64,000 nucleotides of DNA from Chloroflexota bacterium (GTDB lineage Bacteria; Chloroflexota; UBA11872; VXOZ01): contig JAAXIC010000009.1 in the NCBI GenBank assembly GCA_012270555.1, positions 17,415 through 81,414 on the forward strand. Direction: 5' to 3'. Position 1 is the first letter of the stretch; every line of letters starts with the position of its first letter. The position numbers were made by a program, and so were the translations under genes. Positions 1-64,000 of this stretch are shown here, one piece after another. The notes beneath the pieces were generated by a model. It was not told the DNA's origin. It did no database searches and worked only from the letters and a program-made list of their open reading frames with translations.

Positions 1-268
1 GGCCGTCAATCCCCTCCGCGTTCCACGCGGCAATCGCATTATTGGCCTCGGTGGGTATGCCCCCCAAGCGCGCCATGAAGGCAAAGGTGAGTGTGGCCGG
101 CTCGGCCGCTTGGCTGCCGCTTGCAGAGCGCGGGGCCTCACGGAAGGGAGCATTACCTTCCAGTTCGGGCCTGGAGGGTGCGCGGCCCGGACCCCCGCCG
201 CAGGCGGCGAGCACTGCTGCCCCACCGCTCAAGACAGCCAGCGTAGCAATGCACTCTCGTCTCGTCAT
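1..268 (-). CDS. Extracellular solute-binding lipoprotein, N-terminal part (runs off the window)
   Basis: Only the first 89 codons lie in the window, read on the minus strand from ATG at 268. The protein begins MTRRECIATL, has a hydrophobic stretch and a lipobox LAAC with the lipid-modified Cys at residue 23, followed by a Gly/Pro/Ser-rich linker. After the linker comes TLTFAFMARLGG, which resembles the first strand of sugar-type (family 1) ABC substrate-binding proteins. An AAAGG ribosome-binding site lies just upstream. It follows another binding lipoprotein by 47 bp on the same strand, so the two are probably co-transcribed paralogues. Substrate unknown; no permease is visible here, but one may lie beyond the left edge. 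Confidence 0.7.
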   Translation of the reverse strand, partial: MTRRECIATLAVLSGGAAVLAACGGGPGRAPSRPELEGNAPFREAPRSASGSQAAEPATLTFAFMARLGGIPTEANNAIAAWNAEGIDG

Positions 269-315
269 CAAGCCTTTACCGGTCTTCTCTCTGACTTCGT
301 CCGAACTCTCCGGCG

Positions 316-1635
316 CTAGCCAGGCGGTGAACCCAGCCATTCACGCACGACCGCCGCGCCTCTCTCCAAAGCGGCGGCTGCAGTGAGATTGCCCCTGAGC
401 GCAGGCAGGGCCATGTGCTCGGTCAGGGTCTTCCCTAGTCCACTATACAACGAGAGCGTGGTACCGATACTGTATGAGAGGCTGCGCAAGACCACGTCCG
501 CGCGATCCAGCCCCAAGGCGAGATCAGCGTGCATGCGATTGGGACGCCGGATGAACTCGATGGCGTTGTTGCGCGGCGGCACGAGCAACTGTGAGCCGAG
601 TTGCGCGGCCAGTGGCTTGGCAACCGCGTAAGCCGCGTCCAGATCCCCACTCTGCGCGGAAACGCCGACCATGTCGGTAACCACCATTGGCACGGACTGC
701 GCCGGCCCATTCGGCGCGCCAACAAAACCATATGTCGGCGTGTACGGTTCCACCGTATGCCAGTTGATGAGATCGAGGCGCAGCGGCGCGCTGGACGTCC
801 CCTGGCGGCGGCGCATGATAGCGTCCAAGGTTACGCGCGGGCCGCCCTCGAGCGCGCCATGCCGGTGGGCAAGATCCAACCAAAACTGCAGCCCGCGCCG
901 GGCTTCAGACTCAGCGAGCGTCGTCTTACCGGTACCGAGGTCGGCCACGCGCCCGCCGGCGCCGACAATGAAGAGCAGCCACGCCGGAACTGACGTGGTG
1001 CCGAATCCCCACATAGTATTGCCGTTGGCGGTATGAGTCAGCGTCGCAGCCATGGCGGCAAATTCATCCCATGACCAACTCGACAGCGGCGGCGGCACCT
1101 CACGTGCAGCCAGAACCTCAGCATCGTAACGCACCGCGAGAACGCCGAGCGCCGCCGGGAGCGCCATCTGCTGCCCCCAATACTGCAGGGCGTGTAAGGA
1201 CTCGGGGTGGTACCCCTTCAGCGTGTTGTCGGAATCGTTGTCGAGAAAGGGATTCAGGGGACGCAGCAAGTCGCTGCGCAGGATTTCGGGCAAGTCATCG
1301 TGCAGACTAAACCAGACAACATCAGGAGCTTCACCGGCCGCAATGCGCTGGCGCACGCCAGTTACAAAAGAGCGTCCGGGCGTGGAGACAATCTTCTGAA
1401 TCTCCCGGATATTGGGCATGCCGCTGCGCGCGCCGGGCGCCAAACCGTAGCGAACGATTGGCAGCGCTTTTTCGAGGACAGCGTCCGTCCTATCGCCGGC
1501 TCGCACCGCAATCGTGACGGTAACGTCCTCAGGCACCGGCGTCGGCACATCGGGAGCGCCGCGCTTTCCGCAAGCAACCAGCAGGGCACTGCCCATGCCT
1601 ACAGCCCCAGACCGCATTAGTTGCCGTCGTGTCAT
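316..1635 (-). CDS. Extracellular solute-binding lipoprotein (sugar ABC transporter type)
   Basis: A 439-residue protein with a lipoprotein signal: MTRRQLMRSG, hydrophobic core and lipobox LVAC with Cys22. The twin-arginine start could indicate Tat export, which is inference. The body has the length and periodicity of family 1 (MalE/UgpB-like) solute-binding proteins, including the segment APDVVWFSLHDDLPE typical of their first lobe. An in-frame GTG at 1647 would add four residues; ATG at 1635 is preferred because the neighbouring lipoprotein also starts MTRR. Ligand unknown. No permease genes adjoin it; a MalK-type ATPase at 10.7 kb could in principle energise such a transporter. Confidence 0.8.
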   Translation of the reverse strand: MTRRQLMRSGAVGMGSALLVACGKRGAPDVPTPVPEDVTVTIAVRAGDRTDAVLEKALPIVRYGLAPGARSGMPNIREIQKIVSTPGRSFVTGVRQRIAAGEAPDVVWFSLHDDLPEILRSDLLRPLNPFLDNDSDNTLKGYHPESLHALQYWGQQMALPAALGVLAVRYDAEVLAAREVPPPLSSWSWDEFAAMAATLTHTANGNTMWGFGTTSVPAWLLFIVGAGGRVADLGTGKTTLAESEARRGLQFWLDLAHRHGALEGGPRVTLDAIMRRRQGTSSAPLRLDLINWHTVEPYTPTYGFVGAPNGPAQSVPMVVTDMVGVSAQSGDLDAAYAVAKPLAAQLGSQLLVPPRNNAIEFIRRPNRMHADLALGLDRADVVLRSLSYSIGTTLSLYSGLGKTLTEHMALPALRGNLTAAAALERGAAVVREWLGSPPG

Positions 1636-1727
1636 GCTCGTACCCACCGCAAAGAGCTGCTATGACGCCATTATACTACACCCCGCACGCGCAAAAGATG
1701 TCAATCGTCCGAAAAATCAGATCCCGT

Positions 1728-2390
1728 CTACTTGCGCAGCGCGTACTTCACGAGTGTCCAGAGCGCGTGTGGGCCATCAGTCCACGGATTGAGCTTGCGC
1801 TCTCTGCGCGGCGTGTAGGCAATCGGCACTTCGACGATGCGATACCCTAGCTTCAGAATTTTCGCCGTAATCTCAGGCTCGATCTCAAATCCCGATGCCT
1901 CGATCGTGAACTGATCGACAACCTCTTTGGCCATCATTTTGTAGCAGGTCTCCATGTCGTGCAACGAGACACGAAACAGAATCCGAGTCACCAGGGTAAG
2001 AAACACATTACCGAGACGCCGGATCAACTCTTGGTGGTGCAAGGAGCGCACGCCGTAGACGACTTTGCTCTCGCCACGTTCGATAGGTTCCAGCAGCGCC
2101 ACGAAGTCCGCCGGATCATATTCCAAATCAGCGTCCTGGATGACGACCACGTCACCCGTCGCCGCTGCCAACGCCGTGCGGATTGCCGCGCCCTTTCCTT
2201 GATTCTCCGGGTGAAAGATTGTGCGGTATTGCTCTCCCTCCAAGGACTGCAGCACCGCGGTCGTGCCGTCCGAGGAACCGTCGTCGACGACGATTATCTC
2301 TTTCTCCAAGGGGACTGACGCGACGCGCTCCAGCACGGCACGTACTGTCTCGCGCTCATTGTAGACGGGAATCAAAACGGAGAGCTTCAT
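1728..2390 (-). CDS. Glycosyltransferase family 2 (dolichyl/polyprenyl-phosphate mannose synthase-like)
   Basis: A 220-residue GT-A glycosyltransferase without membrane segments. It opens with MKLSVLIPVYNERETV, has the nucleotide-binding VVDDGSSDGT near residue 35 and the metal-binding DAD inside VVIQDADLEYDP. The late segment GFEIEPEITAKILKLGYRI followed by VPIAYTPRR is typical of DPM1-like enzymes, which transfer a sugar from a nucleotide donor to polyprenyl phosphate on the cytoplasmic face. It would fit the membrane glycosyltransferase at 46.2 kb, which belongs to a fold using lipid-linked sugars, although the two are 44 kb apart. Donor sugar not deducible. Confidence 0.85.
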   Translation of the reverse strand: MKLSVLIPVYNERETVRAVLERVASVPLEKEIIVVDDGSSDGTTAVLQSLEGEQYRTIFHPENQGKGAAIRTALAAATGDVVVIQDADLEYDPADFVALLEPIERGESKVVYGVRSLHHQELIRRLGNVFLTLVTRILFRVSLHDMETCYKMMAKEVVDQFTIEASGFEIEPEITAKILKLGYRIVEVPIAYTPRRERKLNPWTDGPHALWTLVKYALRK

Positions 2391-2678
2391 AGGGGCCGCA
2401 ATGCTAGTCGAACGGTGAGAAGAACGCTACTGCTAAGCGTGTCGTCGTATCCACGAGGCGCGATGCGGGGCACTTGCAAGCAGTGAGAACGCTGTTCCGG
2501 CCGGTGTTGAAATGGTTGGTTTAGGGGCGCACCTACTATATCATTGGGTCTGTGACTTAGTAAATGCCTTCGTTAGTGCTGCCTGACAAACGTCAAGCCG
2601 CTCGGAGCGAGATTCAGAAGCAAACCACGTTTATGCGATACCGCAATCCCTACCAGAGACCACGCCAAGGAGCATATC

Positions 2679-4391
2679 ATGACCACCTCGCCGTACGCCG
2701 TCACAATGGAACGCAATGTCGCCGCGCCCATGCGCGACGGCGTCATCCTCCGTGCGGATATCTACCGTCCCCAGGCAGAGGGACCGTTTCCGGTCATACT
2801 TACACGCACGCCGTACAACAAGAGTTCGCTGGACGGCAGCCCGTCACCTACCTACGAGACGTTGGCCGCGGCGGGCTATCTCGTTGTGGCGCAAGACGTG
2901 CGGGGCCGCTATGCGTCGGAAGGCGAGTTCACACCGCTCTTCGCCTTTGGCTACCCGGACATCGAGGATGGCTACGATTCGGTAGAATGGTGCGCGCAAC
3001 TGGCGGATTCCACAGGCGACGTGGGTATATTCGGCAATTCTTACGGCGGCTTTACGTCCTATTGCGCCGCCTTCAGCGCGGCCCCCAGTCTCCGCTGCGT
3101 TTTTGCGGAAGGCATGACTCAACGCCTAACGGACTTCGAACCGCACTTTCGCCCCGGCCGGCGTTTCGCCTGGTCGATGTGCACCATTGCGCCAGACATT
3201 CGTCTCAAGCAGGGTCTTGGCGAACCGCACACCAAAGAATTAGCCGATCAGCTCTGGGAACGGGAGCGGCACAAGTGGCTGTGGTACCTTCCCCGCAAAG
3301 ATATACCTGACGAGCTGTTTGGTGGCCCCGTGCAGGCCGAGTATTATCGCGTGCTCATGACCGAAGCCGGTGTCGACACATTTCAATGGCAAGACCGTTA
3401 CCCAGACGTCCGTGTACCAGTGATGCACCGCGCCGGCTGGTACGATCGCTTTGTGCGCGCCATCGATGGTTACACCCTGATGGCGCAGCAGGCCGCCACC
3501 CCGGCAGCGCGCGCCGGCCAACGCGTCATGATCGGTCCGTGGGGACACACGAGCGCGCTGAACGTCTACGAAGGCGAACTGGACTTTGGCGCAGCCGGTC
3601 TCGTGGAGCAGACCGATCTTCTGCTCCGCTGGTTCGATTACTGGCTCAAGGGCCGCGCTACCGGCATCATGAATGAAGGGCCGATCAGGCTCTACATCCT
3701 TGGCGCCAACGTCTGGCGTAATGAGAACGAATGGCCGTTGGCGCGCACCCAATACACCGACTACCATTTCCACAGCGACGGCAATGCGCAGACGCCCCGC
3801 GGCGACGGTTTTCTTTGTACGGACCTCCCTGGTGAGGAAACTCCCGATCAGTTTGTATACGATCCCCGGGATCCGGTGCCTTCCGTCCACTTGATGCACG
3901 ACCAGGACGGCGTCTTCGATCAAAGCGTGCTGGACTCGCGCAAAGACGTATTGGTCTATCGGGCCGAGCCCTTGACAGAACCGCTGGAGGTGACGGGCGA
4001 ACCGATCGTGCACCTCTACGCAGCCTCCAGCGCCGTCGATACTGACTTTACGGCCAAGCTGGTAGACGTGCATCCCAACGGCTTCGCGCAAAACCTCAGT
4101 TACGGTGTCGTCCGCGCCCGCTACCGCAATGGCTACGAATCACCGCAACTGCTTACGCCAGGACACGTGTACGAGTTCACGATCGCCCTGAACCCAATCG
4201 CCAATGTCTTTCAGCCCGGGCACCGCCTGCGCCTCGACATTTCCAGCAGCGACTTTCCCAATTGGGACCGCAATCTCAACACCGGCAGCGATGGCTACTC
4301 TGATGCGACGATGGTCAGCGCTCGCCAGACTGTGCTCCACGATGCCGCTCACGCCTCGCGTATTACTCTGCCGGTGATACCTAGAGATTGA
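2679..4391 (+). CDS. CocE/NonD family hydrolase (X-Pro dipeptidyl-peptidase S15-like)
   Basis: A 570-residue serine hydrolase preceded by AAGGAG eight bases before ATG. The N-terminal alpha/beta-hydrolase domain has Tyr in RTPYNKSS (residues 43-50, oxyanion-hole position in CocE), nucleophile Ser121 in GIFGNSYGGF, the acid in HRAGWYDRF and the base His in IGPWGHTS. From about residue 360 the sequence matches the PepX_C jelly-roll domain, ending in SSSDFPNWDRNLNTG. Known members cleave acyl or ester bonds (cocaine esterase, glutaryl acylases, peptidases). No signal peptide, so probably cytoplasmic. Substrate unknown; it stands alone with its own upstream region. Confidence 0.88.
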   Translation: MTTSPYAVTMERNVAAPMRDGVILRADIYRPQAEGPFPVILTRTPYNKSSLDGSPSPTYETLAAAGYLVVAQDVRGRYASEGEFTPLFAFGYPDIEDGYDSVEWCAQLADSTGDVGIFGNSYGGFTSYCAAFSAAPSLRCVFAEGMTQRLTDFEPHFRPGRRFAWSMCTIAPDIRLKQGLGEPHTKELADQLWERERHKWLWYLPRKDIPDELFGGPVQAEYYRVLMTEAGVDTFQWQDRYPDVRVPVMHRAGWYDRFVRAIDGYTLMAQQAATPAARAGQRVMIGPWGHTSALNVYEGELDFGAAGLVEQTDLLLRWFDYWLKGRATGIMNEGPIRLYILGANVWRNENEWPLARTQYTDYHFHSDGNAQTPRGDGFLCTDLPGEETPDQFVYDPRDPVPSVHLMHDQDGVFDQSVLDSRKDVLVYRAEPLTEPLEVTGEPIVHLYAASSAVDTDFTAKLVDVHPNGFAQNLSYGVVRARYRNGYESPQLLTPGHVYEFTIALNPIANVFQPGHRLRLDISSSDFPNWDRNLNTGSDGYSDATMVSARQTVLHDAAHASRITLPVIPRD

Positions 4392-4527
4392 GAGATGAGA
4401 GTTTGTCTCATTGGGCGCGGGACTGAGACCTGCACTACCCAATGGCTTGGGCATTCGCGCCAAGGCCATAGGGCGTGCATACAACTAAGACAAGTCGTAA
4501 GCCGACGCCATTCTGACTCCCAGCAAC

Positions 4528-4932
4528 TCACTTCGGCGCGATTCTGATTACGCCCTCTACTTTGTCAAAGTCAGAATCCCAACTATTAATCTCTGTAATC
4601 CCACGGACTTTCATGTGTACAACTGTGTAGGCGTCGGCAAAAGAGATGCCGTGCTGTACAAAGACATTAAGCGCTTCCAGGCATTGTCGCTTCTCTGCAA
4701 ACCGGATTCCAGGCAGGGAGACAATGGCACCAACCATCGACCCTATCCTCTCTCTGGATACCCCATAGGTGCGTTGGAGAATAAACACGGTTTCGAATAC
4801 AACCAACGGCGAGGTGACAACCTTTTCCTCTCCCCGCTCGACTTTCGCCAGCAGGCGCCGCGCGGCCTCTGCCATCTCCAAGTCATCACCCGTGAAGTAG
4901 CGCAGAAGGATATTGGTGTCAAGAAAGCGCAT
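4528..4932 (-). CDS. vapC: VapC-like PIN-domain toxin
   Basis: A 134-residue PIN-domain protein. The acidic cluster expected for the magnesium-dependent RNase site is present: Asp5 in FLDTN, Glu47 in VFETVF, Asp100 in SFADAYT and Asp119/Asp121 in SWDSDFDK. ATG at 4932 is chosen because it matches family N-termini and has an AAGGTG ribosome-binding site; a longer frame to 5001 overlaps the antitoxin more and adds a non-conserved tail. The gene overlaps the last 14 bases of the upstream antitoxin gene, typical of coupled type II toxin-antitoxin pairs. Expected role: RNA cleavage when freed from VapB. Confidence 0.85.
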   Translation of the reverse strand: MRFLDTNILLRYFTGDDLEMAEAARRLLAKVERGEEKVVTSPLVVFETVFILQRTYGVSRERIGSMVGAIVSLPGIRFAEKRQCLEALNVFVQHGISFADAYTVVHMKVRGITEINSWDSDFDKVEGVIRIAPK

Positions 4933-5200
4933 CGTCTTCACCTTGCCGGTCAGACTCTGCTTCTTTCGCCACTCCCTCTTCGAATGCAGCACGTTCTTCA
5001 CGCCAAGTTAGAGCCTTTCGCGAACTTGCTACGGCGCCAAAGTAGCGATCCACCCGTGATGCGACCGGCAACAAGCGAACCCCGTCCGGTGTAAATTCAA
5101 ACCGCACGAGGTCTCGTGGCTTGATGCCAAGCTCCTTTCGTATCTCAGCCGGCACGGTTACTTGGCCTTTCTGCGTTACGCGCGTTTCGTATACTCGCAT
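4919..5200 (-). CDS. vapB: VapB-like AbrB/SpoVT-fold antitoxin
   Basis: A 93-residue protein. The first 50 residues form a swapped-hairpin AbrB domain (TRVTQKGQVTVPAEIRKELG, then DLVRFEF), which binds operator DNA as a dimer. The charged C-terminal tail (REERAAFEEGVAKEAE) is where such antitoxins occupy the toxin's active site. A GGAG ribosome-binding site lies in GGAGTATTACC before ATG at 5200. It is transcribed first, ahead of the overlapping PIN toxin. The upstream DNA carries a perfect inverted repeat likely bound by this protein or by the VapBC complex. Confidence 0.85.
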   Translation of the reverse strand: MRVYETRVTQKGQVTVPAEIRKELGIKPRDLVRFEFTPDGVRLLPVASRVDRYFGAVASSRKALTWREERAAFEEGVAKEAESDRQGEDDALS

Positions 5201-5201
5201 G

Positions 5202-5263
5202 GTAATACTCCAACACTTATTACTGCGCTTTCCTTAAGTAATACTATATTAAGTGTATTACTT
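5202..5263. promoter_or_regulatory. Candidate VapBC operator: repeated GTAATACT boxes
   Basis: Upstream of vapB, AAGTAATAC at 5236-5244 and GTATTACTT at 5255-5263 form a perfect 9-bp inverted repeat with a 10-base AT-rich centre. A further GTAATACT box at 5202-5209 overlaps the ribosome-binding region. Spacing of half-sites about two helical turns apart is common for AbrB-type antitoxin operators. The region is strikingly AT-rich compared with its surroundings. Function is inferred from position and symmetry. Confidence 0.6.
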
Positions 5264-5390
5264 CTGCAATAGTAAGGCACTCGAGTTGCCTCTGCCGAAT
5301 CCCGCCGCATTCGCTACAATAGACGTTACTAGCTATACTTCGCGCTGTTGAAAGACACAACCCAAACCGATCGCGAGGCATTGATACACC

Positions 5391-8048
5391 GTGCGCACTG
5401 ACGAAATCCGCCAACGCTTCCTCGACTATTTCGCCGAAAAGAACCATCTTGTCATGCCGGGCTCCTCCCTCATTCCCCAGGGCGATCCCAGCGTCCTGCT
5501 CACCAGCGCCGGCATGCAGCAGTTCAAGGACTATTACCTCGGCCTCGCCGACCCACCGCGGCCGCGCATTGCCACCGTGCAGAAGTGCCTGCGCACCGAC
5601 GACATCGACGAAGTAGGCGACCAGTCACACCTCACCTTCTTTGAGATGCTGGGGAACTTTGCCTTTGGCGACTACTTCAAGGAAGACGCCATCGCCTTCG
5701 CGTGGGAACTCGTGACCGAGCGCTTTCCCTTCGCCAAGGAGCAAGTGTGGGCAACCGTATTCGGTGGCCAGGACGACCTCGCCCCCGATGAAGATGCCGA
5801 GCGAGCCTGGCTGGCCGTCGGTGTGCCGCCGGAACGGATCGTGCGTTACCCTGGCTGGATAGAGAACTGGTGGGGCCCCACCGGTGATTCCGGTCCCTGC
5901 GGGCCGTGCTCGGAGATACACCTCGAGCTGGCTCCGAATACCGACGGGCATGACTGTCTCGGCCCGGCTTGCCCCTGCGGCCGCTTTCTCGAAATCTGGA
6001 ATCTCGTCTTCAATCAGTACTACTCGTCCGTCAGCCTCAGCCGGATTGATGCCGACGCGCTGACACCCCTGGACCGCGCGGGAGTGGACACCGGGGCCGG
6101 ACTGGAGCGCTGGGCGGTCGCGCTGCAGGGCGTAGCCACGATCTTTGAGACCGACCTCTTTCAGCCTGTCGTGCAACAGGCGGCGGAATTGCTCGGCTGC
6201 ACCTACGGCGAAAGCAACGAGCAAGACATCGGCATTCGCATCATCTGCGAGCATACCCGGTCAGCGGTCTTTCTTATTGGCGACGGCGTCTTGCCGGGTA
6301 ACGCGGAGCGCAGCTACGTCGTGCGGCGTCTGATCCGCCGCGCTATGCGCCACGCCTATCTGCTTGGCCGTCGCGAACCGCTGCTGGCCGGTCTTGGCGA
6401 GACCGTCATAGCGTGCATGGGCGCCGCCTATCCGGACTTGCGCTCCCGAGAAGACTTCATTCTCCGCACCATTACCCAAGAAGAAGAGGGCTTCTTGCGC
6501 AACATCAGCCAAGGTCTGCCCATTCTCAACACCATGCTGGAAAACGTAGCCCATACCGGCAGTGCGGCCCTTGCCGGGGCGGACGCCTTTCTGCTCCACG
6601 ATTCGTACGGCTTCCCCATCGAGCTCACACGAGAAGTTGCCGGCAACCGCGGCATTACCGTGGACGAGGAGGAGTATCAAGCGGCCCTCCGGGAGCAGCA
6701 GGAGCGCAGCCGGCAAAGCGCGCAGTTCGAGATCGTGCAGAACCTGCCGGTCGACTTTGCCGGCGTGGCGTTCACTGGATACGAATCAACCAGCGATTTC
6801 GGCACGGTTGTCGGCATTCAGCAGGGAGATGAGCGCACTGGTAGGCTGGAAGCCGGTGAAGAGGGGCTGGTCGTGCTCGACCGCACGCCATTCTATGCGG
6901 AAGGCGGCGGCCAGGTAGGTGATACCGGGCGCATTGAGAGCGCGGACGGTGTCTTTCAGGTGGAGAACACCTATTCGCCGCAGCCCGGCCTTGTCATTCA
7001 TCAGGGGAAGGTCGTGACAGGCGCGCTTGTAACCGACACCTCCGTGACGGCTACCGTAGACGCCGAACGCAGGGCGAATACGGCGCGCAACCACACGGCG
7101 ACCCACCTCTTGCACGCGGCCCTGCGCGGCCTGCTCGGCGAGCATGTGCAGCAGTCCGGTTCTTTGGTGGCCCCCGATCACTTGCGTTTCGACTTTGCTC
7201 ACCCTGAGGCACTCACGCGCGCGGAAGTCGACAAGGTTGAGCAGAGCGTGAACGCGCACATTCAAGCCAACGTGCCGACAGAAGTGGACCATCTCGAAAC
7301 CTCGGAGGCAGTAGCCGCCGGCGCATTAGCCCTCTTTGGTGAAAAGTACGGCGAGACGGTACGCGTCCTCAGTATTGGTGATGTAAGCAAAGAACTCTGC
7401 GGTGGCACGCACGTCTCCGCTACCGGTACCATTGGGCTTTTCGTCATTCGGAGTGAGTCGAGTATTGGGGCAGGATTACGCCGCATCGAGGCGCTCACCG
7501 GCCCCACCGCGATTCGCCACATGCAGCAGCAGAACGCGCTGTTACTCGATCTCTCCAACGCGCTGGAAACGCCGCCCCAGGAGCTTGTGCACCGCACCGC
7601 CGCTCTGCGCGAGGAGATTGCTCAACAGCGGCGGCAGATTACGCGTTTGGAGCGCGGACAGGCGGGGCAACAGGTGGAGAAACTCATCGGCACTGCCGAG
7701 GAAGTCAACGACGTGAGACTCGTGGTTGGCAGTGTAGACGTTCCCAACGTGGAGACCTTCCGCGAGTTGGGCGACAGAATCAAAGACCGGCTCGGTGACT
7801 CCGGCGCATTGTTGCTCGGCACCATCCTCAACGACCGTCCCCAGTTCCTCATCATGACAACCAAGGGCTTGTCAAAACAAGGCGTCCATGCCGGCAACCT
7901 CGTGCGCGAGGTCGGCAAAGTGGCTGGTGGTGGCGGCGGCGGCAGTCCGGAAACCGCCCAAGCCGGCGGCCGGGACGCCGCCAAACTTCAGGAAGCCTTG
8001 GACAGCGGCGCAGAGCTTTTGAAGAGCACCCTGGCAAGCGCAGACTAG
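5391..8048 (+). CDS. alaS: Alanyl-tRNA synthetase
   Basis: An 885-residue class II synthetase of normal length, charging tRNA-Ala in the cytoplasm. Order: catalytic domain from RTDEIRQRFLDYFAEKNH (motif 1 region SSLIPQGDPSVLLTSAGM, then TFFEMLGNFAFGDYFK), editing domain with the zinc site HTATH and CGGTH, and a DHHA1-type C-terminal domain with a glycine run (GGGGGGSPETAQAGG). Translation begins at GTG 5391, which places the conserved family N-terminus exactly at the start; no strong ribosome-binding site is seen. It stands alone between the vapBC operon and a DegT gene. No T-box or other leader element was recognised upstream. Confidence 0.97.
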   Translation: MRTDEIRQRFLDYFAEKNHLVMPGSSLIPQGDPSVLLTSAGMQQFKDYYLGLADPPRPRIATVQKCLRTDDIDEVGDQSHLTFFEMLGNFAFGDYFKEDAIAFAWELVTERFPFAKEQVWATVFGGQDDLAPDEDAERAWLAVGVPPERIVRYPGWIENWWGPTGDSGPCGPCSEIHLELAPNTDGHDCLGPACPCGRFLEIWNLVFNQYYSSVSLSRIDADALTPLDRAGVDTGAGLERWAVALQGVATIFETDLFQPVVQQAAELLGCTYGESNEQDIGIRIICEHTRSAVFLIGDGVLPGNAERSYVVRRLIRRAMRHAYLLGRREPLLAGLGETVIACMGAAYPDLRSREDFILRTITQEEEGFLRNISQGLPILNTMLENVAHTGSAALAGADAFLLHDSYGFPIELTREVAGNRGITVDEEEYQAALREQQERSRQSAQFEIVQNLPVDFAGVAFTGYESTSDFGTVVGIQQGDERTGRLEAGEEGLVVLDRTPFYAEGGGQVGDTGRIESADGVFQVENTYSPQPGLVIHQGKVVTGALVTDTSVTATVDAERRANTARNHTATHLLHAALRGLLGEHVQQSGSLVAPDHLRFDFAHPEALTRAEVDKVEQSVNAHIQANVPTEVDHLETSEAVAAGALALFGEKYGETVRVLSIGDVSKELCGGTHVSATGTIGLFVIRSESSIGAGLRRIEALTGPTAIRHMQQQNALLLDLSNALETPPQELVHRTAALREEIAQQRRQITRLERGQAGQQVEKLIGTAEEVNDVRLVVGSVDVPNVETFRELGDRIKDRLGDSGALLLGTILNDRPQFLIMTTKGLSKQGVHAGNLVREVGKVAGGGGGGSPETAQAGGRDAAKLQEALDSGAELLKSTLASAD

Positions 8049-8375
8049 GAGGCTTCAGGTTAATCGTCGACACATTGTCCTGCGCACAAAGCGGCGTTCA
8101 CATCTAGAGTGATTTTGAACGAAGCGTCGAACTATGTTCGCGGAATCTAAGGTCCCTAATCTACGCGTTCTCACGGTCTCAGCATTCTAAGAATTCCCAC
8201 TCCGAGAGACACTGCGCTGCGCTGCAATCCAAAAGACATTCAGCGCAGTTCCGAAGCGCTGTGGAGTTTAGAACCACTAGACCCGCTAATGACTTTCCTT
8301 GTCAAATCCTGTCAGTTTCAGGCATCGTATAGAGTGAGTTGAACGAAGAGCATTCCATATTCAAGGAGTAACGGC
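8049..8375. other. Intergenic gap of 327 bp, no gene seen
   Basis: Between alaS and the DegT aminotransferase gene no open frame with coding character is seen on either strand. Immediately before the next gene an AAGGAG ribosome-binding site lies at about 8363-8368. A TTGTCA at 8299 and a TATAGA at 8328 are too far apart (23 bases) to make a convincing promoter. Confidence 0.5.
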
Positions 8376-9596
8376 ATGGCACTGTCTGCAGAAGAGCAAG
8401 CGTTGTTGAACGGCGAAAAGCGCAACCTGCCCTTTCTACCTGCCCTCGGCGGCTGGTACAACGAGGAAGAGGTGGAGGCGTTGACGAATGCGCTCCGCGA
8501 GAGCATGGACTGGAAGGCCGGCTTCACCGGCAACGACATCTCCGAATTCGAGCGAGAGTTCGCAGAATACTGCGATGTGAAGCATGCCTTTGCCGTGAAT
8601 TCCTGCGGCACCGGTCTCGACGGCGCGATGCAGGCGCTGAATCTCGGCCCGGAAGACGAAGTGATCGTGCCCGCTATCACGTATATCGCTACCGCGCAGG
8701 CCGTGGTCGGCGTGGGTGCAAAAGTGGTTCTCGCCGAGTGCCATGCCGACACATTCAACATCGACCCGAATGACGTGGAACGCCGCATGACGGCAAACAC
8801 CCGCGCCATCTTGCCCGTGCACAACAACGGCCTCTCCGCCGATATGGACGCCTTGGCCGACATCGCCGAACGGCATCCCCACGCTACCCACGGGCCGCCG
8901 CCCGTCATTGCCGACGCCGCCCGCGCCGCCGGCGGCGGCTACAAGGGCACGAAGGTTGGCAAGAGAGGCGCCATGACGGTCTTCAGCTTCCAGACCACCA
9001 AGAACATGACGACGCTCGGCGAAGGCGGCATGGTGACGACCGACGATGACGACTATGCGGCCTACATCAACAGCAGCCGTTCGTTCGGTTGGGGTCTGCA
9101 AGGCTGGGGCACCAACTACCGCCTGACCAAGCTGCAGGCCGTCGCTGGCAGAATCCAGCTTGCGCGACTGGACGAAATGAACGACCTGCGCCGCGACCGC
9201 GCGCTGCTGCTCTCTGAGTGCTTGGCCGATGCGCCCGGCGTTATCGTTCCCCAGACTCCCGCGGGCTACGACCACGTGTGGTACGGCTATACGGTGCTGC
9301 TGGCGCCCGAATGGGCAGGTGAGCCGCGCGATAAGGTCAACGAGCACATGAAGTCGGAGTACGGCGTTGGCAGCGGGGTCATGAATGCCGCCCTTCCCGA
9401 CTACGACTCAATCCTGAATAAGCTCGGTCACACGCCGGAAGACGTGCCGGTCTCCACCGATCTGGGTCGCCGCCTCTTCTGTCCCTCGCTCCATCCGTTG
9501 ATGAGTGACGACGACGTAGCGTACGTCGCGGCCTCCATCAAGGCGAGCATGGCAACGGTCGCGGGAACAGTCGGCGCCGCCGCAGTTGCGCGGTGA
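8376..9596 (+). CDS. DegT/DnrJ/EryC1/StrS family PLP-dependent aminotransferase
   Basis: A 406-residue fold-type I aminotransferase. The Schiff-base Lys is Lys209 in FSFQTTKNMTTLGEGG, and Asp180 (VIADAARA) should contact the PLP ring nitrogen; EVIVPAITYIATAQAV is the conserved segment at about residues 95-110. The family usually aminates keto-sugars bound to nucleotides for surface glycan or natural-product synthesis, and some members act on free cyclitols. ATG 8376 follows AAGGAG. It is isolated, with no nucleotide-sugar dehydratase next to it, so the substrate cannot be named. A second DegT protein lies at 52.9 kb. Confidence 0.88.
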   Translation: MALSAEEQALLNGEKRNLPFLPALGGWYNEEEVEALTNALRESMDWKAGFTGNDISEFEREFAEYCDVKHAFAVNSCGTGLDGAMQALNLGPEDEVIVPAITYIATAQAVVGVGAKVVLAECHADTFNIDPNDVERRMTANTRAILPVHNNGLSADMDALADIAERHPHATHGPPPVIADAARAAGGGYKGTKVGKRGAMTVFSFQTTKNMTTLGEGGMVTTDDDDYAAYINSSRSFGWGLQGWGTNYRLTKLQAVAGRIQLARLDEMNDLRRDRALLLSECLADAPGVIVPQTPAGYDHVWYGYTVLLAPEWAGEPRDKVNEHMKSEYGVGSGVMNAALPDYDSILNKLGHTPEDVPVSTDLGRRLFCPSLHPLMSDDDVAYVAASIKASMATVAGTVGAAAVAR

Positions 9597-9891
9597 AGCG
9601 TCTCTTATCGCGATTCCAGCACGTTGGGAATCAGTCCAGAATTGATGATAGGGAGGGGTGAAGCTTGTATCAGCGCCCCTCTCTATCTGTTTGCATGGCA
9701 CAAAGGGTCGCACAAAACCCCGCACCGGACACATGCTCTCTGGCACAGTTGCGCCTACACACCGATTGCTCTACATTTGGGAAAGAGCGATTTCCCCAAA
9801 CCCGTTCGCGCGGGTAGCCTTGAAAGTGATGCCGGAAACACCTTGCTCCGCAATCGCAGTGTGAAGTGCATAAGGACGGCCTAGCGCAGTG

Positions 9892-10650
9892 ATGCTCGTA
9901 TTCAATGTCTGGCGCCGGGCGCTGGGCATGCACTACTTTGAGTTCTTCACGGTTATCAGAGGCAACATCCTTTGGGCTATCCTCTGTTTGCCGCTATTCT
10001 TCTTTAGCTCAGATGCGCTGTTGCCGTTAGTTGTGGAAAGCTCCGAACCAGCCGAGGAGCTCCCGCCATTCTTCTTGGGACTGCGCTTCCTTGTCTATTC
10101 GCTGGTGCTACTTGCGCTCGCCGGGCCCGCGACGGCGGCCTTGTACGATTTCGCCGCGAGTAATCTCGCAGGCGATCACGTGAGCATGCGCAGCTATTGG
10201 GAGAGCCTAAAGGCAAATTTCATCAGAGGATATTTCCTAGCAGCGGCAAATCTCCTGATCCTTGCCGCGCTTGTGCTCAACTTCTGGTTCTACCTCACGG
10301 CGGATGTTCCGCAACTCATGCGCATTCTTAGCATTTTGTTCTTCTGGGGCATCGTGTTTTGGGTGGCTATACAGCCGTACTTGTTCTCCGTGATGATCCG
10401 GCTTGACACGTCCGTGCTGCAGACCTACCGCAACGCGGTCCTACTGGCCCTCGACAATTTGGGAGTCACAATCAGCCTCTTTGCCGTGCAATTGGTGATG
10501 CTCTTCTTTTTCTTTCCTCTCATTGCAATTGCCTATCCGGTCTTGGCCGGCTCTATCTTTGCCCACACGCACGTCGGCGTCCTCAACGAACTTCTCGATC
10601 AATACGAAGAAAAGCGCAGCGCCGATGAGGCTGCGCAGAGCGATTCGTAA
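9892..10650 (+). CDS. DUF624 (YesL-like) membrane protein
   Basis: A protein of about 252 residues with six predicted membrane segments. The pattern resembles YesL/DUF624: an N-terminal FFTVIRGNILWAILCLPLFF, then LAGPATAALYDFA near residue 80 and a conserved-looking central WESLKANFIRGY. GTG at 9889 is in frame one codon before; ATG 9892 is preferred. In other bacteria DUF624 proteins sit next to carbohydrate ABC transporters, and this gene is followed after 10 bp by a MalK-type ATPase. Molecular function unknown; a transporter-accessory role is inferred from that context only. Confidence 0.7.
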   Translation: MLVFNVWRRALGMHYFEFFTVIRGNILWAILCLPLFFFSSDALLPLVVESSEPAEELPPFFLGLRFLVYSLVLLALAGPATAALYDFAASNLAGDHVSMRSYWESLKANFIRGYFLAAANLLILAALVLNFWFYLTADVPQLMRILSILFFWGIVFWVAIQPYLFSVMIRLDTSVLQTYRNAVLLALDNLGVTISLFAVQLVMLFFFFPLIAIAYPVLAGSIFAHTHVGVLNELLDQYEEKRSADEAAQSDS

Positions 10651-10660
10651 AGAGCATGCA

Positions 10661-11824
10661 ATGGCAAGCCTCACCCTAGAGGGCGCAACCAAGACCTACA
10701 AGAAGCCCAGTCCGCTCTCCTGGAAGAGCCTGATCGGGCGGTTCAGAGGCGGGGAAGCTGCCGATGACGTTATTGCCGACACCGAAGACGATCTGATCTA
10801 CGCGCTCGATGGGATAGACCTACATATCGACGACGGTGAATCGATAAGCGTGTTAGGGCCCTCCGGCTGCGGCAAGACGGCGCTGCTGCGCGTCCTGGCA
10901 GGGCTCGAGACCTTGGATAGCGGCAAGGTGTTCTTCGACGGGGAAGACGTGACGACGGTAAGTCCCCAGGACCGCAACGTCGCCATGGTGTTTCAGGACT
11001 ACGCCCTCTACCCTCACTGGCAGTCCGAGGACAACTTGGGCTTCTTCTTTCAGATGCACCAGCGCAAGCACGAAATTCCCGAGCGCGTCCGCACTACGGC
11101 ACGGGTCATGGGGCTGGGCTTTGAGACCCTCCTCAGCCAAAGGCCGCCCAAGCTGTCCGGCGGCCAGCAACAGCGCGTGGCAATTGCCCGGGCCATCATT
11201 CGCGACCCCCGGACATTCCTCTTCGATGAGCCGCTTTCGAATCTGGACGCCACCGTGCGTGCGCGCACGCGCGTCGAGATCAGGCGTCTCATCCAGCGCT
11301 TTGGCATCACGTCGGTCTACGTTACACACGATCAGTCCGAGGCCTTTACCATGGGCGACCGCATCGCCGTCATGCATGAGGGCCGCATTCTGCAGGTGGA
11401 TACCCGCCGCCAGCTCATCGAACGCCCGCTGAGCCTCTTTGTCGCTGATTTCATTACCGTGCCGGCCATGAACCTGCTACCCGGCGTAGTCTATAGAGAA
11501 TACGTGGACATACACGACCGCAAGGTCACGCCGCCGCCAATCGTGCTCCAGCAGTACCAGACGGAACGTGTGACCATCGGCATCCGACCGACCGACATTG
11601 AACTGCGCCCCGACAACGAGGAAGACACCATTCCGGCAAGGATCGAGACCGTGGAGCCGCTGATGAGTGAACGCTCGGTGCTGCTCACGGTACGCGTGGG
11701 GCGCTACTCATATCGTATCCAGCGCCCGCAGACTGAGCATCACGAGCCCGAAACGCTCATCTTCATGGAGATTCTTCCCCACGTCCAGCACGTCTTCGAT
11801 AGCAAAGGCCGGCGCGTAAACTGA
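10661..11824 (+). CDS. ABC transporter ATP-binding protein, MalK/UgpC type
   Basis: A 387-residue ATPase starting at ATG 10661, 10 bp after the DUF624 gene; the open frame continues upstream inside that gene but lacks similarity there. Walker A GPSGCGKT is at 66-73, Q-loop Gln112, signature LSGGQ at 165-169, Walker B FLFDE at 186-190 and switch His223. The C-terminal third is a TOBE/MalK regulatory region. Odd feature: about 30 extra residues (roughly 15-46, acidic) lie between the first strand and the usual ALDGIDL segment. Such ATPases power CUT1 sugar importers and can be shared between them; no permease adjoins it, so the partner is unknown. Confidence 0.9.
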   Translation: MASLTLEGATKTYKKPSPLSWKSLIGRFRGGEAADDVIADTEDDLIYALDGIDLHIDDGESISVLGPSGCGKTALLRVLAGLETLDSGKVFFDGEDVTTVSPQDRNVAMVFQDYALYPHWQSEDNLGFFFQMHQRKHEIPERVRTTARVMGLGFETLLSQRPPKLSGGQQQRVAIARAIIRDPRTFLFDEPLSNLDATVRARTRVEIRRLIQRFGITSVYVTHDQSEAFTMGDRIAVMHEGRILQVDTRRQLIERPLSLFVADFITVPAMNLLPGVVYREYVDIHDRKVTPPPIVLQQYQTERVTIGIRPTDIELRPDNEEDTIPARIETVEPLMSERSVLLTVRVGRYSYRIQRPQTEHHEPETLIFMEILPHVQHVFDSKGRRVN

Positions 11825-12376
11825 CCGCTTACCAAGGGCCACACACTCTGACGCCAAAGTCCGTTTGTCTCTATGCGGACAACAGTTCCCGCAACAGAGA
11901 CCCCCGTAGCAAGCCCTGGGTAGGCATCGCAATACTAGTGCCGGCAAGCGAGAAGACTCCCTCTCCCTCGGGAGACCTTTGCGTAACCAATGCTGGGAGC
12001 AAATGACGTGCCCCCTCTCCTCGGGGAGAGGGTTGGGGTGAGGGGTCTTCTGGCTTCACTCATCGCGAAGCATGTACAGTCAATCTATAAGAGCGCCAAA
12101 CCATTCGAAAACTTGCGGGTGCTCAAGGCAAATAAACCCTCACTCTAGCCCTCTCCCTGAGGGAGAGGGGACTTGCCGGCTGCAACGAGGGTTACCCAAA
12201 GGTCTCCTCGGGGAGAGGGTTGGGGTGAGGGGGGAGTTTCAGCGTTGCGGCAATGAAGAGGAACACCCAACCGCATGGGCTGCCTCATGCACGTGGGCGC
12301 GGATTGCAGACCTGCGCTACCGGGCAAGGCGCGACGAGCGGTCGCAAGCGGCAAGAGTGCGAATTGACGATATGCG
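11825..12376. repeat. Intergenic region with two REPIN-like palindromic elements
   Basis: No gene is seen in this 552-bp gap. Element 1 (11958-12045) and element 2 (12137-12234, opposite orientation) each consist of two inverted arms built on CCCTCTCC/GGAGAGGG, one arm ending in GGTTGGGGTGAGGGG. They share an internal 17-base block, GAGACCTTTGCGTAACC at 11972-11988, and its reverse complement with one mismatch at 12190-12206. Paired palindromic arms around a short spacer are the architecture of REPINs or small MITEs. A degenerate copy of a second family (GGCGC...TACCGG) lies at 12296-12324. Related arms occur at 34282-34320 and 63965-63988. Confidence 0.75.
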
Positions 12377-13363
12377 TCAGGGATACTCCAACAGCACGCC
12401 CAGGTACTCATCCTTGCGGTCGCGCAGTCCCTCGTATGCCTTCTGTCCCTCCGTATACGGGAGCACGTGCGTGATGAGCGGCTCCACGTTGATGCGGCCC
12501 GTAGCCAGCAGCGACCAGAGGAACGGCATGTCCTGCTCGCGCGTAGCGGCGTCAACCGTGCTCGCGTGCGCGCCGATGACGCGCAGGCCTGTTCGGTGAA
12601 TATCGAAGTAGGGATCGACCTCCAGCCGATCGCGCGGGCTGCCTAGGAGCACGACCCGCCCGTGATTTGCCGCAGCTTTGAGCGCGAGGTCGATTGTCGG
12701 ACCGCTCCCCACGGCCTCCACCACATAGTTCGCGCCGCTCGGGCCGAGTGACGGCAACCACTCGCTAAGCGGCTTTTCTTTCAAGTTGAATGCCAAGTCC
12801 ACACCGCATGCCTTGGCCTGTGCGAGGCGCGGCGCGGCCAAATCCGCAACGGCGACCTGTGCCGCTCCGGCCAAGCCGCAAAGTTGCGCGCAGAGATTGC
12901 CCACCAGACCCATGCCGATCACGAGCACGTTCTCGCCAAAGTACACTGGCGCCTGCCGCGGCGCCGACATGGCGATCTGCAGCATTGCGATGAACGGGGC
13001 GTGTGTATCAGGCACGCCCTCCGGCACCGGCAGCACGACATCATGATTGAGAAGCGCGTGGGTAGCGTGGCGATTGCGGTGGAATACACGCGTGCCGGGC
13101 GCGAGATCAGTTACGCCGTCGCCAACCGCCACCACCTCACCCACCACGGCGTAGCCCGGCCGAAACGGAAACTTGGCATAGCCAAAGTCAGGCTCTTCGA
13201 AGCCCCGGTGCGTCTCCGTAAACATGGCAAGCTCCGTTCCCGCGCTAATCAGCGAGAGCCGGTTCCGTACCAAGACTTCACCGGGCCCTGGGTCGTCCGG
13301 GATAGTCGTGGTTTCTACAAGGCACTGATCTTTGCCGGGAAAGACAAGACTTTGGATCTTCAT
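12377..13363 (-). CDS. MDR-family (alcohol dehydrogenase-like) oxidoreductase
   Basis: A 328-residue medium-chain dehydrogenase/reductase. ATG at 13363 begins MKIQSLVFPGKDQ and has AGGAGG upstream; the open frame extends further but without family similarity. The GroES-like half includes FRPGYAVVGEVVAVGDGV; the Rossmann half has VLVIGMGLVGNLCAQL for NAD(P). The catalytic-zinc Cys of classical alcohol dehydrogenases is absent: the position reads SLISAGTEL, as in the BchC-like and related subgroup. Substrate is therefore open (a polyol, sugar or other alcohol). It is separated by 144 bp from the ABC exporter pair upstream on the same strand. Confidence 0.8.
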   Translation of the reverse strand: MKIQSLVFPGKDQCLVETTTIPDDPGPGEVLVRNRLSLISAGTELAMFTETHRGFEEPDFGYAKFPFRPGYAVVGEVVAVGDGVTDLAPGTRVFHRNRHATHALLNHDVVLPVPEGVPDTHAPFIAMLQIAMSAPRQAPVYFGENVLVIGMGLVGNLCAQLCGLAGAAQVAVADLAAPRLAQAKACGVDLAFNLKEKPLSEWLPSLGPSGANYVVEAVGSGPTIDLALKAAANHGRVVLLGSPRDRLEVDPYFDIHRTGLRVIGAHASTVDAATREQDMPFLWSLLATGRINVEPLITHVLPYTEGQKAYEGLRDRKDEYLGVLLEYP

Positions 13364-13507
13364 GACGTGTCTGGCCTCCTGTGAGTGCAAACTGCTCGGC
13401 GAAATCTGCCTGTGACTGTTCACTTGCCAGCGAGCACTGCCGGCTGGACTTTTCAATGCGCAGGCGCTTCGCAGCAGATTCGCGCGTTCGTCGCCGTCGC
13501 ACCAAGC

Positions 13508-15313
13508 CTAATGAACAACGCTCTCCACGTACTCCAGCGATTGATGCCGGAAGTACGTATCGTACAGTTCGGCGTAATGGCCTCCCGCTGCCAGCAGCGA
13601 CTGGTGGGTGCCTTCTTCCAAGATGCGACCGCCGTCCAACACGAGGATGCGGTCCGCGTGCTGCACGGTGTAGAGGCGGTGTGCAATCACGACAGACGTG
13701 CGGTCGCGCATGATAGCCTCTATACCGTCTTGAATCTGGACTTCGGTAAAGGGATCCACGCTCGCCGTGGCCTCATCCAGAATGAAGACGGCCGGATCGT
13801 GCAGCATGACACGCGCCAAGGCCACGAGTTGGCGCTGGCCCATGGAGAGGCGCCCGCCGCGCTCGCCGACGTCGGTATTCAGCCCGTTGGGCAGATCGGC
13901 CAGCCAATTGCCACCCGCGATATGCTCCACCGCGCGCAGCACGTCCGCCTCGTCGGCTTCGGGCTTGCCGTAGCGGATATTCTCGCCCACGCTGCCGCTA
14001 AAGAGGAACGGCGATTGGGGCACGATGCCGATCTGACGGCGGTATCCCGCCAGATCGAACGAGCGGATATCGCGCCCGTCAACGAGCAACTCGCCCTCCT
14101 GAAACTCATAGAAGCGCGCGACGAGCCGCACGATGCTCGTCTTGCCGGAGCCTGTGTGCCCTACCAGGGCAATTGACTCGCCCGGCCGGATACTCAAGCT
14201 GAAGTCCGGCAGCACGACTTCGCCGGGCAAGTAGCTGAAGCCCACGCGGCGAAACTCAAATCCTCCCCGCACGTCGTCGGCGGAAGCACTGCCGGTCTGC
14301 ACCACGCGGGGATCCGCGTCTATCAGCCCGAACACCCGTTCGCTGGCGGAGAGACCGTTCTGAAACTGGCTCCAAAACGAGGCGATCTGCGTCAGGGGAA
14401 ACCAGAAGAACATGAGGGCCTGGATGAAGAGGTACCAGTCGCCCACACTCATCGCGCCGGAGGCCGTGTTGATACCGCCGAAATACACGATGACGGCCGT
14501 GCCGACGCCGGCTGTCGCGTTGAAGACCGGGAAGAACGTATTGAATACGATGCCTTGCCGGAAATTCACCCGGTAGGCTTGCTCGTTGATGCGCACAAAG
14601 TCGTCGTGCACGGCCTTCTCCTGGCGAAAGACCTTGGCCACGGCGATGCCACTGATAGACTCCTCGATGTGGGCGTTCACACGAGCCATGATGCGGCGCG
14701 AGTGCAAGGACGTTTCCCGCGCGATCCGGCGGAACACTAACGAGATCGCCACGACGAGCGGCGCCATCACCAGCGTAATCAGCGCCAACTGCAGGTTGAT
14801 GAAGAGCAGCACGGCGCCCATCAGTATCACCAATATGATCTGGCTGATGAGGTTCATCGACAATGAGACCGTCTCGGCAAAGCCATCCGTGTCGGAAGAA
14901 ACGCGGCTAACCAGCTTGCCGGTGGGTTGATCGTCGAAGAATGAGAGGTCGTGGCCCATGGTGGCCTTGAACGCGTCCTCGCGTATCTTCATAGTCACGT
15001 TGCCGATGGCCACGGCGCCAACATACTGGCGGAGAAAATTGAGGGTCCAGGAAAAGCCGCTCAGCAGCAGAATGGCGACTACGAGCAAGACCACCGCCTG
15101 CAGCCGGGGATCGTTGACGATGAGATCGATGCCGCGCGAAATCAGAAATGGCACCGCCGTATCGGTGAGCGCCGCAATGAAGATGGCACCGGCAACGACC
15201 AGCATGTAGCGCCCCTGGGGACGAAAGTAGCGGATGATCCGGCGCAGCAAGTCACGATCGCTGTATTCGCGATCGTACGCGTCTGCGTCCAAGCCATCCA
15301 TCACAAAGCCCAT
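13508..15313 (-). CDS. ABC exporter half-transporter, catalytic-Glu subunit
   Basis: A 601-residue protein with six N-terminal membrane helices (ABC_membrane domain, to about residue 320) and a C-terminal nucleotide-binding domain. Walker A is GHTGSGKT, Walker B VFILDEATASVD with an intact catalytic Glu, and switch His in VVIAHRL. The signature is altered: LSMGQ instead of LSGGQ. The next half-transporter has the reciprocal pattern, so the two probably form a heterodimer with one consensus and one degenerate ATP site, as in TmrAB or TM287/288. Exported substrate unknown. It follows the partner by 206 bp containing palindromic repeats. Confidence 0.9.
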   Translation of the reverse strand: MGFVMDGLDADAYDREYSDRDLLRRIIRYFRPQGRYMLVVAGAIFIAALTDTAVPFLISRGIDLIVNDPRLQAVVLLVVAILLLSGFSWTLNFLRQYVGAVAIGNVTMKIREDAFKATMGHDLSFFDDQPTGKLVSRVSSDTDGFAETVSLSMNLISQIILVILMGAVLLFINLQLALITLVMAPLVVAISLVFRRIARETSLHSRRIMARVNAHIEESISGIAVAKVFRQEKAVHDDFVRINEQAYRVNFRQGIVFNTFFPVFNATAGVGTAVIVYFGGINTASGAMSVGDWYLFIQALMFFWFPLTQIASFWSQFQNGLSASERVFGLIDADPRVVQTGSASADDVRGGFEFRRVGFSYLPGEVVLPDFSLSIRPGESIALVGHTGSGKTSIVRLVARFYEFQEGELLVDGRDIRSFDLAGYRRQIGIVPQSPFLFSGSVGENIRYGKPEADEADVLRAVEHIAGGNWLADLPNGLNTDVGERGGRLSMGQRQLVALARVMLHDPAVFILDEATASVDPFTEVQIQDGIEAIMRDRTSVVIAHRLYTVQHADRILVLDGGRILEEGTHQSLLAAGGHYAELYDTYFRHQSLEYVESVVH

Positions 15314-15354
15314 TTAGCTAGTCCTCGTTCGGTGTGTGCAGTGTCAGACATCGT

Positions 15355-15380
15355 GTAGCGCTGGGGCTTGTTCCCCGCTT
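15355..15380. repeat. Dispersed palindrome, GTAGCG..GGGGCTTGTTCCCC family
   Basis: A copy of the dispersed repeat with core GGGGCTTGTYCCCC, a hairpin with a CTTGT loop. Better copies are at 50619-50647 and 54269-54297, and a degenerate one at 54312-54338. All lie outside genes. It sits in the gap between the two half-ABC exporter genes. Confidence 0.6.
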
Positions 15381-15412
15381 GTGACGCCTCGCACGCGGCA
15401 CGGACAAGATAG

Positions 15413-15456
15413 ATTCCGCGCCCCCGCACGGGGGCGAGCTTTCGCGGGAATGACGG
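15413..15456. repeat. Palindromic repeat ending GGGAATGACGG (intergenic copy)
   Basis: ATTCC at the left, a nested hairpin CCCCCGCACGGGGG, then TTTCGCGGGAATGACGG on the right. The nested architecture and right end match the 51-bp element embedded in the HisRS-like gene at 30670-30720. It is in the 206-bp gap between the two ABC exporter genes, which is the usual intergenic placement for such repeats. Confidence 0.7.
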
Positions 15457-15519
15457 ATTGACAGCCCGTCTTTTTTCCTAATGGCCATGTCTCTCATGCT
15501 ACCTTGGGTTCGTACTTCG

Positions 15520-17334
15520 TCATTCACTGACCAGTGTCGTCGGCATTGCCGCTGCGTAGCGCTCGTCCCGGTGGGCAAAGATGTTGCGGTAGGCCGGGCT
15601 CCGCGCCATCAGCTCCTCGTGGGTGCCTTGGTCCTCCAATTCGCCCCCGCGCATCACCAGAATGCGGTCGGCCCAGCGAATTTGCGATAGGCGATGCGTA
15701 ATCAAGAAGGTCGTCCGTCCGCGCAGGATATTGCGCAGCGCCCGTTGAATCTGGTCCTCCGTGGCGCTGTCGATCGCGCTCGTCGAGTCGTCCAGCACCA
15801 GAATGCGCGGGTCGGCCAGGAACGCGCGGGCGATAGCGATGCGTTGCCGCTGCCCGCCGGAAAGCGTCACGCCGCGTTCGCCGACAACCGTGTCGTAGCC
15901 ATCCTTGAAGCTCATGATGAAGTCATGGGCTTGGGCCTGCTTCGCGACTGCTTCAATCTCCTCGCGGCTCACGGGCCGGCGCACGCCGAACGCGATGTTC
16001 TCCGCCAGTGTGCGCGAAAAGAGGAAGACGTCCTGGTCAATCGTTGCAATCTGCGAGCGCAGCGACTCCATCGACCACACGCGCACGTCCACGCCGTCTA
16101 TCATCACGCGTCCTCCCGAGACCTCGTAGATGCGGTTGATGAGGCGGGTGAGGGTCGACTTGCCGGACCCGGTCTGCCCTACGATGGCAATGGTCTCTCC
16201 TGGTTTGGCTGCGAAGCTGATGCCCTTGAGCACGTCGGCATCGTGGTAGGCAAAGGAGACGTTGTCGAACGCCACGGCGCCTTCTATGCGCTTTTCGATA
16301 CCTGCCCGGTTCTCGTCGATTTCCGTCTCCGCGTTCAAGATGGCAAGGATGCGCTCGGATCCCGCAACTCCCAGCCTGACCATAGAGAACGCGAAGATCG
16401 AGACGAATGTCGGGAACCGCAGAATGCCCAGCAGTCCCATGAACGCAATTACCTCGCCGATTGTCAGCACGCCGTTTGCGTAGAGATAGACGGAATGGGC
16501 AAGGCCGAGCGCCAACGCAAAGGAGAACATGAGGAGGGGCAGATAGAGCGCCTGGATCTTACCTTGCTCGACGAATAGCTTGCGATAGTCGTTCGCCTTG
16601 GCGCGAAACCGGTGGAATTCTTGCTCTTCCTGGGCATTGGACTTGACGACCTCGATGCCGGCGATGGACTCGGTGAGCGTTGCGTTGAGCATGCCGAACT
16701 GCGCGCGCAGGGCGCCGGCCACCGGTCCCAAGCGGCGCAAGTAGCCCCGCAACGCAACGAGAAACAACAGCAAGAAGATTACGGGCACCGGCAACAACTC
16801 AACGCGCAAAAAGGCGACGGCGACAATAGGCACCACCATGAAGACGAGCCACTCCGAGAGCAAGAGCAGCCCCGGATTGACCATGAACTGAATCTGCCGC
16901 ACGTCATTCGTGGCGCGCGCCATGATGTCCCCAACGCGCTGCTGACCGTGGTACGTTTGGCTCTTGCCCAGCAAATTGACGTAGAGTTCTTCACGTACGT
17001 CGCGTTCCATGCGCAGCGCGACAATCTCGGCCAGGTAGTTCGCCAGCAGTTGCAGCACGCCGCGGAACACGCTGATGCCCAAGATCGCCAGCGCAAATCC
17101 CAGCAGAACGCCAAGCTCGGCGTCTGCTTGCGCGACGGCGTCAAATGCGCTGCCCATCAGTCTGGGCACCTGCACCGCCGCCACCACAACCGCGGCGCGA
17201 AAGACTGTGCCAATCACCAGTTGCAGCGGATAGCGCAGGGCATGACTGGCAAGCCACCGCCACACGGAAGAGTGATCGTACGTGTGTTCGGTATCAGGCG
17301 TAAACTCTCTGTTCTTCACCGGCGCCTCCGCCAA
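15520..17334 (-). CDS. ABC exporter half-transporter, degenerate-site subunit
   Basis: A 604-residue membrane-plus-ATPase protein. It has an ABC_membrane domain with six helices, Walker A GQTGSGKS, a canonical signature LSGGQRQRIAIARAF, Walker B ILVLDDSTSAID and switch His in FLITHRL. The catalytic Glu after Walker B is Asp, as in the degenerate site of heterodimeric exporters. Together with the downstream half-transporter (intact Glu, altered signature) this predicts an asymmetric pair. Start ATG 17334. Likely function: export of a lipid, peptide or xenobiotic across the cytoplasmic membrane. Confidence 0.9.
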   Translation of the reverse strand: MAEAPVKNREFTPDTEHTYDHSSVWRWLASHALRYPLQLVIGTVFRAAVVVAAVQVPRLMGSAFDAVAQADAELGVLLGFALAILGISVFRGVLQLLANYLAEIVALRMERDVREELYVNLLGKSQTYHGQQRVGDIMARATNDVRQIQFMVNPGLLLLSEWLVFMVVPIVAVAFLRVELLPVPVIFLLLFLVALRGYLRRLGPVAGALRAQFGMLNATLTESIAGIEVVKSNAQEEQEFHRFRAKANDYRKLFVEQGKIQALYLPLLMFSFALALGLAHSVYLYANGVLTIGEVIAFMGLLGILRFPTFVSIFAFSMVRLGVAGSERILAILNAETEIDENRAGIEKRIEGAVAFDNVSFAYHDADVLKGISFAAKPGETIAIVGQTGSGKSTLTRLINRIYEVSGGRVMIDGVDVRVWSMESLRSQIATIDQDVFLFSRTLAENIAFGVRRPVSREEIEAVAKQAQAHDFIMSFKDGYDTVVGERGVTLSGGQRQRIAIARAFLADPRILVLDDSTSAIDSATEDQIQRALRNILRGRTTFLITHRLSQIRWADRILVMRGGELEDQGTHEELMARSPAYRNIFAHRDERYAAAMPTTLVSE

Positions 17335-17520
17335 GCATTCACTCGTGCTATCAATTCACTATAGCATCCCGTAAATGATGCGGTCTTATCCTGTCCAGGC
17401 GTGTCTCTCGCACACATTGGGCGCTCAATTGGCGGCGATTGAGGCGAATTGCACGCTCAAAGCACTTGTTCTCTAGCACGGTTACTAGGTACATTAGATG
17501 GTAGCAAGTAGACAACTGGA

Positions 17521-18108
17521 ATGGGGAGTGCAGTGAGAAATCTGGGCGTGGCGCGTCATTGTCCGCAGTCTTGGCAATTCGTTGTAGCTCTTGTGGGGTT
17601 TGCTCTCTTCTTAGCTGGATGTATTGCCCAGCCGCAGGGTGTCATCATCAACACCAAGCCTACCCCCACGCCCACGCCGATTGTGGGCGACCCAAACAAC
17701 GCAACGATCATCGAGGTAACGCTTGCGGATAACACCGTACCGCCTGACGGCGTCGGCATTGTCTGGGTCAATCGGAGTGAAGGCTGGGCGCCGTACGAGA
17801 GCCCGGGCGACGGACGCTTGCCGCCGGATGAGTACAGCATTCAGATCTTCATCGATGACAAGCGTATTGGCGTTGTTTGGCCAGATGAGACCGGAGGGTT
17901 GGGCCCGCGACCGCTTGCCGTGCCGCAAAACGTCTGGGGATTTGAACTGGGTCAACACACCTTGAAATTCGTCCAACAGGGGCCGGAGGTCTGGCGGGAG
18001 TCGACGCCAATCATCATCGTCGTAACGGAGAACTTCAAGCCTACACCCACAGTTCCCCCCACTCCCACACCTAAGCCAGTGCCCACACCTTCACCGAGAC
18101 CGTCATAG
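17521..18108 (+). CDS. Lipoprotein with Pro-Thr linkers, unknown function
   Basis: A secreted lipoprotein of up to 195 residues: hydrophobic signal followed by lipobox LAGC. Two PT repeats, TKPTPTPTP just after the lipidated Cys and a longer TPTP/PVPTPSP tail at the C-terminus, flank a 120-residue beta-type domain (IIEVTLADNTVPPDG ... GQHTLKFVQQG). GTG at 17533 is an alternative start with GGGGAG four bases upstream, and may be the true one. PT-rich linkers in surface proteins are common in Chloroflexota. The stop is three bases before the next gene, so the two are probably one transcript. No family recognised for the central domain. Confidence 0.75.
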   Translation: MGSAVRNLGVARHCPQSWQFVVALVGFALFLAGCIAQPQGVIINTKPTPTPTPIVGDPNNATIIEVTLADNTVPPDGVGIVWVNRSEGWAPYESPGDGRLPPDEYSIQIFIDDKRIGVVWPDETGGLGPRPLAVPQNVWGFELGQHTLKFVQQGPEVWRESTPIIIVVTENFKPTPTVPPTPTPKPVPTPSPRPS

Positions 18109-18111
18109 TCC

Positions 18112-19368
18112 ATGTCGGCATCTGGTGACGACGAGATCGGTTTTGTTCTGCTGGCCGCCGGTGAGTCGCAGCGCATGGCGACTTCGTCCAAGTTAACCTC
18201 TCCGAAAGCGCTGTTGCCGTGGTTTGGCCGTCCCCTGATCCAGTACCAGCTTGAACAGCTTGCGGCGGTCGCCCCCGCGCACATTGCTCTTGTCACCGGC
18301 TTTCATGCTGAGCGCTTAGCGCCATATGTCAACACTGTGGCAGGGGTCCACACTGTGCAGAATCCGGACCCCGCGCGCGGAAGATCATCCTCCATCGTGC
18401 TCGGTGTGCAGTCTCTTCCCAATACGCTATCTGCTTTTGCCATAGTCAATGTGGACCAGCCCTGCGCCGCCTCGATTCTCACACAACTCATCGCCGCAAG
18501 CGCCACGGCAGGCAAGCTGATTACGCTTCCCCGCTACCGGGGAAAACGGGGGCATCCTCCGCTCTTCGCAAACACTCTGCGGAGCGAATTGCTGCACGTG
18601 CGCGAGGAGACCCAGGGCCTGAAAGCGGTCACCCGCTCCCACCGCGCGGACACAGCCTACGTGGACATAGACGATCCCAGCGTCGTGTGGAATCTCAATA
18701 CGCCTGCCGACTACGAGCGAGCACAGCAACAGCATGTCCTGCTTGCGACTACTAACGCAGCTAAGACCGAGCATCTTGCCTGGCTGCTCGAGGACATGCC
18801 GCTGCGGCGCGTCACGCTGGCAGAGGCGAACCTCAGCCACGTTTCCCCACCACCCGAGACTCAGACAACACTGCAAGCCATAGCCGAGACCAAAGCGCTC
18901 GTGTGGTCGCGGGCCTTTGGCGGACTGGCCATCGCCTCAGACGGCGGCATTGCTATCCCGGCGTTGGGCGACGCTTGGGAAGAGCGGTTGACCGCCCGCT
19001 TTGCGGGCAGCCATGCCACAGACCAGCAGCGCGTAGAGGCGCTGTTGGCGCTGCTGCGGCCTTACAAGGGCGATGAGCGGCGCGCGTACTTCCGCGAATG
19101 CGTGGCCCTCGCCAACAACGGAACGCTCTTACAGTCTTGGAGCGCCGAGAGTCTGCCGGGCATGATCGCCGAATCGTACCGTCCCGATCAGCTTGTGCCA
19201 GGATTCTGGCTGCTCACGCTATGGTGTGACCCCCAAACCGGCAGACGCTTTGGCGCGCCCGCGCCTGACGACCCTGCGTATGCAGACGGCGCCTGGGGTC
19301 GCATCAAGCCCAAGGTCCAGCAGTTCATCAAGCACTACATCGAGCGCAACCTCAACTTGGCAATCTGA
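18112..19368 (+). CDS. Fusion: MobA-like nucleotidyltransferase + HAM1/RdgB-like NTP pyrophosphatase
   Basis: A 418-residue two-domain protein. Residues about 10-205 are an NTP_transf_3/MobA-like domain: VLLAAGESQRM (nucleotide loop), SKLTSPKALLPWFGRPLI and the metal-binding NVDQP near residue 115. Residues about 208-418 resemble HAM1/RdgB house-cleaning pyrophosphatases: LLATTNAAKTEHLAWLL at 210-226, IASDGGIAIPALG at 274-286 (family usually DDSGL) and ERRAYFRECVALA. MobA-type enzymes transfer GMP or CMP to molybdopterin or a related acceptor; HAM1 enzymes hydrolyse ITP, XTP or dITP. The combination in one chain is unusual. It overlaps mutY tail-to-tail by 17 bp. Confidence 0.8.
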   Translation: MSASGDDEIGFVLLAAGESQRMATSSKLTSPKALLPWFGRPLIQYQLEQLAAVAPAHIALVTGFHAERLAPYVNTVAGVHTVQNPDPARGRSSSIVLGVQSLPNTLSAFAIVNVDQPCAASILTQLIAASATAGKLITLPRYRGKRGHPPLFANTLRSELLHVREETQGLKAVTRSHRADTAYVDIDDPSVVWNLNTPADYERAQQQHVLLATTNAAKTEHLAWLLEDMPLRRVTLAEANLSHVSPPPETQTTLQAIAETKALVWSRAFGGLAIASDGGIAIPALGDAWEERLTARFAGSHATDQQRVEALLALLRPYKGDERRAYFRECVALANNGTLLQSWSAESLPGMIAESYRPDQLVPGFWLLTLWCDPQTGRRFGAPAPDDPAYADGAWGRIKPKVQQFIKHYIERNLNLAI

Positions 19369-20365
19369 CCGTAGCGCCGGACCTCGAATTCCCATCACCG
19401 GCGCTCACCACTAGCCCATCGCGCTCTAGGTCCTGCACCAATTCCCATAGCCAGGCTACGGGCACGTCTCCATCAGCCTGTGTTTCAACGTAGGAGACGA
19501 GTGCTTCAAAGGAAAGAGCGCCACTCTGCGGAGAGTCACGCAGCGCAGCGATGATGCGTCCCCGATAGTACCGCCGCGAGCCGCTGAATTTGCCCTGGCC
19601 CTTTGGACGCAGCGCAGGCAAGTCAGTGACCTGTTCTGCTCGCCGCGCCTGACACCAGGTAAAGAGCGGACAGCGCGGGCAATCCGGCTGGCGCGCGGTG
19701 CATACGGTTGAACCAAGATCCATGAGCGCCTGGTTCCAGCGCGCGGAGCGACCGTCCGGCACGAGACCATCGGCCAACGCCTGCACCTGCCGTTCCGTCG
19801 GGCCTTTTTCCGCAAACAGCGCTTGGAGTTCATCGCGGAACACGCGACCGAGCACGCGCCGCACGTTGGTGTCCACCACCGCGACCGGCGCGTTATTCAC
19901 AAAGCTCAGCAGCGCCCGTGCCGTATATGCGCCAATTCCGGGAAGCCGTAGCAGTTCCTGCAAGTGCAGCGGAAACGTGCCGCCATGCTCTCGCACAACA
20001 GCTTGGGCGGCACGGTGTAGGTGGACGGCGCGGCGGTTATAGCCAAGCCCGGCCCAGAGGCGAATAACGTCCGCCAAGGGCGCCGCGGCGAGCCTGCGGA
20101 TGGTGGGATATTCCGCCAGGAAGGCATGATACTTCGGAATGACGCGCTCCACCTGGGTCTGCTGCAACATCATCTCTGAGAGAAAGATGCGGTAGGGACT
20201 CTTCGAATTGCGCCACGGCAGCGCACGACGATGCGCACGGTACCAGCCGAGTAACGCACGCTGCACTGCCTGCAGAGTCTCAACCCGTGCCACGCGCATG
20301 GCACCGTCGGGTGAGAGCAACCACGTGCCGTTGCCCGGTTGTTCATATTGACGTTTAGTTTGCAT
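19352..20365 (-). CDS. mutY: A/G-specific adenine glycosylase MutY
   Basis: A 337-residue DNA glycosylase that removes adenine opposite 8-oxoguanine. The catalytic Glu lies in SEMMLQQTQVERV, the helix-hairpin-helix is LPGIGAYTARALLSF, the catalytic Asp is in VAVVDTNVRRVLGR, and the 4Fe-4S loop is C-x6-C-x2-C-x5-C in CTARQPDCPRCPLFTWC. The usual C-terminal NUDIX-like domain is missing; instead about 80 residues resembling a small winged helix follow (SRRYYRGRIIAALRDS ... LWELVQDLERDGLV), as in some short MutY proteins. ATG at 20299 is an alternative start. HAM1 sanitation and MutY repair being adjacent is suggestive but may be chance. Confidence 0.93.
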   Translation of the reverse strand: MQTKRQYEQPGNGTWLLSPDGAMRVARVETLQAVQRALLGWYRAHRRALPWRNSKSPYRIFLSEMMLQQTQVERVIPKYHAFLAEYPTIRRLAAAPLADVIRLWAGLGYNRRAVHLHRAAQAVVREHGGTFPLHLQELLRLPGIGAYTARALLSFVNNAPVAVVDTNVRRVLGRVFRDELQALFAEKGPTERQVQALADGLVPDGRSARWNQALMDLGSTVCTARQPDCPRCPLFTWCQARRAEQVTDLPALRPKGQGKFSGSRRYYRGRIIAALRDSPQSGALSFEALVSYVETQADGDVPVAWLWELVQDLERDGLVVSAGDGNSRSGATVRLPS

Positions 20366-20476
20366 GCGCCAAGTGAATTACTCTTCAGTGAGGGTCGCTT
20401 CTACCTCCGCCAGTGTAGAACGCCCCTCTCGGGATCATAAATTTAGCGTTGCCGGAAGCGGCAGTTCAGGACGAGT

Positions 20477-21373
20477 ATGCCACAGGCGCTCTATGAGGAA
20501 GTGGAATGCAAGACCGCACTCACACGGGTGCGGGACATGGCCTTTGGCTGGAGCCTCAATCCCTACCGGGGCTGTACCCATGGCTGCCACTACTGTTTCG
20601 CCCGCAGCACGCACTTCTACTATGATCTTGATGCCGATGACGAGTTTTCTTCTATCATCTTCGTCAAAGTAAACATTGCCGATGTTCTGCGCATGGAACT
20701 CTCGTCGCCAAGGTGGCGGCGTCACCGCGTCGTCATGGGCACGGCCACGGACCCCTATCAGCCGATTGAAGGCAAGTACCGTCTGAGCCGCGCCGTACTT
20801 GAGGCCTTCCTCGCCTTCCGTACGCCGGTGTCCATCATCACCAAGTCTTCACTTGTCGTGCGCGACGCGGACATTCTCGCCGAAATTGCGCAGCGTCTCG
20901 GGTGTACCGTGAACTTCAGCATTACTACTCTCGATCGCACACTGTGGCGGCAACTTGAGCCGGGCACGGCTCCGCCGCAGCAGCGGCTGCGTTCAATGCA
21001 GCGGCTCGTTGCTGTTGGTGTACATGCCGGCGTACTCCTCGCTCCCATCATACCGGGCATAACCGCGACAAAGGAGAACCTGGAAACGGTGGCGCACGCC
21101 GCTGCCGAGCACGACGCCTGCTTCCTGGGCACGAACGTGCTCAACCTGGGTATCGGCGTAAAAGAGCATTTCTTGAAATTCCTCCAGAGTGAGTATCCGT
21201 GGCTCCTGGGCGCCTATCGGCGGCTCTATCCCGGCCGTTACACGCCCAAGAGCTATGCTGAACCAATTCATGATTATGTAAACCTCTTACAGCAGCGCTA
21301 CACCCTCAACAAGCGAGAACTCACGCACTCTCCGGCACCCGAACCAGAGCAGCTATCCCTAAGCCTCCAATAA
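20477..21373 (+). CDS. Radical SAM protein (SplB/Rv2578c-like)
   Basis: A 298-residue radical SAM enzyme with CTHGCHYC near residue 33 binding the 4Fe-4S cluster and S-adenosylmethionine. NPYRGCTHGCHYCFAR and VVMGTATDPYQPIEGKYRLS place it in the Rv2578c-like group related to spore photoproduct lyase. The barrel continues through PVSIITKSSLVVRDADIL and GVLLAPIIPGI. The members' substrate is not established. It is divergent from mutY, separated by 111 bp, which hints at a DNA-repair link, but that is only context. Confidence 0.85.
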   Translation: MPQALYEEVECKTALTRVRDMAFGWSLNPYRGCTHGCHYCFARSTHFYYDLDADDEFSSIIFVKVNIADVLRMELSSPRWRRHRVVMGTATDPYQPIEGKYRLSRAVLEAFLAFRTPVSIITKSSLVVRDADILAEIAQRLGCTVNFSITTLDRTLWRQLEPGTAPPQQRLRSMQRLVAVGVHAGVLLAPIIPGITATKENLETVAHAAAEHDACFLGTNVLNLGIGVKEHFLKFLQSEYPWLLGAYRRLYPGRYTPKSYAEPIHDYVNLLQQRYTLNKRELTHSPAPEPEQLSLSLQ

Positions 21374-21464
21374 CTTGCCTCCAGCGGCTCTGGCTATACC
21401 ACGAGTTTGATAAGCGCTTAAGACAGAGAGCCTCTGGAGCACTTTGTCAAGCGTCCGTTCTCTG

Positions 21465-21493
21465 TTGTGGGCACGGGGCAAAGCTGCTATAAT
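21465..21493 (+). promoter_or_regulatory. Extended -10 promoter upstream of argF
   Basis: TTGTGG at 21465-21470 and TATAAT at 21488-21493 are separated by exactly 17 bases, and TGC immediately precedes TATAAT, giving an extended -10. The predicted transcript would start near 21500 and have a leader of about 78 bases before the argF start codon. No ARG-box was identified. Confidence 0.65.
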
Positions 21494-21577
21494 ACCTTTA
21501 CTTAACCTTCTCGCGCCTTAGTAGGATTTTTGACCTGATTCTGCCATGCATCCTTTATATGAAAGAAGCAACCAGCC

Positions 21578-22540
21578 TTGAAGGGTCAAGACCTCCTCAC
21601 GCTCGCTGATCTCTCCGCGTCCGAAATCCACCGGATACTCGCTACCGCTAAGACTCTGAAATCTGCCAAGAATACGCAGTCGAACTCAGCGCCTGCAGCC
21701 GAGTATCGTCCGCTTACTGGGCAGACGTTGGCCATGATCTTCGAAAAGCCCTCCCTGCGCACCCGCGCCACCTTTGCCATCGGCATGCAGCAGTTAGGGG
21801 GGCAAGTCGTCGATCTGGCCGCCGAGCACCTGCAAATGGGTGTCCGCGAAACAGTTCCGGATGTGGCGCGCAATTTGGAACGCTGGGTAGACGTCATCAT
21901 GGCGCGGGTGTTCGAACATGCGACGCTGGAGACCCTGGCGGAGCATGCGAGCATTCCCATCATCAACGGTCTTTCCGATTGCACGCATCCTTGCCAGATA
22001 CTGGCCGATCTCCTCACCATGCAGGAGCATAAAGGGGATCTCGCCACGCGCAAGATCGCCTACGTCGGCGACGGCTATAATGTTGCCAATTCTCTTCTCT
22101 TCGGCGCCGGGAAGTTGGGCTACCATCTGGCGGTGGGCTGCCCGGCAGGCTATCTGCCACCGGACGACATCGTGGCGAGAGCGTACGGTTTGGCCAAAGA
22201 ATCAGGCGCGACTCTCGAACTCTGCACTGATCCGATAGCTACGGTCCAAGACGCTGACGTTATCTACACAGATTCCTGGGTGAGTATGGGATTGGAAGCG
22301 GAAGCAGCCGAACGCGAACGCGCCTTTCCGCCCTACCAAGTGAATTCAGATCTGCTGCGCCACGCGCGGCCTGACGCAATCGTCATGCACTGTCTTCCCG
22401 CGCACCGTGGCATGGAAATTACCGACGAGGTAATGGACGGCCCGCAATCGGTTGTGTTCGATCAGGCTGAGAACCGGCTCCACGCGCAAAAGGCAGTGCT
22501 GCTGGAACTCTTGGTAGGTGGCATACCGGCATCCCACTAG
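21578..22540 (+). CDS. argF: Ornithine carbamoyltransferase
   Basis: A 320-residue enzyme condensing ornithine and carbamoyl phosphate to citrulline in arginine synthesis. The carbamoyl-phosphate loop SLRTRA is at 59-64 (family STRTRT), HPCQ occurs in DCTHPCQILADL, and the ornithine-site Cys in MHCLPAHRG. The frame begins at TTG 21578; no in-frame ATG lies upstream, and the conserved start QDLLTLADLSASE follows directly. The insert KNTQSNSAPAAEY at 31-43 is longer than in many homologues. No other arg gene is adjacent. Confidence 0.95.
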   Translation: MKGQDLLTLADLSASEIHRILATAKTLKSAKNTQSNSAPAAEYRPLTGQTLAMIFEKPSLRTRATFAIGMQQLGGQVVDLAAEHLQMGVRETVPDVARNLERWVDVIMARVFEHATLETLAEHASIPIINGLSDCTHPCQILADLLTMQEHKGDLATRKIAYVGDGYNVANSLLFGAGKLGYHLAVGCPAGYLPPDDIVARAYGLAKESGATLELCTDPIATVQDADVIYTDSWVSMGLEAEAAERERAFPPYQVNSDLLRHARPDAIVMHCLPAHRGMEITDEVMDGPQSVVFDQAENRLHAQKAVLLELLVGGIPASH

Positions 22541-22630
22541 CCGCTGATTCCGGGCACTGCCACGCCCCGTCTCTTTGCCAAATCGGCACGAGCATCACGC
22601 AAGAAACACATGATGTCGTAGAGGTGACGC

Positions 22631-23488
22631 GTGATAGAAGACCTCCTTTGGCTCCAGTCCCGCTTAGACTATAGTGCGGCGTTTGACATCCTGCTCGTCG
22701 CCGTCATCATTCATATCATCTTCACCATCGTACGCGGGACCCTCGCGGACCAGTTGGTGCGCGGGATCGTTGTCTTGCTCGTCTTTGCCTTCATCCTTGG
22801 CAACACCCTGCAATTGCTAGTATTCGATTGGCTCTTGCGGAGCGTGTTGTCCGCGCTCGTAATCGCAATCCCCATCATCTTTCAGCCGGAGTTGCGCCGC
22901 TTCTTGGAACGAGTGGGCCGGCAAGGCACGCACCCACTCGCCCGCTATATTCCCGTTAGTGAAAGTGTCGCCAGTGCATTGGACGTGATTGCTCACGTAG
23001 CCGACCGGATCTCAGCGAACCACTGGGGCGGCCTGCTGGTGATCGAACGTGAGACCGGGCTCGAGGACCTGGTTGAAACGGGTCACCGCATTGACGGTCA
23101 AGTGAGCGCAGACTTGCTGCTGACAATATTCAATCCCAGTTCACCGCTGCACGACAAGGCGGTCATCATTCGCGGCGATCGCATTGTCGCCGCTTCGTGC
23201 CTGTTGCCGCTCTCGGAAAACGTGCCGCAGGGCATGGGCCTGGGAACGCGCCACGCGGCAGCCATTGGCGTGAGTGAAGTGACCGACGCCATCGCCATCG
23301 CCATTTCGGAGGAAAGCGGCATTGTTTCAGCGGCGCGTGGCGGGACGATCCTGCGGCATTTAGACGAGGACAAGCTGCGTACCTATCTTCACAGCCTGTT
23401 TCGTGAGGAGCGCGAAACAACCATGCTGCCTTGGTTGCCGTTCCGCTCTCTTTCGCGCAGTCGCCGTGAGCGCAAAGTTCTGAAGTAA
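22631..23488 (+). CDS. cdaA: Diadenylate cyclase, CdaA type, with altered motifs
   Basis: A 285-residue membrane protein: three N-terminal helices (about 17-80) followed by a DAC domain. Known CdaA enzymes make cyclic di-AMP from two ATP and control potassium and cell-wall homeostasis. The two signature motifs are recognisable but each is changed at one position: DGA reads DKA (175-177, LHDKAVII) and RHR reads RHA (207-209, GTRHAAAIG). The catalytic Asp and the preceding Arg-His remain, so activity is likely but unproven. Start is GTG 22631. The ybbR-like gene follows after 9 bp, the standard cdaA-cdaR arrangement; glmM is not next. Confidence 0.9.
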   Translation: MIEDLLWLQSRLDYSAAFDILLVAVIIHIIFTIVRGTLADQLVRGIVVLLVFAFILGNTLQLLVFDWLLRSVLSALVIAIPIIFQPELRRFLERVGRQGTHPLARYIPVSESVASALDVIAHVADRISANHWGGLLVIERETGLEDLVETGHRIDGQVSADLLLTIFNPSSPLHDKAVIIRGDRIVAASCLLPLSENVPQGMGLGTRHAAAIGVSEVTDAIAIAISEESGIVSAARGGTILRHLDEDKLRTYLHSLFREERETTMLPWLPFRSLSRSRRERKVLK

Positions 23489-23497
23489 CCGGTTCGA

Positions 23498-24847
23498 ATG
23501 AACAGAATTCGCTCTTTCTTGCCTATCCTTGGGCGCTTCATCATCCACACACTGGGCGTACGCTTTCTCCTGGCCCTGGCGATTTCGGTTACGCTGTGGG
23601 TATTATTCACGGCGGAACAGAATCCCGTCCGGGAAGACTTCTTCGATGCCGAGATTCCGGTAGAGACGAGTCGGTTGGGCGATGGCTTGGTAGTGAGTCG
23701 CATTGCCCCTCAAACTGTGCGCTTGCGGATAGCGGCGCCGCGAGACATCTGGGAATCGCTGACTGCGGACAACTTCCGCATTGTCGTTGATCTCTATGCC
23801 GTTGGCGTCGGCCTCCACGAGCTTCCCCTCGCAACAGAGGGGGCGGACTCCCGCATTCGCATCATTGCCGCGGAGCCGAATACGGTCACCGTAGCCGTGG
23901 AGCAGCGCATGGAAAAAGAGGTGCCGGTGCGCGTGGACTTGGCCGGCAGCCCGCCGCTAGGCTACCAGTTTCAAACGCCTGAGCTGTTGCCGGACGTCGT
24001 AATGGTGATTGGGCCGGCCTCCAAAGTGGAATTGGTCGACGCAGCCTTGGTAGAGGTAGAAATCGGTAACGCGCCGAGTACCGTGAACGTCACCCAAAGA
24101 GTGACACCTCGCGACGCCCAAGGCGAGGATGTGAGCGGCGTTCAACTTGATCCACCCGTGGTTCAGGTCACCGTGCCGATTGAGCAAGTTAGGACGGAAA
24201 AGGACGTCCCCGTCCGTGTGCGTGTCGAGGGTCAGCCTGCGTCGGGCTATTGGGTCGTCAGTTACAGCGCCCAACCCGCTTCTGTTACACTTGTCGGCAG
24301 TCCTCAAGAACTCGATACCATAAGATCCGTATATACGGAGACCGTACGCGTTGATGGGGCCACCCGGTCATTTGCAACCACGATTGACTTGGTGAGACCA
24401 CCCGGTATCGGCATCACCGGCTCGAACGAGGTCGCAGTCTTTGTCGAAGTGCTTCCTATTCTCACAAGTAGGGAAGCTGAAGTCGCAGTGACCTATGTCA
24501 ACCTGCAACCAGGCATGGAAGTTTCTGTGGAACCTTCGACTGTTACGGTAACACTGAGCGGCCCGGCACCGGTACTGCGCGCACTTCAAGCCAGTAGCGT
24601 GATCGTATCCTTGAATTTGAGCGGACTGGGTCCCGGCACCTACGCGCCTATCCCCGACGTCAGCGCGCCTCCCCAGGTAAGAGTGGATAGCATCGACCCA
24701 CCACGGGTGCGAGTGATCCTGACCGCCTCACCGACGCCCGTGCCCACGCCCACGCCCGAACCTACAGCCACGCCAGTCCCGACGGAGGAGCCACAACCGG
24801 CTACGCCTACACCTTCCTCCGAAGCGTCCGTCCCCTTGCGCCGATAA
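23498..24847 (+). CDS. cdaR: YbbR-domain protein (CdaR-like)
   Basis: A 449-residue protein with one N-terminal membrane helix (about 19-40, LGVRFLLALAISVTLWVLF) and a long extracytoplasmic region of four YbbR-like beta repeats; each repeat carries a stretch like VRLRIAAP, VTVAVEQRMEKEVPV or VQVTVPIEQVRTEKDVPV. The last 40 residues are a PT-rich tail (TPVPTPTPEPTATP). In Firmicutes the homologous CdaR binds and regulates CdaA, and its position 9 bp after cdaA supports that here. The PT tail probably reaches into or through the cell wall. Confidence 0.88.
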   Translation: MNRIRSFLPILGRFIIHTLGVRFLLALAISVTLWVLFTAEQNPVREDFFDAEIPVETSRLGDGLVVSRIAPQTVRLRIAAPRDIWESLTADNFRIVVDLYAVGVGLHELPLATEGADSRIRIIAAEPNTVTVAVEQRMEKEVPVRVDLAGSPPLGYQFQTPELLPDVVMVIGPASKVELVDAALVEVEIGNAPSTVNVTQRVTPRDAQGEDVSGVQLDPPVVQVTVPIEQVRTEKDVPVRVRVEGQPASGYWVVSYSAQPASVTLVGSPQELDTIRSVYTETVRVDGATRSFATTIDLVRPPGIGITGSNEVAVFVEVLPILTSREAEVAVTYVNLQPGMEVSVEPSTVTVTLSGPAPVLRALQASSVIVSLNLSGLGPGTYAPIPDVSAPPQVRVDSIDPPRVRVILTASPTPVPTPTPEPTATPVPTEEPQPATPTPSSEASVPLRR

Positions 24848-25001
24848 CGCAGACAACTGGCACGCGAAGTAGCAACCACATGCCCTTGGGACGCCGCATT
24901 CCGTTACTTTCACGACTCTTGACAGTGCTTTCATCAGTTACGTGCCGCTACGCCCGCAGGTAATCTGAGGATACTGCAGACCACGTGAGAAGATCGCAGA
25001 A

Positions 25002-25010
25002 TGCTATACT
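25002..25010 (+). promoter_or_regulatory. Possible extended -10 element upstream of thyX
   Basis: TGCTATACT at 25002-25010 matches an extended -10 (TGn plus TATACT). The -35 position (about 24982) reads CACGTG, a poor match. The same TGC-plus-TATAAT/TATACT pattern precedes argF and the LysM gene, where spacing to a -35 is good. Low certainty. Confidence 0.35.
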
Positions 25011-25125
25011 AAACGGGCGCTAGGCGAGAGGCGAGGTTTCGTTCTCATTGAGCCGTATCCCACTCCGTCTATCTCAGGTACGTCCCCATCCGCAACGGCA
25101 CTGCAAAGAGAAGTAAACCAACATC

Positions 25126-26601
25126 GTGGTCAAGTGGTCGTACACGCCCCGGGTACAGATCGTCGGGCGCGCGGCACGAAATCCTGAAGCGATTACGGCC
25201 GGCATGGCGCGCATCAGTCGTGACCCGACGCCTGTGCCCCAACTCATCAAGGAGGCGCGCGACAATACGGCCCTGGCGCGCCGGCGCAACCAGCGTGTTG
25301 TGTACGAATACGGCCACAATAGCGTCGCGGAGCACGGCTGTTTTAGCGCCGCTATCTGGGACATCCCCCGCCTCCTTTCGCTGGAGATCGTGCGGCATCG
25401 GCTGGCTGCCTATACGCAGCACAGCGGGCGGTACATTCCTTTCGAGGAAGTGCAGCGCCAGTTCTACTTGCCGAAGGAGTACCGCCGCGGCAAAGCGCGG
25501 CGTCTCTTCGAGGAAGCCGTAAGCCGGAGCTACGCGGCGTACCGCGAAATCTACGCAGGCTGCACCGCCTATCTGCTGGAGAAGTACCCGCGCATGCGCG
25601 CCGCCTCCGCCGAACGCCGCGCTACGGAGGACGCGCGGTATGTTTTGCCACTGGCGCAGACTACTCAGGTGGGAGTGACGACGAACGCCCGCGAATTCGC
25701 CCTCATGATGACGCGCCTGCTCTCCTCACCGCTCCCTGAATTCCGCGCAACCGGTGAGAAGCTCTTCGCGCAACTGCATCCCATTGCGCCTTCGCTCTTT
25801 CCGGAGAAGTACATCCATGCGCTGCCGTATCCGCAGAGCGGTCTGAATGCGATCCAAGAGGTAGCCGCAACGCTCGGAATTGTCTCAGATCAAGAAGAAA
25901 ACAGTAAGCCGCGCACCGCTGCTCCGTCAGCAGCAAGCAGTAGCGAGTCAGTCTGCCTCGTGCGCTTCGACCCGGACGGCGAGCGCCACCTCGCTGCGGC
26001 CTTGCTCTTTCACAGTTCTCGAATGACCCTTGCCGACGCCCAGCAAGCAGTGGCAAGCCTCAATGCGGAACAAGTTGGTCAAGTCATCCGCTCTGCCTAT
26101 CGCGGATTGCACGCTCACGACACAATCCTGCGGGAGTTTGAACTGCTGCATTATCAGTTCGAGCTGGTTATGTCGGAAGCAGCCTACCACCAGTTCATCC
26201 GCCACCGCATGAAGACCGAGATCAGCCAGGCCCACAGTCCCGCGCATGGGCGCACCCTGCCGCCGCTCGTGCGCAATGCCGGCTTTGCCGACGAGTACAA
26301 GCGAACACTCGACCTTCTGGAAGATACATTCCATGCCCTCGGCGCCGACCAGCGCGCCGAGATCGTGCTGGCGAATGGGCATAGCCTCCGCATCCTGGCC
26401 GACCTCAACGCCCGCGAAGTCGTGGAGATGTCTCGCATTCGCAGCGACCGCCACGCGCAATGGGACATCCGCAACGTCTCCGACGCCATTGTCGCTGCGG
26501 TAAAGCGTGTGCATCCGCACGTCGGCCTGGCGTGCGGAGGGCGCGACTCGTTCAAGGACGGTACAGCCGCGGTCCTGCCGGACACCGTCATTTCACCGTA
26601 G
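25126..26601 (+). CDS. Tandem-domain ThyX-like flavin-dependent thymidylate synthase homologue
   Basis: A 491-residue protein about twice the length of ordinary ThyX. Domain 1 (about 1-255) has GHNSVAEHG at 63-71 and the ThyX signature RHR-x7-S at 90-100 (RHRLAAYTQHSGRY). Domain 2 (about 270-480) keeps the fold pattern LLHYQFELVMSEAAYHQFIRHRM and SPAHGRTLPP, but its RHR motif lacks the following Ser at the right distance. ThyX makes dTMP from dUMP using FAD, NADPH and methylenetetrahydrofolate as a homotetramer. A fused dimer with one degenerate signature could be a synthase with a structural half. Start GTG 25126. Confidence 0.78.
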   Translation: MVKWSYTPRVQIVGRAARNPEAITAGMARISRDPTPVPQLIKEARDNTALARRRNQRVVYEYGHNSVAEHGCFSAAIWDIPRLLSLEIVRHRLAAYTQHSGRYIPFEEVQRQFYLPKEYRRGKARRLFEEAVSRSYAAYREIYAGCTAYLLEKYPRMRAASAERRATEDARYVLPLAQTTQVGVTTNAREFALMMTRLLSSPLPEFRATGEKLFAQLHPIAPSLFPEKYIHALPYPQSGLNAIQEVAATLGIVSDQEENSKPRTAAPSAASSSESVCLVRFDPDGERHLAAALLFHSSRMTLADAQQAVASLNAEQVGQVIRSAYRGLHAHDTILREFELLHYQFELVMSEAAYHQFIRHRMKTEISQAHSPAHGRTLPPLVRNAGFADEYKRTLDLLEDTFHALGADQRAEIVLANGHSLRILADLNAREVVEMSRIRSDRHAQWDIRNVSDAIVAAVKRVHPHVGLACGGRDSFKDGTAAVLPDTVISP

Positions 26602-26699
26602 GCATGTCAACGGCTTCGGGGTCCCTCGGACTGTCCCACAATTTCAGCCCAAGCAGTCTGGGTACATTTCTCCAATTAGGCTTCACCGCCGCAATTGCC

Positions 26700-26705
26700 T
26701 ATAAT
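26700..26705 (+). promoter_or_regulatory. Possible -10 element upstream of recA
   Basis: A perfect TATAAT at 26700-26705 lies 71 bp before the recA start. The -35 region (TTAGGC at 26676, 18-base spacer) is weak. No clear LexA box was recognised between it and the gene. An AAGGAG occurs at about 26757 but is rather distant from the ATG at 26776. Confidence 0.4.
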
Positions 26706-26775
26706 GGAGAATGCTGAATTATATCTACGCGAGAGAAGATACCGGACCCCCAGTGCAAGGAGTGGGTACATAACC

Positions 26776-27861
26776 ATGGCTACCCGAGCGAAGACCCCTG
26801 AAGAGAACGGCATGGAAGGACGCACCCAAGCGCTGCAGGCCGCGATCAGTCAGATCGAGCGCCGCTACGGCAAAGGCTCGATCATGCGCATGGGCGAAGA
26901 CGCGGCGGTGCCGGTGGCTGTCGTGCCAACCGGCTCACTCTCGCTTGACTTGGCGCTGGGCGTAGGCGGCGTGCCTCGTGGACGCATCGTCGAGATCTAT
27001 GGCAACGAGGGCAGCGGCAAGACCACGCTTGCCCAGCACGTGGTGGCTGAAGCCCAGAAGCTTGGCGGCACGGCCGCCTTCGTGGATGCCGAGCACGCCT
27101 TTGACCCCGCGTATGCCGCCAAGTGCGGCGTCAACATCGAAGACTTGCTCGTCTCCCAGCCGGACAATGGCGAGCAGGCTTTGGAAATCGCCGAAATGCT
27201 CGTGCGCAGCAACGCCGTAGACGTCATCGTAGTCGATTCGGTAGCGGCATTGGTGCCAAAGGCCGAGATCGAGGGCGAGATGGGCGATGCCCACATGGGG
27301 CTGCAAGCCCGGCTCATGTCTCAGGCGTTGCGCAAGCTGACCTCCGCCATCAACCGCTCGCGCAGCGTCGTCGTCTTCATCAACCAAGTGCGCGAGAAGA
27401 TCGGCGTGGTGTTTGGCAACCCGGAGACCACGCCCGGTGGCCGGGCGCTTCGCTTCTACTCGTCTGTGCGCATTGACGTGCGTCGGATTGACTACGTGAA
27501 GAATGGGCAAGAACAGGTTGGCATTCGCGTGCGCGCCAAGGTTGTCAAGAACAAGGTGGCGCCGCCGTTCCAGACGTGTGAGTTCGACATTCTCTTCGAA
27601 GAAGGCATCTCCAAGCTGGGCGATCTCATCGATCTCTCCACGGAGTACGGCATCGTGCGCAAGGCGGGGGCGCACTACTCACACGGTGACACCCGCCTCG
27701 GTCTCGGACGTGAGAACGTCCGCACGTTTCTTAAGGAAAACACCGACATCGCGGAGGAGATTGAGTTGGCCGTACGCACCGAAGCACAAGCGACCCTCGC
27801 TGCCGCTCCCGCAGGCGATCCAGTCGAGGCAATGTCAGGGGCCGAAACCGCAAAGCAATGA
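26776..27861 (+). CDS. recA: Recombinase RecA
   Basis: A 361-residue RecA of normal length, the ATP-dependent strand-exchange protein and co-protease. The start [10 protein letters not shown] at 26776 is chosen; the frame is open a further 27 codons without family similarity. Core motifs: MR-MGEDA segment, Walker A GNEGSGKT at 76-83 (most RecA have GPESSGKT), Walker [21 protein letters not shown], and L2/DNA-binding [20 protein letters not shown]. Its stop overlaps the secD start by four bases (ATGA), so recA and secD are translationally coupled, an unusual pairing. Confidence 0.97.
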
Positions 27862-29243
27862 ACCGACGCTACTTCATTACACTGGCATTCATCGTCATCT
27901 TTGTCACAGTGGCTGGTTATGTCAATCTACCCGATAATCCCGGCCTAAATGTCGGCATCGGCAATGCTCGTCTCGTGCGCGATCTCCGCTATCATTTGGG
28001 ACTGGACTTACAGGGTGGCCTCCACGTGGTACTGCGCGCCACTCCCGCCGAAGGCCAGAACATCACTTCCGATCACATGGAAGCCACGCGCGACATCATT
28101 GCCGAACGCGTGAACGCCTTGGGCGTTTCGGAGCCCATCGTCCAACTGGAAGGCACCGACCGCATCATTGTCGAGCTCCCCGGCGTCGAGAATCCGGATG
28201 AGGCCATCGCGCTCTTTCGCGAAACCGGCGAGTTGGCCTTTGTTAACCTCGGCAGGAGTACGGTGCCGCCGATACAGGTTGGCGGACTCGTTGAAGGCGA
28301 ACAGTATCAAAGGCTCTTTACCGGCGCGATGGTCCAGTCTGCCGAAGTCGGCTTCGATGAACGCAGTCTGCCGCAGATCAACTTCGAACTCAAAGACGAA
28401 GGCGCGGTCATCTTCGAAGAGTTCACATCCCAGAACATCTGCGCGCGCGCTGGCGGCGTGCCCTGCACGTGGCTGGGCATAACCCTCGACAATACTCTCA
28501 TCTCCGCCGCGACCATTTCGAGCACAATCTCGAACCGCGGCCGCATTACCGGTAGCTTCACGTTGGAAGAGGTGCGAGACATCGTCATCAAGCTCAAGTA
28601 CGGCGCGTTGCCGGTGCCGTTGGAAATCGCGCAGAACCGTACCGTTGGCCCCACGCTCGGCCAAGATTCCGTCGACCGCAGCCTGCGGGCTGGCATCATC
28701 GGCCTCGTGCTCGTTGCCGTATTCATGCTCATCTACTACCGCCTGCCCGGTGTGGTCGCCGTTGTGGCCTTGCTGATCTACGCGCTCCTCGTGCTCGGCA
28801 TTTTCAGGCTATGGCCTGTGGTCCTCACGCTGGCAGGCATCGCCGGCTTTATTCTCTCGGTGGGCATGGCCGTGGATGCCAACATCCTCATCTTTGAGCG
28901 CCTCAAGGAAGAGTTGCGCCGGGGCAGGACGTTGCGCTCCGCGTTGGACGTTGGCTTTGACCGCGCGTGGACGTCGATTCGGGACTCCAACATTTCTACC
29001 CTCATCACCTGCGCGGTGCTCTTCTACTTCGGCACGGGCATCGTGCGCGGTTTTGCCGTGACGCTTGCCATCGGCGTGATCATAAGCATGTTCACGGCGA
29101 TAACGGTTACGCGGACGTTCCTCTATGTTGTGGTGCGTCTCCCGCAATTCCGTGATGCGCCGTGGCTGTATGGCGTAGGCGAGACGCAGGAGCAGTCTCT
29201 CGCACCACGACAAACGCCGCCCCAGCAAGCAACAGAGCCGTAG
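27858..29243 (+). CDS. secD: Protein translocase subunit SecD
   Basis: A 461-residue inner-membrane RND-type protein that, with SecF, uses the proton gradient to help proteins exit the Sec channel. One N-terminal helix, then the P1 periplasmic domain starting [15 protein letters not shown], the [17 protein letters not shown] and [14 protein letters not shown] segments, and five C-terminal helices including [19 protein letters not shown] (TM4 motif with charged residues) and [16 protein letters not shown]. Starts inside the recA stop. secF is not next but 2.7 kb downstream, after two histidine-related genes. Confidence 0.96.
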
Positions 29244-29257
29244 GTTGTGAGACCGCG

Positions 29258-30808
29258 ATGTCGCTAGAAACCCGTCCCGTAGACTCCGTGCGCGGGATGC
29301 TGGATCTCAATTCCCAGCAGGCCCACGCGCACGCCCAAGTGCGGCACTCTCTCCTCGCTGCCTTTCAACTTGCGGGCTACAGCCCGATAGAAGTCCCGCT
29401 CGTAGAGCAGGCCGACCTCTACTTGCGCAAGTCCGGCGCTGAGATAATCTCGAAGATGTATACGTTCGAGGATTTTGGCGGACGGCGTCTCGCACTGCGT
29501 CCGGAACTCACGGCCTCCATCGTCCGTTACTACCTGAGCAACGATCAGAACCTGCCGTTTCCTTTGCGCTACGCGTACAGCGGACCGGTGTTTCGCTATG
29601 AAAAACCGCAACGCGGCCGCTTTCGCCAGTTTTCGATGGCCGGCGTGGAGTTGCTCGGCAGCGACGGGCCGTCCGCCGATGCGGAAGTGATCGCGCTGGC
29701 ATGCTGGACGCTGAAGCGCCTTGGCGTTGAAAAATATCGGCTAGTCATCGGCCACGTGGGCATCCTGCTCGAATTGCTTGGCAGCCTGGGGCTCTCATCC
29801 CGCCTGCGTCACTTCTTACTCGACAGCATGGAAGACGTGGGCAGGCCCGGGCGCGGTCTCGACTATGTACGTAAACGTTTAGAAGAGATCCATCCTGCTC
29901 AGCGCACCGCTACACCAAGCGATGAGATGCTGCCTCGTTCCGAAGACGAGGCACGCGCAGCGCTGCGCGCTTCACTCCAGGAGATGGGAATTGAACTGAG
30001 CGGCAGCCGACCGGCGGAGGCGATCATTGGCCGCATGTTTCAAAAGCAGCGTGCGACTGACGAAGACGAGCGCGTGGAACGCGCGTTCGCATTCATCCAA
30101 GGCTTGCACAACCTCAGAGGAGCGCCAGGGGAAGTCCTGGAACGCGCGCGGGCTTTTCTTACGGAGTACGGCCTGGGGGACGAGTCCCTTAGCCGTCTCG
30201 CCGACGTGATGGCCGCGCTCGCGGCCTACGACATAGACGAAACACACGTCCAAGTCCAACTTGCCCTGGGTCGCGGCCTCCACTACTACACGGACGTGGT
30301 GTTCGAATTGTATGACGCATCCGGCGAGAGTCAACTGTGCGGCGGCGGCCGCTACAACGAACTCGTGCAGTCGCTGGGCGGGCGTAAGTCGATTCCGGCG
30401 GTTGGCTTCGCCTTTGGCCTCGAGCGCCTCCGTCTGGCATTGGAGGCGCAAGGCGCCCCACTGCCTACACCGCCGCAAACACAGGTGCTCGTAGCCGCAG
30501 TCTCCTCCAGCGCCACCCACGCCAGCATGCAGGCCGCCCAGTGGCTCCGCGAGCACGGCGTTCGAGCTGAGCTCGATCTACGGCAGCGCGCCGTACGTGC
30601 GCAGATAAGCTACGCGAACCGGAGGTCAGTGCCTTTTCTCCTGCTGGTTGAGCAAGTCGCGGCAAAGACGGATTCCGGCCCCGTATCAAGTACGGGGCAG
30701 GCATTTCGCCGGAATGACGGTACGGAGACCGTTACCCTCCGCCGGCTTGCAGAGGGTACCGAGCAAGCGCTGTCGCTAAGGGAAGTGGTGCAGGTGGTCA
30801 ATGGCTGA
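29258..30808 (+). CDS. Histidyl-tRNA synthetase-like protein (HisS or HisZ-like paralogue)
   Basis: A 516-residue class II synthetase-like protein. It has catalytic motifs (LALRPELTAS at 78-87, VFRYEKPQRGRFRQF at 111-125, CGGGRYNEL at 361-369) and a C-terminal anticodon-binding-type domain from about 405. Two residues nearly invariant in HisRS differ: the motif 2 Gln (E. coli Gln127, FHQ) is Met127 in RQFSMAG, and RGLDYY reads RGLHYY at 339-344. So it may be a HisRS paralogue, for example HisZ-like, rather than the charging enzyme. Residues about 472-487 are encoded by an inserted palindromic repeat. The next gene, hisG, overlaps by 8 bp. Confidence 0.75.
   Translation: MSLETRPVDSVRGMLDLNSQQAHAHAQVRHSLLAAFQLAGYSPIEVPLVEQADLYLRKSGAEIISKMYTFEDFGGRRLALRPELTASIVRYYLSNDQNLPFPLRYAYSGPVFRYEKPQRGRFRQFSMAGVELLGSDGPSADAEVIALACWTLKRLGVEKYRLVIGHVGILLELLGSLGLSSRLRHFLLDSMEDVGRPGRGLDYVRKRLEEIHPAQRTATPSDEMLPRSEDEARAALRASLQEMGIELSGSRPAEAIIGRMFQKQRATDEDERVERAFAFIQGLHNLRGAPGEVLERARAFLTEYGLGDESLSRLADVMAALAAYDIDETHVQVQLALGRGLHYYTDVVFELYDASGESQLCGGGRYNELVQSLGGRKSIPAVGFAFGLERLRLALEAQGAPLPTPPQTQVLVAAVSSSATHASMQAAQWLREHGVRAELDLRQRAVRAQISYANRRSVPFLLLVEQVAAKTDSGPVSSTGQAFRRNDGTETVTLRRLAEGTEQALSLREVVQVVNG
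30670..30720. repeat. Palindromic repeat inserted in frame inside the HisRS-like gene
   Basis: A 51-bp element with outer inverted repeat ATTCCGGC (30672-30679) / GCCGGAAT (30708-30715) and an inner 8-bp stem GCCCCGTA (30678-30685) / TACGGGGC (30691-30698) around TCAAG. Its right end GGAATGACGG matches the intergenic copy at 15413-15456. It adds 17 codons with no stop, between VEQVAAK and TETVTLRRL. Removing those codons restores the spacing seen in HisRS anticodon-binding domains. It behaves like a protein-coding palindromic insertion of the kind known from Rickettsia. Confidence 0.75.
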
Positions 30809-31817
30809 AACCCTGCGCCTGCTCGTGCCGAGCAAGGGCCGCATCGGAGAACAGACTCTGGAGTTCTTCGCCACGTGCGGCCTTGATGTCGTGCGCCCAA
30901 ACTCGCGGGCGTATGAAGCCACGCTCCCCACGGTAGCCAATGTAGCCGTACTCTTCCAACGCGCGTGGCAGATGGTCGAGCAAGTACGCAGCGGCGACGC
31001 CGATGCCGGCATTACGGGTTTCGACATCCTGTCTGAAATGCGGCAAGAAGGCGACGACTTGGTGGTGGTCGCGGCAAACCTCGGCTACTCCCACGGGCGG
31101 CTTGCCATTGCCGTGCCGGAGGAGTGGATCGATGTCCGCACGTTGACCGATCTTGCCGAGGTAGCGCTGGAGTTTCGGGAGAGAGGCCGGGTGCTGCGCA
31201 TTGCCACGACATTTCCTTCCCTGACCCGCCAGTTTCTCTTTCAGCAGGGGATCACCTACTTCCAAGTCGTGCAAGCCGAGGGCGGTCTGGAAGCGGCGCC
31301 AACGCTGGGCTACGCCGACATCATCGTCGATTTGGTATCCACCGGCGCCACGCTCAAAGACAACCGTCTCAAGATGATCGAACACGGCGTCATCCTGCGC
31401 ACGCAGGCATGCCTCATCGGTAACCGCGAACGGCTGCGTGCAAGTTCTACCAAACGGGAGGCGCTGCGTCAGATTCTGGAATTCATAGAGTCGTCGCAAC
31501 GCGCCGCTCCGTATTCGACGCTCACTGCGAACATGCAAGGAGATTCCGCGGAGGCAGTCGCCGCCACGCTGGCGGCCTTCCCGGAAGTAGGCGGTCTGCT
31601 CGGCCCAACGATTGCGCGTGTCTTTGCCAGGGATGAGCAGGACAACTCGTGGTTTGCCGTAACCGTGCAAGTCAAGTCGCGGGACTTGCTGGCTGCGGTG
31701 GCAAGCCTGCGGCAGGCAGGCTGCGTGAGCGTTTCGGTGACCTCGCCGCACTATATCTTTGCGCGCGAGTGCACCTTATACCAGGGCCTTCTCAAGACAC
31801 TGAGATTAGCAGAGTAG
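30801..31817 (+). CDS. hisG: ATP phosphoribosyltransferase, long form
   Basis: A 338-residue enzyme catalysing the first step of histidine synthesis (ATP + PRPP to phosphoribosyl-ATP). The catalytic part includes RLLVPSKGRIGEQTLEFF, GDADAGITGFDIL and the PRPP loop around YADIIVDLVSTGATLKDNRL. Residues about 240-338 are a C-terminal domain resembling the ACT-like regulatory HisG_C domain (FAVTVQVKSRDLLAAVASLRQ), so this is the long form, which does not need HisZ. It overlaps the HisRS-like gene by 8 bp. No other his gene is in the window. Confidence 0.93.
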   Translation: MAETLRLLVPSKGRIGEQTLEFFATCGLDVVRPNSRAYEATLPTVANVAVLFQRAWQMVEQVRSGDADAGITGFDILSEMRQEGDDLVVVAANLGYSHGRLAIAVPEEWIDVRTLTDLAEVALEFRERGRVLRIATTFPSLTRQFLFQQGITYFQVVQAEGGLEAAPTLGYADIIVDLVSTGATLKDNRLKMIEHGVILRTQACLIGNRERLRASSTKREALRQILEFIESSQRAAPYSTLTANMQGDSAEAVAATLAAFPEVGGLLGPTIARVFARDEQDNSWFAVTVQVKSRDLLAAVASLRQAGCVSVSVTSPHYIFARECTLYQGLLKTLRLAE

Positions 31818-31906
31818 TGGAAGCAGCAGACATCTTGGTGCCGACGTTCGGTCGGCGTGTAAAGTAGCATATACACACGTATTTGTAAGTGGGGTAACAG
31901 CGACTA

Positions 31907-32800
31907 ATGTTTAACATTGTTGGCCGCAGAAAGTGGGCGTACGTCGTCTCTGCAATTATCCTGGTGCCGAGCATTCTTTCCCTTGTCTTCTTTCGCCTGC
32001 AACTCGGCATCGACTTTTCCGGCGGCACCATCTACGAATTGCGCTTTGAGGCAACCCCTCCGACAGAGGAAATAAAGCGCATCTACCTGAGCCTCGATCT
32101 TGGCGAGCCGTTGGTGCAGGCCACGGGCGAAGGCTCGGTCATCATTCGTTCCAAAGAACTTGCGCTCGAGGATAAGCAAGCGGTACGCAGCGCCCTGGAG
32201 GAGGCGCACGGCCAGGCTGAGGAACTGCGCTTCGAAGCTGTGGGGCCGGTGATTGCCCGTGAACTCACCCAGAGAGCGATCCTGGCTGTACTGGTGGCTT
32301 CCGTCGGCATTCTCGTCTACATCACGTGGGCGTTCCGCCGCGTGCCGCAGCCCTTCCGCTATGGCGTCTGCGCGATCTGCGCGCTCGTGCATGACGTGCT
32401 GGTCGTGCTGGGCGTCTTCTCCGTGTTGGGCATCCTGATGGACAAGGAGATCGACTCCATGTTCATTACGGCCATTCTCACCGCCATCGGCTATTCGGTG
32501 CATGATACAATCGTGGTCTTCGACCGGGTGCGCGAGAATCGCTCCAAGTACTCCCACGCGCCTCTGCCCACGGTGGTCAATTTTAGTGTGAATCAAACGA
32601 TCGACCGTTCCCTCAACACGTCTATCACGCTGCTGATCACGCTCTTTGCGCTCTACCTCTTCGGCGGCCTCGCCATCAAGGACTTCGTGTTAGCGCTCTT
32701 GATCGGCACCGCTACCGGTACCTATTCCTCCATCTTCATTGCCGCCAGCCTGCTGGTCGATTGGGACCTCTTCTCGCGACGCCAAGTTGAGGCGGCGTAG
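31907..32800 (+). CDS. secF: Protein translocase subunit SecF
   Basis: A 297-residue six-helix membrane partner of SecD. The N-terminal helix is followed by LGIDFSGGTIYELRF, the small periplasmic domain, and C-terminal helices with ALVHDVLVVLGVFSVLG, SVHDTIVVFDRVREN and FVLALLIGTATGTYSSIFIA, all typical SecF. The 89-bp gap after hisG holds a small hairpin (GCCGAC/GTCGGC) without a T run. SecD and SecF are usually adjacent or fused; here hisG and the HisRS-like gene lie between. Confidence 0.95.
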   Translation: MFNIVGRRKWAYVVSAIILVPSILSLVFFRLQLGIDFSGGTIYELRFEATPPTEEIKRIYLSLDLGEPLVQATGEGSVIIRSKELALEDKQAVRSALEEAHGQAEELRFEAVGPVIARELTQRAILAVLVASVGILVYITWAFRRVPQPFRYGVCAICALVHDVLVVLGVFSVLGILMDKEIDSMFITAILTAIGYSVHDTIVVFDRVRENRSKYSHAPLPTVVNFSVNQTIDRSLNTSITLLITLFALYLFGGLAIKDFVLALLIGTATGTYSSIFIAASLLVDWDLFSRRQVEAA

Positions 32801-32841
32801 CCCGCTTACTGATTCACGTTCCTGCATCGATGATTAGGATC

Positions 32842-32870
32842 TCCGGTAGCGCAGGTTTGCAACCTGCGCC
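32842..32870. repeat. Dispersed palindrome (TCCGGTAGCGCAGGTT...), copy 1
   Basis: A 29-base repeat: TCCGGTA then a hairpin with stem GCGCAGGTT (32849-32857), loop TGC and AACCTGCGC (32861-32869). An identical 29-base copy is present in reverse orientation at 60024-60052. Degenerate copies are at 12296-12324 and 34084-34105. Lying just after secF it might also act as a transcript-end hairpin, but no T run follows. Confidence 0.75.
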
Positions 32871-32936
32871 ATTGCTCCGCGTTAACGGGCAACAACGCCA
32901 TGCGCAAATACCCGTCAATACAACATTCTTGTTCTA

Positions 32937-34064
32937 CTAGGGCACCGCAATGCGCGGCAAAGCCGGATTGATGCGGCTCACGATTTCGTAGTTGATCGTG
33001 CCAACGTGCGTGGCGATGTTCTCGGCCGGTATCTCCGGACCCAGCAGAGTCGCCTCATCGCCCACCTGGATGCCGGGGACATCGGTCACGTCGATGAGCG
33101 TCATATTCATCATCACGCGACCGACGACGGCGGCAAGCCTGCCGCGAATTGCGACCTCTCCCACATTTGACAACTTGCGGTCATAGCCGTCTGAGTATCC
33201 TACGGGGATAACGGCAATAACCGAATCCCTCCGCGTGCGATACGTGCGCCCATATCCCACCGTTTCGCCCCGTGCCACGTCTTGCATGTGCACGATACGC
33301 GTCTTCCACCGCATAGCCGGTTGGAGCGCTAAGGGTCGGACCGCGCGCTCCGTCATGGCGATCTGCGTATCCAACGACGGCCACAACCCGTAGAGGCCGA
33401 TCCCGAAGCGTACCAGGCTGCCCTGTGCGGCGGGCGTCACCATCGCTGCCGCCGAGGCCGCCATGTGCTGGTACGGCACTTCCAAGCCTTCTCGCTCCAA
33501 AGCCGCCTGTACTTTCGCAAACCGGCTGCGTTGCAACCGGAAATACGAATCATCCGCCGTATCCTCGGCCGTGGCAAAGTGGGTGTAAATCCCTTCCACC
33601 TTGAGATTGGGAAGGGCGTGCAAGTCGCGCAGGAAGGCAACCGCATTCTGATAGGCAACGCCTAAACGATACGTGCCGGTCTCGATCTTCACGTGCACAG
33701 CGGCGGTCGAGTCTTGCGCTGCTGCCTGCTCCGACAGGCGCGCGGCAGACTCTTTGTCGAAGATTACCTGCCGAAACCCATGCTGCACTACCTCGTCAGC
33801 CCGGCTGTGGGGAGTAAAGCCCATGATCAGTATCGGTAGCGTAATCCCAGCGTTGTGGAGCGCCAAAGCTTCATCCAGCGAATCGACCCCAAGCCAGTCA
33901 ACGTGATCAGCTATGCACTGGGCGACCACGTGCATACCGTGGCCGTAGGCATTGGCCTTTACTACCGCCAAGAGTGAAGTCTCTGGCTTTAGCCGCTTTC
34001 TGATGGTGGCTACGTTGTGCTGCAGCGCGCCGCGACTGATTTCAAGCCAAGATAAGGGGTCCAT
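32937..34064 (-). CDS. alr: Alanine racemase
   Basis: A 375-residue PLP enzyme converting L- to D-alanine for peptidoglycan. PLP Lys36 is in LLAVVKANAYGHG, the PLP phosphate-side Arg in TYRLG, the second catalytic base Tyr271 in TVGYGRTYRT, and the C-terminal beta domain starts around residue 245. ATG 34064 (MDPLSWLEISRGAL) fits the family N-terminus; an upstream TTG at 34097 would add eleven unrelated residues. Monocistronic. Its presence indicates a peptidoglycan wall, or D-Ala use, in this organism. Confidence 0.96.
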   Translation of the reverse strand: MDPLSWLEISRGALQHNVATIRKRLKPETSLLAVVKANAYGHGMHVVAQCIADHVDWLGVDSLDEALALHNAGITLPILIMGFTPHSRADEVVQHGFRQVIFDKESAARLSEQAAAQDSTAAVHVKIETGTYRLGVAYQNAVAFLRDLHALPNLKVEGIYTHFATAEDTADDSYFRLQRSRFAKVQAALEREGLEVPYQHMAASAAAMVTPAAQGSLVRFGIGLYGLWPSLDTQIAMTERAVRPLALQPAMRWKTRIVHMQDVARGETVGYGRTYRTRRDSVIAVIPVGYSDGYDRKLSNVGEVAIRGRLAAVVGRVMMNMTLIDVTDVPGIQVGDEATLLGPEIPAENIATHVGTINYEIVSRINPALPRIAVP

Positions 34065-34136
34065 GTTATAGAAGGGGCGCCAAGCGCAGGATCGCAACCT
34101 GTCCCGCAGCGAGTCCCAATCGGACTATCACGCCAC

Positions 34137-34345
34137 AGTCAGAACTCCTCCAGTTTTTTCTCCCTGGGGATCGAGCTAGATTGAGAGGATATATCCTAAA
34201 GTCAAGAGTGCTCCTCCGGTCCTCTCTCCAAGGAGAAGGCTAAATTGGGGGGGGAGACTCCTCAAAGTCAAGAGTGCCCTCCGGTTCCCTCTCCTTGGGG
34301 AGAGGGTTAGGGTGAGGGGAAAATCCTCAAGCCAAGAGTGCTGAA
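34137..34345. repeat. Tandem repeat array, unit about 65 bp
   Basis: Unit boundaries are marked by CAAGAGTG at 34203, 34269 and 34333, a period of 66 then 64 bases. Each unit carries CTCCGG followed by a CTCTCC.../...GGAGA palindrome; the second unit contains the full GGAGAGGGTTAGGGTGAGGGG arm seen at 12 kb. A diverged partial unit precedes (34137-34192). The array fills the gap between alr and the methyltransferase 3' end. Confidence 0.65.
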
Positions 34346-34349
34346 CTAC

Positions 34350-35138
34350 TTACTTTCTCACGCCGCTAAGCACGATCTCATGGCGCGTCAAGAGCAAGTC
34401 TTCACCTACCGGCTGAGGGGACAGCCCGGCCAGGTCACCTTCCAGACCGTCCCAGAGCATTTTCCTGGCCGCCTCGCGGTTCTCATCGGTCGTATTGGCG
34501 GTCGCAAACCACTCGCTGGCCAGCATTTCCCGCTTCAACAAGCGTCCGTCCTGAACGGGACAGCCGATGTCCGCCATCATCTCGCGCAACTGGCTCTCGC
34601 TGAACGCCTGCACATGCGAGTGCCCACGCAATCGTTCCATGCGATTAAAGTACGCGGCTTTCTCAGAGTCCTCAGGCATGCCGAACTCACCAATGACCAG
34701 CCGTCCGCCCGGCGCGAGCACACGCGCCATTTCCTCCATGGCCGGAATGGCGTGGGTGAAGTGATGGACGCTAAAGCGGCACGTAACGATGCCAAACATG
34801 CCATCAGAAAACGGGAGTCGTGTCGCATCGGCGGCAGCCAAGGCGATGTGTGTTCCATTGGCGCCGGTGCCATCGGTCTCCTGCTGCTCCATAGCCCGAG
34901 CCAGCATAGCGGCGGTGAAGTCAACGCCGATCACCGAGCCGCTCCCCGTAATCTCCGCGGCAAGAGCGAATGCAACCAAGCCGGTCCCGGTCGCCACGTC
35001 AAGCGCCATCGTATTGGGCCCTGGAGCAGCTAAGGCGACCATCACCTCCACCGTATCTCCCTGCCCGCCCGTATAAGTTGCCGCGCGCTCGGTAAAGTGC
35101 TGCCGGACGTCCTGATCCGACGGTGCTCGCTCAGACAT
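34350..35138 (-). CDS. Class I SAM-dependent methyltransferase (UbiE/Methyltransf_11-like)
   Basis: A 262-residue methyltransferase. The SAM-binding motif I is ALDVATGTGLVAFALA (about 45-60), motif II acid in VIGVDFTAAML, motif III AAADATRLPFSDGMFGIVTCRF and the post-motif APGGRLVIGEFG. The N-terminal RQHFTERAATYTGG is typical of UbiE/COQ5-like and related small-molecule enzymes. Substrate not identifiable; no quinone genes adjoin. ATG 35138. Neighbouring genes alr and the aldo/keto reductase are on the same strand but over 200 bp away. Confidence 0.85.
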   Translation of the reverse strand: MSERAPSDQDVRQHFTERAATYTGGQGDTVEVMVALAAPGPNTMALDVATGTGLVAFALAAEITGSGSVIGVDFTAAMLARAMEQQETDGTGANGTHIALAAADATRLPFSDGMFGIVTCRFSVHHFTHAIPAMEEMARVLAPGGRLVIGEFGMPEDSEKAAYFNRMERLRGHSHVQAFSESQLREMMADIGCPVQDGRLLKREMLASEWFATANTTDENREAARKMLWDGLEGDLAGLSPQPVGEDLLLTRHEIVLSGVRK

Positions 35139-35362
35139 GAATAATCTCCCTTAAGTTCCCTTATGTAAAGAACCGCACCACGATTAGGTGCGTCCACGCA
35201 TAGATGCCTCGCTAGAGTACCCTTGCTATCTCCGGCGTCCTCAGCATGACGCCATGCGCTTGAAGTGCTGGCTCTAGCCTATCACGGCTCCACAGTCACG
35301 TCAGCCACCACCGTATGTTCCCGGTGGGTCTCGCTATGACGTAACGCGTTCGAACGGACAGG

Positions 35363-36241
35363 CTACGTCGCGTCCACCAGCTTCCTCTGCTCGTCGGACA
35401 GAAAGGGCGGAACGGCTGCGCGCGCGTTTGCCTCAAGCTCCTCCGTGTTCATCACGCCGGTAATGCACGTCGCCACGTGCGGATGGGAGAGCACGTACTT
35501 GATAGCGGCTGCGTGCAGCGACTCAACCGGCGGTTTGACGAGCGCTTCTGTCAGGCGTTCGACAGCCGCAGGGTCCTGAAAGAGGCGTCCGGAGGCGAAG
35601 GGCGACCGCGCCAAGACGCCAACCCCTTTTTCCGCGCAGAGGGGAAAGAGCTCTGCCGCCGCCTCTTGCAGCGCCACGCTGTACGACACTTCCACTACTT
35701 CCGCATGCCCTCTCTTCACGGCTTCCAAACAGGCGGGAACGGATGAAGAAATCCCGATGCTGCGCACCTTGCCTGCCTGCTTCAGCTCGCGCAAGGTCTC
35801 CCAGGGCTCCTCGCGCTTGACCACGTCCACCGGTGGATCGTGCAAAAGGTACGCGTCGATGTAGTCGGTCTGCATGCGCCGCAGGCTCAACTCGCATTCG
35901 TGGCGGAGGTACCACGGCTCGTAGCATTGCGGCTGCGGCGCGTCACGGTTCAGAAAGAGCATCTGCGCGCCATCGATGCCTACCAGATAGCCGGCTTTCG
36001 TCACAATCACCGTCTCTTGGCGCCGCCCGCGAAATGCTTCGCCCAAGATTACCTCCGACCGGCCGTTGCCGTATGCGTCCGAGGCATCATAGGTTGTGAT
36101 ACCTAAATCGAGGGCACGGTGCAGGATTGTGACGCCGTCTTCGGCATCCATCGGTCCCCACCACAATCCGCCCATTTCCCAGGTGCCAAGCGCAAGAGCC
36201 GAGACATCGATGCCAGTTGCACCTAATTTGCGCAATTCCAT
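35363..36241 (-). CDS. Aldo/keto reductase
   Basis: A 292-residue NAD(P)H-dependent TIM-barrel oxidoreductase. The catalytic tetrad is visible: Asp and Tyr in TYDASDAYGNGRSE, Lys in VIVTKAGY and His in AYLLHDPP. The cofactor region is at GVLARSPFASGRL and the C-terminal SHPHVATCITGVMNTEEL. It resembles the AKR group including L-galactose or D-threo-aldose dehydrogenases and YghZ-like proteins, but substrate is not determined. Divergent from the GMC genes across a 321-bp gap. Confidence 0.88.
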   Translation of the reverse strand: MELRKLGATGIDVSALALGTWEMGGLWWGPMDAEDGVTILHRALDLGITTYDASDAYGNGRSEVILGEAFRGRRQETVIVTKAGYLVGIDGAQMLFLNRDAPQPQCYEPWYLRHECELSLRRMQTDYIDAYLLHDPPVDVVKREEPWETLRELKQAGKVRSIGISSSVPACLEAVKRGHAEVVEVSYSVALQEAAAELFPLCAEKGVGVLARSPFASGRLFQDPAAVERLTEALVKPPVESLHAAAIKYVLSHPHVATCITGVMNTEELEANARAAVPPFLSDEQRKLVDAT

Positions 36242-36562
36242 GCGTAGCCTCCTCTATCCCGTTCTATTCAATCCAATGGTAGCCACTGCAATTTCACTGC
36301 AAGTAGTATACGTGAGACTGACAACGAGAGTTCCCCACACTGCACTCACCACTCATTGATACCTTGCCGGACTGCCGCCAGAGTCGACTCAAGCTCACGT
36401 ATCCCTGTGTACCTCCGCAGCACCCATTCCCTAGTTCTGTGGATTCTGTTACACTTGCACCACTTGCGATACGAGGCGGAACTGACAGGTCGGTATCACG
36501 CCTGCCGGTCTGACAAGACACCGGCCTCTGTCCAATCGCGAATCTTGCAAAGGAGCGTCATC
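36242..36562. other. Divergent intergenic region of 321 bp
   Basis: Between the minus-strand aldo/keto reductase and the first GMC oxidoreductase. The forward open frame extends across most of it, but the translated sequence is not conserved in the paralogue and the start is set at 36563. It should hold promoters for both directions; I could not identify convincing hexamers. No repeats seen. Confidence 0.4.
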
Positions 36563-38179
36563 TTGGCGCCAACAAACGCAATGGCAGACGTATTGATCAT
36601 CGGCGCCGGTGCTTCCGGCGCGGCGGCAGCGTGGTCGCTGGCGTCGGGTGGCCTTGACGTGGTGTGCCTCGAGCAAGGCGATTGGGTCGATCCCACCGAT
36701 TACCCGCACTCAAGCCCGGACTGGGAGTTGCACCGGCAGACCGACTTCGCCAAGGACCCCAACGTGCGGCAGCGGCCGGAAGATTACCCGCTCAACAACG
36801 ACGATACGCCCATCGTGCCGCTCATGTTCAATGCCGTCGGTGGCAGCACAATCCATTGGAGCGGCCACTTTCCCCGCTTTCGGCCGTCCGACTTCCGCGT
36901 AAAGACGCTGGACGGCGTCGCCGACGACTGGCCTATAACGTATTGGGACCTCGCGCCGTACTACGAGCAAAATGACGCCAACGTCGGTGTTTCGGGGCTA
37001 AGTGGCGATCCCGCCAATCCCGAGCGCACGCCCCGCCAAACGCCGCCGCTCGGTCTTGATACCGCCACCAAAACCTATATTCGCGGCTTAGAAGAACTCG
37101 GCTGGCACTGGTGGCCGACGGACAACGCCATCATAACCGCGCCCTTTGGCGAGGGGCGGCAAGCGTGTAACTACTGCGGGCCGTGCGACATGGGGTGTCC
37201 CATCGGCGCGATTTCCAGCGCGCACGTGACCTACTGGCCAGCGGCGCTGGCCCAAGGAGTGCGCCTCATCACCCGCGCCCGTGTGCGCGAAGTCACGGTC
37301 GACCGGCGCGGCCGTGCCAGTGGCGCAGTCTACTATACTGCCGACGGCGGCATTGACCAGCTACACGCGCGGGTCGTCATCGTTGCGTGCAACGGCGTCG
37401 GCACGCCGCGGCTGCTTCTCAACTCAGTGTCCAGTCTCTTCCCACACGGCCTCGCAAACTCAAGCGGCCTGGTCGGCACCAATCTCATGTTTCATCCCGT
37501 GACCTTTGTGACCGGCGTTTTTTCCGATCCGATCAACGGTTACGTGGGCCCGCTCGGCATGGTTCTTCACAGTCAGGAATTCTACGAGACTGACACCGGC
37601 AGAGGCTATGTGCGTGGATTTCAAATCCAGATGGGCCGTGAAAGCGGCCCGCTCTCCACTGCCCTTGGCAACTTTCCCGGGGAAAAGGTGCCCTGGGGCG
37701 CAGACCACCATCGCGTGCAGCGCGAGCTCAGCGCGCACACACTCACGGCTGCCGTCATGATCGAAGACCTGCCCGAGGCGCACAATCGCGTTGAAATCGA
37801 TGCCACCCTGACGGACAGCAGTGGCATTCCGGCGCCGAGAATTGTGTATGAAGTGAGTGAAAACAGCAGACGGTGTCTGGATTACGCCATCGCGCGGGGG
37901 CGAGACCTCTTGGATGCCGCAGGCGCCACGCAGATCATAGGTCAACCAATCACGCGAGAGACCGGCTGGCACCTGATGGGCACCGCGCGCATGGGCGACG
38001 ATCCCGCAAACTCCGTAGTGAATGGGCACGGCCAAGCCCATGATGTCCCCAATCTATTTATCATCGATGGCAGCCTCTTTGTCACGTCCGCCGCAGTCAA
38101 TCCTACGAGCACAATTCAAGCCCTGGCGCTTTACGTCTCCGACTGGCTGAAGCAGAATTTCCGTGATGTGGCATCGTGA
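36563..38179 (+). CDS. GMC-family dehydrogenase with four-Cys cluster motif (copy 1)
   Basis: A 538-residue FAD enzyme. The TTG start at 36563 is chosen because AAGGAG lies eight bases upstream and the same GGAGCG...CTTGGC context precedes the paralogue; MADVLIIG at 36581 is the alternative. FAD motif IIGAGASG is at 12-19. Cys202, 205, 208 and 212 (CNYCGPCDMGC followed by PIGA) match the position of the Fe-S cluster in FAD glucose/fructose dehydrogenases. The C-terminal catalytic His (WHLMGTARMG) and Asn (AVNPTSTIQ) of GMC enzymes are present. It probably oxidises a sugar or polyol and passes electrons on. The partner small subunit is next to copy 2 only. Confidence 0.88.
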   Translation: MAPTNAMADVLIIGAGASGAAAAWSLASGGLDVVCLEQGDWVDPTDYPHSSPDWELHRQTDFAKDPNVRQRPEDYPLNNDDTPIVPLMFNAVGGSTIHWSGHFPRFRPSDFRVKTLDGVADDWPITYWDLAPYYEQNDANVGVSGLSGDPANPERTPRQTPPLGLDTATKTYIRGLEELGWHWWPTDNAIITAPFGEGRQACNYCGPCDMGCPIGAISSAHVTYWPAALAQGVRLITRARVREVTVDRRGRASGAVYYTADGGIDQLHARVVIVACNGVGTPRLLLNSVSSLFPHGLANSSGLVGTNLMFHPVTFVTGVFSDPINGYVGPLGMVLHSQEFYETDTGRGYVRGFQIQMGRESGPLSTALGNFPGEKVPWGADHHRVQRELSAHTLTAAVMIEDLPEAHNRVEIDATLTDSSGIPAPRIVYEVSENSRRCLDYAIARGRDLLDAAGATQIIGQPITRETGWHLMGTARMGDDPANSVVNGHGQAHDVPNLFIIDGSLFVTSAAVNPTSTIQALALYVSDWLKQNFRDVAS

Positions 38180-38431
38180 GCACGCTGGCAGGATGTGGTG
38201 TCACCGGCCTGCGCGTCGGATGACTCGCTGGCTGTGTTGGCACGAGAGTGTGCGGTGGGGTTCAAAAGAGTATCCCTTGAATTTGCCTGCCTTAGAGGGT
38301 GCTGTTCACTTAGCAAAGATATGCACGCCTTTAGGGCCTTTGTTCTGATCTCCGCCAAAGATGAGGCAACACGAAGAAGGTGGATTTGACCAATTCATTG
38401 CTAATTGCAGCACATGCTGAGGAGCGCAGTC

Positions 38432-40045
38432 TTGGCACCCGATCGTGACGTGGCGGATGTCTTGATCATCGGCGCCGGCGCTTCCGGGGCTGCGGCAGCG
38501 TGGTCGCTGGCATCCGGCGGGCTCGCTGTCGTCTGCTTGGAGCAAGGAGATTGGATCGATCCCACCGACTACCCTCACCACCGCCCGGACTGGGAACTGC
38601 ATCGCCAAACCGATTTCGCCAAAGACCCTAACGTCCGGCAGCGGCCGGAGGACTACCCGCTCAATAACGACGATTCGCCCATCGTGCCGCTGATGTTCAA
38701 CGCCGTCGGTGGCAGTACGGTCCACTGGAGCGGCCACTTCCCACGCTTTCGGCCGTCCGACTTCCGCGTAAAGACGCTGGATGACGTTGCCGACAACTGG
38801 CCGCTGACGTATTGGGACCTGGAGCCGTACTACGAGGAGAATGACGCCAACATTGGCGTATCGGGGTTGGAGGGCGATCCCAGCGGCCCGCCGCGCTTGC
38901 CCCGGCAGACACCGCCGCTTGGCCTGGACGCTGCCGCCAAAACGTACATTCGCGGCTTGAAGAAGCTGGGCTGGCATTGGTGGCCGACCGAGAACGCCCT
39001 CATCACCGCGCCCTTTGGTGAAGTGCGGCAAGTGTGCAACTACTGTGGGCCTTGCGACATGGGCTGCCCGCGGGGAGCAATGTCGAGCGCCCACGTGACC
39101 TACTGGCCGGCCGCTTTGGCCAAGGGGGCGCGTCTCATCACCCGTGCCCGCGTGCGCGAAATCACAGTTGACCGGCGCGGCCGCGCCAGCGGCGCCGTCT
39201 ACTACACACCGGACGGCGGCATCGCACAGCAACGCGCGCGGGTCGTTATTGTCGCATGCAACGGAGTCGGCACACCTCGCCTGCTCCTAAACTCTGTTTC
39301 CAGTCTCTTTCCGCACGGTCTCGCCAATTCAAACGGCCTGGTCGGCACCCACCTCATGTTTCACCCTATCGCCTTCGTAAGCGGTGTCTTTCCCGATAGG
39401 GTCGATGGGCATGCGGGACCCGTCGGTCTGCTCTTGCATTGCCACGAATTCTACGAGACCGACTTGAGTCGGGGTTTCGTGCGCGGCATCAAGATTCAGC
39501 TATGCCGCGAAAGCGGCCCGCTCTCCACCGCCCTCGGGCACTTCCCAGGTGAAGCAGTGCCCTGGGGAGCCGCCCACCATCGCGTGCAACGCGAGCGCAG
39601 CGCTCACATGCTGGCCATCGCCATCATGGTCGAAGACTTGCCGGAGCCGCACAATCGCGTTTCGCTCGATCCAAAACTAGCGGATGGCAACGACATTCCG
39701 GCGCCCAAAGTTTCGTATACCGTCAGCGAGAACAGCCGCAAGGCCCTTGACTTCGGCATCGCGCGGGCGCGAGAACTGCTGGAAGCCGCGGGCGCCACAG
39801 AGATCATGCACCAAGCGCTTGCCCGCAACTCAGGCTGGCATCTCATGGGCACGGCGCGCATGGGCGACGATCCTGGCAATTCGGTCGTAGACCGCTACGG
39901 ACGGGCCCACGACGTCCCAAACCTCTTTATCATCGACGGCAGCATCTTTGTCACCTCGGCCGCAGTGAACCCCACCAGCACCATTCAGGCCCTTGCCCTT
40001 TACGTTTCGGATTGGCTGAAGCATAATCTCCGTGAGGTAGCATAA
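38432..40045 (+). CDS. GMC-family dehydrogenase with four-Cys cluster motif (copy 2)
   Basis: A 537-residue paralogue of the preceding gene, very similar along its length (for example LIIGAGASGAAAAWSLASGG in both). The TTG start at 38432 follows GAGGAG, mirroring copy 1. Cys202, 205, 208 and 212 are at identical positions (CNYCGPCDMGC, then PRGA). The C-terminal GWHLMGTARMG and AAVNPTSTIQALAL motifs are intact. Its stop overlaps the start of the subunit-3-like gene by one base, so the two are coupled. The pair most likely arose by tandem duplication; the 252-bp gap between copies has no coding signal. Confidence 0.88.
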   Translation: MAPDRDVADVLIIGAGASGAAAAWSLASGGLAVVCLEQGDWIDPTDYPHHRPDWELHRQTDFAKDPNVRQRPEDYPLNNDDSPIVPLMFNAVGGSTVHWSGHFPRFRPSDFRVKTLDDVADNWPLTYWDLEPYYEENDANIGVSGLEGDPSGPPRLPRQTPPLGLDAAAKTYIRGLKKLGWHWWPTENALITAPFGEVRQVCNYCGPCDMGCPRGAMSSAHVTYWPAALAKGARLITRARVREITVDRRGRASGAVYYTPDGGIAQQRARVVIVACNGVGTPRLLLNSVSSLFPHGLANSNGLVGTHLMFHPIAFVSGVFPDRVDGHAGPVGLLLHCHEFYETDLSRGFVRGIKIQLCRESGPLSTALGHFPGEAVPWGAAHHRVQRERSAHMLAIAIMVEDLPEPHNRVSLDPKLADGNDIPAPKVSYTVSENSRKALDFGIARARELLEAAGATEIMHQALARNSGWHLMGTARMGDDPGNSVVDRYGRAHDVPNLFIIDGSIFVTSAAVNPTSTIQALALYVSDWLKHNLREVA

Positions 40046-40545
40046 TGAGCGAACAACACCAAGACTGTGAAATCCTTGCCGCGCATCAAGTTGCTCTCTT
40101 AGCGGCAATTCAAAACCGGCTGATTCCGTCCCAGGACGAGATGCCGGGCGCCGGCGATGCTGGGTGTGCCCAGACGGTCGATCGCTTCCTCAAAGAGCGC
40201 CCTGCCCTGCGCCGCCCCATTTTTGCCGCTCTCAACGCTGTTGAAGCAGCAGCCGGCGAATGTGCTCAAGCATCCGCTGCCGACGAAGCGTCCACGCACG
40301 TTGGGTTTCTCGCGCTCGCGGATACTGAACGAGATGCAGTGCTGCGTGCTGTAGAAGCGGCGCAGCCGGATCTCTTTCGCACGCTGGTGAACCAGACGTA
40401 CTCCGCCTACTATACGAACCCCGCCGTACTGCTCATTCTGGGTTGGAATCCACCGCAGCCGGAGGGGCATCCCACGCCGCCGCCCTTTGATGAAGCGCTG
40501 CTCGAAAACGTGAAGCAACGCGGCAAACTCTGGCGGGATGCCTGA
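40045..40545 (+). CDS. Gluconate 2-dehydrogenase subunit 3-like small subunit
   Basis: A 166-residue alpha-helical protein matching the Gluconate_2-dh3 pattern: an early LLAAIQNRLIPSQDEMPGAGDAG, a central hydrophobic helix region and late LVNQTYSAYYTNPAVLLILGW followed by a Pro-rich tail. In characterised FAD dehydrogenases this subunit binds the GMC catalytic subunit and often carries the export (Tat) signal. Here no signal peptide is visible, which is odd for a periplasmic complex, and no cytochrome c subunit gene follows. Overlaps GMC copy 2 by one base. Confidence 0.8.
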   Translation: MSEQHQDCEILAAHQVALLAAIQNRLIPSQDEMPGAGDAGCAQTVDRFLKERPALRRPIFAALNAVEAAAGECAQASAADEASTHVGFLALADTERDAVLRAVEAAQPDLFRTLVNQTYSAYYTNPAVLLILGWNPPQPEGHPTPPPFDEALLENVKQRGKLWRDA

Positions 40546-40559
40546 ATCATCGTCATCTT

Positions 40560-42266
40560 TTAGGAAGACTCCCAGTGGCGGTAGAACAGCGAGCGGCGCT
40601 CGCCGACCAGAAGCTCCAATTCGTCTCCGTGAATGTCGTATCTTTGAAAGACGTGTTGGATCACCTCCACGCCCGCCTCGAATTCCGGCTGCACGACGTC
40701 GGAAGCTCCCGCAGCGCGCAGTCTCTGAATTGACTCCTGGCTCCCTGCCCGCGCGATTATGTCCAGCGCTGGATTGAGTATGCGCGCGTGGCGCACCGCG
40801 AGTTCCGCCGCGACGTCATCGTGCACGAGCACCGCCAAGAGCGACGCCTCCTCAAGCCGTGCGTGCTCAAGGACCGCAGGGCTGCCCGCATCGCCATACA
40901 CCACCGGCACGCCCTTCTCTCTGAGTTCGCGTACCGTCAGCGGGTTGTATTCCACGACGACGTAGTGGATGTTTCGCAGATCGAGCGCATCGGCTAGCTC
41001 CCGCCCGACGCGGCCAAAACCGCAAATCACCGCATGCTCGCGAAACAGACCTTCCCAATAGGGAGCCATATCCGGTTCCGCGAACCGTCTGCCAATGAGC
41101 GGCAACGCCCGGAGGACCCGGAGCAGCAGCGGTTCCAGCAGCAAGAGAAACGGCGTCAAGAAAATGCTTATGAGCGCCGTGCTGATGACGAGATTGAAGA
41201 TGCTGTCCGGCAACGCTCCCGCACCAACGCTGACCTGCGCCAGCACAAAGGAAAACTCACCCACCTGCCCCAAGCTCAGCGCGGCACAAACCGCGGCATG
41301 CGCCGGCACGCGCAGCATGAGGAGCAGAATAACCAGGATTGTCACTTTGCCCAGTACCGCCCCGGCCACAGTAAAGCCCACCGCTCCCAGATTGTTGAAG
41401 AGCCACACGGGATCGAACAGCATACCCACCGATACAAAGAAGAGCGACGCGAACAGGTCGCGCAATGGCACAATTTCCGCCACCACTTGCGTGCGAAACT
41501 CCGACTCCGCCATGACAAGCCCAGCCAGAAAAGCGCCAAACGCGAGCGAAAGGCCGACGAACTGCGTGAGGAAAGCGGTGCCCAGCGCGATGGCCACCAC
41601 GGAGAGGATGAGGAGTTCGCGTGACTCACCATGGGCGATGTGCGTAAGCAGCCAATGTGCGACCCGCGCGCCGATGAAATACGCCCCCAGGCAGACCGCA
41701 GCGGCTTTGCCGACAAGCAAGACCAGATCGAAAGCCAGATTCTCTCCTCCCACTGCCAACGCCGGGAGCATGACGACCATTGGCACCACCGCGATATCTT
41801 GCAGGATGAGAATGCCAACCGCGATGCGGCCGTGCAGCGCCTGCAACTCCCCGCGGGTCATGAGAACTTTGATGACCACCACCGTGCTCGAGAGGGCAAC
41901 GAGCGCGCCGAGCAAGACTCCCTGCGTGAAGGTGAGACCCAGAAATCGCCCTACGACAGGGCCGACGCACATCGTTAGCGCAATCTGCCCAATCCCCCCA
42001 AGCACGACGATGCGTCCCAGGCGGCGCAGTTCGCGCAGAGAGAACTCCGCGCCCACGGCAAAGAGCAGAAACATCACGCCGATCTCAGCCAGCACTTGCA
42101 CGTCGTGCTGATCAACCTGCAGCACAGGATTTAGCGGCCCAATCGCGATCCCCGCAACCAAGTATCCCAGAATTACCGGTAAACCCAAACGTTGCGCTAT
42201 GAGACCCAGTAAAAAGGCCGCGAGCACGGCGAGGGAAAGACTTAGGACTAATGAAACGTCCGGCAC
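40560..42266 (-). CDS. Kef-type cation:proton antiporter with TrkA_N domain
   Basis: A 568-residue CPA2 antiporter. About 12 membrane helices span residues 1-385, including LGYLVAGIAIGPLN, LLFAVGAEFSLRELR, ILILQDIAVVP and LAFGAFLAGLVMAESEF, all typical of Kef/CPA2 proteins. A cytosolic Rossmann domain follows (AVICGFGRVGREL, then VVVEYNP and VVYGDAGSPAVLEHA) that binds NAD(H) or other nucleotides and gates the channel. GTG start at 42266. Expected role: potassium or sodium efflux in exchange for protons. It converges with the small subunit gene with a 14-bp gap. Confidence 0.93.
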   Translation of the reverse strand: MPDVSLVLSLSLAVLAAFLLGLIAQRLGLPVILGYLVAGIAIGPLNPVLQVDQHDVQVLAEIGVMFLLFAVGAEFSLRELRRLGRIVVLGGIGQIALTMCVGPVVGRFLGLTFTQGVLLGALVALSSTVVVIKVLMTRGELQALHGRIAVGILILQDIAVVPMVVMLPALAVGGENLAFDLVLLVGKAAAVCLGAYFIGARVAHWLLTHIAHGESRELLILSVVAIALGTAFLTQFVGLSLAFGAFLAGLVMAESEFRTQVVAEIVPLRDLFASLFFVSVGMLFDPVWLFNNLGAVGFTVAGAVLGKVTILVILLLMLRVPAHAAVCAALSLGQVGEFSFVLAQVSVGAGALPDSIFNLVISTALISIFLTPFLLLLEPLLLRVLRALPLIGRRFAEPDMAPYWEGLFREHAVICGFGRVGRELADALDLRNIHYVVVEYNPLTVRELREKGVPVVYGDAGSPAVLEHARLEEASLLAVLVHDDVAAELAVRHARILNPALDIIARAGSQESIQRLRAAGASDVVQPEFEAGVEVIQHVFQRYDIHGDELELLVGERRSLFYRHWESS

Positions 42267-42480
42267 GACGGTGCTCCTGCACTACCCATAGACAGCACGC
42301 AGTCTCAGCACAGGTCTGGGAGAGCTACGGCAGAGTTCACAATGCGGTTACTCGTGTCATCATGGTACCAGACAGTCACTGCCAACAAAGGCTCACGCCT
42401 ATTCGCGTCATAGCCAAAGGCTTCTTAGGCCGACCATAGCAAAGAGTGACCGGCATGTGTCGTGGAAAGACAGACTGGCA

Positions 42481-42509
42481 TTGCCAACCTAGCGAGAAGC
42501 TGCTATACT
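42481..42509 (+). promoter_or_regulatory. Sigma-70-type promoter for the LysM gene
   Basis: TTGCCA at 42481-42486 and TATACT at 42504-42509 are separated by 17 bases, with TGC immediately before TATACT (extended -10). The predicted start near 42516 gives a leader of about 50 bases before the LysM gene at 42566. The same TGC-TATAAT-like pattern precedes argF. Confidence 0.65.
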
Positions 42510-42565
42510 CTTTGGCGGACGATGAAGTCTGGGACAGGCGTTCAAAGCAAAGATTGGAGTGAGCG

Positions 42566-42790
42566 ATGGGCTTCCTGGATGCATTGTTTGGCAAGAAGAA
42601 GTCAGGTGGCGGCGTCCGGACGACAGTCAAGGTCGGCCCGGGGGAAACCCTTGAAGACATCGCGCAACGCGAGTATGGCGATGCCAACAAGTGGGATGTG
42701 ATCTTCCAGAAGAACAAGTGGCGCTTCGATGGCGAAGACCCGAAGACGATCTATCCCGGCATGGATCTCGACATTCCTGAGATAGACTAG
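42566..42790 (+). CDS. Small LysM-domain protein
   Basis: A 74-residue protein. After a short basic start (MGFLDALFGKKKSGGG) almost all the rest is one LysM domain: VKVGPGETLEDIAQREYGD and a C-terminal IYPGMDLDIPE. LysM binds N-acetylglucosamine-containing glycans such as peptidoglycan, but no signal peptide is present, so an intracellular role as in YgaU/BON-LysM-type proteins is possible. GGAG ribosome-binding site at about 42554. Own promoter and a strong terminator downstream make it a single-gene unit. Confidence 0.88.
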   Translation: MGFLDALFGKKKSGGGVRTTVKVGPGETLEDIAQREYGDANKWDVIFQKNKWRFDGEDPKTIYPGMDLDIPEID

Positions 42791-42828
42791 GATCAGCCGC
42801 TCACTGATCCGCTAAAACCAGCGAGAAG

Positions 42829-42859
42829 AGGGGTATCGGCGCAATGCGCCGATACCCCT
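42829..42859. terminator. Bidirectional hairpin terminator
   Basis: A perfect 14-bp stem (AGGGGTATCGGCGC at 42829-42842 and its complement at 42846-42859) closed by AAT, followed by TTGTGTTT on the plus strand. It lies between the LysM gene and the convergent isomerase-like gene and could end both transcripts. Confidence 0.7.
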
Positions 42860-42885
42860 TGTGTTTAATGCGTTTTCAACCGTCC

Positions 42886-43734
42886 CTATGCGCTCGCGAA
42901 CGTCAGCATCTCCCGCAGCGCTTTGGCGGATTCGATTGCCGCCGCTTCCGGCGGGCCGCCTTCCACCTGATAGTGCATCTCTAGCGTGTAGACGCCATCG
43001 TAGCCGTCCTTCGCCAGTGCGCGGAATTGGCCTGCGTAGTCGGTTTCGCCCTTCCCCACCCGGCACGCCTCGATCTCGCCATTCACCCAGCGCGCATCCT
43101 TCACGTGCATGTGTGCCAGATGCGGCTTGATGGCGGCATAGTGCTTGGGATATGGTTCTTCCTCTGCCCATAAGCAGTTGCCCGGGTCCCAGATGGCCTT
43201 GAGATGCGGCGATCCGACCGCCTCGATTAAGCGGTGTGACTCCTCTCCCACGCCGGCGTAACACGTCGGCTCATTCTCCATGCAAAGGTCGAAGCCGTGC
43301 TTGGCGGCAAGATCAAGGGCGGGGCCAAAACGCTCCACCACTCTGGGAAACACCTCTTCCGGATCGTCATCTCGCCAGAAGGAGAAACACCGCACCACCC
43401 GCGTGCCAAAGCGCTCAGCCAAAGCAAAGCAGTGCGGCAAGAGCGCCAGGTGCTCTTCGTATGTCATTTCCTGCGCGCCGAACGTGTCGCCTTGGATCTT
43501 TCGCTCCCGGCCTTCCAGGGGGCACTTGAAGATCGGCGTGCCAAGAGCACTCACCTGAATGCCGTTACTTGCAAGGAGACGCTCCACGTCATCCAGCTCG
43601 TCAGCGGAGAGGTCCATCAAATTCGTGCCATTGATAGTCCGCAACTCGGCATACATGATGCCGTGCTCGCGCATCACGCCCAGCCCCGTGGCAAAGTCCG
43701 GATGCACCTCGTCAGTGAATATCCCAATTTTCAT
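42886..43734 (-). CDS. Sugar phosphate isomerase/epimerase-like TIM-barrel protein
   Basis: A 282-residue xylose isomerase-like (AP_endonuc_2) barrel. The metal ligands expected for the fold are seen as Glu in LCMENEP, Asp in IWDPGN, His in AHMHVKD and Glu in TLEMHY. ATG 43734 with AAGGA upstream gives MKIGIFTDEVH; a longer in-frame start exists. Such enzymes isomerise or epimerise keto-sugars, or handle inositol-type compounds; the substrate cannot be set from sequence. It is a single gene convergent with the LysM gene. Confidence 0.85.
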   Translation of the reverse strand: MKIGIFTDEVHPDFATGLGVMREHGIMYAELRTINGTNLMDLSADELDDVERLLASNGIQVSALGTPIFKCPLEGRERKIQGDTFGAQEMTYEEHLALLPHCFALAERFGTRVVRCFSFWRDDDPEEVFPRVVERFGPALDLAAKHGFDLCMENEPTCYAGVGEESHRLIEAVGSPHLKAIWDPGNCLWAEEEPYPKHYAAIKPHLAHMHVKDARWVNGEIEACRVGKGETDYAGQFRALAKDGYDGVYTLEMHYQVEGGPPEAAAIESAKALREMLTFASA

Positions 43735-43891
43735 CGCTGTTTCCTTCTTTGCTCTGTCACGCACATACCGTGCGTATTATACAAGAAGCCCTAACGCGCC
43801 GCCGTGATCGGCGGAAAGGGCTTGCACGCACTTGCGCAGCACCCCGTCCCATATGTTGTGGCTGTCAGAGACCCGACGCGCTCGTCACGGG

Positions 43892-45208
43892 TTATGCGCC
43901 TTCCGCTTCCGTCGCCGCCGTTGTCTCGGCAAACTCCGGTCGGGGCGCAGCAAATCTGCGCAGCGCAGACACGGCAAGAATGATTGAGGCAAGCGCGGCA
44001 ATACCAGCCACGCCAAAGAGGGCCTCAAAGGATACGAGATCGGCAAGGAGGCCGCCCACTGGTGTGAGGAAGAACAATATGCCAACCAGCGTATTCGTGA
44101 AACCCAAGTAGATTATGCGCTCCTCTACCGGTGAGACCTCAATTGCCAAAACGGAGAAGGTAATCTCCTGGCCGCCGGTTACGGTACCGATAAAAACAAA
44201 GAGCACAAGGAAGAGCCAGCCTATCAGACCGGTCGCGACGTTGGCAGCGGAGAGCAATTGCGCCGCAAGTGCCACTGCCGGCGGCACCACACTGACCAAC
44301 GTCATTGCCACAAGTAACAGCCAGCCGCCGCCGCGTGCTCCCAGCCAGCCCCAAACGACATTGCTGCCGATAACACCGCACACGAAGGCCACTGCCGACG
44401 ATGCCACCACGGCCGCGGGCAATTGCAACACTTTTGCGCCGTACACCACATAGAACGGCAGCGCGACAAAAGAGAGCATCGCCAGTATGCGAATGATGAG
44501 ATACGTGCGAAACGGCGGGTCGCGCAGGACAATTTCCCTAATTCGGCGTAAGTCCTGACGCATGGTTCGCTTTGGCAGCATGGGCGGCCCTTCCGGTTCC
44601 TTTACGGAACCGAATGACAAGTACCCGGCACTCGTAAACAGCCATGTCAACAAGAAGAGCAGCCAAACGAAATCAAGATTTCCTTCCGAGCGTTCGATTA
44701 CTTGCCGCGCCACTACACCCGCTGCCAACGTGCCGATGCCGCCAAAGAAGTTGCGTAGTGAGAAAAACGTCGAGAGTTGTCGCCGCGGCACGATGCGTCC
44801 CACAACGTCAAAGAATGCCAGGCCCGTAAAACCGCCACACAAGGACGCGAGCGCCGTCAGCCCAATTAAGGCAGGTAGCACAATCTCCGCGCGTCCCGGC
44901 ACGAGGAGCACCGTAGCTACAAGCAGCGCCCAACAACTGCTCCGTACCACGGCGCCCCGCCGATAGTACTTGAGCCTTTGCCGTCGGTGCAGCATGAAGT
45001 TGATCAAAAGTAACTGCGGCAGCGCCCATCCGCCCAACTGCAACGCGGGCAGAACGCCAATAAGCACGTTCGACTGCGTAAGCTGACTTACGTACCATGG
45101 CAGCACGACCGTCGCACTCGTAAACGCCATGCCGGTGGTATAGAATACACCGTTCATCACGCCCAGGATGAAGTTTCTGCGGCTGGACAAGGGATGGCTT
45201 ACCTTCAA
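43892..45208 (-). CDS. MFS transporter
   Basis: A 438-residue protein with 12 hydrophobic segments in two halves separated by a charged loop near residue 210 (KEPEGPPMLPKRTMRQDLRRIREI). The N-terminal RRNFILGVMNGVFYTTG and central RIVPRRQLSTFFSLRN segment resemble uncharacterised MFS permeases. The frame starts at TTG 45208; no better start keeps the first helix. It follows folP by 36 bp and is last in a three-gene minus-strand operon. Substrate unknown. Confidence 0.8.
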   Translation of the reverse strand: MKVSHPLSSRRNFILGVMNGVFYTTGMAFTSATVVLPWYVSQLTQSNVLIGVLPALQLGGWALPQLLLINFMLHRRQRLKYYRRGAVVRSSCWALLVATVLLVPGRAEIVLPALIGLTALASLCGGFTGLAFFDVVGRIVPRRQLSTFFSLRNFFGGIGTLAAGVVARQVIERSEGNLDFVWLLFLLTWLFTSAGYLSFGSVKEPEGPPMLPKRTMRQDLRRIREIVLRDPPFRTYLIIRILAMLSFVALPFYVVYGAKVLQLPAAVVASSAVAFVCGVIGSNVVWGWLGARGGGWLLLVAMTLVSVVPPAVALAAQLLSAANVATGLIGWLFLVLFVFIGTVTGGQEITFSVLAIEVSPVEERIIYLGFTNTLVGILFFLTPVGGLLADLVSFEALFGVAGIAALASIILAVSALRRFAAPRPEFAETTAATEAEGA

Positions 45209-45244
45209 GCGCTGGAGAGATAGGCAACGCCGACCATGCTGCTG

Positions 45245-46159
45245 CTAGGGAAATTGTGACTTGGCCGTCATGCCATCACGCACGATGGCGTCAGCCATGC
45301 GACACACGCGCACCATGGAACCAACGTCATGGACGCGAACCAGATCGACCCCCTGCGCAATCGCCAGCGCCACCGTTGCGGCAGTGCCTTCCAGGCGTTC
45401 TTCCACAGGCAGATCGAGGGTTAGTCCAATAAAGGATTTCCGAGAAGTGCCGATCAACACCGGCTGCCCCAAACGCTGGAGCATACCGAGGTTGCGCATA
45501 AGTGAGATGTTCTGTTGCGGCGTCTTGCCGAAACCGATACCGGGATCGATAATGATGTTCTCAGTCGCGATCCCGCAAGCGGTTGCCCGGGCAATCGTCT
45601 CGCCAAGTTCTCGGGTTACGTCTTCCGCCACGTCGCCATAGGCAGCCTGCTCGTAGTAGCTGCCAAGGGCCGACTGCCGCGACTCAGAACGACGATTATG
45701 CATCAGCACCACCGGCACAGCCAATGCCGCCACGGTCGCGCCCATGTCAGGATCACCGCCAAGTCCCCAAACGTCGTTGACCATTGCCGCTCCCGCCTGC
45801 ACCGCTGCTCGCGCCACGGCGGCCTTGTACGTGTCAATCGAGAGCGGCACATCCACCTCCCGCCGCACTGCCTCGACTACTGGCAGCACGCGGTCTAGCT
45901 CTTCTTGCAGGGGTATGGCGTCTGCGCCCGGTCTTGTGGACTCCCCGCCAATGTCGAGGATATCCGCACCTTCTGCGACGAAACGGACTGCTTGCGCTAC
46001 GGCACGCTCTACGTCGCCGCCGATGCCATCGCCGGAAAAAGAGTCCGTCGTCACATTGAGGATGCCGACAACATAGGTGCGGGAGCCCCACTGCAAGATG
46101 AGGTTGCCGCAACGTGTTTCAGACGGCCTGGCAACATGAGCCAAAGAGCTGAAGCTCAT
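45245..46159 (-). CDS. folP: Dihydropteroate synthase
   Basis: A 304-residue enzyme joining p-aminobenzoate to the pterin diphosphate in folate synthesis. Conserved segments: VVGILNVTTDSFSGDG at about 29-44 (family NVTPDSFSDGG, so Pro is Thr here), ADILDIGGESTRPGA, PLSIDTYKAAVARAA, MVNDVWGL, IIIDPGIGFGKT, and LIGTSRKSFIG. The C-terminal RVHDVGSM is the usual RVHDV. It overlaps the upstream membrane glycosyltransferase gene by four bases (ATGA). No other folate gene is nearby. Confidence 0.95.
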   Translation of the reverse strand: MSFSSLAHVARPSETRCGNLILQWGSRTYVVGILNVTTDSFSGDGIGGDVERAVAQAVRFVAEGADILDIGGESTRPGADAIPLQEELDRVLPVVEAVRREVDVPLSIDTYKAAVARAAVQAGAAMVNDVWGLGGDPDMGATVAALAVPVVLMHNRRSESRQSALGSYYEQAAYGDVAEDVTRELGETIARATACGIATENIIIDPGIGFGKTPQQNISLMRNLGMLQRLGQPVLIGTSRKSFIGLTLDLPVEERLEGTAATVALAIAQGVDLVRVHDVGSMVRVCRMADAIVRDGMTAKSQFP

Positions 46160-47739
46160 GCCTCTCCCTCAGGCGCCGGGCGCACGGAAGCATACTGGTA
46201 CCCGTGAATCAGCGTGTCTCCCGGCTTAACGTGCGCCACAAAGAGACTCACCCCGGGCCCCAAGCCGATTTCCACGATCTGCTCTGTCCGGTCGCTGGTA
46301 TTCCGCCCCAAATCCGGCAAAATTACCTGCGTGATTCCCTCGGGAATCGTAAATTCCCGTCGGGACTCCCAGTAGCGGGGATCGCCCGGATTGAAAAGCA
46401 GGTGGAACGAATAGTCTTGGAGATAATACTCGAGCTGGTGGGAGCGGTCGAACGCTATGACCAACGTATCGTCGGGAGAATGGTTCAAGGCGATGTAGCG
46501 CACCTGCTTCGTTAGCGTCTCGTCGATTTGCCGGATCTCCTGATAGCGCCCTGCACCGGAGGCGAAGAAAAACAGAAGGGAATTCGAAACTGCGATGATT
46601 GCGACGAGCACAAGCGTTATACCCAAAGACACGCGATGCGGAGTTATGGCGGTCGTCACCATGCCACGCTGTGTCATGAGAAACCGGTATGCTTGCTCAC
46701 AGTCCCGGGCAAGGCCGCGTACCGCTAGAGCGGCATAGATGAGCAGGCCGGGGAGGAACGAAAGAACATAGCCTGGATTCCCCATAAATATCACCATATA
46801 GAACACAAACGGCACGGCGACCCACAGCAGAATCAGGCGAGTACGTGCGTCTCTCACAACCTGCTGCGGCGAGAAGTAACGCCCCAAGTAATAGACAATC
46901 GGCAACAGGGCAAGGCCAACACCGTTGTAGAGAACGTTAACCAGCGTGCGTGTGTTGTCCAGCACACTCTTGAGATACCCAATCAGACCTGAAGATTGTC
47001 CGGCCCAAAAGCCGTAGTGCTCGGTTGACGTCCGAAGATACGCCTCCCAGCCGCCGGACAACTGCACGGTCGGTATCGCCCAAGCCAACACAACCACGAG
47101 GAGCACGCCAAACCCAGCGCCAAGACTACGTAGGCTGCGGCCCCACCAGGCGTAGACCCACAGCGGCAGCAGGAAGAGCAGCAGATCCGGTCGGAAACCG
47201 GCGCCTAAGCCCAGCACGAACGCGGCCGGAACGATCAAGTTGCGCGTCCCTAGTTTCGTTTCGGTCAGCAGCAGTAGTACCAGCGTACTAAACAAAGCAA
47301 GGAACGCGTACGGGTACGCCACCTCGCCGTGGCTCCAAAAGTTGCTGCTCGTAGCGAGCAACAGGGCGCTGACAACCGCCGTCTGAATATCGTAAAGACG
47401 CCAGGCGAGCAAGTAAAGGCACCAGACCGCAAAGCCGCTGGCGATAAGCGACAGGATCACATAGCTCGTGTTGGCATCAAAGCCGAGCGCGTAGAAGAGC
47501 CTGGCGCTGGCTACGTACAGCGGATAGCCCGGCGGTTGCGGCTGATGAAAGGCGACGTTGTAGTGCTCCAAGGCAAAGGCATAGTTGGCGGAATCCCACG
47601 CAAAGAGCGTCTCGCTGCGAAAGGGGATGCGGCTCACGAGGGTAACAAGCAGGAAACCGACGCCCAGCAACCACCCCCATCGCGTCCACGCCGCCAGTCC
47701 TTGGCGCAAGCCGCCTGTTATGCGTGCCGTCTGTTCCAT
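46156..47739 (-). CDS. Membrane glycosyltransferase of the PMT/GT39-like class
   Basis: A 527-residue protein with about 11 membrane helices and a C-terminal soluble domain of 130 residues. The first extracytoplasmic loop has AWDSANYAFALEHYNV and QPQPPGYPLYV, the acidic/aromatic loop typical of the GT-C fold (PMT_2/ArnT-like). These enzymes transfer sugars from polyprenyl-phosphate donors to proteins, lipids or glycans outside the cell. The GT2 enzyme at 1.7-2.4 kb could make such a donor. First gene of the operon with folP and the MFS transporter. Confidence 0.8.
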   Translation of the reverse strand: MEQTARITGGLRQGLAAWTRWGWLLGVGFLLVTLVSRIPFRSETLFAWDSANYAFALEHYNVAFHQPQPPGYPLYVASARLFYALGFDANTSYVILSLIASGFAVWCLYLLAWRLYDIQTAVVSALLLATSSNFWSHGEVAYPYAFLALFSTLVLLLLTETKLGTRNLIVPAAFVLGLGAGFRPDLLLFLLPLWVYAWWGRSLRSLGAGFGVLLVVVLAWAIPTVQLSGGWEAYLRTSTEHYGFWAGQSSGLIGYLKSVLDNTRTLVNVLYNGVGLALLPIVYYLGRYFSPQQVVRDARTRLILLWVAVPFVFYMVIFMGNPGYVLSFLPGLLIYAALAVRGLARDCEQAYRFLMTQRGMVTTAITPHRVSLGITLVLVAIIAVSNSLLFFFASGAGRYQEIRQIDETLTKQVRYIALNHSPDDTLVIAFDRSHQLEYYLQDYSFHLLFNPGDPRYWESRREFTIPEGITQVILPDLGRNTSDRTEQIVEIGLGPGVSLFVAHVKPGDTLIHGYQYASVRPAPEGEA

Positions 47740-47972
47740 AAGCGAGCGATCGGTGTGTACGTTAGATGGAGGAGACTAAGAAGCTGCGGCCCTACAGGCA
47801 CCGATTCCCCATTCTAGCGGTGCCGCAATCGGTGGCGCAAGCGACCGTTTGCAAGGTGAAGGCAGCGTCGGTTCCCAGCAATTCCCTCATGCGCTGAGGC
47901 TTGCGCGTCATTCCGAGAGTGTGCTTAGCTATAGGCGGAGTAGCACGTCGTCACTTACCAAGGTACTTTGGA

Positions 47973-49430
47973 ATGAACGTTGTTGTCATCTGCCTTGACA
48001 CCATGCGCACCGACATGGTGCACACCTTTGGCGCCGATTTCATACGCACACCGGTGCTTGACAACCTCGCCGCGGAGAGCGTCGTCTTCACCGAGGCCTA
48101 CGGCTGCGCCTATCCTACCATTCCCGTGCGCCGGGCGCTCTTTACCGGCATGGACAGTTTTCCGTGGCGCTTTGGCTACGATACCCTTGGCTCTAGCCCG
48201 TCGCCGCGCGGCTGGCACAAGATCCCGCCGGAACATACGCCAGTCGCCGAGCGTCTGGTGGAAGCGGGCGTCAACACCGGCTTCATCGCCGATACCTACC
48301 ACATGTTCAAGGCGACGATGAACTTCACCCGCGGCTTCTGCTCGTGGGACTTCGTGCGCGGCCAGGAATTTGATCACTGGAAGACCCTGCCGCCCGGCGC
48401 CGTCGATCCGACCAAGTATACCGACGCCGCCCCGGACTCGCCCCGCATGACCGGCATGTTGCAGTATCTCTGGAACCAAGGCGAGCGCACGAAAGAAGAC
48501 GACTTTCAGGCGGCGCGCGTCTTCTTGAGTGCCATGGACTGGGTGGAGAATAACGCCGCCTACGAACCCTTCTATCTCTACATCGACTCATTCGATCCCC
48601 ACGAACCGTGGGACCCGCCCCTTCACTACGCCGATGCGTATTTCAAAGACGATTCCGTAAAGGACTACATCTGGCCGGTGGGCACAGAGGTCGAAGGCGC
48701 AGCGGCCATCGAGCGCACGAAGGCCCTCTACTACGGTGAGGTGACGTTCGTGGATACCTGGATCGGCCACTTTCTGGACAAGCTGGAAGCGCTCCATCTC
48801 CTGGAAGATACGGTAATCATCTTCACCTCGGATCACGGCACCGAACTCCTCGACCGCAACCGCTTCGGCAAATCAGAAGACCACCTGCAGTGGTTCAACA
48901 CGCGCATCAACATGTTCATCCGCCATCCCGACAAGCAGCACGCCGGCAAGCGTCTCGACGCGTTCGTCCAGCATCAGGACGTGCCGCCCACCGTGCTCGA
49001 CTTGTTCGATGTGCCGTACCAAGGTCTCGACGGCGTGTCCATGTGGCCGCTCGTAACCGGTGAGCGCGAGAAGAACCGCGATTTCATCGTCGCCGGCTGG
49101 GGGCAGCATGCGACGGTGCGCGACCACGACTATAACTACGTCATTGACTTCGAGCAAGGACCGCGTAAGACCGACAGTGGGGGCTTTACGGTCACGCAGG
49201 AGACCGCCGCCCAGCACGTGCAGGAAGAGCTTTACAACCTACGCGACGACCCTCGGGAGACGAGGAACGTACTTGAGAGTGAGCCCGAGGCGGCGCTCAA
49301 GCAACGCGCTCGCTTGGAAGGCTTCTTGGAACAGGAACTGCCCGCGCGCCTCGACGACCGCGTTGATACCTATGAATATCCCCGCCGCGTGCACGCCAAG
49401 ACGAGTCCGCACATGAAGAACATCATCTAA
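47973..49430 (+). CDS. Sulfatase-family (alkaline phosphatase superfamily) hydrolase with Thr at the nucleophile site
   Basis: A 485-residue protein of the sulfatase family. Metal-binding Asp residues lie in VVVICLDTMRTD (residues 3-14) and TSDHGTELLD. The sulfatase signature C/S-x-P-x-R appears as TIPVR inside AYPTIPVRRALFTG, so the residue that becomes formylglycine is Thr. A Thr nucleophile occurs in phosphodiesterase and phosphatase members, so a phosphate ester may be the true substrate. ATG 47973 (MNVVVICLD) is chosen; an upstream in-frame start would add 24 non-conserved residues. No signal peptide, so cytoplasmic. Confidence 0.85.
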   Translation: MNVVVICLDTMRTDMVHTFGADFIRTPVLDNLAAESVVFTEAYGCAYPTIPVRRALFTGMDSFPWRFGYDTLGSSPSPRGWHKIPPEHTPVAERLVEAGVNTGFIADTYHMFKATMNFTRGFCSWDFVRGQEFDHWKTLPPGAVDPTKYTDAAPDSPRMTGMLQYLWNQGERTKEDDFQAARVFLSAMDWVENNAAYEPFYLYIDSFDPHEPWDPPLHYADAYFKDDSVKDYIWPVGTEVEGAAAIERTKALYYGEVTFVDTWIGHFLDKLEALHLLEDTVIIFTSDHGTELLDRNRFGKSEDHLQWFNTRINMFIRHPDKQHAGKRLDAFVQHQDVPPTVLDLFDVPYQGLDGVSMWPLVTGEREKNRDFIVAGWGQHATVRDHDYNYVIDFEQGPRKTDSGGFTVTQETAAQHVQEELYNLRDDPRETRNVLESEPEAALKQRARLEGFLEQELPARLDDRVDTYEYPRRVHAKTSPHMKNII

Positions 49431-49708
49431 ACCTGCTCTCTTCGGCGTAGCCCGCACTGCAAGCAGACCGCCACTCTCAATACAGTCCAAGTATTGCCAC
49501 CTCTAAATAGCCACATTGCTCAGTACAGCAAATGCCACGTGGTCTGTATGTAGCACATAGCACTTAGCCTTGGGAGTTGCCACTGGGCGATGTTGCCACC
49601 CTAGCTAAGTCAGATTTTGACTTGCTCGCGAAACGAAGCGCTACTTAAAGCAGGAAGCCGACACGGTCGTCGGCAATGCGATTGGCCGGAATACGAGAGG
49701 CAAAGACA

Positions 49709-50533
49709 ATGACGGACGGCCTCGGTACGAGTCAGCAGCCGGCAGCGCTATCTGTCATCGTCCCAGTCTTGAAAGACGATGCGCGGGTTGCCCAGTCACT
49801 CGAGCCGGCGCTAACGTCTCTAGCCGCGAGTGGACTCACCTGCGAAGTCATCATCGCAGCCGCCGCACCCCTCACAGCCGCTGTACCGGACGCGGCAGTC
49901 ATCCCCGCAGTCCGGTTCATCTCTCTGGAACTCGGCTCCGGGTGGAGCGATCTCGTTCTCGCCGCAAGCGCGGAGGCGCAGCATGATCTGGTCTGCACAA
50001 TTGACCTTCCCACCCTGTACGCCGTGTCCGAAATACCCCGCCTCGTCCGCGCACTGGAAGAGAACAATGCCGCAATGGCTGTCGGCGTGCGCATCGGCAT
50101 CCAAAAGCCCATTCCCGCGCGCCACCGCATCGTGCCCTGGATCATCGACATGCTGGCTGCCGACGCGCTGGGGAGGCCGCTGCCCGACGTTAACTCCGGT
50201 TTTCGTGTCTTGCGCCGCCCGGCATTGAAGGAGCTTGCCGGCCGTCCCTCAGGTGCGCCTGCGCTTCCCGCCGCGCTGACACTCCTGATGTTGGCCGCTA
50301 ATGCTCCCATCCTGTTTGTACCGCTTGATGACGATCAAGGGCCGCGCAAGGGTCACTACGTGAGGTTACGCGAAGTACTCCAACTCGTCCGTCTCATCAT
50401 CGCCTTCGGGCTAGAGCTTTCGCCCAGGCGTACGTGGAGTCACATTGGACGCATGGCGCTCATGATGCTAATGATGGCTGCCATGATGTGGATGATGATG
50501 TGGATGATGGGCATGCTGCCGGGGCTAGGGTAG
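49709..50533 (+). CDS. GT2-like glycosyltransferase with Met-rich C-terminal segment
   Basis: A 274-residue protein. The N-terminal half follows GT2 logic: ALSVIVPVLKDDARV, VCTIDLPTLYAVSEIPRLV (the usual DxD region is reduced to IDLP) and PDVNSGFRVLRRPAL. The C-terminal 30 residues after RRTWSHIGRM are a hydrophobic segment made mostly of methionine: 13 Met in 22 positions, written by ATG runs. The segment would form a single membrane helix. ATG 49676 is an alternative start 11 codons earlier. Donor and acceptor unknown; reduced catalytic motif makes activity uncertain. Confidence 0.65.
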   Translation: MTDGLGTSQQPAALSVIVPVLKDDARVAQSLEPALTSLAASGLTCEVIIAAAAPLTAAVPDAAVIPAVRFISLELGSGWSDLVLAASAEAQHDLVCTIDLPTLYAVSEIPRLVRALEENNAAMAVGVRIGIQKPIPARHRIVPWIIDMLAADALGRPLPDVNSGFRVLRRPALKELAGRPSGAPALPAALTLLMLAANAPILFVPLDDDQGPRKGHYVRLREVLQLVRLIIAFGLELSPRRTWSHIGRMALMMLMMAAMMWMMMWMMGMLPGLG

Positions 50534-50618
50534 TGAGATGGCTCGATAGCAGTTGACCTAGGCGATTGAGCCGGAGACAGAGAGTGAGTTCTTCAATGGA
50601 CTATCTGCATTCGGCACC

Positions 50619-50647
50619 GTAGCGCGGGAGCTTGTCCCCCGCCTCTT
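50619..50647. repeat. Dispersed palindrome (GTAGCGCGGG..CCCGCCTCTT), copy
   Basis: GTAGCGCGGGAGCTTG followed by TCCCCCGCCTCTT. It differs by one base from the copy at 54269-54297 and matches, less well, 15355-15380 and 54312-54338. Always intergenic. The GGGGG/CCCCC arms form a hairpin with a CTTG-type loop. Confidence 0.75.
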
Positions 50648-50734
50648 TCGCTCAGCGATCTAGCCGCTATTGCCCCATCCTATACACGGCACGAAATTGC
50701 TTACTTAGCAACTGCCCAGTATGCGCCTCATCGC

Positions 50735-52531
50735 CTATTGGTAGTGAATTGCCACCTCATGGACGCCGGCACTTAAGCCACCCACGGCGAGCACGTGCGC
50801 TACTCCCACCACACTCCGGCGCGTGAGCTCCATTGGTGCGCCGTCCAGCAGAACCTCGGCAAGTTCCAAACCGTCATAGCGCGCGGGCACGAGCAGCGTA
50901 CCGCTAGGCAGACCGTCATCTGACTCTACGGAGAGATGAAGAACGCCGCTTGTTCCATCCCAGCGCTGTCCAGTGAGCGCGGTGGCGCGGCGCTGTTCGT
51001 TGAACGTACACCACCTGTCCGTGCTCGGCATCGGCAACTGTTCCTGTGTCGCGTACTTCAGGACCGCCTCGAACCAGCCCGCCGTGCGGATGAACTGTCC
51101 GGTGTTCACCTGCACGCCGGTGGCATAGATCGGATGGAAGTAGAGATGTACCACCGTATGGTAGTGGTCGCGGGCGGCGTCGATGTACTCCTTGGAAACG
51201 GCAATGGCCTGCTCCTCGCTCAGCGGCGGCAGAAAGCTCTTGTCCACGAGCACATAGTCGTCACAGAAGAGGGTCTCCTGCTCGAAGATTTCAATAAACT
51301 CGCCGTCCTCATCGATGAACCGCATCGGCAGGCCGCTGCCGGTAAGATAACCGTACTGCTGGTGATCGCCGGCCCGGTAGTTCGTATCCATGCGAAAACC
51401 GGCGTCGGCCAAGGCTTTCGCAGTCTCGACCCAGCCCGGCCAGATGACGCAGTGGTGGCGCGTGGTCTTGGGCGGATAGCCATAACGTTCCGCGAAGAGC
51501 GCAACTTCCTCCTGAATGCGCTGGCGCATTTCCTCTACGGTCGGTTTGAGCGAATGCCAGATGTGCGGTCCCGCTGAGTGTCCGCGCCGCCGGTAGTCGC
51601 GCTCCATCTCCGGCGTGAGGTGCTTCAGGTGCTCCTCCATAAGGTAGACCGTATACTCACCGCCATGGGCTTCCACCATGTTGGTGTACCACTCCATCTG
51701 CGGACGGGTCATGCCGTCGCTGTCGCCATTGAGAAGCACGATAGCTGGCGCGGCGTCGGGGTAGTACCAGAGGCGCGTCAGTGGGGCATGCGGCGCGCTC
51801 GCCCATTCCAAGATGCACATGAGGAGTTGCTGTTGCAAGTCGGCCTGCGGGAGATCGAGCAGTGTGCGGTCGCGGTAGCCGATAAAGAGATCGCTAGGAC
51901 AAAACAGACCGTCGCCGTCGAAATCGGGATTGGGGCCGGTACTTGCCTGCTCACGGCGGCCTTGGTGAAAGAGTACGGTAGAGGTTGCGAGATCGTAGGT
52001 GAAGACGGCAAAACGCCCCGCGCCGTACGTGCCGGTCACAATGGCCGGAAAGGGCAAGGCCCAGTCGCGTCCGGCGATCCAGGCGAGTACATTCTCCGGG
52101 CCGCCATACTCGCCATACATATCGGCGGTGCCGTGGAACTGCATGAAGTCGCCGAGCGCCGCGAACCACAGCGGATGGTCCCGCTCCAGCGCGATGTAGG
52201 CTTCATTGGCCGTGCGCCGTTGTTTGTCGGTGAGCCCAAGCACCGCAGAGGTCGCCGCGGACGGCCGCAGGAAAACCACCGGCGTGCCCTGCCGCAGCGC
52301 TTCCAGCGCCGCCTGCTCCGCGCCAGTATCTTCCCCACACGGCGCCACGATCACCGCCTGCCGGTCTTTGAGCGCATCCGCCGCAAGCGGCGCCTCCCGC
52401 ACGTTCTGCTCCTCCGCGCCGGTCAACCCTTCGGCAAAGAGCATCTCCAGCACATAGCGCCCAAAAGGCTCCGCCTGTGGGTCGTAGCAGCACAGCGGCG
52501 GGAGAAGAGTTGTAGCATTCTCAGCATTCAT
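50735..52531 (-). CDS. Polysaccharide-deacetylase-like protein with extra N- and C-terminal domains
   Basis: A 598-residue protein, apparently three parts. Residues 1-230 resemble a class I glutamine amidotransferase-like (ThuA-type) fold without visible catalytic triad. Residues about 260-500 resemble a NodB/polysaccharide deacetylase barrel: LLNGDSDGMTRPQMEWY (metal Asp motif), RRGHSAGPHIWH (His-x3-5-His metal pair) and RHHCVIWPGW. The last 90 residues are a beta domain. The metal motifs are present but shaped differently from classical NodB. No signal peptide. Function in glycan processing is inference; no named family recognised for the whole chain. Confidence 0.6.
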   Translation of the reverse strand: MNAENATTLLPPLCCYDPQAEPFGRYVLEMLFAEGLTGAEEQNVREAPLAADALKDRQAVIVAPCGEDTGAEQAALEALRQGTPVVFLRPSAATSAVLGLTDKQRRTANEAYIALERDHPLWFAALGDFMQFHGTADMYGEYGGPENVLAWIAGRDWALPFPAIVTGTYGAGRFAVFTYDLATSTVLFHQGRREQASTGPNPDFDGDGLFCPSDLFIGYRDRTLLDLPQADLQQQLLMCILEWASAPHAPLTRLWYYPDAAPAIVLLNGDSDGMTRPQMEWYTNMVEAHGGEYTVYLMEEHLKHLTPEMERDYRRRGHSAGPHIWHSLKPTVEEMRQRIQEEVALFAERYGYPPKTTRHHCVIWPGWVETAKALADAGFRMDTNYRAGDHQQYGYLTGSGLPMRFIDEDGEFIEIFEQETLFCDDYVLVDKSFLPPLSEEQAIAVSKEYIDAARDHYHTVVHLYFHPIYATGVQVNTGQFIRTAGWFEAVLKYATQEQLPMPSTDRWCTFNEQRRATALTGQRWDGTSGVLHLSVESDDGLPSGTLLVPARYDGLELAEVLLDGAPMELTRRSVVGVAHVLAVGGLSAGVHEVAIHYQ

Positions 52532-52873
52532 GCGTTCTGTCTCACTTTACGAATTCGCGGTTCCGTTCACCCTTCGACTGTGCTCAGGGCGAACGGAACC
52601 GCTTCCCTTTTCTTTTTGGGGACACTCCTAACCGAAGTAAACCCGCCCTGGCAGAACTAAAGAGCGCCCTCAATCGACCGCGCGAACGAACTCTAAAGAT
52701 CACTCGACCGCATAGACACAGTCACTCAAGAATCAAGACGCAAACACTCAAAAACAATACCGTGATCGCTCAAGGACAATACCGCACTCCCACTCTTCCG
52801 TTCGCACTGAGCTTGTCGAAGTGTGAACAGTAGGCGACCAGCGCCAGTCGGCTAAGTATCGCACCCACTGCGC
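52532..52873. repeat. Intergenic gap with an inverted pair of TTCGAC..GCGAACGG repeats
   Basis: A 342-bp gap without genes. At 52565-52600 a repeat reads ...CTTCGACTGTGCTCAGGGCGAACGG and at 52796-52828 its counterpart lies in inverse orientation (CCGTTCGCACTGAGCTTGTCG). This core, TTCGAC..GCTCAG..GCGAACGG, resembles a palindromic repeat known from many bacterial genomes. Between them lie short direct repeats, for example ACAATACCG at about 52758 and 52777. Confidence 0.6.
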
Positions 52874-54172
52874 TCAATTCACCGCCGCCAGCGACCGCAG
52901 TTCCGCCGCGTTCTCTTTTACCTTCACAAACGCGTCGGCGATGTCGTCCATGTCTTCTTTCGTGCCCAGGAAGGGCGGATGGCCGATCCAGAGGCTCTCC
53001 TCGCGGCAGAGGCGTTCGGCCTCGGGGCACTCCACTTTGCGGTAGTCCATCTCGCGGCCGTAATAGTGGCTGGTGAGCGGGAAGCCGCTGCGCAGTGCGC
53101 CATGCAGGGCGTCCTGGAACAGCGGGTGCTTGTGCAGGGGGCGCACGTAGCCGATGCTGCACGGGACGCCTTCCGCGGCCACGGCCTTGGCAACGAGCTC
53201 GCGCGGCGCACCCGCGAATTCCTCGGCGTTCATGTACTTGAAAATGAAGATGTGGAGCGCGTTGCGCTTGACGTACGGGTCCACGCGTACGTTGGCCAGG
53301 CCCTCGATTTCAGCCAGACGCGAAGCGAGGTAGGTGAAATTCTCATGCCGGCGCGCCGCCCACTCCTCCAAATTGCCGAATTGCGAGTGCAGGATCGCGC
53401 CCATGATCTCCGACATGCGGTAGTTCCAGGAAAGCACCGGAAACTGCGTGTCGATGGGATCGTTGTAGATGTCGTCCTCAAGCTCCACGTGCGAACGCCA
53501 GAAGTCGTGGGCATAGACCGCGCGCTTGTAGATGTCCCCGTTATTCGTCGTCACGCAACCGCCCTCGCCGCTGGTGAGGTTCTTGCTGGCCTGAAAGCTC
53601 CAACCGGCCGCGTCGCCCAGCGAACCCAGCTTGCCCTGCGCGTGCCTGCCGCCGTGGGCGTGGGCGCAGTCTTCGAGCACGATCAGATTGTGCTTGCGCG
53701 CGATGGCATTGATAGCGTCCATGTCGGCGGGCAAGCCGCCAAAGTGCACGGCAAAGATGGCGCGCGTTTTCTCCGTGATGTGGTCTTCGATCAGGGCAGG
53801 ATTGAGGTTGTAAGTTTCCGGGTCAATGTCCACGAACACCGGCACCGCGCCCACCTGCAACGGCGCGCCGGCCGTAGCCATGAACGAATACGGCGGCACA
53901 ATAACTTCATCGCCAATCTCAACCCCAGCGGCGCGCACAGCCACCTCCAATGCGGCCGTGCCGCTGCTCACGCAGAGGCCGTAGGCGCAGTCATGGTAGC
54001 GCGCATACTCCTGTTCAAAATCCGCCGTGCGCGTACCGCCGCGCCGCCGGTTCCAGCGCGCGCTGCGGAGCACGTCCGTCACTGCGTCAACCGTTGCCTC
54101 GTCTACCAGCGGCCAACTGCCAAAGGGTGTCTGGCGTAGTTTCTCCCCGCCATTAATCGCTAGCTTTGCCAC
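52874..54172 (-). CDS. DegT/DnrJ/EryC1/StrS family PLP-dependent aminotransferase
   Basis: A 432-residue fold-type I enzyme. PLP Lys197 is in WSFQASKNLTSGEGG, Asp168 in VLEDCAHAHGG holds the ring nitrogen, and EVIVPPYSFMATAGAP is the conserved segment at 89-104. The first in-frame GTG (54178) is only two bases from GAGGAG; GTG at 54172, eight bases away, gives MAKLAINGGEKLR and is preferred. It resembles the AHBA-synthase/keto-sugar or keto-inositol aminotransferase group. Divergent from the enolase-superfamily gene; with the downstream-facing Gfo/Idh/MocA gene it could form a sugar or cyclitol set. Confidence 0.88.
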   Translation of the reverse strand: MAKLAINGGEKLRQTPFGSWPLVDEATVDAVTDVLRSARWNRRRGGTRTADFEQEYARYHDCAYGLCVSSGTAALEVAVRAAGVEIGDEVIVPPYSFMATAGAPLQVGAVPVFVDIDPETYNLNPALIEDHITEKTRAIFAVHFGGLPADMDAINAIARKHNLIVLEDCAHAHGGRHAQGKLGSLGDAAGWSFQASKNLTSGEGGCVTTNNGDIYKRAVYAHDFWRSHVELEDDIYNDPIDTQFPVLSWNYRMSEIMGAILHSQFGNLEEWAARRHENFTYLASRLAEIEGLANVRVDPYVKRNALHIFIFKYMNAEEFAGAPRELVAKAVAAEGVPCSIGYVRPLHKHPLFQDALHGALRSGFPLTSHYYGREMDYRKVECPEAERLCREESLWIGHPPFLGTKEDMDDIADAFVKVKENAAELRSLAAVN

Positions 54173-54268
54173 GGGCACTACTCCTCACTCACTGCAAATT
54201 CAAAGGCCTTTAGTCGTCGTCAGTATGGAATATAGTACCATGAGCAGCAGGAAAGCTTGATTGACTTT

Positions 54269-54297
54269 GTAGCGCGGGGGCTTGTCCCCCGCCTCTT
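54269..54297. repeat. Dispersed palindrome (GTAGCGCGGGGG..CCCCCGCCTCTT)
   Basis: The best copy of the family: GCGGGGG and CCCCCGC arms around CTTGT. A degenerate second copy follows at 54312-54338. Both lie in the gap between the divergent DegT and enolase-superfamily genes. Related copies at 50619 and 15355. Confidence 0.75.
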
Positions 54298-54381
54298 GGG
54301 CTTTTCGCACGGCAGCGCAAGCTTGTCCTCCGCCTTTTGGCATCCAAACTGGCACACATGAACAAGACTGAGGTTAATCAA

Positions 54382-55521
54382 ATGAAAATCGTTGATATGC
54401 ACGTCCGCACATTCACCTATCCTTCCCGCATCGTGCGGGACACTGAGGGACACACGCATCCCGGGCCGGAGCACGAGGCCACACAGTCGCTCCTCACCGT
54501 TGTCACGGACGACGGCGCCACCGGCTATTGCTTCGGCGCGCCGAACCCTGCCGTGCTGGAGAACGTCATCAAGCCCGCCATCATTGGCGAAGACCCCATG
54601 TACCGCGAGCGCATCTGGAAGACGCTGCACCACTGGCAGCGCATGTCCCGCGACCTGACCGACCGCGCGCTCGCCGCCGTGGACATGGCGATCTGGGACC
54701 TGGTAGGTCAGTCTCTGGGTCAGCCGGTCTACAAGCTGCTCGGCGCGACCCGTGATAAGGTTCCCGCTTACGCCAGCACCATGTGCGGTGACGAGGTCCC
54801 GGGCGGCCTGAGCACGCCGGAGGAATACGGAGCATTCGCGCTGCAGTGCAAAGAGCGCGGCTATCCGGCCTTCAAGCTCCATACCTGGATGCCGCCCATC
54901 GCCTGGGCACCCGATCCCACGATGGACATCGCCGCCTGTGCCGCCGTACGCGAGGCCGTGGGCGACGACATGGACCTCATGCTCGACTGCTACCACTTCT
55001 ACAGCCGCGCGGACGCGCTGCACATCGGCCGGGCGCTGGAAGAACTGGGCTACTACTGGTTTGAGGAGCCCATGGACGAGTTCAGCACGTCGTCCTACAT
55101 CTGGCTGGCCGATCAGCTCGACATTCCCGTGGTCGGCCCGGAAACCGCCGATGGCAAGATGTACACCCGCGCCGAGTGGCTTGCTCGCGGCGCGTCCGAC
55201 ATCAGCCGCGGCGGCGTGAGCGACGTGGGCGGCATCACGCCCCTCATGAAGGTCGTCCACCTGTGCGAGGCCTTCAACGTCCAGATGGAAGTCCACGGCG
55301 GCGGGCCCGGCAACCTGCACGCGCTCTGCGCCATGAACTACCCCGGCAAGTACTACGAGCGCGGCCTGCTGCACCCCCACCTTGACTACGAAGAGGTCGA
55401 ACCCTGGCTGAACAGCAAGACTGACCCCATGGACAACGCAGGCAACGTGCACGTCTCCCAAGCACCCGGCCTCGGCTGGGACATCAACTGGGACTACATC
55501 GACGCCCACACCGTGTCCTGA
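54382..55521 (+). CDS. Enolase-superfamily enzyme (mandelate racemase/muconate lactonizing type)
   Basis: A 379-residue enzyme. The N-terminal capping domain precedes a barrel with FKLHTW (the KxK position is KxH), metal ligands Asp in LMLDCYHFY, Glu in WFEEPMDEF and Glu in VVGPETADGK, and the catalytic His in MEVHGGGPG. Known relatives dehydrate or racemise sugar acids; a KxH variant is unusual for racemases and suggests a dehydratase or other lyase, by inference. ATG 54382 is chosen; 15 non-conserved codons are open upstream. Large enolase-superfamily expansions are described in SAR202 Chloroflexota. Neighbours are DegT and Gfo/Idh/MocA genes. Confidence 0.87.
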   Translation: MKIVDMHVRTFTYPSRIVRDTEGHTHPGPEHEATQSLLTVVTDDGATGYCFGAPNPAVLENVIKPAIIGEDPMYRERIWKTLHHWQRMSRDLTDRALAAVDMAIWDLVGQSLGQPVYKLLGATRDKVPAYASTMCGDEVPGGLSTPEEYGAFALQCKERGYPAFKLHTWMPPIAWAPDPTMDIAACAAVREAVGDDMDLMLDCYHFYSRADALHIGRALEELGYYWFEEPMDEFSTSSYIWLADQLDIPVVGPETADGKMYTRAEWLARGASDISRGGVSDVGGITPLMKVVHLCEAFNVQMEVHGGGPGNLHALCAMNYPGKYYERGLLHPHLDYEEVEPWLNSKTDPMDNAGNVHVSQAPGLGWDINWDYIDAHTVS

Positions 55522-55678
55522 GAAGCAAGAAGCGCAGGAGCTGCTGTGAATGCACAACATCAGCACGTGGTTCTCAGGCAACCTCACACGTGGGTCAGAT
55601 GCTTAGGCGACAAACAGTCCATTGTTCAGCCAACTTGGCTTGAGCGTAAAAACTCTTACGTTCCCTACACCGGTGACT

Positions 55679-56704
55679 CTACCAAGACGTGAGACCGGCG
55701 TAGATACGATCCGGTATGTGCACCACTTCCCCGCTTTGCGTAGACTCCTCGCACGCCAGGGCCACGGCGACGATGTAGCGTCCCCAACGACCGTCCACGG
55801 GCGGGGCGGAGTCGGTTTCGATTGCCTCTACCAGGCCGGTCAGTTCCAGCGCAAAGGCGCCGGCAAAGTCGAGATCAGCTGCAAGTGGCTGTTCTACATA
55901 CTGTGTGCCTTCACTGAGCCAGAGGCGGTCGTCACGCGTCGCAACGCGCACGCTTGCCTGCGTGCCGATGATCTCCACCTCGTTGCGCTCCGGCCCCTCT
56001 TGGGGGTAGCCGGTGTGGTGCAGGGTGGCGTGGGTGCCGTTGGCAAAGTCCAGCCATGCCAGGCCGGTATCATCGGTGTTCTGGCCGACCATGGGGTTGC
56101 TCACCCAGGCCCGCACGGCTGTGATGGGACTGCCAATGAGCCACGTGAGGCGGTCGAGCATGTGGACGCCGTTCATGTACCACATGCCGCCACCACCCTC
56201 GGCGCGGTTGAGAAACCACGGCGGGCGGTTGGCGAGATCGAACGTGCGGTACCACGTATCGGTGGCAAAGACAACCTTCCCTAGTTTCCCATCTTGAATA
56301 AGCCGCCTAGCAGCGAGACTGGCGGGAAGGAAGTGCTCGGTATGCCCCACGAGCAGCTTGACACCGGCTTGCTCCGCGGCGGCAATGATCGCGTCGCAGT
56401 CCGCCATCGTCATCGCCATGGGTTTTTCCAGAAAGATGTGCTTGCCTGCCGCGCAGGCGGCAAGCGTGACCTCCGTATGCAAAAAGTGGGGCAGCCCGAT
56501 CATGACGATATCCACCTGCGGGTCCGCAAGTAGTTCGGTGTGGCTGGCATAGGCGGTGCACGGATGGTCGCGCGTGAACTGCTCGCGGCGCTGTGCGTCC
56601 GGCTCGGCAATCGCAACGAGCCGTGTCTCAGGCACCGCCGCAATCGCCTGGGCATGACCGCCGCTCACGCGGCTTGCGCCAATGATGCCTACTCCTAAGG
56701 CCAT
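55679..56704 (-). CDS. Gfo/Idh/MocA family oxidoreductase
   Basis: A 341-residue NAD(P)-dependent dehydrogenase. The Rossmann half has GVGIIGASRVSGGHAQA, VAIAEPD and the signature LEKPMAM (EKP) at about 93; the C-terminal beta-sheet half has WYMNGVHMLDRLTWLIG with the catalytic His region. Members oxidise or reduce sugars, inositol or related compounds. It faces the enolase-superfamily gene tail-to-tail across 157 bp. Substrate unknown. A hairpin terminator at 56790 lies upstream, ending the TusA transcript. Confidence 0.9.
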   Translation of the reverse strand: MALGVGIIGASRVSGGHAQAIAAVPETRLVAIAEPDAQRREQFTRDHPCTAYASHTELLADPQVDIVMIGLPHFLHTEVTLAACAAGKHIFLEKPMAMTMADCDAIIAAAEQAGVKLLVGHTEHFLPASLAARRLIQDGKLGKVVFATDTWYRTFDLANRPPWFLNRAEGGGGMWYMNGVHMLDRLTWLIGSPITAVRAWVSNPMVGQNTDDTGLAWLDFANGTHATLHHTGYPQEGPERNEVEIIGTQASVRVATRDDRLWLSEGTQYVEQPLAADLDFAGAFALELTGLVEAIETDSAPPVDGRWGRYIVAVALACEESTQSGEVVHIPDRIYAGLTSW

Positions 56705-56789
56705 AGCTGTCTCCCCATAGTTGCTGATAGAGATCCTTCAATCTCAGCAGTCCTGTCATTTTCTACGCGTGCCTCCGCACCAGAATAGC

Positions 56790-56822
56790 AAAAGAGACCG
56801 GCTCCGGTGCACGGTCTCTTTT
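56790..56822. terminator. Bidirectional intrinsic terminator
   Basis: A perfect 11-bp stem AAAAGAGACCG (56790-56800) / CGGTCTCTTTT (56812-56822) with an 11-base loop. Each strand ends in a T run, so it can act both ways. It sits 22 bp beyond the TusA stop on the minus strand. Confidence 0.8.
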
Positions 56823-56843
56823 CTGCGTATTCCGGTCGCGAGT

Positions 56844-57131
56844 CTATTCCGAGACGTTAAGCGCCGCGAGTTGCTCCTGCAAATTGGCAATGAGGTCCTG
56901 CGGCTTGGCCTCTTTTTCAGACTTTCGCAGCGTCAGCCTCCACTCCGAGTCGGCCGCGCCCTCGATGGTCGTCTCGTAACCGTTCTTCGCCGCTTCCCAC
57001 GGAATGGTGCCCAGGGCGGGCGCATGGTCGGTGAGCACCTCCAGGGTTTCGTTACCGTCCAGCTTCTTCAACGCCTCCGCCGTCTTCATCATCGGATACG
57101 GGCAAATCTCGCCGCGTACGTCGATTTTCAT
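56844..57131 (-). CDS. TusA/SirA-family sulfurtransferase (YeeD-like)
   Basis: A 95-residue protein with the family motif CPYP at residues 10-13 (VRGEICPYPMMKTAEAL), where Cys10 carries the persulfide sulfur. The fold continues through LDGNETLEVLTDHAPALGTIPWEA and ends in a charged tail. It is transcribed after the YeeE/YedE transporter with a 166-bp gap. YeeE-YeeD (TusA-like) pairs take up thiosulfate, with the small protein accepting sulfur on the inside. Longer than the usual 75-80 residues by a C-terminal helix. Confidence 0.9.
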   Translation of the reverse strand: MKIDVRGEICPYPMMKTAEALKKLDGNETLEVLTDHAPALGTIPWEAAKNGYETTIEGAADSEWRLTLRKSEKEAKPQDLIANLQEQLAALNVSE

Positions 57132-57297
57132 GGTCTACCGCTCCTTCCAGCTCCCTAAGTCAGTCGTCAGTAAGTTTCCTTCGCTCTTCATGCAATGGTT
57201 ATCGTAGCATATCCGCCACAAGACTCAGCGGTTTCTGTGGAAAGTGAACCATCCCCATGCTGCATTCTATGGCTCCTAATGTCGTTCGGCAAACTCG

Positions 57298-58554
57298 TTA
57301 CGGTATCCGCTTGATCACCTGCACGCCGAGGTACGCGCCCGGCAGCAGCGAGAGCCCAAAGATCCAGCCGTTCAGCCCCAGTGATGGGATGGCCGAGAAG
57401 AACGCGCCGATAGTGCAGCCGATGGCGATTCCGGCGCCGTACCCCATGAACGTGCCGCCGATGAGTGACTGCACATAGCGCCGCTTTACCGGCGGCACGC
57501 GCACTTTGAATTCATTGGCCAAGAGCGCCGCCACCAGCGCCCCGATGATAAGGCCGCCGTCCAAGAACAAGCCTTCGCTCGTCCACCACGAACCGGCTCC
57601 CAGCGTCAGATTGCAGCCGGCCAGACCGTCCACACCGAGCAGCGCCGGAGCTTGGATGCGCAAGAGGCCGCTCACGATGCGGTCCGACCAGGCGGAAAGC
57701 TCACCGGTCACGCCCAGTGGTCGGGAGTAGATGTAAATGAATACATTAACCACAGCCAGCGCAATTGCGCCGACGGCAATCGGCCAGCCCTTCACAAATA
57801 CCAAGTCGTACATTTGCTTCAGCTTTGCGCCGAGGCTCATAGGCGGCATTTCGTTCGTGCCGCCGAGCGCGAAGTTCGGCATGGGGCCGGAACGGTATTC
57901 CCACCAGTAGCTTAGGAGGACAATGCCGGATAGCGCCAAGAGCGTCAGCGCCACCGCGCCGCCGTAGCCCAGCCACTTGGGCAGAAAGACCACCGGCATG
58001 TCTTTGATATGGTTCGTCCACCACCAGTTCCACGTGAGCGTGGAGAGATATAGGCCGGCCAGGATGCCTGCCAGCGACGCCCACGACGCCACATAGCCCT
58101 CGCCAATGCGGTACATGGTGCCGGACACGCAGCCGCCAGCAATCACCATACCGAAACCGAAAGCCACGCCGCCTACCACGAGATGCAGCCCGATGGGAAT
58201 CACGTGCGCCGCGGCCGGCAAGGCGCCAAACGACGGCTCCGGCACCATCATCTGCATGACCAGCCAGAAGCCGATGGTGGCAACACCGATAGCCACTGCC
58301 AGGGCGCGCATAGTGCTGGGGTCGCACATGAGGAAGATGTCGCGAAAGCCGGAGGCAAAACACAACCGACTGCGCTGCAGGATCACACCAAACGCCAATC
58401 CAAACAACCACATCACGGCTAAGGTGGAGTTCACTACGGCAAGATATGCCAGGAAGAACAGAACTGCCGCCACCACCGCTGCGCGCGTGATTACACGCCC
58501 TGATAGGATCTGCCCCTGTGCGCTTGTCTCTTGGGCTTCTACGTTTGTGCTCAT
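57298..58554 (-). CDS. YeeE/YedE-family sulfur transporter (thiosulfate importer type)
   Basis: A 418-residue membrane protein with about ten helices. The three Cys positions implicated in thiosulfate passage in characterised YeeE are represented: RSRLCFASG (Cys65), AGGCVSGTMYR and AIGCTIGAFFS; another lies in LAGCNLTLGAGSWWTS. ATG 58554 (MSTNVEAQ) is chosen; upstream codons in frame are not conserved. The TusA/YeeD-like protein follows. Together they would supply reduced sulfur for cysteine and cofactor synthesis, which fits the sulfur genes downstream. Spacing of 166 bp leaves co-transcription open. Confidence 0.88.
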   Translation of the reverse strand: MSTNVEAQETSAQGQILSGRVITRAAVVAAVLFFLAYLAVVNSTLAVMWLFGLAFGVILQRSRLCFASGFRDIFLMCDPSTMRALAVAIGVATIGFWLVMQMMVPEPSFGALPAAAHVIPIGLHLVVGGVAFGFGMVIAGGCVSGTMYRIGEGYVASWASLAGILAGLYLSTLTWNWWWTNHIKDMPVVFLPKWLGYGGAVALTLLALSGIVLLSYWWEYRSGPMPNFALGGTNEMPPMSLGAKLKQMYDLVFVKGWPIAVGAIALAVVNVFIYIYSRPLGVTGELSAWSDRIVSGLLRIQAPALLGVDGLAGCNLTLGAGSWWTSEGLFLDGGLIIGALVAALLANEFKVRVPPVKRRYVQSLIGGTFMGYGAGIAIGCTIGAFFSAIPSLGLNGWIFGLSLLPGAYLGVQVIKRIP

Positions 58555-58950
58555 GGGTGTCTCTCTCAGCCTAAAGGATTGCTGATGTTCCGTTTTCATC
58601 AATGCGCTTGCTGCACATAGTAGCACATGCACGCGATTGAACATGTATGGGAAACTACACTACAAGACTATGATGACTTAGTTGCTTCAGTTTATCAAGT
58701 TAGCGACTTTCGCCACGCTATTCTTGCGCATCTTGCGCGTCATCGCCGCTCTTATAATTGAAAGCATCTTGACCTCGCTAGTGAGACTGCGGTTGCCCAA
58801 TTGCGGCGACTATGGTGCCCTGCCGCATCTGCACCGGTTGACACAGTCTGACTTCTCCCGCTAGCGTGGGTACGTCCCCCATAGCTAAAGCGGCTTGACC
58901 CGCCAAGCGCACCTAGTGCCACAAACACAGCCGAACACCGAACGGCTACT
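58555..58950. other. Intergenic gap of 396 bp, no confident gene
   Basis: Between the YeeE start and a plus-strand membrane protein. The only open frame is a 60-codon stretch starting TTG at 58682 with a hydrophobic N-terminus (MLQFIKLATFATLFLRIL). It has no ribosome-binding site and I cannot support it as a gene. The region is AT-richer near 58610-58700 and should include the YeeE promoter. Confidence 0.4.
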
Positions 58951-59640
58951 ATGGCAAGTACCAGATTTCATCTCGACATGAACCGTTGGTCCAGAATCCC
59001 ACAGGCGCTCTGCCTCGTGCTCTTCCCGCTCAGCTTTTTGCTACTGAGCAATACGGGCCTGCATCCCGGCTTTGCCGGGACGCCGGCGGAGCAGATTCGG
59101 GGCCTGGCGGCAGATGCCGGAAGATGGCAACTGGTGCACGCCGGCCTCGCTGGGGGCAGTCTATTAGGCTTAGGAGCAATCCTCACCCTCCGATCCTTGC
59201 TGCCTCGTCCGCGAATTGTCGTAAACGTCATCACGGCGATCGGCGTAGTCTCGACCTCGCTGCTTACAGGCATATTCATGCAGGAGGCGATGGTCGTGCC
59301 GAAACTCGCCCTGGCATGCGTGGAGTCCGAGGCGGCGTGCCTATCGCCTGCCAACCAGATATTTGTGGACCGTTTCACTGATCTTTCGCTCAGCGCAGTG
59401 CCGCTCTTGTTCCAAGGCGGCGCGCTCTTGATGGTGACGATCTTTGCTCTTGGCCTGTTGGGGCAGCGCTCGCGGGCGCTGGTCCTCCGGGAGTCGCTGC
59501 CGCTCATGATTGGAGCAACGGTCGTTTTTCTTTATGGCCCAGGGTTGCATGGCGTGCCGCTGGGACTGCCGTTCATCGGCTTTCTCACCATGCTGGCCGG
59601 GATGGGGATGCTGGCTTTCCGGCTCTTGCGAACACCCTAA
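58951..59640 (+). CDS. Integral membrane protein of unknown family
   Basis: A 229-residue protein with six predicted helices (about 17-33, 62-80, 88-108, 150-172, 183-198, 203-222) and little else. Between helices 3 and 4 a loop with two Cys (LACVESEAACLSP) faces outside and might form a disulfide. ATG 58951 lacks a ribosome-binding site; ATG 58978 (MNRWSRIPQ) is an alternative. I do not recognise the family. The tRNA-Pro gene follows. Confidence 0.6.
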   Translation: MASTRFHLDMNRWSRIPQALCLVLFPLSFLLLSNTGLHPGFAGTPAEQIRGLAADAGRWQLVHAGLAGGSLLGLGAILTLRSLLPRPRIVVNVITAIGVVSTSLLTGIFMQEAMVVPKLALACVESEAACLSPANQIFVDRFTDLSLSAVPLLFQGGALLMVTIFALGLLGQRSRALVLRESLPLMIGATVVFLYGPGLHGVPLGLPFIGFLTMLAGMGMLAFRLLRTP

Positions 59641-59678
59641 GCAGGTGGACGATGGCGGACCTTCCATAGGTTACGTCT

Positions 59679-59707
59679 TTGAGTGAGGCACTGTCCGCTG
59701 GTACAAT
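59679..59707 (+). promoter_or_regulatory. Promoter for tRNA-Pro
   Basis: TTGAGT at 59679-59684 and TACAAT at 59702-59707, 17 bases apart, with TGG directly before TACAAT. The transcript would begin near 59714, about 100 bases before the tRNA, leaving a 5' leader for RNase P. Confidence 0.6.
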
Positions 59708-59812
59708 AGGGGAGCAACAAGGCCTTGCTGGAATAGGCGTGTAGTTCGGCGGGCAACCGCCACAAGGCGCGCCGCCTGCAACTAGCTGGAATTGCGTGTT
59801 CCTGCAAGATGA

Positions 59813-59889
59813 CGGGGTGTGGCGCAGCCTGGTAGCGCGCTTGAATGGGGTTCAAGAGGCCCCCGGTTCAAATCCGGGCACCCCGACCA
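59813..59889 (+). tRNA. tRNA-Pro (anticodon GGG)
   Basis: A 77-base cloverleaf with acceptor stem CGGGGTG/CACCCCG, D-arm GCGC...GCGC with GGTAG loop, anticodon stem CTTGA/TCAAG around ATGGGGT (anticodon GGG, reading CCC and CCU), T-arm CCCGG TTCAAAT CCGGG, discriminator A and an encoded CCA. It has its own promoter upstream. Confidence 0.95.
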
Positions 59890-60023
59890 CTGACAGCATT
59901 GAGCTTTCGACTGCTATTCGTCCCACACGTTTTCATCTGTGCACTAGGGATACGTAGCGCAGGTCGCCTTTTCCAACGCGGCCGCATGAGAGAAATTCCC
60001 TACAGGATTGACCCCCAGCAGCA

Positions 60024-60052
60024 GGCGCAGGTTGCAAACCTGCGCTACCGGA
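60024..60052. repeat. Dispersed palindrome (TCCGGTAGCGCAGGTT...), copy 2
   Basis: Identical over 29 bases to 32842-32870, in reverse orientation: stem GCGCAGGTT, loop GCA, AACCTGCGC, then TACCGGA. It lies 13 bp beyond the larE stop, between the convergent tRNA-Pro and larE genes. A partial copy starts at 59953 (GTAGCGCAGGT). Confidence 0.75.
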
Positions 60053-60064
60053 ATGTGAGGCGCG

Positions 60065-60910
60065 TCATACCGTTTGCAGCGGCACGATCGTGTGGGCGGC
60101 GAGCGTTTCGTTGAGGGAGCCGGTGCGGTAGCCCTGCATGTCGAGGGCGACGTACTTGAATCCGATTTCCTTGAGCGCATCGACAATGCGTGTGTGAACA
60201 TTGCCCTCGAAGAGGCGCGGCAGGTCTTCCGGCGGCGCTTCGATGCGCGCGATGTCGCCATGATGGCGCACGCGTACGAGACGAAAGCCAAGCCTATGTA
60301 AGAAGTGCTCGGCCTGGTCCACCTGGTGCAGTTTCTCCAGGGTCACGCGCATGCCGTAGGGAATACGTGAAGCCAGACACGCGCCGCCCGGCTTATCCCA
60401 CGTCGACAAGCCAAGCTGCCGCGAGAGTTGCCGGATCTCGTCCTTATGCAACTCAGCTTCCAAGAGCGGCGCTCGCGCATCGAGCAACTGTGCCGCTTCC
60501 ATGCCCGGGCGATGGTCGCCGAGATCGTCCATGATGCCACCAAATACGATCGTCTCAAAACCTTCTTCCTGGGCGATGACCTGCATCTCCGTGAAGAGTT
60601 CCTTCTTGCAATGGAAGCAGCGGTCGGGATTGTTGACGGCGTACTCTTCCTTCTCCAGCTCATGGGTCTCGATGAGGCGGTGCTCGATGCCGATAGCCAC
60701 AGCGAGTTCTTTCGCCTCTTCCAATTCAGTCGCCGGATACGTCGGCGAAAGCGCCGTCACGGCTACCGCGTCCCGACCCAGTACCTCATAGGCCACTCTC
60801 GCCAAGAAGGTGCTGTCCACGCCGCCGGAAAAGGCGATGAGCGTCCGTCCCATGCTTGCTATGAGTTGCGTGAGATTCTCATACTTTTCGTCTAGTGCTA
60901 CCGTAGCCAT
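60065..60910 (-). CDS. larE: LarE-like ATP-dependent sacrificial sulfur transferase
   Basis: A 281-residue PP-loop enzyme. SGGVDS at 28-33 binds ATP. Cys178 in WDKPGGACLASRIPYG is at the position of the sacrificial Cys in Lactiplantibacillus LarE, whose sulfur goes into the nickel-pincer nucleotide cofactor. An extra CFHC pair at 98-101 (DRCFHCKKELF) is also present. larB, larC and a LarA racemase are not in the window, so the target could differ. ATG 60910. It is a single gene near other sulfur-handling genes. Confidence 0.9.
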   Translation of the reverse strand: MATVALDEKYENLTQLIASMGRTLIAFSGGVDSTFLARVAYEVLGRDAVAVTALSPTYPATELEEAKELAVAIGIEHRLIETHELEKEEYAVNNPDRCFHCKKELFTEMQVIAQEEGFETIVFGGIMDDLGDHRPGMEAAQLLDARAPLLEAELHKDEIRQLSRQLGLSTWDKPGGACLASRIPYGMRVTLEKLHQVDQAEHFLHRLGFRLVRVRHHGDIARIEAPPEDLPRLFEGNVHTRIVDALKEIGFKYVALDMQGYRTGSLNETLAAHTIVPLQTV

Positions 60911-61080
60911 CCATCAACCTCCCAGGGTCTTTTTCCTTCTGCCTCCGTCATCGTGCCGGAGCGGCTGTGTCTGCAAGTCGGTTCTACACTGTCATTCTAC
61001 GTGAAACGAAACATTATCGCGCAGCGTTTTAGAGTGAGAGGCCTTGCAACGCACGCTGAACGGCGCACTTGGGATGAACG

Positions 61081-61632
61081 CTAGAATATCTCGTCCGGAT
61101 CGAAGGCAAAGCCTTGCAGCGTGGACGAGGTCAGATTTTGCCCGGGTCCGTAGATGCCCGCGACGGCAAAGCTGCGCTCTTTCAGCAGCAGCACCGTTAC
61201 GGTCTTGGCATCGGGATCCACCAGCCAGTACTCTTTTACGCCGTGTTTGGCGTAGAGTTCCCGTTTGAACGTCCGGTCGCGCGCGGCGGTGGTGGGAGAG
61301 AGGATTTCGACCACCACGTCGGGCGCGCCCCGGACGTTGTCACCGTTGCGTAGCACGTGCTCTCGTTCCCTGGAAACGAAGAGCAAGTCTGGCTGGACGA
61401 CGTCTGTGTTCGATAGCACCACGTCGCACGGCGCGGCAAAGACTTGTCCCAGACCTCTCTCCTGCACGAATACGTGGATGAGCGCTCCGAGTTGCATAGC
61501 AACCCTCTGGTGGGATAGGCGCGGCGCCGGCGCCATCACTAACTCTCCGTCCAATAGTTCGTAACGCTCATCGTCTGGGGTATTCCGGTAGTCGTCGTAT
61601 GTCAATTTGATGGCGGGCGTAGAACTAGCCAC
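61081..61632 (-). CDS. Uma2-family (DUF820) putative restriction-endonuclease-fold protein
   Basis: A 183-residue protein with the Uma2 pattern: LTYDDYRNTPDDERYELLDGELVMAP, HQRVAMQLGALIHVF, VVQPDLLFVSRE (metal Asp), DVVVEILSPTT (Glu) and FKRELYAKHGVKEYWLVDPDAK (Lys). The Asp-Glu-Lys set corresponds to a PD-(D/E)xK nuclease core. Cellular role unknown; the family is expanded in Chloroflexota and cyanobacteria. It is a stand-alone gene with no toxin-antitoxin partner. Confidence 0.88.
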   Translation of the reverse strand: MASSTPAIKLTYDDYRNTPDDERYELLDGELVMAPAPRLSHQRVAMQLGALIHVFVQERGLGQVFAAPCDVVLSNTDVVQPDLLFVSREREHVLRNGDNVRGAPDVVVEILSPTTAARDRTFKRELYAKHGVKEYWLVDPDAKTVTVLLLKERSFAVAGIYGPGQNLTSSTLQGFAFDPDEIF

Positions 61633-61817
61633 GTTTGCCCTCCTATCTGCTCAATCAACCGCATACGAATAGCGCTCTTAGCAACCGTGTACGCCAACCC
61701 TTCTGCCATTCTACGCGAAACGAAGCCTTGCAGTCCCGCGCGGCAAAGCGAGTCCCTACGCAACGCCCAGAGTGACACGGCTTACCTATGTGCGCTGGGC
61801 TTCTTCGGTACATGCGC

Positions 61818-62282
61818 CTATGTCGCGCGACCGGCCGCTGCCTCCTCGGGCACAATCTGCAACGTCACCGGGGTGATCCGGCCCTGCCGTATCGTGTACC
61901 CGCGCACGTCCGGCTCTGTGGGGTTTGCAAGCGAAATAACCACGTGCACTGCCCCCGGATACCGCTCTGCCAATTCGCCGTTGCCCATGTCAAACTCCGC
62001 TTCGGCCACGTCCGTGGCGGAGGGATACGCCGGTGAGGCCACGTGCGAATGAAAGATACCGACGATCTGCCATTCACGTTCGTATTCTACCGTGCGTACA
62101 ATGCGCAGCAGATCTTCCGGATGAATGGTGAAACGAATTGGGCTTGCCGCGGCATTCCGCGCCGGAAAGACCGCTAACACGGTGCCATCCTGGCCGCCCA
62201 ACATGCCGCAGCCTTCGTTGGGCACCGCGCCCCGCACGTGCGCGATCATCTCTGCAAGCTGCTCTGCCGAAATCTGGAGCAT
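61818..62282 (-). CDS. JAMM/MPN-domain (M67) metallopeptidase
   Basis: A 154-residue zinc peptidase with a complete JAMM motif: Glu23 (PNEGCGML), His78 and His80 (FHSH), Ser88 and Asp91 (PSATD), spaced H-x-H-x7-S-x2-D. Bacterial proteins of this type (Mec+) release sulfur or cysteine from a ThiS/CysO-like carrier by cleaving after its Gly-Gly end. The partner ThiF/MoeB gene is just upstream in the same direction (77-bp gap), supporting a carrier-recycling role. No ThiS-like carrier is in the window. Confidence 0.9.
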   Translation of the reverse strand: MLQISAEQLAEMIAHVRGAVPNEGCGMLGGQDGTVLAVFPARNAAASPIRFTIHPEDLLRIVRTVEYEREWQIVGIFHSHVASPAYPSATDVAEAEFDMGNGELAERYPGAVHVVISLANPTEPDVRGYTIRQGRITPVTLQIVPEEAAAGRAT

Positions 62283-62359
62283 AGCTACCAGCGCTTGATC
62301 TCCTCATGTTCGTCAATGAGTTGCAGGATTTACACCTTGACAACGTGTGTCTCCGCGCA

Positions 62360-63223
62360 CTACGTCGCCGTACCGGAAGTCACATCCAGCGTCTGCTCTA
62401 CCGCCGGCATGCCGCAGAACGCCTCGTAGTCGATCAGTTCGGTGATCGTCGGATTGTCGCCGCAGACCGGGCAAGCGGGATCGCGGCGCAGCTTCACCTC
62501 ATGGAAGCTCAGCGCCAGCGCGTCGAAGAGCAGCAGGCGGTTGACGAGCGTGTCACCGATGCCGAGGAGCACTTTTGCCGTCTCCACCGCCTGGATCGAG
62601 CCCACGATAACGGGCAAGACGCCTAAGACACCCGCCTCGGAGCACGATGGCGCCATTTCTGGCGGCGGCGGTTCCGGGTAGAGGCAGCGATAGCAGCCCT
62701 TGCCCGGCTCGAATACGGTCGCCTGTCCTTCAAACCGGAAGATGCTGCCGTGCACCACCGGCTTGTTCAAGAAGAGGGCGGCATCATTCACGAGATACCG
62801 CGTCGGGAAGTTGTCCGTGCCGTCCACGATCACGTCGTATTCGGCGAAAACGTCCATCACGTTGTCCGAATTGAGGTGTTCGGTATGCGCCACCACATTC
62901 ACGTCGGGGTTTACCTCGTGCAAGCGGTCTTGTGCGGAGGCCACTTTCGGCCGACCGACGTCGGAGTGTCCGTGCAGAATTTGGCGCTGCAAGTTGCTGA
63001 GGTCCACCTCGTCAAAATCGACGATTCCCAACGTGCCCACGCCCGCAGCAGCCAAATAGAGCGCCGCAGGTGAGCCCAGTCCGCCCGCGCCAAGCAGCAG
63101 AACCTTGGCATTCATTAGCTTGCGCTGGCCGATCGGGCCAACCTCGGACAAGATGATGTGGCGGCTGTACCGTTGCACCTGTTCCGGTGTGAAAAGACTG
63201 CGCCGTTTGGCGACCTTACTCAT
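62360..63223 (-). CDS. ThiF/MoeB-family E1-like adenylyltransferase
   Basis: A 287-residue enzyme. ATP loop LLGAGGLGSP at 43-52, FDEVDLSNLQRQILH at 70-84 with the adenylation Arg, catalytic Asp130 (VIVDGTDNFPTR), Cys194 in PSCSEAG as possible thioester site, and zinc Cys pairs CYRC (177/180) and CPVC (251/254). It adenylates the C-terminal Gly of ThiS/MoaD/CysO-type carriers before sulfur loading. The rhodanese domain of MoeZ is absent. ATG 63223 with AAGGAGG upstream is chosen over an in-frame start five codons earlier. It lies between Rrf2 and JAMM genes. Confidence 0.93.
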   Translation of the reverse strand: MSKVAKRRSLFTPEQVQRYSRHIILSEVGPIGQRKLMNAKVLLLGAGGLGSPAALYLAAAGVGTLGIVDFDEVDLSNLQRQILHGHSDVGRPKVASAQDRLHEVNPDVNVVAHTEHLNSDNVMDVFAEYDVIVDGTDNFPTRYLVNDAALFLNKPVVHGSIFRFEGQATVFEPGKGCYRCLYPEPPPPEMAPSCSEAGVLGVLPVIVGSIQAVETAKVLLGIGDTLVNRLLLFDALALSFHEVKLRRDPACPVCGDNPTITELIDYEAFCGMPAVEQTLDVTSGTAT

Positions 63224-63257
63224 GCGTTCCTCCTTCATCCCTTTGCGTCATTAGGCA

Positions 63258-63695
63258 TTAGATATAGTATACGATGCGCTCGCGCCGTTCTTTCTCGCGG
63301 GCGACCAGATCGGCAACGGTGTGGCGGCTCAAGATCGACTGCACCGCCGACTGTACCTCTTGCCACACTTCACGCTGCCCGCATCCCGGCACCAACGCGC
63401 AGAACGGGATATTCTCGAGACATTCGACCGGCGTGAACGGTCCCTCGAGCGTCGAAACGACTATTTCCATAGTAATCTGATCGGGAGGCCGTGCCAGTTC
63501 GTGTCCGCCCTGCGGGCCGCGGAGACTGCGCACGATGCCGGCCTTGCGCAGTGCCGTCAGCAACTGGTCCAGGTAGGCTTCGGGTATAAACTGTCGCTGC
63601 GCGATCTCCGCGCTCTGCACCAGCCCCTGCCCGTACCGGTGCCCCAAGTCGACCACGGCGCGAACCGCATAGTCCGCCTTCATCGAAATACGCAT
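63258..63695 (-). CDS. Rrf2-family transcription regulator with Fe-S Cys triad
   Basis: A 145-residue winged-helix regulator starting MRISMKADYAVRAVVDLGH. Cys92, Cys99 and Cys105 (VECLENIPFCALVPGCG) match the spacing of the IscR cluster Cys (92, 98, 104) within one residue, so it likely binds an Fe-S cluster and responds to cluster, redox or NO state. The recognition helix region is AYLDQLLTALRKAG with RGPQGG in the wing. First gene of the rrf2-thiF-JAMM operon (34 bp to ThiF). The palindrome at 63726-63750 is its probable operator. Confidence 0.9.
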   Translation of the reverse strand: MRISMKADYAVRAVVDLGHRYGQGLVQSAEIAQRQFIPEAYLDQLLTALRKAGIVRSLRGPQGGHELARPPDQITMEIVVSTLEGPFTPVECLENIPFCALVPGCGQREVWQEVQSAVQSILSRHTVADLVAREKERRERIVYYI

Positions 63696-63725
63696 ACAAA
63701 TTCTATCCGACTGCAGAAAAACTAT

Positions 63726-63750
63726 TGTTAACTAATTTACTTAGTTAACA
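63726..63750. promoter_or_regulatory. Perfect palindromic operator upstream of rrf2
   Basis: TGTTAACTAA (63726-63735) and TTAGTTAACA (63741-63750) form a perfect 10-bp inverted repeat with a 5-base TTTAC centre, 30 bp before the Rrf2 start codon. Rrf2 proteins bind dyads of this size. The site lies where the promoter should be, implying autoregulation of the operon. AT-rich against a GC-rich background. Confidence 0.75.
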
Positions 63751-64000
63751 TGATACTGGCTGCCTGAGCCCTTTCGCAAGAGATGGGGTGATTGGGCTCG
63801 CGGCGAACCTGCCTGAAGACAGCCAACCCGGTGATCCGGCTTCCCCTCACATGCTTGTCAGCCGGATTCGCCTCGTTAATTGACCGCGAACACGCTCCCT
63901 AGGCAGAGACTATTGCGTAACTCTGCCAAAACGCTGGAATTGGGCCGGATTGGCACTGATTTCCCCTCACCCCGGCCCTCTCCCTGTATAGACCGGGTTG
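63751..64000. repeat. Intergenic region with a partial CCCTCACC..CCCTCTCCC repeat arm
   Basis: No coding frame with family similarity is seen from the rrf2 operator to the window end. At 63962-63986 the sequence TCCCCTCACCCCGGCCCTCTCCC is a single arm of the repeat family found at 11958-12234 and 34282-34320, cut off by the window end. Confidence 0.5.

Follow-up and report, generated by a model that had tools for sequence, protein, structure and literature searches.

The hisZ/hisS-like gene of the window, the 64,000-nucleotide stretch of Chloroflexota DNA analyzed here, carried in frame a 51-bp composite of two dispersed palindromic repeats, one nested in the other. This composite probably arose (a probability of about 0.78 is assigned) by two successive insertions, each of which would have kept the reading frame: a 27-bp CGTC-type REP, followed by an independent 24-bp palindrome in its loop. 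The features referred to below were as follows.

29258..30808, + strand: hisZ/hisS-like gene hosting the element, 516 aa, with a HisRS anticodon domain
30801..31817, + strand: hisG (TIGR00070, 176.4 bits), its start overlapping the 3′ end of hisZ/hisS-like, frame intact
30670..30720, + strand: composite element of 51 bp, outer CGTC-type REP with nested 24-bp unit
30669..30679, + strand: left part of the outer CGTC-1-type REP, CGG followed by the stem arm ATTCCGGC
30680..30703, + strand: inner dispersed palindromic unit, 24 bp or 8 codons
30704..30719, + strand: right part of the outer REP, with loop TTTC, stem arm GCCGGAAT and tag GACG (CGTC on the other strand)
30655..30717, + strand: approximate net insertion relative to G001–G004, 63 bp or 21 codons
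15413..15456, + strand: intergenic member of the outer REP family, in the long form and with another inner stem

The genome of the window (G000) comprised 3.18 Mb in 56 contigs and was compared with five other members of the genus (G001–G005); the genomes carrying the compared genes were drafts, mostly of many contigs. The start of the host gene was set at 29258, the longest open reading frame beginning at 29162, and the PF03129 match spanned residues 409–514. The label HisZ/HisRS-like was given because the protein passed the hisS model in profile search (TIGR00442, 318.6 bits, cut-off 286.75) and narrowly missed the hisZ model (TIGR00443, 263 bits, cut-off 271.65), with hisG adjoining and a second HisRS-like gene elsewhere in G000 (C8:188197-189285). 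The hisZ/hisG pair was flanked by ORFs that we take to be secD-like and secF-like. The host gene had no stop or frameshift, retained the columns invariant in 53 homologues, and had a dN/dS of 0.09–0.12 against G001–G004, placing it under purifying selection in these comparisons; the hisG ratio within the genus was 0.055–0.068. The 69%-complete genome G005 contributed only the last 80 codons of the hisZ-like gene, for which dN/dS against G000 was 0.385 on 19 changes, too few to weigh. The adjoining HisG had a HisG_C domain, an odd pairing with HisZ, since a long-form HisG with HisG_C is not expected to need HisZ.

The segment 30670–30720 began at a third codon base and contained no stop in frame, and as single-stranded DNA positions 30665–30724 folded into nested stems (-14.7 kcal/mol, z -3.33, equalled by 0 of 200 shuffles). 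The in-frame palindromic repeat with nested inverted repeats proposed in the original prediction was thus borne out; it had been taken for one element, and the dispersed palindrome in frame stood, but it consisted of two independent repeats. The right end said to be common to this element and the copy at 15413–15456 was indeed identical at 16 of 17 bases. The intergenic copy lay in the spacer between two minus-strand ORFs (13508–15313 and 15520–17334) and folded more weakly (15405–15460, z -1.46, 18 of 200 shuffles as good); an 86-aa minus-strand ORF spanning it (15318–15578) was not accepted as a gene. The two window copies were weak evidence on their own, because two or more right-end matches also turned up in 7 of 100 shuffles of the window.

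The genome-wide search was far more telling: the right end TTTCGCSGGAATGACGG had 157 matches in G000 at ≤2 mismatches and the reversed control pattern had none, and 13 of the 117 copies examined lay in frame within genes. The examined set consisted of stretches round 100 listed places, holding 129 matches at ≤3 mismatches; the 117 among them at ≤2 were all 96 copies with 0–1 mismatch and 21 of the 61 with 2, the remaining 40 all having 2. The short form, TGG-ATTCCSGC-TTTC-GCSGGAAT-GACG, was 27 bp (9 codons) long and made up of a 4-bp tag, two 8-bp stem arms round a 4-base loop, and a 3-bp tail; its spacing was found in 76 of the 117, with a longer inner part in 34, including the hisZ copy, and 7 unassigned. 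Over the 117 copies the C of GAC was conserved at 0.99 and the next G at 0.97, and the hisZ copy had GACGG, i.e., CGTC on the opposite strand. Among the 108 copies whose left flank could be read, the fraction with TGG, corresponding to a CCA tail, was 0.99.

The REPs of family CGTC-1 are described, in the available text of Di Nocera et al. (2013; PMC3733652), as having a CGTC tag, an 8-bp stem with AT first, a four-base loop and mostly a CCA tail. The outer repeat had the CGTC tag by the stem, an 8-bp stem starting from AT, a four-base loop and dispersal at high copy number (157 in G000), and is, judged by its sequence, a CGTC-type REP with the layout of family CGTC-1. It resembled the published family, as presented in that text, in having a tag at one end, a stem, a loop and a three-base tail, and in its many copies, mostly intergenic and some intragenic; the hisZ copy differed in its tail, CCG (read as CGG) instead of CCA, and in the 24-bp unit in its loop. 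Its distribution across the phylum was patchy. At one mismatch the right-end pattern was present in 18 of 61 genomes (G000 included), among them all six genus members with 71–191 copies, and at two mismatches the short core was present in 23 of 201 genomes of the phylum (G000 included), 11 of them with at least 60 copies. Rfam returned two matches only, both far under the gathering score. For nine intergenic copies (L062, L068) compared with sister genomes, the spacers were too diverged for empty sites or target duplications to be read.

Comparison with relatives showed the insert to be absent from the hisZ-like gene of G001–G004; residues 472–488, whose absence from sisters the original prediction proposed as a check, were indeed lacking there. 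The gene of these genomes was 21 codons shorter (63 bp, not 51), and the expectation that removal of 17 codons would restore the usual length did not hold. The exact ends of the 63-bp insertion are ambiguous because the flanking codons vary among species. G005 had the short form at the same place and in the same frame, its left arm altered by two substitutions. A database protein 96% identical to the host protein (P0001, known here from protein, not DNA) likewise had the short form, and no insert was found there in the 14 other database proteins aligned. Removal of the 24 bp from the window gave EQVAAKTDSGFRRNDGTETVTLRRL, as in P0001, letter for letter over 25 residues. Nucleotide identity of hisG to G000 was 94.4% for G005, 91.7% for G004, 82.6% for G002, 78.6% for G001 and 76.0% for G003, an order under which a single acquisition of the REP accounts for where it is found. 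Three loci from Chloroflexota MAGs holding the same gene at 74–86% identity (L170–L172) were without the insert, judged by length; a fourth locus with the same gene, at 39% identity, was labelled Patescibacteria. No insert of the same length with unrelated DNA was found in the homologues compared, and further genomic copies of the element exist, both in keeping with the initial interpretation. Four close relatives among the database proteins (P0010–P0012 and P0014) had an in-frame insert of another kind, RASTGSARTGEAAQAEGSARTG... and up to ~125 residues long, in a separate HisZ loop (residues ~216–223 of the window protein); it resembles a translated second dispersed repeat, and this loop had pLDDT <50 in the model of the window protein.

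An AlphaFold2 model of the HisZ-like protein, based on 53 sequences (mean pLDDT 83.2), placed residues 465–490 in coil between strands 460–464 and 491–496, with pLDDT <50 at residues 471–476 and 478–483. The insert is therefore predicted to lengthen a hairpin turn of low model confidence in the anticodon domain.

The inner 24-bp palindrome was a repeat independent of the outer REP. The unit, CCCCGTATCRAGTACGGGGCAGGC, had 73 copies in G000 at ≤3 mismatches and 28–100 in the five other genus genomes, with none for the reversed control. By script, 68 of the 73 were assigned to four host repeats, namely GTAG-REPs (25), the CCCTCACCCTARCCCTCTCCC repeat (23), the CCGTTCGCCCTGAGCCTGTCGAAGGG repeat (15) and CGTC-REPs (5). 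Both flanks matched one spot per host in 60 units and the right flank only in 8, the latter because a further palindrome sits inside the unit. Of the five units unassigned by script, inspection by eye placed two in CGTC-REPs, with the unit reversed and near but not exactly at the same spot, and a third beside the right flank only of the third host family, so that 71 of 73 lay inside a host repeat (68 by script, 3 by eye) and two were true outliers. The unit added 24 bp at one spot per host family, read by eye as C^CT, or as C^TT in CGTC-REPs. No consistent target duplication was seen by eye in the contexts of the units, and only one gain within a locus, that in hisZ, was observed; at C42:16132 the spacer was too diverged for the empty site, ends or target duplication to be read. 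The loop variants CGAG, CAAG and CACG each occurred in three or more of the host families, and this speaks against four separate founder events. Simple and composite copies stood at 26:3, 34:2, 16:1 and 80:3 in stretches selected for CGTC copies, ratios obtained with differing pattern stringency and no shuffle control.

These observations could be accounted for by a repeat-specific mini-element whose insertions are nearly confined to other palindromic repeats, namely GTAG-REPs, CGTC-REPs and two additional families, at one fixed spot in each on the 3′ side of a C, and which lengthens proteins by whole codons through REPs already lying in genes. This proposal is tentative and somewhat doubtful; if it were true, a parasite of REPs that feeds the growth of loops in frame would represent a type of element without description in the open-licence literature searched. 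For the 73 units as a whole, the spread of ready-made composites is a possible alternative to insertion. A third level of nesting was seen in eight G000 copies, in which a further palindrome (~18 bp by eye in a GTAG host) lay inside the 24-bp unit (C30:1009, L316, L323, L322, L319, L325, C8:2483 and L326).

The data show that the repeats are dispersed, nested and present in frame, that sisters lack the insert and that relatives have a short form; the movement, order and tolerance that follow are inferred. In a first step, placed by presence and absence, the REP would have entered the gene after the split from G004, in the common progenitor of G000, G005 and the P0001 lineage, at a strand-to-strand turn of the anticodon domain, with a net gain of 13 codons; some 4 of these lie outside the 27-bp core and may have come with the repeat, beside it or by drift. 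In a second step, the 24-bp unit would have inserted into the loop of the REP, a gain of 8 codons, most likely in the window's lineage, since G005 and P0001 have the outer repeat only. As each unit has a length divisible by three and no stop in its frame, neither would have broken the gene, and the protein is predicted to tolerate them since this loop falls outside the core of the fold.

For the second step, gene conversion is a serious competing explanation: a composite REP would have overwritten the simple hisZ REP without movement of the 24-bp unit itself. This explanation has a substantial though less than even chance of being correct. Composite REPs are on hand as donors, the copy at C14:111352 has the CAAG loop and the CAGGCA end in common with hisZ, and the unit loop variants are shared by several host repeats. 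However, homology of ~25 bp would be short for conversion, and none of the few composite CGTC-REPs listed (among 117 of the 157 copies) matched both hisZ arms by eye. It is unlikely that a ready-made composite entered hisZ once and lost its inner unit later in G005 and the P0001 lineage; such composites do occur elsewhere in G000 (e.g., C17:108746 and C8:2483), but two precise 24-bp losses would be needed if P0001 is nearer to G000 than G005 is (otherwise one gain suffices), a branching order that rests on one protein and no tree. Co-option of the insert for a function, such as an mRNA hairpin near the hisZ–hisG overlap or a binding loop of HisZ, is improbable: the window element still folds and an insert is retained in G000, G005 and P0001, but its length and sequence differ among these nearest relatives, its residues are low-confidence coil, and nothing in Rfam exceeded the gathering score. 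That hisZ is a decaying pseudogene, in frame by luck, can be given very little credence, for although the separate HisRS-like gene and the HisG_C domain suggest that HisZ might be dispensable and the G005 ratio is higher, the low dN/dS against G001–G004, the intact frame and the conserved columns speak against it.

Under the two-step history, the repeats would likely have moved as single-strand hairpins mobilized in trans by a Y1/HUH transposase, or by gene conversion between repeats, after which selection would retain only in-frame copies in loops. Y1 transposase matches were present in five of the six genus genomes, and GTAG repeats lay in opposite orientation on the two sides at 5 of 11 Y1_Tnp loci, an arrangement shared with GTAG-REP REPtrons; the hisZ element differs from these in having CGTC, not GTAG, and a CGTC copy was found in none of the 11 loci (~3 kb each, Y1 type only). 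The CGTC-1 REPs of the 2013 survey similarly had, in its available text, no transposase gene flanked by the repeat (PMC3733652). The REP-associated Y1 enzyme of E. coli cuts at CT beside the REP (PMC8266576, available text), and the right end of the 24-bp unit, as parsed, is CT. The REPtron-like Y1 loci were L263 (G000:C12:78738), L256–L258 and L265; the Y1 match of L263 was covered by two overlapping frames and is apparently frameshifted. IS110-type elements that target REPs, such as ISPpu9, are possible further movers. Targeting of REPs by ISPpu9 is reported in the available text of PMC8450116.

In-frame REPs within genes have already been published, and the hisZ case is not new in kind. The available text of the 2013 survey reports REPs of either superfamily in genes including uvrA, uvrB and tRNA synthetase genes (three species), with GTAG or CGTC not given per gene (PMC3733652), which takes away part of the novelty first claimed; the phylum is what stayed new, since the same text lists CGTC repeats for five phyla without Chloroflexi, for which GTAG repeats only are given. 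It further includes Neisseria dRS3 and Rickettsia RPE-6 in CGTC-1, and equates RPE-4 with CGTC-4. Rickettsia RPE-4 and RPE-6 are thus comparable as palindromes in frame in many genes, a link made through that equation, and differ in occurring in another phylum. The text of the 2025 RepRanger paper, as available, has the word “intragenic” 0 times and CGTC once, in a reference (PMC12306157). BIMEs and Neisseria NIMEs are mosaic repeats; the present case departs from them in that a single 24-bp unit sits at a constant position within each of four distinct host repeats. The available text of PMC3733652 also reports repeats that accompany other palindromes or lie inside them as insertions. Compared with that text, what is new here is the phylum in which CGTC-REPs occur, the nesting described above and the host loops conserved throughout the genus; in the open-licence literature searched, no description was found of Chloroflexota CGTC-REPs, of genus-conserved loops fed by repeats, or of a 24-bp unit nearly confined to repeats. 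Coding CGTC-REPs are thereby extended to Chloroflexota, and, if the inferred order is right, hisZ records how nested repeats lengthened a loop by exact codons in two steps, and the intermediate survives in close relatives. The 24-bp unit, nearly confined to repeats, offers a concrete substrate for asking how REPs lacking their own transposase are moved.

In-frame copies in other genes were sought among the 129 matches with a codon-usage screen, which can miss genes, and 14 candidates were obtained. One with three mismatches (C51:21895), within NPPY in what we take to be a methylase motif, was dismissed as chance. The other 13 copies, all from the 117 at ≤2 mismatches, lay in eight ORFs, as follows.

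Three copies: UvrA
Two copies each: MoeA/Glp-like protein; FadB/J-like enzyme; Type ISP restriction enzyme
One copy each: APH-fold kinase; PF02636 protein, presumably a MidA-like methyltransferase; DUF2298/PMT_2 membrane protein; HisZ

Genus orthologues were compared for six of the seven ORFs other than HisZ, the Type ISP restriction enzyme being left out. In UvrA, MoeA, the methyltransferase, the kinase and the FadB/J-like enzyme, element-like inserts of variable length occupied the same loop in every genus member covering it, as judged by eye; some of these copies were degenerate, e.g., in the methyltransferase of G002, and G005 was incomplete for three of the five proteins, its MoeA loop lying outside the data. 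The UvrA anchors were separated by 79 residues in G000, 58 in G005, 61 in G001, 159 in G004, 146 in G002 and 340 in G003, while all 24 loci examined outside the genus had 0–15 extra residues there, including those of six repeat-rich g3 genomes. Residues 250–326 of UvrA fell between contiguous positions of a solved homologue, and residues 326–388 of MoeA replaced 2 residues. The membrane-protein insert was present in G000 and G004 only, of the five genomes yielding the gene. The long variable loops of UvrA, MoeA and the three other proteins were likely built by the process proposed for hisZ. The genus thus has five proteins bearing a repeat-fed loop in every species covering it, of 58–340 residues in UvrA, and the entry of REPs into genes and their survival there become testable by comparison.

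The REP core was open in five of six frames, and the 13 copies used the RHSRESGNP-type frame 5 times, the DSRFRGND type 4 times and the VIPAKAGI type 4 times, with WIPAFAGMT and SFPRKRES at 0; this use, noticed post hoc, fits selection for soluble loops. In other families, translated matches in 12 stretches (from G015, G025, G028 and G021) had open frames that, judged by eye, resembled chance frames of GC-rich DNA more than genes. Near the C-terminal end of its stretch, the UvrA of G000 (L017, contig C20) had a second repeat-like insert, GPSTSSGRTAGGSGQAPSTNSVHGPSTSSGRTA. The open frame of the G003 UvrA (L119/L179) ran to 1494 residues, 340 of them in an insert built from RHSRESGNP-type and GGNDGQ-type units, and in the MidA-like protein of the same genome (L125) the REP loop had grown into a low-complexity array, GGHTPSSGHTSSGGHTPSS.
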